Of a stretch of DNA of 39,380 nt, positions 1 through 39,380 are shown in pieces (position 1 is the stretch's first letter; the number at the start of each line of letters is the position of its first letter). The notes beneath the pieces were generated by a model, which was given only the letters and a program-made list of their open reading frames with translations, did not search any database and was not told the origin of the DNA. This stretch comes from a virus: positions 1 through 39,380 of the IMG/VR virus record IMGVR_UViG_3300037827_000262. The stretch is one strand, 5' to 3'. Both the position numbers and the translations under genes were made by a program.

Positions 1-2
1 TC

Positions 3-2360
3 TCGGCGCTCATGCACTCGCTGGAGACGAACCTGTCGGTCGCAGGCGAGTGCTTCATGCTCGGCCAGCAGGACCCGATGACCGGCTCGCAGACGTGGAC
101 CGTGCGCTCGATCGACGAACTCGTCGTGTACGCGGACACGTTCAAGTTGCGCGAAGTCCCGATGGACCCGAACGGCGTCATGGGCTGGAAGGTGCTCGAC
201 CCCGACCTGACGGTCGCGTTCCGCATGTGGGTCCCGCACCCGCGCTACCGCAAGTTGGCCGACTGCTCGCTCCGCGCGATCATGGACGACTGCGACGCGC
301 TCCTCATCCTGCGCCGAGGGATTCGCGCTGCCGGTCGCTCGCGTCTCGCCGGTCGCGGCCTCCTGCTCATCCCGAACGAGTTGTCGATCGCGGTCCCGCA
401 GGACGACAACCGCGACCCGAAAGCGGACCCGTTCGTCGACGCCCTCACCGAGTCGATGCTGGAGCCGATCGGTGACGAGGCGATGGCATCAGCGATGGTG
501 CCGATCGTCGCGCGCGGACCGGGCGAGCACATCAAGGAAGTCCGGCTCATCGACTTCGCGATGGCGTTCGACGCGGCTGCGAGCAAGGTCCGCGAGGAAC
601 TCATCGGGATAATCGCCACCGGGATCGACATGCCGAAGTCGATCATCGAAGGCGTCGAGGACATGAACCACTGGACGGCGTGGCAGGTCGACGACGACAC
701 GTTCCGGGCGCATATCGAGCCGGGAGTCCAGACCGACTGCGACTGCCTCACGGCTGGTTACCTCCGCCCATACCTCGCGAACTGCGACGACATCTCGCCG
801 GACGACCAAGCAGCGTGGATCGAGCGCTGCGTCGTGTGGTACGACCCCACCGAACTCGTCACGCATCCGGACCGAGGCAAGGACGCGCTCGCGCTCTACA
901 ACCTCCGCGAGTTGTCAGGCGAGGCGCTCCGTCGCGAGACCGGATTCAACGAGGCGGACAAGCCGGACCCGGTGGAACTCGTGACACGCGCCGTGTCGCT
1001 CGCACGGACCTACCCGCCCAACGCGCTCCTCGCGATCCTCTCGCGGCTCGACCCGACGCTCTCGTTCCCCGCGATCACTACGGCCGGCACGTTCCCCGGC
1101 GTGAAGGGCGGCAGCGTGACTGCCGAGGAGTTGCCGGTTGCTCCGGGTGCGCCGCTCCCCGGCGCTCCGGCGATCGGTACGCCGGTCGACCACGCGGAGA
1201 CGGCACCAGCGCCGCCCACACGCGCCCCTGCGCCGCCATCGACGCCGGACCGGACCGACGGAGCGCCGCCACCGCCAGCGGCGGTCACAGGGGTAGGAAA
1301 GCGGAAGCCGACCGGCCACGAGATCCGGCTGTCACGACGGCTCGGCTCGATCGACCAAGTGCTGCGAGCACGCATCCAGACCGCGAGCAACGCGGCGATG
1401 CAGCGGCTCTTGGAGAAGGCAGGCGGGCGACTCCGCCAGAAGGTCGCGAGAAACGCGGCGCTCCGTCCCAAGATCGCGATGACCCGGAACGAGATGGTCG
1501 GCGCCGTCCTCGGTCAGTCCGTCGTCGAGGCGGGGAAACTCACGGCAGCCGCGCTCATGGACTCGGACTGGTCCGATCTCCACGACCAGTTCGTCGGCTG
1601 GATCGAGCAGGCGCAGGTCGAGGCGCTGACGACCGCGTGCGCGATCGCTGGCATCGAGATCACGTCGCCGCGCGCCGCACACGCCGCGACGCAGTTCATC
1701 CGGCAGACGAAGGCAGCGTGGGCGCTGTACCAGCGCGCGCTAACCGAGCGCTCGCACCGGCTCCTCTACGACCCGCACCCCGGCCACGATCCCAAGACGG
1801 TCGACGACTTCAACCCGAACACGCTGGTACCCGCATCGATGGTGCGCGTCGCGCTCGCGATCGCCGGTGGCTCGACGCGTCCGGGCGCCATGCTGCTCGC
1901 GGCTGGGTTCGAGGCGGGACCGACCGGCGACGCTGGGTTCAGCCCGACGGGTGGCACGGTCTCCGCGCTCCTCACGAGCGAGGACGTCGGACAGATCGGG
2001 ACCGGCGACACGATCGGCTCGATGCTCACGGACAGCGGCGCGGAGACAGATCAGTTCGAGTGGGTGCACGGTCCGTCGAACAGACCGTTCGATCCGCACG
2101 AGGCGCTCGACGGCGTGACGTTCTCGTCGTTCGACGACGACGCGCTGGCGAACTCCGGCGACTTCCCCGACAGCGATTACTTCTACCCCGGCGACCACGA
2201 CGGCTGTCTCTGCGACGTCAACCCGCTCTGGATGAGCAGTGACGACTCGGGCGGGGACGAGGGCGACGATGGAGGCGGGAGCGCGGTCGACGTGCTCGAC
2301 GGCGGTGACGTGAGCGACGCGGCGCCGTCGCCTGCGGATAACGCCGAGGTCGCGGAGTGA
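3..2360 (+). CDS. Portal protein with C-terminal MuF-like domain (5' partial)
   Basis: The frame is open to the left edge of the window, so the N-terminus is missing; the first internal ATG is at 12. The first ~330 residues have the character of an actinophage portal protein, which forms the dodecameric DNA channel at the capsid vertex. A Pro/Ala-rich linker (~residues 355-425) leads to a helical region. The C-terminus carries WVHG, PHEALDG and a PGDHDGC-LC-DV motif that matches the His/Cys end of MuF minor head proteins. Portal-MuF fusions are known in phages of Actinobacteria. The tail is acidic and Asp/Gly-rich. Position directly before the protease and capsid genes fits a head-assembly role. 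The terminase genes would be expected just upstream, outside the window. Confidence 0.8.
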   Translation, partial: SALMHSLETNLSVAGECFMLGQQDPMTGSQTWTVRSIDELVVYADTFKLREVPMDPNGVMGWKVLDPDLTVAFRMWVPHPRYRKLADCSLRAIMDDCDALLILRRGIRAAGRSRLAGRGLLLIPNELSIAVPQDDNRDPKADPFVDALTESMLEPIGDEAMASAMVPIVARGPGEHIKEVRLIDFAMAFDAAASKVREELIGIIATGIDMPKSIIEGVEDMNHWTAWQVDDDTFRAHIEPGVQTDCDCLTAGYLRPYLANCDDISPDDQAAWIERCVVWYDPTELVTHPDRGKDALALYNLRELSGEALRRETGFNEADKPDPVELVTRAVSLARTYPPNALLAILSRLDPTLSFPAITTAGTFPGVKGGSVTAEELPVAPGAPLPGAPAIGTPVDHAETAPAPPTRAPAPPSTPDRTDGAPPPPAAVTGVGKRKPTGHEIRLSRRLGSIDQVLRARIQTASNAAMQRLLEKAGGRLRQKVARNAALRPKIAMTRNEMVGAVLGQSVVEAGKLTAAALMDSDWSDLHDQFVGWIEQAQVEALTTACAIAGIEITSPRAAHAATQFIRQTKAAWALYQRALTERSHRLLYDPHPGHDPKTVDDFNPNTLVPASMVRVALAIAGGSTRPGAMLLAAGFEAGPTGDAGFSPTGGTVSALLTSEDVGQIGTGDTIGSMLTDSGAETDQFEWVHGPSNRPFDPHEALDGVTFSSFDDDALANSGDFPDSDYFYPGDHDGCLCDVNPLWMSSDDSGGDEGDDGGGSAVDVLDGGDVSDAAPSPADNAEVAE

Positions 2361-2395
2361 CGAAGCCACCGAAACCGTCGCCGAGCAAGACTAAG

Positions 2396-2420
2396 TAAAG
2401 CCGACTAGAGTTCTCGACTC
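2396..2420 (+). promoter_or_regulatory. Promoter-like motif copy A, upstream of the SLOG gene
   Basis: TAAAGC (2396-2401) is followed closely by the TANNNT hexamer TAGAGT (2406-2411). The same arrangement occurs at 35112-35127 and 38325-38340. The hexamer is 49 nt before the ATG at 2455. No clear -35 box was seen, so this is either a phage-specific promoter or an operator. Confidence 0.45.
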
Positions 2421-2454
2421 GTCGCGAGAGACGCGGCGAAGTCTGGAGGACGTA

Positions 2455-2793
2455 ATGGCGCGTGTACTTGTGTTCGGTGGTCGTGACTACAACGACGACC
2501 TCGCGATGCGGTTGGTGCTTTCAGGGAACCTGAAACCGGGAGACGTCGTTGTCCACGGCGGCGCTCGCGGAGCCGACGCGCTCGCGGGCGACGTCGCCGG
2601 TCGAGTACTCGGTTATCCGATCGAGGTCCACAACGCGGACTGGAACCGCTACGGGCGGCGAGCCGGACCGCTTCGCAACCAAGAGATGCTCGACAGTGGT
2701 ATCGACCGAGCGATCGAGTTCCCCGGCGGGAAAGGGACCGCCGATATGCACTCGCGGCTCGCGAGGGCTGGCGTCGAGATCGTGGTCGCATGA
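2455..2793 (+). CDS. YspA/YpsA-related SLOG family protein (DUF2493-like)
   Basis: A 112-residue protein starting MARVLVFGGRDY, with a VVHGGARGAD loop (~residues 32-41) and a later RNQEML segment. These are the nucleotide-binding Rossmann-like motifs of DUF2493/YspA-type SLOG proteins. SLOG domains are thought to bind nucleotide-derived ligands; no activity can be assigned here. The ATG follows a strong CTGGAGGA ribosome-binding site (2443-2450). The gene overlaps the next by ATGA. It opens the accessory block between portal and protease and has its own promoter-like motif upstream. Family assignment is firm; function is unknown. Confidence 0.8.
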   Translation: MARVLVFGGRDYNDDLAMRLVLSGNLKPGDVVVHGGARGADALAGDVAGRVLGYPIEVHNADWNRYGRRAGPLRNQEMLDSGIDRAIEFPGGKGTADMHSRLARAGVEIVVA

Positions 2794-3503
2794 CGCGCCG
2801 TCGAGATCGCGAACCGCTCGCCGACCGCATCGAGCGTCTGCGACGCGAGCGCTCCGTGCCGGAAGCAGACCTGTTTAGTCAGGCGACGCCGGACGACCCC
2901 TCGCCTCAACCTGCACCTTCACAGACCCCTCCGCCTCCGCCCCCGACTGCCCCCAAGAGGGATAGCGGACTCAAGAAGCCGGCGAAGAAGCAGCCGCACA
3001 TCCCGACGAGTGTCGACGCGGCGCGCTCGGTAAAGCACAAGACCGGCAGTCGCACCGCCGCCGTACTAGCGCTGATCCAAGAGCACCCGCGAACGGACTT
3101 CGAGATCCGTGAACTGCTCGGCGATCTCGACGCAGGAACGGCGACGCTCGACACGACGCTGGAGGCGGCGCGCTGCAAGTTGCGCGACGAGGGGTTGATC
3201 CGCGATTCCGGCAAGACGCGAATGAACCCGTCGGGTCGGAAGGCGATTCTCTGGGAGGCGGTCGAGCAACTCCCGCTCGCGACGAAACGAGAGCGCGCGT
3301 CGACGCGTGTGCAACTCATCGACCGAGCCGACCGAGCCGAGGGCGTCGTCGACCAACTCCGGCGCTCCTGCGAGCGCTGCGAGGCGCGCGGGCACGACTC
3401 GATCGCGCTCGACGAGATCCGCAGCATCATCGACCAAGGCACGCACGCTCGACGCACGCTGCCGTACGCCAAGCCCCGATTCAACCCGGCGACGAAACGA
3501 TGA
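2790..3503 (+). CDS. Winged-helix-like DNA-binding protein
   Basis: A 237-residue protein. The N-terminus is Arg-rich, and a Pro-rich linker (~residues 35-60) follows. A segment from ~75 to 155 reads as a winged helix: a helix ending in LALIQEHP, TDFEIRELLG, CKLRDEGLIRDSGKTRMNPSGR and ILWEAV. This pattern is frequent in phage proteins near RusA or HNH genes. The C-terminal part has CERCEARGHDS, possibly a metal site or an interaction helix. ATGA overlap at both ends places it in the same operon as the SLOG gene and the next small gene. A regulatory or nucleic-acid-binding role is inferred from the fold only. Confidence 0.55.
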   Translation: MTRRRDREPLADRIERLRRERSVPEADLFSQATPDDPSPQPAPSQTPPPPPPTAPKRDSGLKKPAKKQPHIPTSVDAARSVKHKTGSRTAAVLALIQEHPRTDFEIRELLGDLDAGTATLDTTLEAARCKLRDEGLIRDSGKTRMNPSGRKAILWEAVEQLPLATKRERASTRVQLIDRADRAEGVVDQLRRSCERCEARGHDSIALDEIRSIIDQGTHARRTLPYAKPRFNPATKR

Positions 3504-3721
3504 GTCTCATCCCGTGGCAGATCGACGGCGAGCCGGTTGAGGTCGCTACCGACTGGCGCGACTACGGCTACAAGACACCGGGGACGCAGTACGTGTTCAC
3601 CTACGGCGCGTGGCATCGAAAGCGACCCGACCTAAACGATCCGCAGGAGAACAGGCCGGAGAGGTTCCCGCGCTCACACGTTCGTAACGTCCACGCGAAT
3701 CTCGACCGAGACGTCCGATGA
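3500..3721 (+). CDS. Small hypothetical protein
   Basis: Encodes 73 residues beginning MSLIPWQIDGEPVEV, with a Trp/Tyr-rich middle (DWRDYGYKTPGTQYVFTYG) and a basic end. No family was recognised. The ATG overlaps the upstream stop as ATGA, and its own stop overlaps the ATG at 3718, so it sits in a continuously coupled chain. Composition matches neighbouring genes. Aromatic content and good start context argue that it is real. Confidence 0.6.
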   Translation: MSLIPWQIDGEPVEVATDWRDYGYKTPGTQYVFTYGAWHRKRPDLNDPQENRPERFPRSHVRNVHANLDRDVR

Positions 3722-3903
3722 AAGCGCATCGCTCAGGACGTCGCGCGACGACGAAACGAGAGCGACGGACGACGGCGGAGCATCGAGCGCTCGTGACGCT
3801 GAAGCGCGAATGTTTGTGCGCGTGCCACGAGACCTACGGCGGACCGACGCATCCCGACGAACGCTGCATCTGTAACGGTGGCACAGGCTGGGACTACCGT
3901 TGA
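3718..3903 (+). CDS. Small Cys-rich protein, possible zinc-binding
   Basis: Encodes 61 residues. The first half is very basic (HRSGRRATTKRERR). The second half has a cysteine cluster, CLCACHETYGG, then ERCICNGGTGWDYR. The CxCxCH...CxCNGGTGWDY arrangement resembles the small treble-clef-like CxCxxC...CxCxGG peptides common in actinophage genomes and probably binds zinc. It starts by ATGA overlap with the gene before. No function is known. Confidence 0.6.
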   Translation: MKAHRSGRRATTKRERRTTAEHRALVTLKRECLCACHETYGGPTHPDERCICNGGTGWDYR

Positions 3904-3906
3904 TAG

Positions 3907-4089
3907 GTGAACCAACGCATCCAAGGCAGCGCGCGTCGCGGCGGCGTATACGTCGAGCGTCGTGTGCTGTCGCCGAGCAAGCGCATTCAGGTGCTCGGTC
4001 CGCGAGAGCCGACGACGGAGGAACGTGCGAACGCTGACCGTCGAGGTTCCGATCCGTCCCTACTCGCTGAACGCGGAGCGATCGTCTAA
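3907..4089 (+). CDS. Small basic hypothetical protein (overlaps RusA start)
   Basis: A GTG start three bases after the preceding stop gives 60 residues beginning MNQRIQGSARRGGVYVERR. The last ~20 residues overlap the start of the RusA-like gene in another frame. No family was recognised. Position and Arg-rich N-terminus are compatible with a real small gene, but the tail could be non-conserved. Confidence is limited because most of it could be leader sequence for the RusA gene. Confidence 0.4.
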   Translation: MNQRIQGSARRGGVYVERRVLSPSKRIQVLGPREPTTEERANADRRGSDPSLLAERGAIV

Positions 4090-4408
4090 CCGCTTCGCTC
4101 GCATGAAGCGGAACAAGGAGACGCGCGAGGCGGCGTGTCTAGCGGCGACGCTGCCGGAGTTCTCGCGCGTACCGCTGTTCGATCTCGTCGCGATCGAGGT
4201 CTATCCGTGGTTCAAGATCCGTCGCGACCAAGATCCCGCGAACTGTATGCCGAGTGGGAAAGCGTGCATCGACGGACTCGTCGACGCGGGGGTTGTCGAC
4301 GACGACGACGGCGACCACGTTGCGTTCGTCCGCTTCTGGCCTGTTCAGTTCGGGCGCGACGCGCTCGTGCTGGTTGTCAATGGGAACTCGAAGGGCGGTG
4401 ATACGTGA
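4025..4408 (+). CDS. rusA: RusA-like Holliday junction resolvase
   Basis: Encodes 127 residues from the GTG at 4025, starting VRTLTVEVPIRPYSLNAE, which fits the RusA N-terminal strand and the typical ...P.S.N.. motif. The family's catalytic acidic cluster (usually D-x-DN...DAL...DDSQI) appears as DQDPANCMPSGKACIDGLVDAG and then VVDDDDGDHV. RusA proteins are dimeric Mg2+-dependent nucleases that resolve Holliday junctions or trim branched phage DNA before packaging. The frame extends upstream to 3962, but the family homology starts at 4025, where GGAGGAAC lies directly before the GTG. The stop overlaps the next GTG. The classical DN pair is DP here, so activity is not certain. Confidence 0.65.
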   Translation: MRTLTVEVPIRPYSLNAERSSNRFARMKRNKETREAACLAATLPEFSRVPLFDLVAIEVYPWFKIRRDQDPANCMPSGKACIDGLVDAGVVDDDDGDHVAFVRFWPVQFGRDALVLVVNGNSKGGDT

Positions 4409-4602
4409 ACCGGACACCGTTCGACGATCACATCCCTCTGACATTGGAGTTCCATGAAACGCATCCTGCTAGTTGTGTTCACGCTCGCGTTGTTAACGAC
4501 GAGCACGGTAACTGGTGTTGCGATTGCCAGCGCGACATTTTCGTCGGCATCGTCTACGGCGAAGTCGTTGGCTTCGACTACGGGATCATCTTCCCTCACT
4601 AG
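4405..4602 (+). CDS. Small Cys/His-rich protein overlapping the secreted protein gene
   Basis: A GTGA overlap with the RusA stop starts a 65-residue frame. It contains HPASCVHARVVNDEHGNWCC and then DCQRDIF, a plausible zinc-ribbon-like arrangement (C..H...CCxC). The last ~50 codons overlap, in a different frame, the signal-peptide region of the gene at 4454. Both frames look protein-like, so this may be true dual coding. If only one is real, the secreted protein is preferred because its own Shine-Dalgarno and signal peptide are stronger. Confidence 0.45.
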   Translation: MNRTPFDDHIPLTLEFHETHPASCVHARVVNDEHGNWCCDCQRDIFVGIVYGEVVGFDYGIIFPH

Positions 4603-4942
4603 GCACCAACGCGAGGTCGAGCACGCGCGCCGAGTCCATCGCGCGCACCTGCTCTATGCCGCGTCGAAACGTCGACAGGCTGTCGAGATCAATCACATTC
4701 AGGCGCTCATGGATTCGCGCGGCGGCGGATCGTGGCGCGACTGGGTAACGACTGGGACGTCCGACTGGTGGTGCATCCGAGTCGCCGAGGAAGGCGGGCA
4801 GGAGGCGCCGGGCAACATGTTCGGGTTCGTCCCGTTCTCTGGCGGCGACGACGCGCAGCAACGCGCCGAGGCGCTCTCGATCCTCCACGCGGTATCGAAT
4901 TGGTACCCCGCGTGGACGACCGCGCCGGGGTGCGGGCTGTAG
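4454..4942 (+). CDS. Secreted transglycosylase-like (Rpf/lysozyme-type) protein
   Basis: Encodes 162 residues. A good signal peptide (MKRILLVVFTLALLTT..., hydrophobic to ~residue 27) is followed by a Ser/Ala/Thr linker, a basic helical segment, and a C-terminal domain with WWCIRVAEEGG, GNMFGFVPF and NWYPAWTTAPGC. This matches the W.CI...E.GG...G.FG pattern of transglycosylase-like/resuscitation-factor domains, in which the Glu is catalytic. A role in cleaving peptidoglycan outside the membrane is inferred. GGAG lies ~6 nt before the ATG. A lysis-type gene between portal and protease is unusual; it may act in superinfection or host cell-wall remodelling. Confidence 0.55.
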   Translation: MKRILLVVFTLALLTTSTVTGVAIASATFSSASSTAKSLASTTGSSSLTRHQREVEHARRVHRAHLLYAASKRRQAVEINHIQALMDSRGGGSWRDWVTTGTSDWWCIRVAEEGGQEAPGNMFGFVPFSGGDDAQQRAEALSILHAVSNWYPAWTTAPGCGL

Positions 4943-4996
4943 CCAGTCCTTTGACGGAGCGCTGCGACATGGCAGACTTCCAAATCGGAGGTCACC

Positions 4997-7144
4997 ATGT
5001 CGCAGCGTTCACCCTCTCGGTCGCGTACCGAGATCCTGTCTGAGTTCTTCACCGCGAGCGGCAGATCGTTCGCCGATGCGCCGCCTGCTCCAGCGGTAGC
5101 CAAGACGCCACCGCCTCCGGGCGACGACATCGTGGTCCCCGACGACAACGCAGACGCCGGAGTCGCCGCCGCGCTCGTGAAGGCGAAGGCAGCCGTACAG
5201 GAGGCGATCACCGCGCAGAAGTCCGACACGGACACGGACCCGATCGACAAGGAGATCACGCAAGGTCTCGCACAGATCGACGCGATGCTCGACGCCGTAA
5301 CCGCGAAGCAAGCCGAGGACAACGACGCGAACGACGCGCCTAAGGGCGACGCTCCGCCGCCGGGAGACGACGCGACCGCTCCCGACGCGCCTTCGAGCAC
5401 TCCAATGGCCGTAGATGCCACTCCTCCGGTCGAGCCGGACGGACCGCCGAAGGAAGGCGACATCGAGCCGAGCGAGAAGTGCGAGACCGAGGGGTGCGCG
5501 CACCTTGCGAGCGCGCACCAAGACACCGAGATCGGCGCGAACACCGGCGCGTGCTCGATGTGCTCGTGCGAGCAGATGTCGTCACCACAGGTCGCCGAGC
5601 CGACGACCGACAACGCGCCCGCCGCGTCCGACGGCGCGACGCCGGGAGTCCCGGCAGCACCAGCCGACGGCAGCACCGCTGCGCGTGGAGCGACGGCGCT
5701 TGCCGTCGACGGAGCCGAGGATGCGCCGACGGCAGACGCACCGGCGGCGCCCTCGGCTCCCAACACGCCGCCAGCCGTTGACGCGACCGCGACAATGGGT
5801 CCGGCGTTCACCATTCCTGTCGGCGTCATCGAGGGGCAGCCGACGGGCGACGGTCGCGTGATCGAGCCGAACGCGCTGACGTGGCGCGCTCCGCCGCTTC
5901 CGCTCATGGGACTCGACACGTCACCGCACGATCCCAGCGGGTTCAGCCCGAACGATCCCGCCGTCATGTGCGGTCGGATCGACTCGCTGACGCGCGTTCC
6001 GGGTGAGGGTGGGACGCAGGTCATCATGGCAAACGGGTTCTACTTCGCGAACGACGACGGGATGCACTTCGCGGACCTCACGGACTCGATGGGTCGCTGC
6101 GGGATCTCGGCGGACATCTCCGTCGGCGAGAGCAATATCACCGCAGAGATCGGTGAGGACGGGTTCCCCGCGAACGAGCAACTCGTGTTGCTGAGCGGTG
6201 AGATCGCCGGGTTCACGCAATGCCCGTTCCCCGCGTTCACCGGCTGCTACATCGTGCTCGGCGACGGCGCAGAGGGCGGACCGGCACCGATCCCGCAGAC
6301 CGTCGACGACGCGGCGAAGCCGCCGGACGCGGTTGCAGCCGGAGGTCAACTCATCCACTGGATGATGCGCGCCGACGACGACATCTGCGAGCCGTGTGCC
6401 GACGGGATCGAGGTCGTGATCGCAAGCGGAGCCGGTCCGCTCCGTCCACCGAAAGCGTGGTTTGAGAACCCGTACTTCACGGAAGGCGACGGTCGACTCG
6501 TCGAGATGACCAACGGTCGCTCCGCCTGCCCCATCACGATCACCGACGACGGCGAGATCTTCGGACACATCGCACCGTGGGGTGTGTGTCACACCGGCGC
6601 GAGCGGGACGTGCATCATCGCACCGAAGTCGAAGGTCGACTACGCGCACTTCAAGCGCGCGCAGCACGTCGTGACCGCCGAGGGCGAGAAGGTCCGCGTC
6701 GGCACGATCACAGGGGGCGTCGGCCACGCAGGCGAGAGCGCGAAGGGTGGCGCCGCGATGGCGCACTACGACAACGCTGCGTGGCAGGTCGCCAAGGTGA
6801 ACATCGGCGAGGACTCCTACGGGATCTGGATTCACGGACAGATCTCGCCGCACGCGACCGACGAGCAGATCGAACTGCTCCGCTCGACGTCGCCGAGCGG
6901 CGACTGGCGGAACATGGGCGCTGGCCTCGAACTCGTCGCCGCGCTCGCCGTGAACCAGCCGGGGTTCCCGATCGCGCAGATCGCCGCGAGCGGTGCCGTG
7001 ATGTCCCTCGTCGCCGCAGGCGTCACGGAGATGACTCGACTCATGCACCCGGCCTTGCCGGAGGCGTCGACGCCACTCCAGCGTGCGTTGCTCGGCGCGG
7101 CCAAGGCGTTCGCCAAGAGCCGCCTTGCATCTCTGAGTCAGTAG
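4997..7144 (+). CDS. Capsid maturation protease with scaffold-like N-terminus
   Basis: Encodes 715 residues; the ATG follows GGAGG. Residues 1-265 are Pro/Ala/Asp-rich and low complexity, with a helical stretch (~55-115) and a Cys/His cluster (CETEGCAHL...CSMCSCEQ, ~155-195), so this part may act as scaffold. The C-terminal part carries the conserved signature of actinophage head-maturation proteases: FGHIAPWGVCHTG, YAHFKRAQ, HYDNAAWQVA, GEDSYGIWIHG, SGDWRNMGAGLELVAALAVN and PGFP. It would cleave scaffold and capsid precursors inside the prohead. It is followed by the capsid gene after 169 nt. Long-range order (portal, protease, capsid) supports the call. Catalytic residues cannot be fixed by eye. 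Confidence 0.8.
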   Translation: MSQRSPSRSRTEILSEFFTASGRSFADAPPAPAVAKTPPPPGDDIVVPDDNADAGVAAALVKAKAAVQEAITAQKSDTDTDPIDKEITQGLAQIDAMLDAVTAKQAEDNDANDAPKGDAPPPGDDATAPDAPSSTPMAVDATPPVEPDGPPKEGDIEPSEKCETEGCAHLASAHQDTEIGANTGACSMCSCEQMSSPQVAEPTTDNAPAASDGATPGVPAAPADGSTAARGATALAVDGAEDAPTADAPAAPSAPNTPPAVDATATMGPAFTIPVGVIEGQPTGDGRVIEPNALTWRAPPLPLMGLDTSPHDPSGFSPNDPAVMCGRIDSLTRVPGEGGTQVIMANGFYFANDDGMHFADLTDSMGRCGISADISVGESNITAEIGEDGFPANEQLVLLSGEIAGFTQCPFPAFTGCYIVLGDGAEGGPAPIPQTVDDAAKPPDAVAAGGQLIHWMMRADDDICEPCADGIEVVIASGAGPLRPPKAWFENPYFTEGDGRLVEMTNGRSACPITITDDGEIFGHIAPWGVCHTGASGTCIIAPKSKVDYAHFKRAQHVVTAEGEKVRVGTITGGVGHAGESAKGGAAMAHYDNAAWQVAKVNIGEDSYGIWIHGQISPHATDEQIELLRSTSPSGDWRNMGAGLELVAALAVNQPGFPIAQIAASGAVMSLVAAGVTEMTRLMHPALPEASTPLQRALLGAAKAFAKSRLASLSQ

Positions 7145-7313
7145 GTTCCACGGGGAACATCCGAGGATGCTTGACGCGCTCTCCGGCGCGTGCAACAGTT
7201 CCGTCACTGAACCCGACGTCTCGGTCAATCCGACTCGGAGGGGTGCCGGTCAATCCGGTCGAGGTTCGACACACGTCGGCCTCTCGTGAACCACGACCCC
7301 TCAGGAGTTTGAG
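7145..7313 (+). other. Intergenic leader of the capsid gene
   Basis: 169 nt without a convincing gene. It holds small hairpins and an 11-bp direct repeat of CGGTCAATCCG at 7222-7232 and 7247-7257. TTGACG at 7171-7176 is a possible -35, but no good -10 follows at 17 nt. AGGAG just before the ATG at 7314 is a good ribosome-binding site. A capsid promoter here is possible but not shown. Confidence 0.3.
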
Positions 7314-9020
7314 ATGGACAAGTTGGAGCAGATCCGCGAAATGCTCTCGCGTCTTGCGACGCTGGACCGTGAGAGCCTCGACGCGCTGCGCGCACTCATC
7401 GTCGAGGCAGGCGACGAGATCGACGCCCTCCCCGACACGGACGAGAACATCGCCGCGCTCATGGAGGTCGCCGACGCAGGCGAGCAGGTCATGGCGCGCG
7501 ACGCGGAACTGGTCGCGGCAGCGGAGAAGGCGACCGCCGACAAGGCGGCAGCGCGTGACCGCATCGCAAAGATCAAGAACAACGGCGAGGACCCCGACGC
7601 CGAGGACCCGGATGCCGTCGTCGATCCCGACGCAGAACTCGACGGCGAGCCTGCGAAGGATGGCGAGCCGGTCGCGGTCGCCGCGAGCGGCACCACCGTG
7701 TCGAAGATGGCGCGCAGCCGCCCGTCCACGCCAGCAGGACCGGAGGTCGAGCCGGACGCCAACGGTCGGCGCTTCAGCCTGACCGCCTCGCGCGAGTTGC
7801 AGGGGTTCCACTCCGGCGACGTCGTGCCGGACCGCATGGCGCTCGCGGTCGCGATGTGCCGGAACCTCGATCGCATGACGAAGCGCGACAAGGCTCGCGG
7901 CGACGTCGTGCTCGCATCGAGCGAGTGGTCATACCCCGAGGACCGTCGGCTCACCGACGACCCGGAGCGCAACGCCGAGATCCTCGACGCCGCGACACAC
8001 CCGATGTCATTGCGAGCGACCGGCGGCATCTGCTCGCCGGTGAACATCGACTGGAGCCTCGACACGTGGGCGATCGCTGACCGCCCGCTGCGCGACGGCT
8101 TCGCCGGGTTCCAATCGACGCGCGGTGGTCTCACCTACCGCCCGCCTGCGAACATCACGGACCTCGCCGGAGCGACGGCGGTGTGGACGGAGGCGACCGA
8201 CGCCGACCCCGGCTCTGCGGTCAAGCCCGTCATCCACATCGAGTGCCCGACGCCGGTCACGATCTACGCGGACGCCGTGTCGACGCGTCTCGGGTTTGGC
8301 AACATGCAGGCTCGGTTCGACCCGGAGACGGTCGCGAACAACACGGACATCGCCATCGCCGCAGCCGCACGGATCGCCGAGGCGAACCTGCTCACGGCCT
8401 TGCAGGCGTTCTGCGTCGGCAACGTGACGTGCACCGCCGAACTGCTCGGCGGTACTCGCGACCTGCTCGCGACGCTCGACAACGTGATCGCCGCGTTCAA
8501 GGATTGGAACCGCCTGTCCGACAATCAGATGCTCACGGTCGTCTGGCCTCGTTGGGTGCGCAACTTAATCCGCGCAGACCGCGTTCGCGAACTAGCGCAC
8601 GACGGCTCCAGCGTCGACCCGCTCGCGATCCCCGACGCGTACATCGACTCGCTGTTCTCGATGCGGAACATCAAGCCGATCTGGACGCTCGAAGGGATGC
8701 CCGCGCAGGGAGACGGCGACTACCCGTCGCAGAACTTCACCGAGTTCACGATGGACACGATCGTCCCCGAGTTCCCCGACTCGCTGATGTGGAACCTCTA
8801 CATCGAGGGTGCGATCCAGTTCCTCGACGGTGGACGGCTCGACCTCGGCGTGGTCCGTGACTCGACGCTCGACGCGACGAACGACTATGAGACCTTCACG
8901 GAGACCTTCGAGGGACTCGCCAACCGTTCCTTCGTCGGCGGTGTGCTCCAGATCGTCACGGCGCTCTGCCCGACGGGCGGATCGGCAGCGACGGTCGACA
9001 CTCACACGCTCTGCGCGTAG
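7314..9020 (+). CDS. Major capsid protein (HK97-fold) with N-terminal delta-like domain
   Basis: Encodes 568 residues. Residues 1-100 form a charged helical, coiled-coil-like segment (MDKLEQIREMLSRL...), as in the scaffold/delta domain of HK97-type capsids, followed by an acidic linker. The body from ~160 contains capsid-like stretches such as GGICSPVNIDWSLDTWAI, RGGLTYRPP, TATAVWTE-type motifs, CPTPVTIYADAVSTRLGFGN and LMWNLYIEGAIQFLDGGRLDLGVV. It lies directly after the protease gene, the canonical place for the major capsid gene, and is preceded by a good ribosome-binding site. The N-terminal region is likely removed during maturation by the upstream protease (inference). Confidence 0.85.
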   Translation: MDKLEQIREMLSRLATLDRESLDALRALIVEAGDEIDALPDTDENIAALMEVADAGEQVMARDAELVAAAEKATADKAAARDRIAKIKNNGEDPDAEDPDAVVDPDAELDGEPAKDGEPVAVAASGTTVSKMARSRPSTPAGPEVEPDANGRRFSLTASRELQGFHSGDVVPDRMALAVAMCRNLDRMTKRDKARGDVVLASSEWSYPEDRRLTDDPERNAEILDAATHPMSLRATGGICSPVNIDWSLDTWAIADRPLRDGFAGFQSTRGGLTYRPPANITDLAGATAVWTEATDADPGSAVKPVIHIECPTPVTIYADAVSTRLGFGNMQARFDPETVANNTDIAIAAAARIAEANLLTALQAFCVGNVTCTAELLGGTRDLLATLDNVIAAFKDWNRLSDNQMLTVVWPRWVRNLIRADRVRELAHDGSSVDPLAIPDAYIDSLFSMRNIKPIWTLEGMPAQGDGDYPSQNFTEFTMDTIVPEFPDSLMWNLYIEGAIQFLDGGRLDLGVVRDSTLDATNDYETFTETFEGLANRSFVGGVLQIVTALCPTGGSAATVDTHTLCA

Positions 9021-9026
9021 GTCGCC

Positions 9027-10304
9027 TTGACGTCTCGCTTCGACAGCCTCGGTGTTGTTCCGGCACCAGTCGTACCGCGCCCCCCTCAGGTCACACTGAT
9101 CGGGAGCGCGGTGCGACCGCCGGACGCGCTCGACCCGAACACACTCGGCGCTCCGACGGGGCTGCCTGCGGATCTCCAGACCGAACTCTCGCGACGTAAG
9201 GGCGCGGCGTGGACGGCTGGTTTCCAGTACCAGCCAGAGAACCACTACGAGGCGGAGCCACGCGACGCGTGCGACTTCACCACCATCGACTACGCGGCGC
9301 TGCCGACGCCCGGAGGACTTCTTGCCGTGGCCGTCCCGCTCGGCGGTACGCAGACCGCAGCGACGCACGCCTACGTCGTGTATGCGATCGATCAGAACGG
9401 ACATACGGCGAAAAGTTCCGAGGTCACGGTCAGCAACGCGCTCAACGACGCGAACGTCCTGACGTGGGACAAGGTTGCCGACTACGCGCAGTATGCGATC
9501 GCTGGTCGCGTCCACGGCTCACTCGGACTGCTCGCCGTGGTCGGACCGTTCGACGAGGACGAGACGGCGACGTGGACGGACACCGGCTCGATCTCGCCGG
9601 GTGCAGCGCCACCGTCGACGAACACGACTGGCGGTCCGGGGATCTACACGAACCTCGCGATCGTGAAAGTGGTGCCGTACCTGCTCCGCTCCGAGGACAA
9701 GTGCACGTCGTTCGGTTTCCCCGAGCACGACTTCATCGGTCGCGCTAAGCGGCTCTCCGACAACGCGCAGTACGCAGGCGTCGAGGCGGAGTTCTGGGGC
9801 GGCGCGCTCGCGCGGTCGCTCTCGTATCCGAACGACTACCTCACGAACCCGACGACCGTGACGGACGTCACACCGGGTAGCGGGCCTCCATCCGTCGCGC
9901 GCGGACTCGCGATCTTGCAGGACGCACTTGCCAACTGCGGGTTCGGCGGGCAGGGCATGATCCACTTGCAGCCGCAGACCTCGCCGACCTTGCTGACGTC
10001 ACGGCGCAACGGCCAGTTCCTGTACGACATCTTCGACAACGTGGTCGTCCCCGGCGTCGGCTACACCGGCCTCGGTCCTGACAACGCGGCGCCGACCGCT
10101 GGTTGCGCGTGGATGTACGCGACCGACCTCGTGATGGTGCGCGTCGAGGACGAGGCGACCGTGACGCCGGACTCGATGGCGGAGGCGCTCGACCGGGGAC
10201 AGGCGGGCGAACCCAACACGTTCACCTACTACGCCGACCGTTTCGCGTGCGCATATTTCGACGGGTCTTGTCACTTCGGGATTCAGGTGACACTCCCGAC
10301 ATGA
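9027..10304 (+). CDS. Head-region structural protein with inserted Ig/Fn3-like domain
   Basis: Encodes 425 residues from a TTG start six bases after the capsid stop. The outer parts include ACDFTTIDY, GVEAEFWGGALARSL, LAILQDALANCGFGGQGMIH, RRNGQFLYDIFDN and WMYATDLVMVRVED, a set found in the protein encoded after the capsid gene in some actinophages. An Ig/Fn3-like insert (~residues 95-195) contains THAYVVYAIDQNGHT, VTVSNALNDANVLTW and AIAGRVHGS. It is probably a virion protein of the head or neck, perhaps a second capsid or vertex component. The exact role is not recognised. Ig-like inserts often bind surfaces weakly. Confidence 0.6.
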   Translation: MTSRFDSLGVVPAPVVPRPPQVTLIGSAVRPPDALDPNTLGAPTGLPADLQTELSRRKGAAWTAGFQYQPENHYEAEPRDACDFTTIDYAALPTPGGLLAVAVPLGGTQTAATHAYVVYAIDQNGHTAKSSEVTVSNALNDANVLTWDKVADYAQYAIAGRVHGSLGLLAVVGPFDEDETATWTDTGSISPGAAPPSTNTTGGPGIYTNLAIVKVVPYLLRSEDKCTSFGFPEHDFIGRAKRLSDNAQYAGVEAEFWGGALARSLSYPNDYLTNPTTVTDVTPGSGPPSVARGLAILQDALANCGFGGQGMIHLQPQTSPTLLTSRRNGQFLYDIFDNVVVPGVGYTGLGPDNAAPTAGCAWMYATDLVMVRVEDEATVTPDSMAEALDRGQAGEPNTFTYYADRFACAYFDGSCHFGIQVTLPT

Positions 10305-10346
10305 CCAACGGTGTAACTTTCCAAACGTGATCGACAAGGAGATGCG

Positions 10347-11558
10347 ATGACCCCCGGACCGACCGACAATGGTGGCGCGATTTGGGCCGTGGCGACACGC
10401 GTCTGTGTGCTCGACCCCGAGGGTTTCGTCGTCCCCGGCTCCAACACGTTCTCGACCGACACCAACCTGAAGGCGACGCTCACGCCTGTCATCGAGACCG
10501 GCGACGACATCGCGATCAAGAACGGCGGCGGCGATCTCTCCGTGTTCGGCAAGCACGACGACATGGTGAAGCACGCGACGGTCGCGATCGAGTTTACGAA
10601 GCCTGACGCCGCGCTCGAAGCGGCGTGCTGCGGCGGTGTCGTCCTCGCGTCCTCGGCAGCGGCGCTCGGTGCGCCGTCCGATGTCGTCCTCACGACGCAG
10701 TCCGGCGGGACACTCCCGGCTGGCGAGTACGCGTACGAGGCCACGTACTACAACGCCTTCGGCGAGACGACCGCCTGCGCGCCAGTCGGGATCGCGGTGA
10801 GCGCGAGCGGCAAGGTGGTCATCGTCGTCCCGAACCTCGCTGGCTCCCTCGGCGCGAAGGTCTACGGGCGTGCTCCCGGCATCCCACAGTTCATCGGCTA
10901 TATCCCCTCGTTTGGCGGCTCGGACGCAACGTCGGCTGCTTCCGGAACCGGCACGATCGCCTCGCTGACGTGCACCGCTCTCACGAACCCGATCCCCGAA
11001 GGCGCGACCTTCATGATCGACGGCGACACGAACACGCCGCCAGTCATATTCACGATGGCCGAGACCGCCGCCATCGGCTCCGTCACGATCTCCGTCGTCC
11101 CGATCGCCGTCACGACCACGATCGCTCCGAGCGGCATCCAGCCGGTCCTCGTCGACACCGGCGCGGTTACGCCGTTCGGCGGCGCGCCGAGCGTCGACCG
11201 CACGGCAGGCGTCGGCACGATGGGCTACCAGCACTCCGCGCTCGGTCCCGTCGGCAACCCCTACGGCGTCTCGCTGGAGTTCTGGGAGAAGCGGATCATC
11301 GACGGGGAGCAGGCGACGGACTACCCGTTCTGGCACATCGTCTGGCCGAAGGTGACGGGCCTGCACACGATGGCGCGCGACTACACGAACGCCGCGCTCC
11401 AGACAATGCTCGAAGGGATCGGACGAACGAACGACAACTGGGGCAGCGGTCCGGTCGGGGACTGGCCGTTCGACTCGACCGAGTTGGAGCAGCGCATGTT
11501 CTGCGGCGCGGACATCGTTCCCGTCTCCGCGATAGATCCCATCGGCGCGCTCCTGTAG
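10347..11558 (+). CDS. Major tail (tube) protein with inserted Ig-like domain
   Basis: Encodes 403 residues; AAGGAG lies 5 nt before the ATG. The N-terminal part (ETGDDIAIKNGGGDLSVFGK, ATVAIEFTKPDAALEAACCGG) and the C-terminal part (YGVSLEFWEKRI, YPFWHIVWPKV, TNDNWGSGPVGDWPF) match actinophage tail-tube proteins. They are separated by an Ig-like insert (~105-275) with GEYAYEATYYNAFGETT and VYGRAPG. No other tail-tube candidate lies between the terminator and the chaperone genes, which supports the call. Its place before the adaptor gene is not the commonest order but occurs in some phages of Actinobacteria. Confidence 0.65.
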   Translation: MTPGPTDNGGAIWAVATRVCVLDPEGFVVPGSNTFSTDTNLKATLTPVIETGDDIAIKNGGGDLSVFGKHDDMVKHATVAIEFTKPDAALEAACCGGVVLASSAAALGAPSDVVLTTQSGGTLPAGEYAYEATYYNAFGETTACAPVGIAVSASGKVVIVVPNLAGSLGAKVYGRAPGIPQFIGYIPSFGGSDATSAASGTGTIASLTCTALTNPIPEGATFMIDGDTNTPPVIFTMAETAAIGSVTISVVPIAVTTTIAPSGIQPVLVDTGAVTPFGGAPSVDRTAGVGTMGYQHSALGPVGNPYGVSLEFWEKRIIDGEQATDYPFWHIVWPKVTGLHTMARDYTNAALQTMLEGIGRTNDNWGSGPVGDWPFDSTELEQRMFCGADIVPVSAIDPIGALL

Positions 11559-11567
11559 GTTGCGGGC

Positions 11568-12455
11568 ATGGCTCGCACTGGGCCGTGCAGCCCGTGGATC
11601 AACGGCACGGACGTCGCGGCCATCCCCTCAGTCGCTGCGGCGATCACGAAGCCACCCAAGGTCAACGTCCCGGCGTTCACCGTCGAGCAGGTCACGGCGA
11701 TCTGCGCGGAGGCGGCGGCTGCCGCGTCGCTGATCCTCTACCGCAAGAGCGGCATGGTCTACAGCGGCAAGTGCGGGCCGGTCACGGTTCGTCCGGTCGC
11801 GCGCCCGGTGAACGTCGACCGTCGACGGATGGCGAGCGGCGGCGCGTGGGGTCTCGGCGCGTGGATGGGCGCGGCCTCGTGGTACAACCTCGGACTCGAC
11901 GGCGTGGTCACGCACTTCGGTGACTCGCAGCCGCCCGAGATCCCGCTGCCCGACTACCCCATTCGCGAGATCGTCGAGGTCAAGATCGATGGCGTCGTCA
12001 TCCCGCCGATCGAGTACGAACTGCGCGACAACAAGACGATCGTCAGGATGCGCCCGACCGCGAGTTACGTCCCGACCGAGCGATGGGGCTGGCCGACCGC
12101 GCAGATCAACGACCTCCCCGACGACCAGCCGGGGACGTTCTCGATCACGTACACGTTCGGTCAGGACGTCGACGACGGCGGACGGCTCGCGTGCCGTCGG
12201 CTCGCGGAGATCCTCGCGCTCCCGGCGTTCGGGGACATGTCACGGCTACCTGCAAGGCTCACGGCGATCTCTCGGCAAGGCGTCTCGGCGAACGCGCTGA
12301 ACGTCGCGGACCTGATCTCCAAGGGGCAACTGGACATCTACGAGGTCGACGTCTGGCTGATGGCGGTCAATCCCGGTCAGGCCGACAGGCAATCACTAGT
12401 GTGGTCCCCGGACGTCGCGCGCGTGCGGCGCACCCGGTATCCGACGAGAGGCTGA
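11568..12455 (+). CDS. Head-to-tail adaptor
   Basis: Encodes 295 residues. The helical N-terminus (AICAEAAAAASLILYRKSG) followed by YSGKCGPVTVRPVARP, then PIREIVEVKIDGVVIPPIEY and DQPGTFSITYTFGQDVDDGG, matches the actinophage adaptor that docks on the portal ring. The helical segment LACRRLAEILALPAFG followed by RLTAISRQGVSAN is typical of the C-terminal half. Order supports the call: tail tube, adaptor, small proteins, terminator. It starts with ATG ten bases after the previous stop. Confidence 0.75.
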   Translation: MARTGPCSPWINGTDVAAIPSVAAAITKPPKVNVPAFTVEQVTAICAEAAAAASLILYRKSGMVYSGKCGPVTVRPVARPVNVDRRRMASGGAWGLGAWMGAASWYNLGLDGVVTHFGDSQPPEIPLPDYPIREIVEVKIDGVVIPPIEYELRDNKTIVRMRPTASYVPTERWGWPTAQINDLPDDQPGTFSITYTFGQDVDDGGRLACRRLAEILALPAFGDMSRLPARLTAISRQGVSANALNVADLISKGQLDIYEVDVWLMAVNPGQADRQSLVWSPDVARVRRTRYPTRG

Positions 12456-12456
12456 G

Positions 12457-12612
12457 ATGTCGACCAAGGACCCGTTCGCAGCCCCGGAGCAGACCCACGA
12501 GGTCGTTGCTCCTGTCAAGCCGGTCGTCTCGCCGCCTGTTGTGACGGCGCCGGACCTCACGCCGCCCGAGGGCGACGGACTCGGGCTACACGAGGACGCT
12601 CCCGGTGAGTGA
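12457..12612 (+). CDS. Short Pro-rich hypothetical protein
   Basis: A 51-residue frame (MSTKDPFAAPEQTHEVV...) starts one base after the adaptor stop and ends overlapping the GTG at 12605. It is Pro/Val-rich and probably disordered. Its place in the coupled head-tail series and the TGAGATG junction support translation. Short Pro-rich peptides at this position occur in related phages, but no function is known. Confidence 0.55.
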   Translation: MSTKDPFAAPEQTHEVVAPVKPVVSPPVVTAPDLTPPEGDGLGLHEDAPGE

Positions 12613-12910
12613 CTTCCCCGCCGCCCGGTTCCGCGAGGCAGGAGCGACCGCCGACGAGATCGCGCTGCTCGCGCGCGAGTGGGACCGCTCCGACGTCGTA
12701 GTGCAGTCGAGCATGGCCGGGTGGTTCAAGAGCGTCGCGACCGGCGACATCGGCGACTACATCGAAACGCTCCGAGAGGGCGGTCATTTCGCCGAGGACG
12801 AGTTGCTGGACGCGACCGAGCCGGACGGCGCCGACGACGGCGAGAACGGCTCAGGGGACCACGAGGACGGCCCTGAGGCCGATCGGGAGACCGACTCGAC
12901 GGCGGAGTAG
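12605..12910 (+). CDS. Small acidic hypothetical protein of the head-tail region
   Basis: Encodes 101 residues from GTG, overlapping the previous gene by 8 nt. The first 60 residues are helical (FREAGATADEIALLAREWD, VVQSSMAGWFKSVATGDI) and the rest is an acidic Asp/Glu/Gly-rich tail. The position between adaptor and terminator suggests a stopper or connector accessory protein, but the sequence does not match a known stopper. Left as hypothetical. Confidence 0.55.
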   Translation: MSDFPAARFREAGATADEIALLAREWDRSDVVVQSSMAGWFKSVATGDIGDYIETLREGGHFAEDELLDATEPDGADDGENGSGDHEDGPEADRETDSTAE

Positions 12911-12912
12911 CG

Positions 12913-13404
12913 ATGGGCGCGCTCTCGCAGTTCGGGACCTACGCGCAGGCGCTCCTCACGATGTTCGTCGACGCGCTCACCACGCTCGGCGTGGATCTCC
13001 CCGAGAGTCAGTACGTCTCGGCTGGACAGGTCGCGTGGGACGGGCCGTCCATGACCATCGAACTCGGCACGATCACGCAGGGGCAGCCGGGTCGCCCGGT
13101 CGGCGACACGTTCCAGCCCGCGAGCGTCACGATCACGCAGGCGCAGTTCTTCGTCCAGATCATCCGCGAGACCTCGGCGCTCTCTGGCGAGGGCTGGGCC
13201 GTGAACATGGTGCCGGACTCGGAGCAACTCGGCGACGAGGGGACGACGGCGCTCGATGACGCTGGCGCGCTCGTCAAGGCTGCGATTGCCGTCCACGCCG
13301 CGATCGGTCAAGGCAAGGGGTTCGTGATCGACTCGTGCAGCCCGCTCGGTCCGCAAGGCGGTCTCTCGGCGATGCGCCTCTCGATCACCGTGAGCCTCGA
13401 CTAA
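12913..13404 (+). CDS. Tail terminator-like protein
   Basis: Encodes 163 residues. LPESQYVSAGQVAWDGPSMT, then TQGQPGRPVGDTF and AQFFVQIIRE, resembles the actinophage tail terminator or neck protein (typical pattern: LP.rqYva.G..aWDc..l.v...).The terminator caps the tail tube and joins it to the head. Its stop TAA overlaps the next ATG (TAATG), so the two are coupled. The gene-order position before the gp10-like gene supports the call. Confidence 0.6.
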   Translation: MGALSQFGTYAQALLTMFVDALTTLGVDLPESQYVSAGQVAWDGPSMTIELGTITQGQPGRPVGDTFQPASVTITQAQFFVQIIRETSALSGEGWAVNMVPDSEQLGDEGTTALDDAGALVKAAIAVHAAIGQGKGFVIDSCSPLGPQGGLSAMRLSITVSLD

Positions 13405-13838
13405 TGCCCGGCGTCGAACTGAAACTCGACCACGCGCGCATCCACGAACTCCTCGTCGGCACCGACGGTCCGGTGTTCCGCCACATGATCGAACGCGTCA
13501 CGCGCTTTCAGGACGCGGCGCGTCGGCAGCAGCCTCGTCGGACCGGCTGCTTGCAGGACTCGACGGTCAAGCGGTTCGAGGTCGCGAACGGTGAACTCCA
13601 GATCCGAGTGATCTCCGACACAACGTCGTGCTCGCCGACCCGGACGTCGTACTCGCTGTTCGTCCACGAGGGAACCGAGGCGCACGTCATTCAAGCCATC
13701 TTTAGCGTGCTCGCCTTCATGTGGGCGAACGGGCCGAACGGTCCGGGCATGTACTACTTCACGTGGGTGTTCCACCCCGGCACGCAACCCAACAGGTTCT
13801 TCACGGACAATCTCCACATCCTCGTTGACCCGATCTAG
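13404..13838 (+). CDS. HK97 gp10-like tail completion protein
   Basis: Encodes 144 residues from the ATG at 13404. The N-terminal helix (IHELLVGTDGPVFRHMIERV) is followed by RRTGCLQDSTVKRF, YSLFVHEGTEAHVI, LAFMWANGPNG and FHPGTQPNRFF. The HEGTxxHVI and HPGTxPNRFF motifs are hallmarks of HK97 gp10-like proteins of siphovirus necks. The frame is open upstream to 13335, but the homology starts at 13404 and the TAATG overlap decides the start. Confidence 0.75.
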   Translation: MPGVELKLDHARIHELLVGTDGPVFRHMIERVTRFQDAARRQQPRRTGCLQDSTVKRFEVANGELQIRVISDTTSCSPTRTSYSLFVHEGTEAHVIQAIFSVLAFMWANGPNGPGMYYFTWVFHPGTQPNRFFTDNLHILVDPI

Positions 13839-13878
13839 GCTTCGATGCGTCCATCCACGCTGAGACAGAGGAGCCGAA

Positions 13879-14355
13879 ATGCCAACACTCGACCCGATCG
13901 GGCGCGTCGCGAATCCAGAGGAGGAACTGGACTTCGAGCCGGTCACCATTCCGATCGTCGCGTACACGAAGGACAAGAAAGAGGTCGTCAAGGAGGTCCG
14001 GTTCCGTGGCGTAATGCCGACCGGCGCGGCGCTCGAAGTCCTGCGCTCGATCACCGTCAACCGGCGCGGCGAGCAGACGGTCCCTCCCGCCGTCGTGATG
14101 GCGTACCTCGACGCTGCCGTGCTGCCCGAGGACGTCGAGTCGTTCCGCGAGTTCATCTCGGACTCGGCCATCTACATCGAGCAGACCACGCTGTTCGAGT
14201 GCTACGTCCAGTTGACGGAGTGGTACTCCGAGCGCCCTACACGGCGGCAGTCCGGCTCGCGTGGCTCGCCCGCGCCGACGAGGCGGACCTCTCAGGCCGC
14301 TGCGCGCTCGCGGGCATCGACGACCTCGAAGCGCTCGACCTCGGGAAAGCGCTAG
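13879..14355 (+). CDS. Tail assembly chaperone, upstream (G-like) product
   Basis: Encodes 158 residues; the ATG follows GAGGAG. The conserved part runs to about position 14235 (FEPVTIPIVAYTKDKKEVV, VRFRGVMPTGAALEVLRS, LFECYVQLTEWYSE). The final ~40 residues are Arg/Ser-rich and look like out-of-frame reading of the next coding segment, so the functional long product is probably made by -1 frameshifting into the frame ending at 14585. The protein sits directly before the tape measure gene, as expected for the chaperones that coat it during tail assembly. Confidence 0.75.
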   Translation: MPTLDPIGRVANPEEELDFEPVTIPIVAYTKDKKEVVKEVRFRGVMPTGAALEVLRSITVNRRGEQTVPPAVVMAYLDAAVLPEDVESFREFISDSAIYIEQTTLFECYVQLTEWYSERPTRRQSGSRGSPAPTRRTSQAAARSRASTTSKRSTSGKR

Positions 14356-14585
14356 ACGTCGTGTACGCGCTCGCGCTCGACGACCGCTGCTCGGTCGACG
14401 AGACGCGCCGCGAGACTCGTGTGCGGTTCAATGAGTGGCTCCTGTCGCCGCTCGATCCGCAGGCGGCGCGCGTCGAGCGCGAGCGCAAGGCAGACGCGGA
14501 GTGGGGACTGAGCGCCGAGGCGATACGCGACGCGGCGATCAAGGACGCGCGTATGAAAACCTACGGCCCACCGCCGGGAGGCTGA
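14220..14585 (+). CDS. Tail assembly chaperone, frameshift extension (T-like)
   Basis: The -1 frame relative to the upstream chaperone reads APYTAAVRLAWLARADEADL, ALDLGKALDVVYALALDD and FNEWLLSPLD, a coherent helical T-like segment with no good start codon or ribosome-binding site of its own. It should be translated as a fusion with the upstream product. The switch most likely lies near 14221-14240. No canonical XXXYYYZ heptamer is present in frame; CGCCCT at 14233-14238 is a weak candidate. The stop is two bases before the tape measure start. Confidence 0.7.
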   Translation: MVLRAPYTAAVRLAWLARADEADLSGRCALAGIDDLEALDLGKALDVVYALALDDRCSVDETRRETRVRFNEWLLSPLDPQAARVERERKADAEWGLSAEAIRDAAIKDARMKTYGPPPGG

Positions 14586-14586
14586 C

Positions 14587-17361
14587 GTGTCCGTTATCGG
14601 CACCGCAGAGATCATCGTCACCGCGAACACGGCTGGCTTCAGCGAAGAACTGAAGGCTGGGACCGCCGCTGGGTTCGCGGAGCAGGACTTGGCGATGAGA
14701 GGTCTCGGGAAGAGAGCGAAGGATGCCGAAGCGCACACGAGCAAGTTGTCGGGCGCGCTCTCGAAGATGGGGAACACGCTGTCGAATACCGGCATCCCCG
14801 GCGTCTCGCAGTTCGGGAAGGGGCTGTCGAAAGCCGGGGAGCAGACGAAGGGGCTCGAAGGTCACGCCGGTGGTCTGAATAAGCAACTGTCGATGCTCGG
14901 CGGCGCCGCGCTTCTCGGCGTCGGTGCGGCGGCGGTCGGGATCGGCGCGCTCTCCGTCCACTTCGCTGACGCGTACCAGCAGGCGACGACCTCGATCGCG
15001 AACACCGAGGGGATCTCGGTGAAGGCGGCGAACAACATCGGCAGCGCGTTCCTCGGGACGGCGGGTCAGAGCAAGTTCAGCGCGACCGAGATGGCGAGCG
15101 CATTCGCCGACGTGTCGGGGCAACTGAAAACAACGCAAGGTTCGGCGCTGACCGTCGCGCAGTCGATGACGTTTATGAACGCGGCGTCCGATCTCGCCGA
15201 GGCGAAGCAGATCGACCTCGCGACCGCGACGAACTCGCTCGGCTCGATCATGCAGGCGTTCCAGATCAAGGCGAAGGACGCCGCGTCGGCGACCGACGTG
15301 ATCTACAACTCGTCGAACGCGACCGGGATCAGCGTCGAGGGACTCTCGCAGCAGTTCATAAAGATGCATTCGAAGTTGGGCGACCTCGGCGGAGGACTTA
15401 AGGACTTCGGCGGACTCCTCGTCGCGTTGATCCACGACGGGTTCTCGGGACGCTCCGCGATGACGGCGCTCTCGGGCGGAATGACGACATTGCTGAAGCC
15501 GCAGGTCACGTACAATCAGGCACTCCTCGCGCAGAAGCAGGCGTACTCGCAGTTGACGCCCGAGAGCGCGAAACTCGTGACCGGCTACAACAACGGCTCG
15601 ATCTCCTCGACTCAATACTCGAAGGCGGTCAAGACGCTCTCCAGCGAGCAGCAGACTGCGGTCAAGACCTACACGTCGGCACAGGGCGCGATCACGAAGG
15701 CGCAGACCGCGATGAAGTTGCAGGGCGTCACGACGCTCAACGCGAAAGGTCAGTTCGTCGGACTCGGCTCGATCATCGACCAGTTACAGCCGAAGTACAA
15801 GAAGATGACCGAGATCCAGCAACTCGCCTACTCGACCACGCTGTTCGGCGCGAGCGGCGCGAAGCAACTCACGAAGGTGATCGACGACGGCTCGGGATCG
15901 TACAACCGCGCCGTCGCTGCCGTGTCGAAGTCCGGCTCGGCGTCGAAGGCTGCCGCAATCCAGAACCAAACGCTCACCGCTCAGACGAAGATCCTCGGCG
16001 CGACCTTCGACGACCTGTTCACGCAAATCGGTATCAAACTCATCCCCATCGTGACGAAGTTGACGGAGGCGTTCACGCACGCGACTCTCTACCTCCTAAA
16101 GCACAAGGACATCCTGTATGCGATCGCCGCCGTCGTCGGCGGTCTGCTGACCACCGTGATTGGCGTGTTCGTCGTGAACAAGATGGTCGCGTTCGGTAAG
16201 TCCTTCAGTCAGGCGAGCGATGCCGTTGTCGGCTTGGTCAAGAAACTGTTTGGCCTCGGACCCGCAGCGCAGGCGAGCGCCGACGAGACCGCCGCGAGTA
16301 GCGACGAGACCTCGGCGTCCGTGCAGGGCGCGGCTGACGCGATCCAAGCGGCTGCCGATGCGATCGACGCGGCGACACAGAGCATCATCGATGGGTTCTC
16401 GCTCATGGCGGAGTCGGTCGGCGTCGACGCCGAGGCGATGACCGGCGCGGTTACCGGCGCGACGACGGAGCAGGAAGGCGTGCTCGAAGGTCTTGTCGCA
16501 ACTGCACAGACGACCGCAGCCGGGGTTGACTCCGCGTTCGCGGAGATGGGTGCCGGAGCGGGGGCGGCTGCCGCCTCGATTGGCGTAGCGATGACCGGCG
16601 CGCAGGGCGCGATGGATGCGACCGCAGCGACCGCAGCGACGACGGCGGCGGAGGTCGATGCGTCGCTCGCCACGGAGGGCGGCGCAGGCGCGTTAGGCGG
16701 TCTCGGATTGGGCGCTGGTGCTGCCGGTCTGGCTGGCGGAGCAGCGGCAGGTGTCGGCGGCGGTGCGGCAGTCGGCGCGAGCGCGATCCTCCCCGCTGCG
16801 ATCGCGGGCGCGACGGCGTACATGGGGACGGACTACCTCCTCCACCACACGCCGCTTGGTGGCGCGGTCGCGGGACTTGCGAGCGGGATCGCGGGGCTGT
16901 TCGGTCAGATCCCGTCGTCCGGCGTCGACTTCAGCAAACTCGGGAAGGGCACGACTGGCGCGCTCGACAAGTACGGCGGGCAGAAGGGTCTCGCGGAGGC
17001 AGCGGCCAAGATCGTCGCAAAGGACGAGGAGCGGGAGCGCGACTCCGCCATCGAGAACTCGACGCTCACGACGATCGCCAACACGCTCATCGGTCAGGAC
17101 GTGCTCCCGAAGGACGTGCGGCTCCTCGACCGCGAGAACCTCGGACGCGACATCGGCACGATCTCGGGTGCCAAGATCGCGGAGACGCTCATGGCCTACC
17201 TTCGCGAGATCCAGCAACAGAACCTTCGACCGAATGCAGGCGAGGTCGGCCAGATCATCGGCACGCTGAACATTCACGACGCGAAGTTGACGGAACGCGA
17301 GTTGGTCGCCGAACTCTCGTGGGCCGTGCACAACGGTTCGCTTGGGTCGCTGCGACCATGA
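14587..17361 (+). CDS. Tape measure protein
   Basis: Encodes 924 residues from GTG. The start (VIGTAEIIVTANTAGFSEELK), the helical Ala/Gly/Lys-rich body, the phage minor-tail/TP901-type core (FADAYQQATTSIANTEG, FGGLLVALIHDGF, SGGMTTLLKP), a hydrophobic segment (ILYAIAAVVGGLLTTVIGVFV, about 510-535) and a long Ala/Gly-rich region (~560-750) are typical. The length suggests a tail of very roughly 140 nm at ~1.5 A per residue (general rule, not measured). It lies between the chaperones and the Dit-like gene, and its stop overlaps the next ATG. Confidence 0.9.
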   Translation: MSVIGTAEIIVTANTAGFSEELKAGTAAGFAEQDLAMRGLGKRAKDAEAHTSKLSGALSKMGNTLSNTGIPGVSQFGKGLSKAGEQTKGLEGHAGGLNKQLSMLGGAALLGVGAAAVGIGALSVHFADAYQQATTSIANTEGISVKAANNIGSAFLGTAGQSKFSATEMASAFADVSGQLKTTQGSALTVAQSMTFMNAASDLAEAKQIDLATATNSLGSIMQAFQIKAKDAASATDVIYNSSNATGISVEGLSQQFIKMHSKLGDLGGGLKDFGGLLVALIHDGFSGRSAMTALSGGMTTLLKPQVTYNQALLAQKQAYSQLTPESAKLVTGYNNGSISSTQYSKAVKTLSSEQQTAVKTYTSAQGAITKAQTAMKLQGVTTLNAKGQFVGLGSIIDQLQPKYKKMTEIQQLAYSTTLFGASGAKQLTKVIDDGSGSYNRAVAAVSKSGSASKAAAIQNQTLTAQTKILGATFDDLFTQIGIKLIPIVTKLTEAFTHATLYLLKHKDILYAIAAVVGGLLTTVIGVFVVNKMVAFGKSFSQASDAVVGLVKKLFGLGPAAQASADETAASSDETSASVQGAADAIQAAADAIDAATQSIIDGFSLMAESVGVDAEAMTGAVTGATTEQEGVLEGLVATAQTTAAGVDSAFAEMGAGAGAAAASIGVAMTGAQGAMDATAATAATTAAEVDASLATEGGAGALGGLGLGAGAAGLAGGAAAGVGGGAAVGASAILPAAIAGATAYMGTDYLLHHTPLGGAVAGLASGIAGLFGQIPSSGVDFSKLGKGTTGALDKYGGQKGLAEAAAKIVAKDEERERDSAIENSTLTTIANTLIGQDVLPKDVRLLDRENLGRDIGTISGAKIAETLMAYLREIQQQNLRPNAGEVGQIIGTLNIHDAKLTERELVAELSWAVHNGSLGSLRP

Positions 17362-18494
17362 GCGCGCCAGCCCACATCGTCGATCCGACGCTCACCGCGA
17401 CGTTCGTCGCTGGCGTCGTCAACCATCTCGACTTCACGGCAGCGCCTCGCGCGCTCCCCGCTGGCGCGATCGTTAGTGCCATCGACGTTCTCACGAATCC
17501 GCAGGCGTTCACGACGACGGCGCCGATCGCTGTTGGCGACACATCGGTCACGGTCGAGGCGCGAGTGATCCCGAACGACATCTCGTTTGGCGTCTACGTC
17601 GAGGGGTTCATGCTGATCGACCTCAGCGGGTACCCCGGCGGCGTCGCGTTCTACTACCGGGGATTGATCTTCGGCGGCATCGAGCGCATCCCCGCGTTCC
17701 CGTCGCCGGTCCCGACGTTCCAAGTCGTGAGCATCCAAGGTTTCGACCAGCCTGCCGTCACGTCGGGCGACCTCCAGCGACCGCTCGATAGCGGCCAGTT
17801 CATCGGCGTCGACGTGCTCGGCGGTCGTGACGTCATCGTGCAGGTCGCGATCGGCGCGAACTCGCCGAGTGCGCTCGACGCGGCGCGCGCTCAGGTCGCC
17901 GCGATAATGACCCCGGACCCGGCGGGCGTGACGGAGTACCCGCTGTTCTTCACGACGCCCGGAGGCACGCAGTACGGCGTGAACGCGCGACCTCGCAAGT
18001 ACGGGTTCAAGATCGACGTGAACTCGCTGCTCGCTTACGGCGTGATCGCGACGCTTCAGTTCAGTTCCGTCGACCCGCGCATCTACTCGACGCCGACGCA
18101 ACTCCTCCAACTCTCTGCGTCGAGCGGCGCCGTCGCTGGGACCGCACCGAACAACGGATCGATGGAGATGCGACCGCTGTTCGAGATCGAGGCTGGTTCC
18201 GGCGACCCTGCGCCGCTCACGGTTCAGCAAGCGGACCTTCCGGGCACGCCAGCGATCGCGTTCACGGCAGAGATGCTCGCGGGCGACACGATCCTCGTCG
18301 ACACTGACTTCCACACGGCGTGGTACGTCCCGGCGTCCGGCGGTCCCTACGACGCGCTCTCGACGCTCTCTGACGGCTCGCAATGGTGGAACATCCCGGC
18401 GGGCGACGTCGGACCGAACAACATCCACTTCACGGTAACGAGCGGTGACGGCGTGCTCAACCTCTACTACGCCGACGCGTTCGGGAGTGTGTAG
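17358..18494 (+). CDS. Distal tail (Dit)-like minor tail protein
   Basis: Encodes 378 residues from the ATG that overlaps the tape measure stop (ATGA). The middle part has RPLDSGQFIGVDVLGGRDV, a helical region, YPLFFTTPGG and YGVNARPRKYGFKID followed by ATLQFSSVDPRIYS, the N-terminal barrel pattern of siphovirus Dit proteins. The C-terminal part (FEIEAGSGDPAPL...WWNIPAGDVGPN) fits the galectin-like domain. Dit forms the hub between tail tube and baseplate. The frame is open upstream to 17319, but the ATGA overlap and the homology select 17358. Confidence 0.75.
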   Translation: MSAPAHIVDPTLTATFVAGVVNHLDFTAAPRALPAGAIVSAIDVLTNPQAFTTTAPIAVGDTSVTVEARVIPNDISFGVYVEGFMLIDLSGYPGGVAFYYRGLIFGGIERIPAFPSPVPTFQVVSIQGFDQPAVTSGDLQRPLDSGQFIGVDVLGGRDVIVQVAIGANSPSALDAARAQVAAIMTPDPAGVTEYPLFFTTPGGTQYGVNARPRKYGFKIDVNSLLAYGVIATLQFSSVDPRIYSTPTQLLQLSASSGAVAGTAPNNGSMEMRPLFEIEAGSGDPAPLTVQQADLPGTPAIAFTAEMLAGDTILVDTDFHTAWYVPASGGPYDALSTLSDGSQWWNIPAGDVGPNNIHFTVTSGDGVLNLYYADAFGSV

Positions 18495-20303
18495 GTGTCC
18501 GACTTCCAGCAGGTTCCGATCATCTATCGCCTGTACGACTGGCAAGGCTGCGACGAACTCACCGCGCTCCCGTTCTACAAGGTCTCGTTCGGTGAGACGA
18601 TCTCCGCCGACGACACGTTCACCGGGACGATCAAACTCTCGGACCCGCGAGTACAGCGCACTCGGTGGGAGCGCGCGACGCGACCGAACTGCTCGACGCT
18701 CGTGCTCGACGTCGGGAACCCCGGCGGAGAGTCGCCGTGGGGCGGGATGGTGACCGCGCGCAAGTACGAATCGAAAACTCACGAACTCACGGTCACGGCG
18801 ACGACGTTCGGGACGTACCTGAAACAACGACTTCAGGCGAAGGACTACACGGTCCCCGATCCGACCGCTGCGTACTGGGCGGCGAACCCCGCCGACCCGA
18901 CGGTCATCGCCGCGCAGATCGTTCACGACGCGCTCACACAGTCGCTCACGATGCCGACAGCCGACGCGTACTGCGATCCGTGCGGCAACGTCGAGATCCT
19001 CGTGAACGGCGCGCCACCACCCTCGATCACCGGGTGCACGTCGCACGGCATCGTGATCGCAGGCTCCGCGCAAGTCACGTGCTTCGGCGAGAACGCATGC
19101 GTCGTTGGGCTGGTTGGGAGCGACCCCGGCTCGCTGATCTCTGACGGCTCGGTGCTCATAACGCCGGGGACGACGGTCGATGCGGTCGTCCAGAACTACG
19201 ACGCGCAGGCGCCGGTCAACGCGGTCACGGTCGCGACGATCACGATAACTGACGACGAACTGCACGGCGTCGTGTCACCCTACGAACTCGCCGTCGGGAT
19301 GATCGTCGACATGCCCGACTGCGGCTACCGAACCACCGTGATCGGTCTCGGCGCGTTCACGATCGTCGGCGGTCACTACCACTACACGACGGTCCACATG
19401 AGCGCAGCGGCGACCGCGACGCACTCCTCAGCGGTCGGCACCATCGGTGGCTACTACACGGTCACGATGTCCGCGCCTGCGACCGCCGGACCTCCGGCCA
19501 GCGAGGGCGTTGACCTCTCGTTCTCCAATGGCTCGGGTCCGACGCCGATCTTGAACTGGATCGATGGGCAGTACGCCAAGACACAGTTCCAGACCGTCGA
19601 CGCGATCGTCACCGCGCTTGCACAGATGGGCTACGGCTTCGGCTTCGACTACTCGTGGGACGTCGTGTTTCGACCGGGGACGACGCAGCCGCTCATCCGG
19701 TTCAACATCGAGTACCCGCGCAAGGGGCGCGTCTGGCCGGGGAGCGGCATCGTCATCGATCTTGAACAGGCGACGGAGTGGTCATATACCGAGGACGGTA
19801 AGAACCAAGCGATCGGGATGATCGATAGCGGGAGCGCGGCGGGCGGTGTGGTCTCGGCCATCGTTGCCGCGCCGTCCGTCGTGATCGGCGACGGTTACGC
19901 ACCGGTCGAGGCAACGACCTCGCACACGCAGGTGACGGACCTGAAGCAACTGCAAGGTCTCGTCGCGGGCGACCAAGCCGTCGTCGTCTGGCCGATCGCG
20001 ACGATGGAAGTGACGATGCCGCTCATCCTCATCGAGCCGGAGACCGTCGATGCGCCGAACCCTCCGGGCGTCCGGCTCGCCGCGCTGAACGCGGGCGACG
20101 ACGTGCTCGTCGTCGTGGGGATGGGTAACCAGCCGGTCGTCGGGCTCCCGCAGGACCCGCGCTGGCCGCACGGACTCTTGTTCATCGTCGAGATGACGAA
20201 GTGGAAGGCGACGATCAACGAGCATGGTGTGTCGACGGTCGTCCTCACGATGGGGTTGCCACCGATCGATACGCTTCCCGCGCCACAACCACCGACAGGC
20301 TGA
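18495..20303 (+). CDS. Tail hub protein, Gp37-like
   Basis: Encodes 602 residues from GTG immediately after the Dit stop. It contains the start of the siphovirus Gp37-like hub domain (VSFGETISADDTFTGTIKLS, TLVLDVGNPGGESPWGGMVT, ELTVTATTFGTYLKQRL), a Cys-containing inserted region (~155-330) with small beta-rich repeats, and the hub's second half (VDAIVTALAQMGYGFGFDYS, DLEQATEWSYTEDGKNQ, VLTMGLPP). It probably forms the tail-tip platform that carries fibres. The inserted region may be an extra domain facing outwards (inference). Confidence 0.7.
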   Translation: MSDFQQVPIIYRLYDWQGCDELTALPFYKVSFGETISADDTFTGTIKLSDPRVQRTRWERATRPNCSTLVLDVGNPGGESPWGGMVTARKYESKTHELTVTATTFGTYLKQRLQAKDYTVPDPTAAYWAANPADPTVIAAQIVHDALTQSLTMPTADAYCDPCGNVEILVNGAPPPSITGCTSHGIVIAGSAQVTCFGENACVVGLVGSDPGSLISDGSVLITPGTTVDAVVQNYDAQAPVNAVTVATITITDDELHGVVSPYELAVGMIVDMPDCGYRTTVIGLGAFTIVGGHYHYTTVHMSAAATATHSSAVGTIGGYYTVTMSAPATAGPPASEGVDLSFSNGSGPTPILNWIDGQYAKTQFQTVDAIVTALAQMGYGFGFDYSWDVVFRPGTTQPLIRFNIEYPRKGRVWPGSGIVIDLEQATEWSYTEDGKNQAIGMIDSGSAAGGVVSAIVAAPSVVIGDGYAPVEATTSHTQVTDLKQLQGLVAGDQAVVVWPIATMEVTMPLILIEPETVDAPNPPGVRLAALNAGDDVLVVVGMGNQPVVGLPQDPRWPHGLLFIVEMTKWKATINEHGVSTVVLTMGLPPIDTLPAPQPPTG

Positions 20304-20305
20304 CC

Positions 20306-21064
20306 ATGCCGAACCGCCAACCGTTCCCGAGCGACATCCTTAGCAGAGCACTCCATCGGATGCGCTCCGACACCGACGCGTTGCAGCGCCAGAACACGTC
20401 CGTCATCGTCGACCCGAGCGGCGCGACCGGCGACCCGTCGAACAACTACGCGGTCATTGTCTCTGGCTGGCTGAAGCCGATCACGGCCATCGCCGCTTGG
20501 GGTCTCGCGGTGTGGAACCAAGCGACGTCGACGTGGGTCCAGATCAACTCCTCGGGCGGTACGTCGTCGTCGACCGTCGTCGCGCCGCAGACGCCGGACG
20601 TCGCATCGACCGCTGGCGCCGCGTCGGCGTACTCGCGCGGCGACCACTCGCACGGTACGCCGCAGTTCAAGTTGGCGAAGTACCTCATCGGCGGCTCCGG
20701 CTCGACGACGCTCGCAGGGGGCGCGTCGTCCTCGACCAATCTCTCGGTCACGACGCCAGCGAGCGTGCTCCTCCGGACGACGGTGCAGATCCCGGTAGTC
20801 GCCTTCAGCGCCGACGGCGGTGCGCTCCTTGTGACGCTCACCGATCCGTTCTCAGTCATCGTCAACCAAGTGCTCCACCAAGGCTCGATCAATAACGGCG
20901 CCTACTTCGCGAATCACCTAACGATCGTCGGCGAGTCGGCGCAAGGGCACTACTCCGGCGGTCTGTTCAACCTCACGATTCAGAACGTTGGAACCCCTAC
21001 GGCCACGATCCTCGGCAACAACTACGACCAGATCTCAGTCATCTTCGACGTTGTGGACACCTAG
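20306..21064 (+). CDS. Tail fibre-like minor tail protein
   Basis: Encodes 252 residues from the ATG at 20306, three bases after the hub stop. The helical N-terminus (FPSDILSRALHRMRSDTDALQRQ) is followed by a beta-rich body with SAYSRGDHSHGTPQ, a metal-binding HxH-type motif found at trimeric fibre junctions, and a Ser/Thr/Gly-rich region. It probably anchors to the hub and contributes to host contact. No enzymatic motif was seen. Confidence 0.6.
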   Translation: MPNRQPFPSDILSRALHRMRSDTDALQRQNTSVIVDPSGATGDPSNNYAVIVSGWLKPITAIAAWGLAVWNQATSTWVQINSSGGTSSSTVVAPQTPDVASTAGAASAYSRGDHSHGTPQFKLAKYLIGGSGSTTLAGGASSSTNLSVTTPASVLLRTTVQIPVVAFSADGGALLVTLTDPFSVIVNQVLHQGSINNGAYFANHLTIVGESAQGHYSGGLFNLTIQNVGTPTATILGNNYDQISVIFDVVDT

Positions 21065-21076
21065 TACCATCCGGCT

Positions 21077-21730
21077 ATGACGCTGACTCGTTCCACGGCT
21101 GGTCTCGCGCTCCTGAAGGTCGCGGAGCAACTGAACGGACTCCCCTACGTGTTCGGCGGGACGCCGGACCCCGCGAAGGGCGAAGGGACCGACTGCTCGG
21201 GGACGACGCAGTTCGGCGCGGCTGGCGTCGGTGTCGCGATCGCCCGCTCGACCTACGGCCAGTTCGAGGAGTTCGTGTTCGACCAGCGCAACGGCTTCGC
21301 GAGGCGAGCGAACGAGCCGGGTGACTTCCTATTCATCCCCGGCAGCGACGCGATCGGCAACGAGCCGGGACACGTGATGATCTTCGTCCGCGAGGGCGAA
21401 GTGTTCCAAGCCGAGATGACCGGCACGCTGATCGGTCTCTATCCCTACGACACGAACGTGTGGGAGTACCGGACCCGCGTCGCGCTCCACTTCAACGTCG
21501 ACCCGCCGCCGCCCGACAGGTTCCCCGCGCCGACCGCGCAGCAGATCGCGCGCGCCGGTCTCGTCTCCGTCGACGTGCGACAAGCCACCGAGGCGCTCGT
21601 GAACGGCTGGAACCTCTACCACTGGGACGAGACGCACGGTCGCTTCGTCGGCGTCCCGACACCGGGCACCGACGCGCACGGTCCCGCCGAGTACGTGAAC
21701 CGCAACTGGCGGCACGTTCGCATGGCGTGA
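21077..21730 (+). CDS. NlpC/P60-type peptidase (tail-associated or endolysin)
   Basis: Encodes 217 residues. LPYVFGG and GTDCSGTTQ supply the catalytic Cys40, and PGDFLFIPG followed by PGHVMIFV supplies the catalytic His99, the standard NlpC/P60 arrangement. Such enzymes cleave D-Glu-diamino acid linkages in peptidoglycan. The C-terminal ~70 residues (AQQIARAGLVSVDVRQA, GWNLYHWDETHGRF) look like a small binding domain. No signal peptide is seen, which fits either a virion-associated lysin or an endolysin released through a holin. It lies next to small membrane proteins. Confidence 0.85.
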   Translation: MTLTRSTAGLALLKVAEQLNGLPYVFGGTPDPAKGEGTDCSGTTQFGAAGVGVAIARSTYGQFEEFVFDQRNGFARRANEPGDFLFIPGSDAIGNEPGHVMIFVREGEVFQAEMTGTLIGLYPYDTNVWEYRTRVALHFNVDPPPPDRFPAPTAQQIARAGLVSVDVRQATEALVNGWNLYHWDETHGRFVGVPTPGTDAHGPAEYVNRNWRHVRMA

Positions 21731-22185
21731 CGATCTCGTCGCCGCCGAACCCCGAATGGTCGCTCCCCGCATGGATCGCCCACCAAGAGGAACTACGGGC
21801 TGCTGATCTTCGGTTTCAAGATGAACGCGACCGGCGCTACACAGAGCGCGACATTCTCCGGCAAGAGGCGTTGCAGATCAAGGCCGAAGCCGACAAGCGC
21901 GCGCTGGAGTTGCAGACCGAGACTCAGAAGTACAAGGACGAGAAGGCAAACGAACTGCGCAGCCAGATCGAGCGCGAGCGCGGTACCTACGTCACACATG
22001 CCGAACTCACGTCGTCCGTCGAGAAGATCGAGGCGACGCTCTCACCGCTGATCGACTTCCGCAGCGGCTCGCAGGGCATACAGGGCGAGGCGACGCGATC
22101 GGCTGCACGGAACCTCTCGCTCCTCATCATCGTCGTCGGCGCCTTCGCGGCGGTCATAGCGGCCATCAGCCCGCACATCCACTAG
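21727..22185 (+). CDS. Coiled-coil protein with C-terminal membrane anchor
   Basis: Encodes 152 residues from the GTG overlapping the peptidase stop (GTGA). Residues ~20-90 are highly charged and helical, a coiled coil (RDRRYTERDILRQEALQIKA...). The C-terminus has a single membrane span (LSLLIIVVGAFAAVIAAIS). This layout recurs in actinophage lysis regions next to the endolysin, where such proteins are called holin-like or membrane proteins. Topology suggests a cytoplasmic coiled coil. The role is inferred from position. Confidence 0.65.
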   Translation: MTISSPPNPEWSLPAWIAHQEELRAADLRFQDERDRRYTERDILRQEALQIKAEADKRALELQTETQKYKDEKANELRSQIERERGTYVTHAELTSSVEKIEATLSPLIDFRSGSQGIQGEATRSAARNLSLLIIVVGAFAAVIAAISPHIH

Positions 22186-22195
22186 GTTCCGGGGC

Positions 22196-22723
22196 GTGGG
22201 CGACGAGGAGTTCGTGAAACGAGTCCGGATCGACGTCTATCACCACTTCCCCGGCGGTATCCCGGTCTCCGGCTCAATCAGCATTACGCTCACGGAGGCA
22301 ACACCGACTCGGCCACCGGCGACGAGCGCCCGCTTAGTCGTCACACCAACGAAGGGACCAGCGATGCCCGGACAGATCACCGTCGACACCAACAACGAGA
22401 CCGCGACCGTCGAGTTCCTCGACGACAAGGGCGACGCGAACGCGCTACCTCCGGTAGCAGCCTCTGGCTCGCCGCTCGTCGTGACGTTCGCCTCGGACAA
22501 CCCGGCAGCCGCGACCATCGCGACGGACGCAACGAACCCGCTTCAGGGCGACGTCACGCCGACCGGCGAGGGCGTCGCGAACCTCTACGCGACGTTCGCC
22601 TACGCGGACGGCTCGGCAGTGTTCGAGGCCGACGGCGTGACGCCGTTTCCCGACCCGGCACCGAAGGCGATCACCGTCACCGCAGGCGCCGCGACGTCGA
22701 GCGGTTTCGCACTCTCGATCTAG
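22196..22723 (+). CDS. Ig-like domain protein (possibly two start sites)
   Basis: Encodes 175 residues from GTG. From ~57 on, the sequence (MPGQITVDTNNETATVEF, PLVVTFASDNPAAATI, NPLQGDVTPTGEGVANLYA, PKAITVTAG) is a bacterial Ig-like fold often found on phage virions or secreted proteins. The first 20 residues (EFVKRVRIDVYHHFP) resemble a small conserved phage peptide. The ATG at 22364 inside the frame follows AAGGGA, so an internal start giving only the Ig domain is possible. No catalytic motif was seen. Confidence 0.55.
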   Translation: MGDEEFVKRVRIDVYHHFPGGIPVSGSISITLTEATPTRPPATSARLVVTPTKGPAMPGQITVDTNNETATVEFLDDKGDANALPPVAASGSPLVVTFASDNPAAATIATDATNPLQGDVTPTGEGVANLYATFAYADGSAVFEADGVTPFPDPAPKAITVTAGAATSSGFALSI

Positions 22724-22896
22724 TGCGACTCGCCACGCTCGGCTGCTTCGTGATCGCGCTGCTCTGCGCGTGCATCCATAACCTCACCGTCCTCGACGGA
22801 GGTTGGATACCGTGGCTGATCGGAGGATTCGTCGCGATGTCCGTCAGTGGTGGATTCGCTGACGCCGTAGCGGTGAAGAACAAGTTAGGGCCGTGA
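22723..22896 (+). CDS. Small membrane protein, two membrane spans
   Basis: A 57-residue frame from GTG overlaps the preceding TAG by one base and ends overlapping the next GTG. Two hydrophobic segments are clear: LGCFVIALLCACIHNLTVL and GWIPWLIGGFVAMSVSGGFA. Size, two spans and place in the lysis region make it a holin candidate. It is encoded in the same coupled chain as its neighbours, which supports translation. Confidence 0.65.
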   Translation: MRLATLGCFVIALLCACIHNLTVLDGGWIPWLIGGFVAMSVSGGFADAVAVKNKLGP

Positions 22897-23120
22897 ACTG
22901 GCTCTACACGCTGTGGTTCGGCTACGTCTGGCCAAGCCTGAAGGGCAACGGTCCCGAGGCGGTCGTGCAGACGATCGTCTACGGCGGGATCGCCTACATC
23001 TTCGTGCCACCGTTCCGGAAATGGCTACACGGCGAGTTCACTCACGTTCATGCCAAGATCGACCACATCATCAAGCACCACCCCGACATTCCGACGTTCC
23101 CCGAGAAGGGCGTGAAATGA
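22893..23120 (+). CDS. Small membrane protein with conserved His-rich tail
   Basis: Encodes 75 residues from GTG in a GTGA overlap. The N-terminal half carries hydrophobic/aromatic segments (WLYTLWFGYVWPSL, VVQTIVYGGIAYIFVPPF); the C-terminal half has a helical, His-rich tail ending HHPDIPTFPEKG. Similar small proteins with a terminal HHPDIP motif occur in many actinophage lysis cassettes. A holin or holin-partner role is inferred from this context. Confidence 0.65.
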   Translation: MNWLYTLWFGYVWPSLKGNGPEAVVQTIVYGGIAYIFVPPFRKWLHGEFTHVHAKIDHIIKHHPDIPTFPEKGVK

Positions 23121-23932
23121 CTCGACTCGCAGGCAAGCACGGACGTCGACCACCAAAGCAAGCGCCGTCGCTCCATCTCGGCGACTTCCTCACCGGCGTC
23201 ACGCCGAACTACCCACCGAGCGCGGACTACTTGAACCTCGGCGGCTGGCAGATGCTCGGGAACGACGCAGCCGGAGACTGCGTAGCGGTGACGTGGGCGA
23301 ACCTGCGTCGCCTCATCTCGACGGTGCTCACTGTCACGTCGGCGTACTACCCGACGCAGGATGAGGTCTGGACGATCTACAAGACGCAGAACCCGACGTT
23401 CGATCCGAACGGCGGTGCGGTCAACGGGCCGGGGTCGAGCGCGGACGGCGGCATGGACATACAGACGCTGCTGGAGTACCTCGTCGCGACCGGCGGACCG
23501 GACGGTGTGAAGGCAGTGTGCTTCGCGAGCGTCGACCACACGAACGTCGCGGAGGTCAAGGCAGCCATCGCGATCTTCGGCGGTGTGTGGGTCGGGATCA
23601 ACGTGCTCGACGTCAACATGACCGAGTTCAACGCGGACCAGCCGTGGGACTACTCCGCGACTGCAACACAGGACGGCGGTCACTCGGTGCTGGCCGGTGG
23701 CTACGGCGTACCGGGAGTCGCCTCGCTCGGTGGCGATGAGCGGTTCATCACGTGGGCGGCGGAGACGTCGTTCACCGACGCGTTCTGGACGAACGAGGTC
23801 GAGGAGTGCTGGGTCGTGATCTGGCCGGAGCATCTCGGCACCGCGACATTCGAGCAAGGCGTGAACCTCGTCGCGCTAGAGGCTGCGTTCACCGAGATCA
23901 CCGGGCAGCAGTGGCCTGTGGAGCACCAGTGA
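23117..23932 (+). CDS. Papain-like cysteine peptidase
   Basis: Encodes 271 residues from the ATG that overlaps the upstream stop (ATGA). WQMLGNDAAGDCVAVTWANL gives a catalytic Cys55 at the start of a helix, and DGGHSVLAGGYG gives His189; ITWAAETSFTDAFW follows as the third motif. This is a papain/C39-like architecture seen in phage and bacterial peptidases of unclear substrate. The frame is open upstream to 22913, but homology and coupling select 23117. It lies in the lysis region, so cell-wall or host-surface cleavage is possible. The absence of a signal peptide means export would depend on lysis or the virion. Confidence 0.65.
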   Translation: MTRLAGKHGRRPPKQAPSLHLGDFLTGVTPNYPPSADYLNLGGWQMLGNDAAGDCVAVTWANLRRLISTVLTVTSAYYPTQDEVWTIYKTQNPTFDPNGGAVNGPGSSADGGMDIQTLLEYLVATGGPDGVKAVCFASVDHTNVAEVKAAIAIFGGVWVGINVLDVNMTEFNADQPWDYSATATQDGGHSVLAGGYGVPGVASLGGDERFITWAAETSFTDAFWTNEVEECWVVIWPEHLGTATFEQGVNLVALEAAFTEITGQQWPVEHQ

Positions 23933-24186
23933 CACCGGACCCGGCTCCGGTCCCGGCGCTCCCGACGACCGTGCAGCGCGCGATCCGTACCGGGATCGCT
24001 GCCGCCGTCGGGTTCCTCGTCGGCTACGTCGCAACGCACTTCGCGATTCATCTGTCGAGCGGCGACGAGGGTACGGTCATCGGGATCGTCGACTCGCTCG
24101 TGATGTTCGGCTACGCGTCGCTCGCGTTGTGGGCAGAGAAGCGCTGGTCGTGGGCGCGGTGGCTGCTCCTGAGGATCGGGAACTAA
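23929..24186 (+). CDS. Holin-like membrane protein
   Basis: Encodes 85 residues from GTG in a GTGA overlap. Two membrane spans (IRTGIAAAVGFLVGYVATHFAI and VIGIVDSLVMFGYASLALWA) are followed by a basic/aromatic tail (EKRWSWARWLLLRIGN). This is typical holin-like topology and it is the last gene of the late operon. Several neighbouring genes are also small membrane proteins, so which one is the true holin is not decided. Confidence 0.65.
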   Translation: MTPDPAPVPALPTTVQRAIRTGIAAAVGFLVGYVATHFAIHLSSGDEGTVIGIVDSLVMFGYASLALWAEKRWSWARWLLLRIGN

Positions 24187-24240
24187 AAACGCGTTTCGCT
24201 CGTCGACGACACGTCGCGCGTCGCTCGCGTAAACTCTCTC

Positions 24241-24250
24241 TCGGTAGATC
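24241..24250. repeat. TCGGTAGATC 10-mer, copy 1
   Basis: Exact 10-mer also present at 35136-35145 and 35844-35853, each time in an intergenic region upstream of a gene. Possible operator half or promoter-associated element; copy number is only three. Confidence 0.3.
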
Positions 24251-24265
24251 CTCCAGATCTCCGGG

Positions 24266-24318
24266 CAACAGCCACCGTCTCATCCTCTCCGCAAGAGTGA
24301 CAGGGGCGGTGGCTGTTG
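24266..24318 (+). terminator. Hairpin after the late operon (candidate terminator)
   Basis: Two perfect 12-bp arms (24266-24277 CAACAGCCACCG and 24307-24318 CGGTGGCTGTTG) flank a 29-nt loop. No U-run follows. It lies in the ~230-nt gap between the last lysis gene and the recombination genes, where transcript ending or processing would be expected. Confidence 0.5.
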
Positions 24319-24351
24319 TCGTCTCTCGGAGCGCGCGTTACTACGGTCGCG

Positions 24352-24368
24352 TATAGTCCGCTTTCGTA
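24352..24368 (+). promoter_or_regulatory. Repeated element with TATAGT hexamer upstream of exonuclease
   Basis: TATAGT (24352-24357) merges into AGTCCGCTTTCGTA (24355-24368). A near copy (AGTCCGCTTTGGTA with TAAAGT) is at 30165-30181. Both precede genes that start new transcription blocks. No matching -35 was seen. Confidence 0.4.
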
Positions 24369-24415
24369 ATCGAACGCGCGCCGCCGCAGCAGCACGCCAA
24401 CGCTGGAGGATCAGG

Positions 24416-24436
24416 ATGATGCGGCGGCAATCGTGA
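24416..24436 (+). CDS. Six-codon leader peptide (minicistron)
   Basis: The strong CTGGAGGA site (24403-24410) is correctly spaced (5 nt) for the ATG at 24416, not for the exonuclease start. The frame reads MMRRQS and its TGA (24434-24436) overlaps the exonuclease ATG (24436). This suggests translational coupling through a tiny leader. Confidence 0.4.
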   Translation: MMRRQS

Positions 24437-25200
24437 TGGCTCGCTCTGCTCGTAAGTCCGACAAGGCGCTTGCGCTGGAGTCGCACAAGTACCGGCTCCC
24501 GAACGGCACAACCGCCGTGTCCGTGAGCGCGATCGCGAAGTGCATCAGCGACGACGGCAAGGCAATGGGGTTCGCGTACGCCGCCGTGCGGCTCGCGCGC
24601 GAGGGCAAGTTCTTCAAGACGGTCTGGGACGAGAAGCGCGACCGTGGCTCCGCGATCCACTCGCACATGGAAGCGTTCGGGCGGGGCGAGGACGTCGAGG
24701 CGTTTGACGACGAACTACCGATTCTCGACAATCTGTCGACGGCGTGGGAAGCCCACGACATCGAGATCTCGATGTCGGAGTGCGTCGTCCTCTGGCTCCC
24801 GCCGGGACACGAGGACGATCCTGACGCCATCGGGTTCGGTGGTCGATTCGATCATGTCGCGTGGGTGACGGTCGACGGCGTGCGATCGCTCTGGCTGCTC
24901 GATCTCAAAACCGGCAAGCGCTACGCGATGCAGCACACGCTCCAACTCAACCTCTACGCAGGCGGTCAACTGGCGATCTACGACGACGCCGGAACGCTCA
25001 ATCAGTTAGTCGACCTGCCACCGATCGAGCACGTCGGCTGCCTCTACGTCGACGAGGACGGCTACGCGCTCGTCGAGTACCCAAAGAGCGCCGAGATCTT
25101 CGACCTCGGCGTTCAGATGCTCAACACACTCACCACCTACCGAGCCTTGGAGAAGGCGATCAAGAAGGGATACAAGGATGACAGCAGTAACGCTGAGTGA
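24436..25200 (+). CDS. PD-(D/E)XK exonuclease (RecB/Cas4-like)
   Basis: Encodes 254 residues from the ATG at 24436. Motifs: RGSAIHSHMEAF (~70-81), GFGGRFDHVAWV with Asp139, LWLLDLKTGKRY with Asp156/Lys158, and QHTLQLNLYAGG with Gln170/Tyr174. These are the conserved elements of the PD-(D/E)XK exonucleases that partner phage annealing proteins. It would resect double-stranded ends to give single strands for the ERF protein encoded next, whose start overlaps its 3' end. A GTG at 24433 is an alternative start. Translation is probably coupled to the MMRRQS leader. Confidence 0.8.
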   Translation: MARSARKSDKALALESHKYRLPNGTTAVSVSAIAKCISDDGKAMGFAYAAVRLAREGKFFKTVWDEKRDRGSAIHSHMEAFGRGEDVEAFDDELPILDNLSTAWEAHDIEISMSECVVLWLPPGHEDDPDAIGFGGRFDHVAWVTVDGVRSLWLLDLKTGKRYAMQHTLQLNLYAGGQLAIYDDAGTLNQLVDLPPIEHVGCLYVDEDGYALVEYPKSAEIFDLGVQMLNTLTTYRALEKAIKKGYKDDSSNAE

Positions 25201-26080
25201 CGACGAGACGCGCGAGGTCGTCGCGAGCCTCACGATGACCGGCCCACAGGTCCGAACGATGCCACCGAATCTCTGCGCGGCGCTCGTGAAGGCGCAGGCC
25301 GAGTATCCGACGATCGCCAAGACCAAGGAAGGCAAGGTCGAGGGCGAGAGCGCGAAAGGCAACGCGTATCAGTTCACCTACTCGTATGCGGACATCGCAC
25401 TCGTTGTCGACGCGACGCGAGAGGTCAACGCCAAGTACGGTCTCGCGGTCATGCAATGGCTCGGTGACGACGCCGACGATCAGAACGGTTACACGCTCAC
25501 GTCGATCCTGATTCACGAGAGCGGGGAGTCGATCAGCGAGACGGTCCACCTGAACGCGGTTAAGAACACGCCGCAAGGCATCGGCTCGGTGCTCACCTAC
25601 TTCCGGCGCTACACCTACTGCGCGATCCTCGGCATCGTCTCCGACGTCGACACGGACGCGCCGGAGCACGAGGGCGGCGGTGACCACAAGCGCGGTACGA
25701 CGACGCGGAGCGCTCCATCGAGGGCCAGAGGGGCGACGAAGCGCGTCGCTCCGGCGACGTCCGGCGCGGCGCCGAGCGCGGATGGGCCGAGCGCGTCGCA
25801 ACTCGGCTTCCTGAACGGACTGCTCACGGATCTCGCAGTCCCGAAGCACAGGCCCACCGCGCTCGGGTTCGCGTCTCGTCTGATCGGTCGTGACTTCCCC
25901 GTCGAGAGCAGTAAGGAGTTCACGAAACGGGAGGCGTCGAAACTGATCGACACAATGGTCGCGCTGCGCGACGACGGCTATACCTTCGGCGACGATCCGC
26001 TCGACGTCGATTACACGCCCGAAGCGGTCGCAGATCCAGAGGACGACGGCGAGCACGAGAACGAGGAGCAGGCTTTCTAA
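25178..26080 (+). CDS. erf: ERF family single-strand annealing protein
   Basis: Encodes 300 residues. AYQFTYSYADIALVVDA, KYGLAVMQW, YTLTSILIHESGESI and QGIGSVLTYFRRYTYCAILGI followed by DTDAPEHEGG are the ERF signature. A basic linker (~170-200) and a second small domain (SASQLGFLNGLLTDL...) follow, then an acidic tail (EDDGEHENEEQAF) like those used to recruit partner proteins. It anneals complementary single strands during recombination or circularisation. It overlaps the exonuclease by 23 nt, forming a two-component recombination module. Confidence 0.85.
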   Translation: MTAVTLSDDETREVVASLTMTGPQVRTMPPNLCAALVKAQAEYPTIAKTKEGKVEGESAKGNAYQFTYSYADIALVVDATREVNAKYGLAVMQWLGDDADDQNGYTLTSILIHESGESISETVHLNAVKNTPQGIGSVLTYFRRYTYCAILGIVSDVDTDAPEHEGGGDHKRGTTTRSAPSRARGATKRVAPATSGAAPSADGPSASQLGFLNGLLTDLAVPKHRPTALGFASRLIGRDFPVESSKEFTKREASKLIDTMVALRDDGYTFGDDPLDVDYTPEAVADPEDDGEHENEEQAF

Positions 26081-26758
26081 ATGGCACGAGTAGTCCACAT
26101 CATCGAGATCCTGAGCGATGGAACAACGCGCGAGCACGCTTGTCGACAACCTGCGGATAACGGTGTCGATAAGTCTCGAAAGCGATCGCGCTCTATACAA
26201 AGCCCTTTGTCACTACGTGACTTAGGTACTGCTTCTACCGATTCTTTGAGTGAACTCAAAGAATCTCGTCCGAACTCTCTGTCGAAAACTGCGACGCGTG
26301 TCGACGCTGCTCAACGACTCTGTGACCTGCTTATGGATCTCATGGTCAAGAACGGCGTTCGTCGCAAGGAGGTCTCTGCCGCATGGATCACTGACATGGA
26401 GCGGCTCATTCGCATCGATGAACGAGCGCCGTCCGAGATCGCTCGCGTGATCCGCTGGTCGCAAGCAGATGACTTCTGGAGTCGGAACATCCTCAGTCCC
26501 GCGACGTTACGAAAGCAGTTCGATCGTCTCCTGCTCGCCGCGAAGCCGACCAAGCGTGTCGTGGTCGCCTCGTTAGTGCGCACCGAGATCCTCCAAGCGG
26601 TCAACACGTTCGGACGGAACCGGACGCCGACCGGGCTGAAGCCACCGGCGCAGCGTGTGGTCGACTCAATCGGGTGGACGAACATCTGCAACATGAGCCT
26701 TGATAGCCTGACGAGGGCGATCGACTCCGCAGCGAAACTAATGACGGCAGAGCCATGA
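26081..26758 (+). CDS. Replication protein (DnaD/replisome-organiser-like)
   Basis: Encodes 225 residues, starting at the base after the ERF stop. The core AQRLCDLLMDLMVKNGVRRK, SAAWITDMERLIRIDER, IARVIRWSQADDFWSRNILS and ATLRKQFDRLL is the conserved segment of phage replication-initiation/helicase-loading proteins. The first ~75 residues are polar and less conserved, and their coding DNA is unusually A/T-rich and full of repeats (candidate origin, 26141-26265). Lambda-like phages also place ori inside the initiator gene. The C-terminal part has WTNICNMSLDSL. No polymerase or helicase gene is in the window. Confidence 0.65.
   Translation: MARVVHIIEILSDGTTREHACRQPADNGVDKSRKRSRSIQSPLSLRDLGTASTDSLSELKESRPNSLSKTATRVDAAQRLCDLLMDLMVKNGVRRKEVSAAWITDMERLIRIDERAPSEIARVIRWSQADDFWSRNILSPATLRKQFDRLLLAAKPTKRVVVASLVRTEILQAVNTFGRNRTPTGLKPPAQRVVDSIGWTNICNMSLDSLTRAIDSAAKLMTAEP
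26141..26265. other. Candidate replication origin inside the replication gene
   Basis: Three DnaA-box-like 9-mers in one orientation, spaced 11-12 nt: TGTCGACAA (26141), TGCGGATAA (26152), TGTCGATAA (26164). Downstream lie three inverted repeats: ACAAAG/CTTTGT (26197-26210), GTCAC/GTGAC (26209-26221), and a perfect 12-bp pair GATTCTTTGAGT / ACTCAAAGAATC (26240-26265) with a 2-nt centre. The segment is visibly A/T-richer than the surrounding genome. Confidence 0.5.
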
Positions 26759-27171
26759 GCGACGACGCGACGAACATCTCCGACGGCAAGTGGGTCAACG
26801 GCGCGCCGCGACGAACGTTCGCGGTCGCGATGGCATCCGTGCTGCAAGGCGACGACGAGCAGGTCTGGCCTGCGGTCGCGATGCTGTTCCTCGGTATCGA
26901 CGTCGAGCCGATCACGGTGACGCTCGCGGGGAACCCGACCGTGCTCCGGCAGTTCTTGGCTGAGGTCGACCGCGCCGTGAACTACGCGATCCTGTCGCGG
27001 CAGCGACGAGAGCGCGAGCGCGTCCAACGAGGCAGGCGGCAGCCGGGCGTTGACGAGCGGCTGGCTGAGGCGTTCGGCGTCGACGAGCAGCGAGCCGACG
27101 AGACCGACCAAGGCCACGCCGAGGGTCTGGAGCGGGAGTCCGCGCCGGACGTCGACCCCGAGGTAGGGTGA
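26755..27171 (+). CDS. Hypothetical protein of the replication operon
   Basis: Encodes 138 residues from ATG in an ATGA overlap. The first 75 residues (FAVAMASVLQGDDEQVWPAV, DVEPITVTLAGNPTVLRQFL) are globular; the rest is basic then acidic and probably disordered. No family was recognised. Coupling to the replication gene suggests a replication or recombination accessory role. Confidence 0.6.
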   Translation: MSDDATNISDGKWVNGAPRRTFAVAMASVLQGDDEQVWPAVAMLFLGIDVEPITVTLAGNPTVLRQFLAEVDRAVNYAILSRQRRERERVQRGRRQPGVDERLAEAFGVDEQRADETDQGHAEGLERESAPDVDPEVG

Positions 27172-27626
27172 CCGCGATGACCGTGTTCGAGGACAACGCC
27201 GAACTCCTGCTCGATCTCCTGTTCGGCGATAACCCCGCGTTGCGACAAGGATCGTTGCCGGTCTCGCGAGCGATCCCGGTCTACAACGGCGGGTCGCGAC
27301 TCTGGGATGCGACGGCGGTGCCATCGGCGTTCGGTCTCCAGCCAGTCCACATCACGGCCAACGTTGCTGAGGGTGTGCCGTGGGATCTCTACCTTGCTGA
27401 CGCGACCGGCGGCGACATCACCATCGCGCTCCCGAACCCGGCGCTCGCGATGGGGTTCAACTACCCGCAGGTCGGCGTGAAACTGCTCTCGGCGACCGGC
27501 ACCGTGACGCTGCTCCCGTTCGCAGCAGAGACGATCGAGGGCGGCGCGTCGCTCGTCCTCGACGCGCAGTACGCGTCGGCGCTCGTCGTCACCGATCAGA
27601 CGAACTGGTGGAAGGTGGGACTGTGA
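27168..27626 (+). CDS. Beta-rich fibre-like protein
   Basis: Encodes 152 residues from GTG in a GTGA overlap; an ATG at 27177 is an alternative. The second half (DATGGDITIALPNPA, GVKLLSATGTVTLLPF, AETIEGGASLVLDAQYASA, TNWWKVG) is the repeating strand pattern seen at the C-terminus of phage fibre and baseplate-attached proteins. It lies directly before two GH16-like genes, so it may be a virion attachment or trimerisation partner for them. Its place among early genes is unusual. Confidence 0.5.
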   Translation: MTAMTVFEDNAELLLDLLFGDNPALRQGSLPVSRAIPVYNGGSRLWDATAVPSAFGLQPVHITANVAEGVPWDLYLADATGGDITIALPNPALAMGFNYPQVGVKLLSATGTVTLLPFAAETIEGGASLVLDAQYASALVVTDQTNWWKVGL

Positions 27627-28504
27627 CTAACCCGTCTGGCTTCGCGATGCCGTCGTCGCCGGTCGGTTACTGCACCGACCCGAGCAAGTTCGCGGATACT
27701 CCGACGTTCGCCGACGACTTCCTGAACAACACGCTCAGTCCGTCGAAGTGGGAGTCGAAGTGGAGCGGACCGGCGGGCGGCGACTGCTTCGGGTACTACC
27801 TCCCGTCGCACGTCACGACACCGGGCGACTCGCTCCTGCACATCGAAGCGAAGTGGGAGTCGACGCTGCCGAGTCCGTGCAAGTGCTCTAACAAGGCGCT
27901 CTCGGGCGCGGCGGCGACCTTCGTAACAGGGGGCGTCGGCTCGACGAACTACGAGACGTTCGGGCTGTGGGTCGTATGCAAGAAGCGAACCGGGTTCACT
28001 CCTCCGCAGATCGACGACATCTCGTGCATCTACCCACCGGCGCCGCTCTTTCCGCCCGAGGTCGACTTCGCCGAGGACGGCGCCAACGACGCGCAGATCG
28101 GCGCGTATATCCACTACTCGCCGCAGAACAAGTCCGTCGGTCTCCACATGACGCCGCCGCAGCCGCTCACTGACTGGAACGTCTGGACGCTGGAGTGGGT
28201 CGCGACCAACGTCGGTCCGCCGCACTTCGTGTTCGTCGAGACGCTGACGTTCGGTCTCGTCACGGCTCCGGACGGACCGCTCGAAACGTGGTGCCACTAC
28301 AACGCTCGCGGTCGGCTCAACCCTGACCCCGCCGCGCCGTACAACATCGTTCCCTACTGCGAGTTCAGCGACCTCAGCCAAATGCCGAACGTCCCGATGC
28401 ACCTTGTCCTAGAGACCGCGTATCAGTCGCAGAGTGCGCCGGTCGAGACCGGCGACACGCTAGAGACGCAGTACGACTGGGCGGTGTTCTTCCCCGCCGT
28501 CTAA
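27623..28504 (+). CDS. GH16-like glycan hydrolase or lectin (1)
   Basis: Encodes 293 residues from the GTG that overlaps the upstream stop (GTGA). FADDFLNNTLSPSKWESKW is a typical GH16 opening, and PPEVDFAEDG holds the catalytic-type E-x-D-x-x-E motif (Glu146, Asp148, Glu151). WNVWTLEWVATNVGP, the later strand pattern and LETAYQS fit the concanavalin-A-like jelly roll. Several Cys may form disulfides. It probably cleaves or binds a host capsular or cell-wall beta-glycan as a virion depolymerase or secreted enzyme. No signal peptide was seen. Confidence 0.7.
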   Translation: MTNPSGFAMPSSPVGYCTDPSKFADTPTFADDFLNNTLSPSKWESKWSGPAGGDCFGYYLPSHVTTPGDSLLHIEAKWESTLPSPCKCSNKALSGAAATFVTGGVGSTNYETFGLWVVCKKRTGFTPPQIDDISCIYPPAPLFPPEVDFAEDGANDAQIGAYIHYSPQNKSVGLHMTPPQPLTDWNVWTLEWVATNVGPPHFVFVETLTFGLVTAPDGPLETWCHYNARGRLNPDPAAPYNIVPYCEFSDLSQMPNVPMHLVLETAYQSQSAPVETGDTLETQYDWAVFFPAV

Positions 28505-28528
28505 CAACAGAAAGGGCATGTCCACGCC

Positions 28529-29509
28529 ATGACCGACACACTCGCAAACCAAGAGAGTCACAGCCACCCGCTACTGCGCTCGATGAAGTCGAGGATGGCG
28601 GGCGGCGGCACTCGGTGGGAGCGTAAGGGCACCGGGCCGGGGGAACTCCTGTTCGTGCCGACGCCGACGCCGACGACACCGGGCGGGCTAGTGCTCTCGC
28701 GCTTGCCCGACGGTGCGTTCCATCTCGACCCGGTAGTCATCGTTCCTCCGCCGCCGCCACCACCGAACGGCGCGCCTCCGCTGCCGACCGGCTCGATCAC
28801 CGTGGGCGGTGTCGCGGTCCCGCAGACGTACGCGACCACGTTCGCCTCGCAGCCGCCGGGGACGTACTGGTTCCAGTCACCTGATCCGGGCGCGGGCTAC
28901 AACACGTTCTGGCCGGGGAACCTCGCGGTGCCGAGTCCCGAGGGATTGAACATCACGACCGAGAACCAAGGCGGGAAGGTCGCGAGCGGTGGCGTTGGCA
29001 TGAGCGGGATCAACGCGCAGGCTGGCTCGATCAACGTCGCCGACTATTCGATCTTCTACGGACGTGTGATGACCAACCTCGTGCGCTACGGGCTGTGGTG
29101 GCCGGGAAACTGGCCGGTCCAGATGGAGTACGACAAGAACGAGGGCTGGCCGGGACACTCGCGCGAGACAACGCACTTCGACGCGAGCAACCTGACGGTC
29201 GGCCACAACCTGCTCTCCGCGATCTCCGAGGCTGGCGTGTGGTACGCGGTCCGTTGCATCTGGGTTCCCGGCGCCTCCGGCTACCAGCAGACGCTCGTCG
29301 GCGACACGTTCGACGACCTCGTGTTGCAGGACGAGATCACCGCCGCTGAGTTGAGCGCAGCCGGTGGACCGGCCTCCGGGTTTGACGGCTCGCCGCACTG
29401 CTTCGACATCGCGGTCGAGGCTGAGGGGCCGATCGACGTTGCCACCGATCTCGCCACGCCGAACGTCGACGTGATCGGCGGGCTGGCGCTGTACGAACTC
29501 GCTGCGTGA
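28529..29509 (+). CDS. GH16-like protein with Pro-rich N-terminus (2)
   Basis: Encodes 326 residues. The N-terminal ~90 residues carry a Pro-rich linker (PPPPPPPNGAPPLP). The rest has FYGRVMTNLVRYGLWWPGNW and QMEYDKNEGWPG, with E-x-D-x-x-E at Glu200, Asp202, Glu205, and GVWYAVRCIWVPG, again the GH16/concanavalin-like pattern. Similarity to the upstream protein is in fold motifs rather than sequence. AAAGGG is 12 nt before the ATG. Paired enzymes may attack different glycans or act as enzyme and lectin. Confidence 0.6.
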   Translation: MTDTLANQESHSHPLLRSMKSRMAGGGTRWERKGTGPGELLFVPTPTPTTPGGLVLSRLPDGAFHLDPVVIVPPPPPPPNGAPPLPTGSITVGGVAVPQTYATTFASQPPGTYWFQSPDPGAGYNTFWPGNLAVPSPEGLNITTENQGGKVASGGVGMSGINAQAGSINVADYSIFYGRVMTNLVRYGLWWPGNWPVQMEYDKNEGWPGHSRETTHFDASNLTVGHNLLSAISEAGVWYAVRCIWVPGASGYQQTLVGDTFDDLVLQDEITAAELSAAGGPASGFDGSPHCFDIAVEAEGPIDVATDLATPNVDVIGGLALYELAA

Positions 29510-29697
29510 CCGTCCTCGGCGACAAGATGAAGGTCATCGGCTACGTCGTCGCCGAGGACCACGGCAAGGAGGACGGGATCGAGTTCTGCGTCAACGCCGT
29601 GTTCGGGAAGATGTCGTCGGCGGTCGACGCGCTCGACAACCTCGATCGTCACGACTTCCCCGGCGCCATGATCTTCGCGCTCTGCCCGATCTCGTGA
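29506..29697 (+). CDS. Small hypothetical protein
   Basis: Encodes 63 residues from GTG in a GTGA overlap: KMKVIGYVVAEDHGKED, GIEFCVNAVFGKMSSAVDAL, FPGAMIFALCPIS. It reads as a compact alpha/beta peptide. Not recognised. Its stop overlaps the start of the HNH-like gene. Confidence 0.55.
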   Translation: MTVLGDKMKVIGYVVAEDHGKEDGIEFCVNAVFGKMSSAVDALDNLDRHDFPGAMIFALCPIS

Positions 29698-30167
29698 AGC
29701 GGACGCGCCTACGGCGCCTGACGCCGCTCCGGCGGGGATCGTCCGGCCTACGTCGGAAAACGCCGCTACCGGGCAGTCAGGCCCCGATCCTGCGACGTAC
29801 GAGACTGGCTCCGATCTCCGAGCGACGGCGCGACGTGAACGCCGAGCGCGCGCGACGACAGGTCGAGGCATGGGGGCCGAGGCCGTGGCCGTGCGCGATG
29901 CGAAGTCAGGTCGGCGAGTACCTCACGGTCGAGACGCGCGAGGGCGTCGTCGGCTACCGCGCCAAGATCCCGCCGTGCCGAGGGGCGGTCAACGGCCACG
30001 AGATCCTGAGCCGAGCGCGCGCCGGTCGGACCGACGCGAACCTGCTCGACGTCACGAACCAGCGCCCGCTCTGCAACGGTCACAACGGATGGCTCACGAA
30101 GTTCTACGCCGTGAGCGGCTGGTCCGAACACTCGTGGAGGCTTGCAGCCGAGCCGGGCGGTCGATAA
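29694..30167 (+). CDS. HNH-like endonuclease
   Basis: Encodes 157 residues from GTG. An Arg-rich N-terminus (KRTRLRRLTPLRRGS...) leads to CAMRSQ, PPCRGAVNGHEILSRARAG, DANLLDVTNQRPLCNGHNGW and a basic end. The C...GHEIL-R...N..PLCNGHN pattern fits the phage HNH fold, with Cys zinc ligands and His catalytic residues. Such small HNH proteins can assist packaging or act as free nucleases. It lies far from the packaging genes. Confidence 0.65.
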   Translation: MKRTRLRRLTPLRRGSSGLRRKTPLPGSQAPILRRTRLAPISERRRDVNAERARRQVEAWGPRPWPCAMRSQVGEYLTVETREGVVGYRAKIPPCRGAVNGHEILSRARAGRTDANLLDVTNQRPLCNGHNGWLTKFYAVSGWSEHSWRLAAEPGGR

Positions 30168-30181
30168 AGTCCGCTTTGGTA
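30165..30181 (+). promoter_or_regulatory. Repeated element with TAAAGT hexamer upstream of gene at 30203
   Basis: TAAAGT (30165-30170) merges with AGTCCGCTTTGGTA (30168-30181), nearly identical to 24355-24368. It lies 38 nt before the ATG at 30203 and starts the long overlapping gene chain that ends at 35027. Confidence 0.4.
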
Positions 30182-30202
30182 TCCACGACCGAAGGGATGA
30201 GC

Positions 30203-30769
30203 ATGGTGGCAAAGCCAGTCGAGACCGAGGCCGAGCGTCTCGATCGCAAAGCGAAGCGGTACGGGAGGACGCCGACCGGCATCCCGATCGTCGACATCCA
30301 GTCGCGCATGACGAACACCGGCGACGGCCTCTCGAAAGCGCAGAGCGCGCTCGGCGTCCGTGTGCCGGAGTACGCGGAGACGTACATCGGGACGCGCGTC
30401 CGGCACTCGAAGGACATCTTCGACTACTCGCGCGACGGTGACGGCGACGTCGTGGCCGTGCTCGTCCAGTCGTTCAAGGCGCTCAACATGACGATCGGCG
30501 AGGACGCCGTGAACATCGGCGTGCTGGAAGTGACCGCGACGAAGGTCGACAACGCCGAGGCCGAGCGCAAGGCCGGTCAAGGCGCGTTCAAGATCGACGA
30601 CCCCGACGGCGTGCTCGACGCGTCGCAACTCCCGAACGCTGGCAAGGCGCGCGAGGGCCACGAGGAACTCGCCGCGCAGGTTGACGACGCGATGAAGGGC
30701 AGCAAGGTCACGAGCATCCGGCAGCCCCGCAAGACCACCACGCGCCGACGTCGGCCTAACGCACGATGA
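30203..30769 (+). CDS. Hypothetical protein with basic C-terminus
   Basis: Encodes 188 residues from the ATG at 30203, six bases after GAAGGG; an in-frame ATG at 30197 abuts that site and is less likely. Contents: basic helical start (ETEAERLDRKAKRYGRTPTG), central region (SKDIFDYSRDGDGDVVAVLV, ALNMTIGEDAVNIGVLEVTA) and a strongly basic end (RKTTTRRRRPNAR) that could bind nucleic acid. No family was recognised. It is the first gene of the operon carrying the hypermodification candidates. Confidence 0.65.
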   Translation: MVAKPVETEAERLDRKAKRYGRTPTGIPIVDIQSRMTNTGDGLSKAQSALGVRVPEYAETYIGTRVRHSKDIFDYSRDGDGDVVAVLVQSFKALNMTIGEDAVNIGVLEVTATKVDNAEAERKAGQGAFKIDDPDGVLDASQLPNAGKAREGHEELAAQVDDAMKGSKVTSIRQPRKTTTRRRRPNAR

Positions 30770-31056
30770 GCGACGTCATCGCAATGGCCGCAACGAGCGA
30801 GACCACTAGCGAGGATGGCGCTCTCGGCGCGATGCGTCGACTCCACGAAGTCCTCGGCTACTTCGAGGAGGGACTAGATGCGTTCGGTAGCGAACTACGT
30901 CCGATCCTCCGACCTACGAACCCGTCGCCGAGTCCTGCCGATAAGCAACCGGAGTCCGGGCGTAGCGATCACCACGACACGGTGCGTTCAGCGATCTCTC
31001 GTGTTGAGCACCTGCACGTCGTCCTGTCGGATCTCCGAGGACGAGTCGACCTGTGA
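30766..31056 (+). CDS. Small hypothetical helical protein
   Basis: Encodes 96 residues from ATG in an ATGA overlap. Two helical parts (ALGAMRRLHEVLGYFEEGLD; SAISRVEHLHVVLSDLRGRV) are joined by a Pro/Ser-rich linker. Not recognised. Coupled at both ends. Confidence 0.6.
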   Translation: MSDVIAMAATSETTSEDGALGAMRRLHEVLGYFEEGLDAFGSELRPILRPTNPSPSPADKQPESGRSDHHDTVRSAISRVEHLHVVLSDLRGRVDL

Positions 31057-31253
31057 GTCGAGACGCCGACCTCGCACGGCTCCGCGAGATCGCTCACGAG
31101 CGCAGTCATCTCGCGGACAACGACGCGCGGCTCCTGCGCGAGCGCGACCGGATCTTCCGACGTCGGCGCAACGACACGGTGCAGACCGATCTCGGCAAGG
31201 CGGCGGGGTGCTCGGCGATGAACGTGAGCCTCGCGCAGCGGAGCGCGTCGTGA
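31053..31253 (+). CDS. Small helix-turn-helix-like protein
   Basis: Encodes 66 residues from GTG in a GTGA overlap. A charged helix (ADLARLREIAHERSHLADND) is followed by RERDRIFRRRRNDTVQTDL and GKAAGCSAMNVSLAQRSAS, a pattern of short actinobacterial HTH proteins (A..aGvs...V). A DNA-binding regulator of the operon is possible. Confidence 0.5.
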   Translation: MSRDADLARLREIAHERSHLADNDARLLRERDRIFRRRRNDTVQTDLGKAAGCSAMNVSLAQRSAS

Positions 31254-31411
31254 GTCGCGACGGAAAGCAGACCGAGCAGCCGTGCTCGCAATGCGGGCAC
31301 TACCGAGCGCAGCATTCGGATCTAACCGGATTCTGCCTATGGAGCGGCGAGAACATCTACTGCAAGTGCACGTCGTTCAGCGACGCGCCACTCCCGCCGG
31401 TGCAACGGTGA
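31250..31411 (+). CDS. Small zinc-ribbon-like protein
   Basis: A 53-residue frame from GTG (GTGA overlap). CSQCGHYRAQH, then FCLWSG and YCKCTSF provide CxxC...C...CxC with flanking His, a likely zinc site. It is short but coupled to both neighbours and conserved in style with other small Cys-rich phage proteins. Confidence 0.6.
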   Translation: MSRDGKQTEQPCSQCGHYRAQHSDLTGFCLWSGENIYCKCTSFSDAPLPPVQR

Positions 31412-31968
31412 AACGTCGGATCGAGTACATGAGCCTCGCCCTACTCGTTAAGAAGATGGACCCGGACAACGAGAAGCACCACGCGGAGACCGAGATCGAA
31501 GCGAGCGTCGGGCGCTTTGGCTTCATCGAGCCGATCGTGGTCGACGAGCGAACCGGCCTGCTCAACTCCGGTCACGGTCGCGTGAAGGGCCTCGTCCAGA
31601 TGCGCGGCTCCGGCGAAGTCGCGCCGGAGGGGATCGAGGAACTACCTCGCGACTGGAAGGCGCCTGTCGTCCGTGGCTGGGCGAGCAAGGACGATGACGA
31701 GGCGGCGGCGGCGCGTATCGCGATGAATCAGATCGGACCGCGTGGCGGCTGGGACGACCGCTCGCTCGCCGAGACCGTGAAACGACTCGCCGACTCGCCG
31801 GGCGGTCTGCTCGGAACCGGCTTCGACGAGGCGGACCACAGGAGGCTCGTGGAGTTCCTCGCAGGGCCTACCCCTCCCGGCTCATTCCCCGCGTTCGGCG
31901 ACGACCTCACGACGCACTACAGGTGCCCCTCGTGCCGCTACGAGTGGAGCGGACAACCGGCGCCATGA
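31408..31968 (+). CDS. ParB-like nuclease-domain protein with zinc ribbon
   Basis: Encodes 186 residues from GTG (GTGA overlap). IEYMSLALLVKKMDPDNEKH, FGFIEPIVVDERTGLLNSG, GHGRVKGLVQM and VRGWASKDDDEAAAARIAMN form the ParB/Spo0J N-terminal domain common in phages; LAGTGFDE-type sequence follows. The C-terminus has YRCPSCRYEWSG, half of a zinc ribbon. Such proteins often neighbour DNA methyltransferase genes and may bind DNA or nucleotides. The methyltransferase fusion is encoded ~190 nt downstream. Confidence 0.75.
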   Translation: MKRRIEYMSLALLVKKMDPDNEKHHAETEIEASVGRFGFIEPIVVDERTGLLNSGHGRVKGLVQMRGSGEVAPEGIEELPRDWKAPVVRGWASKDDDEAAAARIAMNQIGPRGGWDDRSLAETVKRLADSPGGLLGTGFDEADHRRLVEFLAGPTPPGSFPAFGDDLTTHYRCPSCRYEWSGQPAP

Positions 31969-32168
31969 AGCGGTGGCGCGAGTGGAGGATGCGGCGCGCT
32001 CTCAACCGGCTTGTCGCTCGCATCGCGGTACAACCCGAAGGCAGGCTCGACGAACTGAGCGCCGAGGCGAATGACACGGCGCGGTTAGTGACGCGGCTCC
32101 TGCAAGCGAACGGACGGCTCGGGCCGGGACAGTTCATCGACGTCGAGATCACGAAGCGTGATGGATAG
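31965..32168 (+). CDS. Small basic hypothetical protein
   Basis: Encodes 67 residues from the ATG at 31965 (ATGA overlap). A basic N-terminus (KRWREWRMRRALNRLVARI) is followed by a helical acidic part and FIDVEITKRDG. Its end overlaps the methyltransferase start by 11 nt. Not recognised; possibly an accessory subunit given the tight coupling. Confidence 0.55.
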   Translation: MKRWREWRMRRALNRLVARIAVQPEGRLDELSAEANDTARLVTRLLQANGRLGPGQFIDVEITKRDG

Positions 32169-34296
32169 ACCCCCGTACGCGATCCCGTCGATGGCGGAGA
32201 TCGCGAAGGCTCGCGGCTCGAATGGCCTGACGGTGATCTCGACGTTCAGCGGGTGCGGCGGCGGCTGTCTCGGTCTGGAGTGGGCGGGCTTCGAGATCCT
32301 CGCGGCGTGTGAGTTCGTCGATGCGGCGCGCGAGACCTACGCGGCGAACCATCCCGGTGTACCGATCGACTCGCGCGACATCCGTGAGATCGCGCCGAGT
32401 GACCTCCTGACGCTCGCTGGCGTCGAGCGCGGCGGGTTCGACCTCCTCGAAGGGTCGCCGCCTTGTAGCGCGTTCTCGACGGCGGGGAACCGCTCTCGCG
32501 ACTGGGGCGAATCCAAGACCTACTCCGCCACCAAGCAGGTCACGGACGATCTGTTCTATGAGTTCGCGCGGCTCCTCGAAGGGATGCAGCCCCGAGCGTT
32601 CGTCGCCGAGAACGTGAGCGGTCTCGTGAAGGGAGTTGCGAAGGGCTACTTCAAGCGCATCCTCGCGCGGCTCGGCGACGCGGGCTACGTCGTCGAGGCT
32701 CGACTGCTCGACGCGCAATGGCTCGGCGTCCCGCAGTCTCGGCAGCGTCTGATCTTCGTCGGGTTCCGCAACGATCTCGGCAAGACGCCGACGTTCCCCG
32801 ATCCGCTCGGCTACCGCTACTCGATATGCGACGCGCTGCCGTGGCTCGACGGCGGCGTGAAGGGCGACGTTCGCTGGAAAGAACGCCACTACGAGGACGA
32901 GCCAGTCGGCACCATCCAGCAGCACGGACGCGGCGGTCACTCGCGGCTGCTCGCGAAACCGAAGGTGACCGGACGGACCGGACCGCATTTCAAGCGCGAG
33001 TCGCACCCGCTCGACGAACCGATCGGGACGCTGCTCGCGAGCGATCCGGCGCACACGCGGTGGGAAGTCGACGGACCCGGCGACGTCGACCCGGAGACCG
33101 GACAGAGCCTCGCGCTAGAGGGGTACGCGATCGCTCCGGCCTACGACAAGTTGAGAGAGGGGCAGACGGACGATCGCTACTTCAACCTCGTCAAGCCGGA
33201 TCGCAACGCGCCGTCGCCGACCATTACGCAGAGCGGCGGATCGAGTCCGGGGACCGCTGGCGTCGCGCACCCGTATGAGCGGCGCAAGTTCTCGCTCGGC
33301 GAACTGCGACGGCTCTCCGGGTTCCCCGACGACTTCGTGCTGACCGGGACCTACGCAGAGCGGTGGGAGCGGATCGGTCGGGCCGTGCCGCCACCGATGA
33401 TGCGAGCGGTCGGCGTCGAGATCGCCGCGACGCTGAAGGGTGAGACGAGAGCGCCGATCGTCGTGCGCCATCCGAAGGCCGACGCGTACCGCGACCTGCT
33501 CGTCGAGTTGACGGCGGCGCCGCGTCGAGACGTCGGCGTCATGCTCTCGCACGGCATCGACTCCAACGCGATACTCGCTGCGCTCCTCGCGAACGGCGTC
33601 ACGCCGACCTGCCTGTCGTTCCGCGTCGAGGGCGTCGAGTCGAAGGACTGGGCGGCGGCGCGACGGATCGCCGAGCACCACTCGCTGCCGTTCCTCGACG
33701 TGGAGATCACGACGGATCTCGACGCGCTCGCCGAGCAGGTTCGCGAGGTCATCCAGCGCGGCGTCCGGGGCAAGGCTCGGATCGAGTGCTCGCTGCCGGT
33801 GTGGCGCGCGCTCGACGTCGCGAAGCGCGAGGGACTCCGCTCCGTGTATCTCGGCACCGATCGGGGGCAGTGGGCGCTCCGTCGCAAGGAGGCGATCGAC
33901 GCGCACGACGGACGTCTCGATGACGTCGAGTTCATGGCGGCGCAGTTCGTCGAGCGTCGAGCGCGACCGAACCCGAGCCAGTGGCTCACCAACAAGGCGT
34001 ACGCCGATGACCTGAAGATCGGACTGGCCTGTCCGTACTTCGACGTCCGGTTCATCGACGTCCTCGACGGCGAGACGTGGCGGAGCCTGAACACACCGCG
34101 ACAGAAGATGCCGCTCCGCGACGCGTTCCCCGAGTGCGACTCGTGGGGGACGGCGAAAACGGCGACGCCATTCCAACTCGGCGACTCGCAGATCTCGACG
34201 AACTACGCGCGGCTCCTCACGACCGCCATGAACACCGGCGGCTGGAAGTCCGTGGTCGGTCTCTACAACGATCTGATCCGTCAGGCCGAGGCGTGA
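32158..34296 (+). CDS. C5-cytosine DNA methyltransferase fused to asparagine-synthetase-like ATP-pyrophosphatase
   Basis: Encodes 712 residues from GTG; an ATG at 32161 is an equal alternative. Residues 1-430 form a C5 DNA methyltransferase: motif I (ISTFSGCGGGCLGLEWAGF, ~27-45), motif IV SPPC with nucleophile Cys103, ENV at 151-153, QSRQR at 193-197, a target-recognition region ~200-375, motif IX RRLSGFPDDF, and motif X, which reads IGRAVPP with Arg408 where Asn is normal. Residues ~455-680 resemble the synthetase domain of AsnB: PP-loop SHGIDS (464-469), YLGTDRGQW (564-572), RQKMPLRDAF and a later Lys. No glutaminase domain is present. The stop overlaps the CmoA-like gene (GTGA). Inference: it transfers a carboxymethyl group to cytosine, then activates the carboxylate with ATP. 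Confidence 0.85.
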   Translation: MMDRPPYAIPSMAEIAKARGSNGLTVISTFSGCGGGCLGLEWAGFEILAACEFVDAARETYAANHPGVPIDSRDIREIAPSDLLTLAGVERGGFDLLEGSPPCSAFSTAGNRSRDWGESKTYSATKQVTDDLFYEFARLLEGMQPRAFVAENVSGLVKGVAKGYFKRILARLGDAGYVVEARLLDAQWLGVPQSRQRLIFVGFRNDLGKTPTFPDPLGYRYSICDALPWLDGGVKGDVRWKERHYEDEPVGTIQQHGRGGHSRLLAKPKVTGRTGPHFKRESHPLDEPIGTLLASDPAHTRWEVDGPGDVDPETGQSLALEGYAIAPAYDKLREGQTDDRYFNLVKPDRNAPSPTITQSGGSSPGTAGVAHPYERRKFSLGELRRLSGFPDDFVLTGTYAERWERIGRAVPPPMMRAVGVEIAATLKGETRAPIVVRHPKADAYRDLLVELTAAPRRDVGVMLSHGIDSNAILAALLANGVTPTCLSFRVEGVESKDWAAARRIAEHHSLPFLDVEITTDLDALAEQVREVIQRGVRGKARIECSLPVWRALDVAKREGLRSVYLGTDRGQWALRRKEAIDAHDGRLDDVEFMAAQFVERRARPNPSQWLTNKAYADDLKIGLACPYFDVRFIDVLDGETWRSLNTPRQKMPLRDAFPECDSWGTAKTATPFQLGDSQISTNYARLLTTAMNTGGWKSVVGLYNDLIRQAEA

Positions 34297-35027
34297 GCGA
34301 CGTCGCGAGCCGGTTCCCTACAGGCGGCTGGCAGTTCGACAAGGCAGTCGTCGACGAGTTCGACCACCACGTCAGAGACAACGTTCCGCACTACGAGATC
34401 TTCCAAGAGACCGTCGCGCACCTGAGCGACTGGCTCGCGCCGCACGGAGCGAACGTCGTGGACTTAGGTGCGGCGACCGGCGAGACGATCAAGGCCATCG
34501 GCGTCCGGCATCCCGATCGCGCCTATCACTTCACGGCGTACGACATCGAACAGGAGATGCTGAACGCCGCGCAGGCGAAGCATCGAGAGGGCCGCTGGTG
34601 GCACGACCATCGGTTCACCTACGTCGCGCTCGATCTCACACGCGGTCCGCTCATCCACGAGAATGCCGACCTGACGCTCGCGTTGTTCACGCTCCAGTTC
34701 CTCGCGCCGCACCAGCGAGCCGGGGTGCTGCGTACGGCGCTCCAACTTGCTCGCCCCGGCGGCGCGCTCATCGTCGCCGAGAAAGTGAACCAGCCCTCTG
34801 CGTTCTGGCAAGAGATCGCGAACGAGGCGACGTGGGACTACAAGCGAGAGCAAGGCGTGAGCGCCGACGCGATCCGTGACAAGGCTCGTGCGCTACGCGG
34901 CGTGCTCATCCCGCTTGACGCGTGCGACGTCGAGCGAACGATCACGGACGCAGGCTGGTGCGATCCGGTGTGCATCTGGCGCTGGCACCAGTGGGGACTC
35001 TGGGCCGCGACCGCTCCGAGAGCCTGA
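34293..35027 (+). CDS. CmoA-like carboxy-SAM synthase
   Basis: Encodes 244 residues (E. coli CmoA is 247) from the GTG overlapping the upstream stop. Shared with CmoA: GGWQFDKAV...F (11-23), VPHY with Tyr34, SAM motif VDLGAATGE (56-64), FTLQFL (132-137), PGGALIVAEK (155-164), DYKREQG-S (182-190) and the following DKARALRGVL. CmoA makes carboxy-S-adenosyl-methionine from SAM and prephenate for tRNA modification with CmoB; no CmoB is encoded here. The Asn before FTLQFL in CmoA is Leu here, and the Arg after the YKR segment is shifted by one in a by-eye alignment, so an altered product is possible. It could supply the methyltransferase fused upstream. Confidence 0.75.
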   Translation: MSDVASRFPTGGWQFDKAVVDEFDHHVRDNVPHYEIFQETVAHLSDWLAPHGANVVDLGAATGETIKAIGVRHPDRAYHFTAYDIEQEMLNAAQAKHREGRWWHDHRFTYVALDLTRGPLIHENADLTLALFTLQFLAPHQRAGVLRTALQLARPGGALIVAEKVNQPSAFWQEIANEATWDYKREQGVSADAIRDKARALRGVLIPLDACDVERTITDAGWCDPVCIWRWHQWGLWAATAPRA

Positions 35028-35111
35028 AACAGACTCCCCGTTCCCGGCAGGTCCGGCGCGCTCCGGCGGGGCCTAATGATCGGCGATCCGAGCCGGTTGG
35101 ATCGACCCGCC

Positions 35112-35134
35112 TAAAGCGACCTATAGTTGAGACG
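35112..35134 (+). promoter_or_regulatory. Promoter-like motif copy B, upstream of H1-like gene
   Basis: TAAAGC (35112-35117) is followed by TATAGT (35122-35127), 53 nt before the ATG at 35175. TTGGAT at 35097-35102 could be a -35 with 19-nt spacing. This matches copies A (2396) and C (38325). Confidence 0.5.
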
Positions 35135-35135
35135 T

Positions 35136-35145
35136 TCGGTAGATC
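35136..35145. repeat. TCGGTAGATC 10-mer, copy 2
   Basis: Second exact copy, between motif copy B and the CTGGAGGA site of the H1-like gene. See copies at 24241 and 35844. Confidence 0.3.
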
Positions 35146-35174
35146 GCCGGACGGTCGGAACTGGAGGATAAGAA

Positions 35175-35756
35175 ATGACTGCAAGGACAGTAACGAAGTC
35201 AGCGACCCGCAAGAGCGCGACCACCAAGGTCATGCCTCGGAGGAGCAGCCGGATCGCGGCGACCACCAAGGTCACCGCCAAGAAGGCAGCGCCAGCAAAG
35301 CGGACCGCCAAGAAGGCCACCGCCCCGAAGGCGTCGAGCGTCGAGGGCATCTACTTCGTCACCGTCGAGTACAAGGCGCTGGTGGAGCAGGCGATCAAGT
35401 CCGGCGAGTCCACTCGCGCCGGAGTCGCACGGTTCGTCCGTGGCAAAGGCAAGGAGTACAACAAGCCGATGACCGTGGCGCTGTTCAAGAGCCTCGGCAT
35501 CGTTCGTCAGCCCAAGGCCAAGACCGGGCGCTCTGGTAACTCGTTCCCTCAGGGGTCGAGCAAGGCGCGCGCCGATCTGCTCCAGACCTTGAAGGACGAG
35601 GCAGCGACGCTCCGCGCATGGAAGGCCGACGGATCGAAGGCGAGCAAGAGGCCCTCGACTCCGGCGACCGACAAGCGCAACGCGGAGATCGCCGCTCGTG
35701 AGGCGAAGGCCAAGGCCGACGCGCAGAAGGCACGCGCCGCCAAGAGCGCCGCGTAG
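35175..35756 (+). CDS. Histone H1/HU-tail-like basic protein
   Basis: Encodes 193 residues. Residues 1-55 are Lys/Ala/Thr-rich with AKKA/AKR-type repeats (TAKKAAPAKRTAKKATAPKA), like the tails of actinobacterial HU and histone H1-like proteins. A globular middle (VEGIYFVTVEYKALVEQAIK, ARFVRGKGKEYNKPMTVALF) follows, then a second basic helical tail (EAKAKADAQKARAAKSAA). It probably binds DNA non-specifically as a phage nucleoid or host-chromatin factor. It has a strong CTGGAGGA site (35161) and the best promoter-like motif in the window, suggesting high expression. Confidence 0.6.
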   Translation: MTARTVTKSATRKSATTKVMPRRSSRIAATTKVTAKKAAPAKRTAKKATAPKASSVEGIYFVTVEYKALVEQAIKSGESTRAGVARFVRGKGKEYNKPMTVALFKSLGIVRQPKAKTGRSGNSFPQGSSKARADLLQTLKDEAATLRAWKADGSKASKRPSTPATDKRNAEIAAREAKAKADAQKARAAKSAA

Positions 35757-35765
35757 GTGAGACGT

Positions 35766-35829
35766 CGGGGCTGGTCGAGCACCAGCCCCGGCTCTCGCGG
35801 TCGCTCGGTACGCCGGGAGATCGCGAGAG
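35766..35829 (+). terminator. Double hairpin after the H1-like gene (element copy X1)
   Basis: A perfect 10-bp hairpin (35766-35775 / 35781-35790) with a 5-nt loop is followed by an 8-bp pair CTCTCGCG (35792-35799) / CGCGAGAG (35822-35829). The second hairpin begins with GGCTCTC like the elements at 37476 and 39039. It could end or process the transcript. No U-run. Confidence 0.5.
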
Positions 35830-35843
35830 TCGGAGACACCGGC

Positions 35844-35853
35844 TCGGTAGATC
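35844..35853. repeat. TCGGTAGATC 10-mer, copy 3
   Basis: Third exact copy, directly before the CTGGAGGA ribosome-binding site (35855-35862) of the zinc-finger gene at 35867. Confidence 0.3.
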
Positions 35854-35866
35854 ACTGGAGGATCAG

Positions 35867-36136
35867 ATGAAGAACTCAACTTGCCCGACGTGCGAGGATC
35901 GGGACCTCGGCCCGACGATGTGCGAGCGTCACGTCGAAGTCTCCGTCGTCGACGAGATGCTCTCGCACCGCTCGGCGCGTCCGCTCGGCTCCGAGATCAC
36001 CACGACGATCGTGGATGAGCAAGGCAACGTCCGTCGTCGCTGTCCGGAGTGCGAGACGTTCACGCGTCCGTCGACGCTTACCGCCGTCCCGACGTGCGGC
36101 TTGTGCACCACGCCCTACGACGCGGCGTCGCTGTAG
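35867..36136 (+). CDS. Small protein with zinc-binding CxxC pairs
   Basis: Encodes 89 residues. CPTCEDRDLGPTMCERH at the N-terminus and CPECETF...PTCGLCTTPYD at the C-terminus give multiple CxxC pairs suited to one or two zinc sites. The ATG has a well-spaced CTGGAGGA site. Function unknown; regulatory or RNA/DNA-binding is plausible. Confidence 0.65.
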   Translation: MKNSTCPTCEDRDLGPTMCERHVEVSVVDEMLSHRSARPLGSEITTTIVDEQGNVRRRCPECETFTRPSTLTAVPTCGLCTTPYDAASL

Positions 36137-36148
36137 CGACGAGAGCGT

Positions 36149-36198
36149 CTCCGGGCGCTCACGGCTCCGCTCTCGCAGCGAGGTCGTGAGGGCTCGGA
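36149..36198 (+). terminator. Long imperfect hairpin Y1
   Basis: The 5' arm CTCCGGGCGCTCACG (36149-36163) pairs with CGTGAGGGCTCGGA and neighbours (36185-36198), with one mismatch and one G-U. The outer arms recur at Y2 (38672-38736). It follows the stop of the zinc-binding gene and precedes the DUF932 gene. Confidence 0.45.
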
Positions 36199-36226
36199 AA
36201 CTCCGTAGCCCAACTGGAGGATCAAA

Positions 36227-37468
36227 ATGACACAGCAACTCGAAGCACGGAACGCGACGCTGGAGGATCTCGTCGCTCTCCTGAAGCAGCAGCACGACGC
36301 CAAGGTGGACTTCGTGACGCCGCTCGTGAACGTCCGGAGCGAAGGCGGCATCCTTGCCGTCGACGGAACCGGCGTGATCGACGCGTGGTCATTCCGCCCG
36401 ACGTCGATCGCCGACGGACACCTTGCGGAGAAACTGGGTATCCCGACTCAGTACCTCCGCAGGATGCGGTCGGAGCGCGTCGACCTGTACGACGCGAACG
36501 TCAACGGCTGGATCGGTGGCTTCGACCCAGAGCACGTTCGGTTCTCGACGTCGCTCCCGGCGTCGGCGCCGGACGATCGGTCCGTGCTGCTCAGGACGTT
36601 CCAGAGCGACGACGGCGGACCGGGGGTGCTCCGCGCTCTCCTGTCCGATCGCTACGGCATCGTCGACAACCTCGACGTGCTCACGGCGGCGCTCGCCGGA
36701 GTCCGCGACACCGGAACCGAAACCGATGTCGTGTTCTGCGACCTCAGCGAGACACGGATGCGTATGCGGATCGCGGCGCCGGAGATCTTCGTCAACTCGC
36801 CTGAGTTGATGAAGGGCTACCGCAACCCGTTTACCGAGTCAGGCCAGCGCGGAGTGCTCGATCACTCCGAGGGCCGCGTGAACCACTGGGGCCGTGGTGG
36901 CCTGCCGCAGAAGTGGCAGGACAAGTACGGCGTCGACTCGGACGGCGTGTTCGCAGGCATCGAGATCAGCAACTCTGAGACCGGCGGCGGCGCGTTCCAG
37001 ATCGTCCCGGTGTTCACGGTGCTGCGGTGCACGAACGGACTCCTGTTCACGCAGGAGGCGCTTCGTCGCGTCCACCTTGGTAGCAAACTCCAAGAGGGAA
37101 CGATCAACTGGAGCAAGGACACCGAGCGGAAAGCGCTGGAACTCATCACGGCGCAGACCCGCGATGCGGTGACCGCGTTCCTTGACCACGACTTCGTGGA
37201 GATGATGCTCGACTCGATCGCTCGCAAGGTGGCCGAGCCGTTGTCGAACGCACAGGAGGCCATCGAGTACGTCGCCAAGAAACTCGCGTTCAGCGAGGAG
37301 ACGACAGCCGGTGTGCTCGACCACTTCATCCGAGGCGGTCAGGTCACGGCAGGCGGCGTCATGCAAGCGGTGACTTCGTACGCGCAGACCGTCGAGTCAC
37401 CCGACGCTGCGTTCGAGTTGGAGTCGAACGCGATGAAGGCGCTGGAGTTGGCCTACGCCGCAGCGTAG
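36227..37468 (+). CDS. DUF932 family phage/plasmid protein
   Basis: Encodes 413 residues. FRPTSIADGHLAEKLGIPTQ, FQSDDGGPGVLRALLSDRYG followed by IVDNLDVL, GIEISNSETGGGAFQIVPVF and CTNGLLFT are the conserved stretches of DUF932 (phage/plasmid-like TIGR03299). The family is widespread in phages and plasmids with no settled function. It has a strong CTGGAGGA site at 36214. It is the largest gene of the right arm and is followed by structured element X2. Confidence 0.8.
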   Translation: MTQQLEARNATLEDLVALLKQQHDAKVDFVTPLVNVRSEGGILAVDGTGVIDAWSFRPTSIADGHLAEKLGIPTQYLRRMRSERVDLYDANVNGWIGGFDPEHVRFSTSLPASAPDDRSVLLRTFQSDDGGPGVLRALLSDRYGIVDNLDVLTAALAGVRDTGTETDVVFCDLSETRMRMRIAAPEIFVNSPELMKGYRNPFTESGQRGVLDHSEGRVNHWGRGGLPQKWQDKYGVDSDGVFAGIEISNSETGGGAFQIVPVFTVLRCTNGLLFTQEALRRVHLGSKLQEGTINWSKDTERKALELITAQTRDAVTAFLDHDFVEMMLDSIARKVAEPLSNAQEAIEYVAKKLAFSEETTAGVLDHFIRGGQVTAGGVMQAVTSYAQTVESPDAAFELESNAMKALELAYAAA

Positions 37469-37475
37469 GTAGCGT

Positions 37476-37526
37476 GGCTCTCCGCACCGCGAAGGCGGCG
37501 CCGGTTCGCGACCGGAGCGGAGAACG
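37476..37526 (+). ncRNA. Structured post-stop element X2
   Basis: Starts 8 nt after the DUF932 stop. The pair TCTCCGC (37479-37485) / GCGGAGA (37517-37523) encloses a core AGGCGGCG.CGGTTC.CGACC. The same core and layout recur at 39039-39090 with a different, still complementary, stem. Covariation argues for a conserved RNA structure. Function unknown. Confidence 0.5.
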
Positions 37527-37557
37527 TGGAAGTGATGAAGCAAGGACCGAGCAGCAA

Positions 37558-37591
37558 GGCGCAGCGACGCCAACCACGGCGTCGCTGCGCC
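37558..37591 (+). terminator. Perfect 14-bp hairpin
   Basis: Arms GGCGCAGCGACGCC (37558-37571) and GGCGTCGCTGCGCC (37578-37591) with a 6-nt loop, no U-run. Lies ~20 nt before the AGGAGG ribosome-binding site (37611-37616) of the next gene, so it may be a terminator or a processing/attenuation structure. Confidence 0.55.
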
Positions 37592-37611
37592 ACCCCGACA
37601 CCATCGACCTA
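37591..37611 (+). repeat. 21-bp direct repeat, copy 1 (non-coding)
   Basis: Exactly repeated at 37822-37842, where it encodes HPDTIDL of a tiny gene. This copy lies between the 14-bp hairpin and the ribosome-binding site. Suggests a local duplication. Confidence 0.7.
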
Positions 37612-37624
37612 GGAGGATTGGAAC

Positions 37625-37816
37625 ATGGAAGAGACCCAAGGTGCCCGAACGACCGAACAGGTATGCACACACACCGTGTCCGTCACCGTCACCTATCACG
37701 GACCAGTTAGTTATGAGGCGGCGGTGGACCGCGTGTATGGCGCCCTTATGGCCCGCTCGGAATCTGACGAACTCGCCGAGGCAGACGTCAGGTGCCCCAC
37801 CCAAGGAGCATCATGA
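37625..37816 (+). CDS. Small hypothetical protein
   Basis: Encodes 63 residues; AGGAGG is well spaced before the ATG. Core: THTVSVTVTYHGPVSYEAAV and DRVYGALMARSES, a beta-beta-alpha-like peptide. Not recognised. The stop overlaps the next ATG. Confidence 0.55.
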   Translation: MEETQGARTTEQVCTHTVSVTVTYHGPVSYEAAVDRVYGALMARSESDELAEADVRCPTQGAS

Positions 37817-37878
37817 CCACTCACCCCGACACCATCGACCTACTCGCGGCACTCACGCGAGTCGAGGCGGCGGAGTGA
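37813..37878 (+). CDS. 21-residue peptide gene
   Basis: A tiny frame (MTTHPDTIDLLAALTRVEA...) in ATGA overlap with the gene before and GTGA overlap with the gene after. Residues HPDTIDL come from the 21-bp direct repeat. It may be a real micropeptide or a coupling device between its neighbours. Confidence 0.4.
   Translation: MTTHPDTIDLLAALTRVEAAE
37822..37842 (+). repeat. 21-bp direct repeat, copy 2 (coding)
   Basis: Exact copy of 37591-37611, here inside the 21-residue gene. Confidence 0.7.
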
Positions 37879-38045
37879 GCGTCGCCGTTCAATACGACGT
37901 GACGTGCGACGCGGACGGATGCGACGAGACGTACACGAGCACCGGAGGAACGCAGCACCTTGCGCTGAGCCGTGCCCGCAGCGCAGGGTGGAAGCACCGG
38001 ATCGGCGCGGACCTCTGTCCGGCGCACGAACACTGGAAGCCATGA
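37875..38045 (+). CDS. Small zinc-finger protein
   Basis: A 56-residue frame from GTG (GTGA overlap). VTCDADGCDETYTS, then ALSRARSAGWKHR and LCPAHEHW give C-x4-C...C-x2-H, the layout of small zinc-binding proteins abundant in actinophages. The stop overlaps the next ATG. The function of the family is unknown. Confidence 0.65.
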   Translation: MSVAVQYDVTCDADGCDETYTSTGGTQHLALSRARSAGWKHRIGADLCPAHEHWKP

Positions 38046-38248
38046 GCGCAAGCGTCGCTACGCCGTTCCGCGCCGGAGTCCGTCGACGTGAGGTTCACTA
38101 CATCCTGACCGCCGTGGCGTTCACCGGCGAGCGAATCCCGATCGCTGTCTACACGCGCTACGTCGACGCTCGCGCCGACGGCAACGTCATCTCAGAGCAC
38201 CCCGGCTGGCACGCTGACGTTCGCCGCGTCTCCGTTCCGCTCTCGTAG
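38042..38248 (+). CDS. Small hypothetical protein
   Basis: Encodes 68 residues from ATG (ATGA overlap): EVHYILTAVAFTGERIPIAV, YTRYVDARADGNVISEHPGW, ADVRRVSVPLS. Reads as a short beta-rich protein. Not recognised. Confidence 0.55.
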   Translation: MSASVATPFRAGVRRREVHYILTAVAFTGERIPIAVYTRYVDARADGNVISEHPGWHADVRRVSVPLS

Positions 38249-38324
38249 TTCCAGCGCGCCGAGCGCGACTGAGGCGGGCGCTCGACGGCGACGACGCTCT
38301 CGCCGCTCCGCTCGCAGCGCGAAC

Positions 38325-38345
38325 TAAACCGAACTATCGTCTCTC
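38325..38345 (+). promoter_or_regulatory. Promoter-like motif copy C
   Basis: TAAACC (38325-38330) is followed by TATCGT (38335-38340), 58 nt before the ATG at 38393. Third member of the set with 2396 and 35112. Confidence 0.45.
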
Positions 38346-38392
38346 GGTCGGCGAGACGCGTCGACGCGCAGAACAACTGGAGGAAACCAAGA

Positions 38393-38572
38393 ATGGATGC
38401 ACAGGCTGAAGCCGAGCGCGTACTGGCTGAGATCGACGAAGCAATGAGCGCTGACAAGGCGTCGCTGTCGGAGGCGTCTGAGTTCTTGGAGGAGATCGGA
38501 CTCGGGGTCGACGCGCGCCACGCGGGACTCCAAGAGGACATCGCAAAGCAGGCGAGCGGCGACGCGTCGTGA
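38393..38572 (+). CDS. Small acidic helical protein
   Basis: A 59-residue frame: QAEAERVLAEIDEAMSADKA, LSEASEFLEEIGLGVDARHA, GLQEDIAKQASG. Strongly helical and acidic. CTGGAGGA (38377-38384) is 8 nt before the ATG and promoter-like motif C lies upstream, supporting expression. Not recognised. Confidence 0.65.
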   Translation: MDAQAEAERVLAEIDEAMSADKASLSEASEFLEEIGLGVDARHAGLQEDIAKQASGDAS

Positions 38573-38661
38573 GACGTGAGACCCCGTTCAACCCGCACCA
38601 AACGGAGGGCATGAAGCGTTGGGGCGAGCCGGACATCGACCTGCTGTTCGGGATGGCGTAG
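38569..38661 (+). CDS. 30-residue peptide gene
   Basis: GTGA overlap with the gene before: RRETPFNPHQTEGMKRWGEP, DIDLLFGMA. Short, but coupled and compositionally protein-like. The stop is followed within 11 nt by hairpin Y2. Confidence 0.4.
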   Translation: MRRETPFNPHQTEGMKRWGEPDIDLLFGMA

Positions 38662-38671
38662 GTCAGAGCGC

Positions 38672-38736
38672 CTCCGGGCGCTCGGGGTAGTCGCGTCACG
38701 TTCGGCGACCGGCGCGACTATCCCGAGGGCTCGGAG
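38672..38736 (+). terminator. Very long hairpin Y2
   Basis: The inner 15-bp stem (38681-38695 / 38713-38727, one G-T) continues into an outer 9-position stem (38672-38680 / 38728-38736, one mismatch, one G-T). The outer sequence is shared with Y1. It lies between the 30-residue gene and the gene at 38772. No U-run. Confidence 0.55.
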
Positions 38737-38771
38737 ACTCCGAGTCTGAAATGAGAGAGGGAGAAACCCAA

Positions 38772-39032
38772 ATGGTTATGGCCGCAGACGTAGCAGCCGA
38801 GGAAGGCAGCGGGGGGCTGGTGATGACGCGAGTCGTTCCGGCGCTCCGAATCATCGGCATCGAGATTCGCTCGCAGGACCGGAACACCGGCAAGGTCGTG
38901 GAGCGCGGGATCGTGCCGTGCGACGTTCTCATGCCAAGCAATCGTGACGAGGGTGAGACGCAGCACAACCTGACGTTCACGTTCCATACGGATCAAGGTG
39001 ACATCAATGGTCAGGCTTCCTACGGGGTGTAG
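38772..39032 (+). CDS. Hypothetical protein
   Basis: Encodes 86 residues from the ATG at 38772; GAGAGGGAGAA just upstream makes this start better than the in-frame ATG at 38751. Contents: VVPALRIIGIEIRSQDRNTG, IVPCDVLMPSNRDEGETQHN, LTFTFHTDQGDINGQASYGV, a beta-rich small protein. Not recognised. Followed by structured element X3. Confidence 0.6.
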   Translation: MVMAADVAAEEGSGGLVMTRVVPALRIIGIEIRSQDRNTGKVVERGIVPCDVLMPSNRDEGETQHNLTFTFHTDQGDINGQASYGV

Positions 39033-39038
39033 GTGACC

Positions 39039-39090
39039 GGCTCTCTCGACTCGCGCAGGCGGCGACGGTTCACGACCAATCGAGAGAACG
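39039..39090 (+). ncRNA. Structured post-stop element X3
   Basis: Starts 6 nt after the stop of the gene at 38772. Stem TCTCTCGA (39042-39049) / TCGAGAGA (39080-39087) encloses the same core as X2 (19 of 21 positions). Three stem positions differ from X2 on both sides with pairing kept. Confidence 0.5.
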
Positions 39091-39124
39091 AACCGACGGA
39101 GACACCGGCGGCGGAGAGGAAAGC

Positions 39125-39380
39125 ATGGCTATAGCAACGAAGGCTCGGAAGTCGAACGGTTCGAGGCCGACGACGAAGGGCGAGCAGATCGAGTGCTCGA
39201 TCTGCGGAAAGACATACGTCAAGGCATACATCCCCAAACACCTGAAAATGGCTCACGGCATCACAGGCGGGCTGACCGCGATGCGAAAGATGAACGGCGG
39301 CGCGCTCGTTCCCTACGCGTCGCCGGAGTCGGTCGAAAAGACCAACGGCAAGGGGGAGTTCCACGAGTTGCGCGACTTCA
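39125..39380 (+). CDS. C2H2 zinc-finger protein (3' partial)
   Basis: Starts with ATG after GAGAGG and runs off the window (85 codons visible). An N-terminal basic segment is followed by ECSICGKTYVK and KHLKMAHGITGG: C-x2-C-x11-H-x4-H, a classical finger similar to Ros/MucR-type prokaryotic zinc fingers. It is probably a DNA-binding regulator or accessory factor. Confidence 0.7.
   Translation, partial: MAIATKARKSNGSRPTTKGEQIECSICGKTYVKAYIPKHLKMAHGITGGLTAMRKMNGGALVPYASPESVEKTNGKGEFHELRDF

Follow-up and report, generated by a model that had tools for sequence, protein, structure and literature searches.

Hypermodification of phage cytosines through carboxy-SAM (Cx-SAM) was established biochemically by Yang et al. 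(Nat Commun, Dec 2025) in Synechococcus phage S-B43 (PMC12783734). In that phage, CmoA produces Cx-SAM from SAM and prephenate, CmoX converts cytosine to 5-carboxymethylcytosine, and CmoY ligates glycine to it; chemically, a catalytic Cys attacks C6 and the carboxymethyl group is passed to C5, followed by adenylation and amide formation (PMC12783734). Carboxymethylation confers resistance to HhaI, and S-B43 virion DNA carries glycyl-carboxymethyl-dC at about 10% of C (PMC12783734).

A candidate DNA hypermodification cluster in a metagenomic phage record

The window analyzed here is the whole of virus record IMGVR_UViG_3300037827_000262 (IMG/VR), a linear, possibly partial stretch of 39,380 bases with phage head and tail genes and no close DNA relative found among named phages. 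The closest relatives of its major capsid protein come from phages of Arthrobacter, Gordonia and Streptomyces, which points to a host that probably belongs to the high-GC actinobacteria. Toward the end of the record lies a series of tightly overlapping genes (Table 1), an arrangement consistent with one operon.

A preliminary description of this DNA, made from its letters, had reported two genes overlapping by GTGA, the first a C5-methyltransferase fused to a PP-loop AsnB-like domain and the second a CmoA relative. All three statements were borne out: the fusion ORF and the CmoA ORF share GTGA at 34293–34296, a single 712-residue ORF matches both PF00145 (E 2e-52) and PF00733 (E 6.8e-6), and E. 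coli CmoA (4GEK) is the best match of the second protein in sequence as well as in fold. The description overlooked the ParB-like gene at the head of the cluster (phrog_620, E 2.5e-21; phrog_498, ParB-type DNA methyltransferase, E 6.4e-18), which is part of the locus in many phages.

Table 1. Features of the gene cluster (positions in the 39,380-base window).
Feature	Position	Strand	Basis or remark
ParB-like (ParBc) gene, first of cluster	31426–31968	+	ATG 31426 is the inferred start inside ORF 31282–31968
Small ORF, 67 aa	31965–32168	+	Overlaps ParB gene stop (ATGA) and fusion start
CmoX–CmoY fusion, 712 aa	32158–34296	+	GTG 32158 or ATG 32161 start; single frame
CmoX half: predicted DNA cytosine C5-carboxymethyltransferase domain, residues about 1–430	32161–33447	+	PF00145, 8YF3 match
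SPPC motif, residues 100–103, predicted catalytic Cys103	32455–32466	+	Homologue alignment
Arg408 codon, counterpart of Cx-SAM-binding Arg350 of SpCmoX	33379–33381	+	Alignment to 8YF3
CmoY half: AsnB-like AMP-forming ligase domain, residues about 436–712	33463–34296	+	PF00733, phrog_26038, AF2 model
PP-loop S-H-G-I-D-S, residues 464–469, ATP pyrophosphate-binding loop	33547–33564	+	Alignment
Lys650, counterpart of conserved catalytic-region Lys of AsnB-type ligases	34105–34107	+	Alignment
CmoA homologue, predicted Cx-SAM synthase, 244 aa	34293–35027	+	GTG start, overlaps fusion stop

With S-B43 the cluster shares the same three activities by homology, the SPPC motif and the Cx-SAM arginine, and adjacent, overlapping genes. 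However, the S-B43 genes are separate and ordered A-Y-X, whereas the order here is ParB-[X-Y]-A with X and Y on one chain, and identity to the S-B43 proteins amounts to 27% (CmoA), 38% (CmoX) and 25% (CmoY). Streptomyces phage TurkishDelight has the same order as here (ParB – CmoX – glutaminase-type AsnB – CmoA) and the closest CmoA among named phages (48% identical), with a CmoX that is 51% identical in the alignment. Its ligase is nonetheless a separate gene whose product has a glutamine amidotransferase domain at the N-terminus, which points to ammonia as the amine in that phage; the fusion is devoid of this domain and in this respect also differs from the ligase of locus L002, which carries a glutaminase domain. 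Pseudomonas phage PaBG encodes ParB – CmoX – CmoA – CmoY as separate genes, the last two flanking a hypothetical gene, and its stand-alone CmoY is the closest to our ligase half among named phages (about 30–32% identity).

The route suggested in the preliminary description, from Cx-SAM via 5-carboxymethylcytosine to an amide, was right in outline: it is the S-B43 route, with all three enzymes homologous and the arginine kept. The novelty implied for the pathway did not hold, as it had already been published in December 2025 (PMC12783734). What is new here is the one-chain X–Y architecture and the divergent ligase, the pathway itself being already known.

The CmoX half carries the arginine of Cx-SAM users

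The N-terminal part of the fusion (PF00145 at residues 25–422, Pfam) has both the C5-methyltransferase fold and the SPPC nucleophile motif. The best PDB sequence match is 8YF3, the Cx-SAM-bound SpCmoX of S-B43 (E 1.4e-61), far ahead of HaeIII and of DNMT1, which forms the next group (E 1.1e-23). Cys103, the counterpart of SpCmoX Cys98, is a Cys in all 103 aligned homologues that reach the column, and the Glu of the ENV motif and the Arg of QxR are likewise kept across the CmoX homologues aligned.

In the pairwise alignment to 8YF3, Arg408 (GRAVPP; GNAVPP in DNMT1) falls on SpCmoX R350, and Arg occupies this column in 99 of 99 full-length homologues, nearly all of which come from CmoA-bearing loci. 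Ordinary C5-methyltransferases have Asn at this position (Asn304 in HhaI), the R350N exchange abolishes SpCmoX activity, and wild-type SpCmoX accepts Cx-SAM only (PMC12783734). Given the conservation of Arg408 and these results on SpCmoX, the CmoX half likely uses Cx-SAM. A basic residue in the cofactor pocket also enables Cx-SAM use by M.MpeI N374K, which differs in being engineered and CG-specific and in having neither a dedicated Cx-SAM supply nor a ligase (PMC12783734).

Could the locus instead encode an ordinary SAM-dependent C5-methyltransferase that happens to lie beside an unrelated small-molecule methyltransferase, with no Cx-SAM chemistry at all? Both proteins do match general methyltransferase families, and the CmoA homologue scores below the TIGR00740 cut-off. 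We nevertheless consider this reading very improbable, as Arg408 stands in place of the Asn of SAM users, the corresponding SpCmoX mutant is inactive (PMC12783734), and CmoA is found next to an Arg-type CmoX time and again, in well over 100 loci. A scan of genome contigs gave one C5-methyltransferase, in Spirosoma (L117).

The CmoA homologue shares sequence features with the proven phage enzyme

The second protein contains class I methyltransferase domains (Pfam) and matches phrog_4752 (E 9e-53); among solved structures, it is closest to 4GEK, the CmoA of E. coli (E 1.2e-14, residues 10–212). The AF2 model (pLDDT 95) fits 4GEK over 230 residues (Z 30.1, rmsd 2.1); as other methyltransferases superpose at Z 27–28, the fold alone is not decisive for CmoA identity. 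The sequence and fold matches of the fusion and the CmoA homologue are beyond chance. The match to TIGR00740 (E 1.9e-21, 76.9 bits) stays under the cut-off of 193.3, but this cut-off is no guide to phage function because the biochemically proven SpCmoA misses it as well (115.6 bits).

In E. coli CmoA, Arg199 binds the Cx-SAM carboxylate through a salt bridge (PMC3663124). The equivalent residue is Ala here and Glu in SpCmoA. One helical turn further, where E. coli has Glu203, the present protein has Arg202, and an Arg is likewise found in SpCmoA and in 75 of 96 aligned sequences. In its sequence, the homologue resembles the proven SpCmoA in features that separate the latter from the cellular enzyme. 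The arginine by which cellular CmoA is recognized seems to have moved in phages, and together with the missed NCBI cut-off this means that annotation based on Arg199 or on the cut-off can overlook phage Cx-SAM synthases. Arg199 is missing from most phage CmoAs (e.g. L020 5962–6657, L021 4932–5714 and the present one), which carry Arg at the Glu203 position instead; those of the L002/L007 type have Arg at neither.

The known cellular role of CmoA (PMC12783734) would suggest that the homologue serves wobble modification (cmo5U) of host tRNA. We reject this role as extremely unlikely because neither a CmoB family match, whose absence the preliminary description had pointed out, nor a tRNA gene was found in the 39 kb record (possibly a partial contig). 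The gene, moreover, overlaps that of a DNA enzyme and is recurrently paired with CmoX.

A divergent AsnB-type ligase domain forms the C-terminal half

Residues 456–561 of the fusion match PF00733 (Asn_synthase; Pfam) and residues 423–709 match phrog_26038. Pfam and PHROG profile searches detected this AsnB-type PP-loop ligase domain but no glutaminase domain in the fusion, making glutamine-derived ammonia unlikely as the amine. The asparagine synthetase B equivalog TIGR01536 reached 18–20 bits against a cut-off of 267.1, the N-terminal glutaminase being missing.

The ligase half was modelled alone (AF2, 30-sequence alignment), mixed alignments having put ligase rows on the methyltransferase half. 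The resulting model (pLDDT 87) is similar to asparagine and beta-lactam synthetases (9b6c, Z 21.5; 1mc1, Z 21.4; Foldseek E 8e-8). Asparagine synthetase B and beta-lactam synthetase (1CT9, 1MC1) have the same synthetase-domain fold and PP-loop, whereas the ligase half lacks the glutaminase domain, is about 15% identical, and presumably acts on a modified cytosine in DNA.

Conservation was scored in a 95-sequence alignment (94 homologues besides the protein here). The ATP-binding residues of the PP-loop are kept: S464, G466, D468 and S469 agree with 91–94 of the 94 homologues. Lys650, which a profile search aligns with the Lys of E. coli AsnB, is invariant in 94/94, and K539, E543, N645 and P647 are also conserved. 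Yet several near-invariant positions are changed in the ligase half (Thr518 instead of Pro, Gln527 instead of Asp, Ala669 instead of His); two further deviations, Arg for Ala at 569 and the loss of an invariant Arg at 593, are less certain because both adjoin alignment gaps. Compared with SpCmoY of S-B43, it sits on another branch and departs at near-invariant positions. The nearest relatives are stand-alone ligases in L201–L203, about 40% identical. An IMG/VR search with the ligase domain alone gave no match, and the ligase relatives there were retrieved with alignment queries.

With PP-loop and Lys650 intact and a confident AsnB-type model, the ligase half has most likely retained ATP-dependent carboxylate activation. 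The deviations from the family render its activity and its amine uncertain, and the amine attached may be one other than glycine. An alternative reading takes the C-terminal half for a degenerate or re-purposed ligase, the DNA then bearing plain 5-carboxymethylcytosine or a non-glycyl amide. The substituted near-invariant positions, the distance to the nearest relatives, the missing glutaminase domain and the existence of ligase clusters with other active-site residues (PMC12783734) speak for it, and the preserved PP-loop, Lys650 and AsnB-type model speak against it; overall we find it quite conceivable, if on the less probable side.

Is the fusion genuine?

CmoX and CmoY are fused in one of the 145 loci having both (66 distinct CmoX clusters), namely in this phage, and such a fusion is not mentioned by Yang et al. 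(PMC12783734). In L029, L030, L031 and L234, the order ParB-X-Y-A is realized by separate but overlapping genes, from which loss of the CmoX stop would give the fused arrangement. Across the junction the reading frame is open, and GC3 is high and codon-position GC continuous, i.e. the codon bias is unchanged. In both alternative frames, however, a TGA (codons 426 and 428) occurs no more than three codons from where CmoX would be expected to end, and in the alignment the start codon of L201, a stand-alone ligase, falls on GTG 33463, which is in frame. In no phage or plasmid record did a single region cover 80% of the fusion, and no near-identical contig was found in which to compare the junction.

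The nearby off-frame stops, the in-frame GTG and the single contig mean that an apparent fusion could arise from a one-base error in the assembly. Under this explanation the pathway is the same, with CmoX and CmoY as separate proteins and the fusion caused by an indel during assembly or sequencing; that X and Y are separate in all of the other 144 loci having both fits with it as well. The open frame and constant codon bias speak against it, and it is nothing unusual for adjacent co-transcribed genes to fuse in frame; we deem the error unlikely. The X–Y fusion, resting on one metagenomic contig, is in our estimate fairly probably real. Internal initiation at GTG 33463 could release a free ligase.

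Proposed pathway

We think it quite probable that the cluster serves to hypermodify phage DNA as a module of the CmoA–CmoX–CmoY kind. Gene presence, domain identity, key-residue conservation and synteny are established here; taking all of the chemistry, as well as the amine, the target sequence or site specificity and the protection from restriction, from the homologous system leads to the following scheme. CmoA would convert SAM and host prephenate into Cx-SAM. The CmoX half would flip a cytosine out of the DNA, Cys103 attacking C6, and Cx-SAM held by Arg408 would donate its carboxymethyl group to C5, giving 5-carboxymethylcytosine. The CmoY half would then adenylate the carboxylate of this base with ATP and couple the activated group to an amine; glycine, another amino acid or some other small amine is the probable partner. 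Owing to the domain fusion, this second step would follow the first on one protein. The amide-modified cytosine would shield the phage genome from host restriction. That the single chain both carboxymethylates cytosine and amidates it using an amine that is neither glycine nor ammonia, yielding a cytosine derivative not yet described, is possible but rather doubtful.

One more phage, probably actinobacterial by its head genes, would thereby join the 5-carboxymethylcytosine pathway. A one-protein version of both DNA-acting steps could be a handy DNA-labelling tool, provided that the ligase accepts varied amines.

Related loci in other phages

The three domains co-occur in other phages: the CmoA/CmoX/CmoY gene set was found in S-B43, TurkishDelight, PaBG, Staphylococcus phage F1 and more than 130 IMG/VR loci. 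Clusters of the form ParB-X-Y-A or ParB-X-A recur in many loci, and ParB-like genes adjoin CmoX or CmoA in L021, L023, L007, L002 and many more, in line with the 1660 ParBc genes counted near CmoX and the ParB-like neighbor described as common (PMC12783734).

In three loci, CmoA and ParB are accompanied by a phrog_5475 protein (L022, Gordonia phage Evaa, OP434461.1, 1–3952; L114, 2044–5711; L246, about 3352–7815), which combines a ParB-N domain with a Rossmann 'DFGAGH' methyltransferase-like region. No C5-methyltransferase was found in the complete Evaa record, the record of L114 or locus L246. The phrog_5475 protein could be another kind of Cx-SAM user, although it also has relatives in Pseudomonas phages that are absent among the CmoA matches listed.

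The CmoX of Erwinia phage Alexandra (L118:3986–6115) contains an intein directly before the catalytic Cys of SPPC. Long CmoX ORFs of Erwinia phages were considered as further fusions and rejected, their extra length being the intein. In the same phage, CmoA and a CmoY-like ligase are separated by a gene for a DUF1611 protein (L119:4783–5838) with a possible role in the synthesis or activation of the amine. Five loci (L042, L043, L044, L045 and L018) have two tandem CmoX genes each, which perhaps differ in target sequence.
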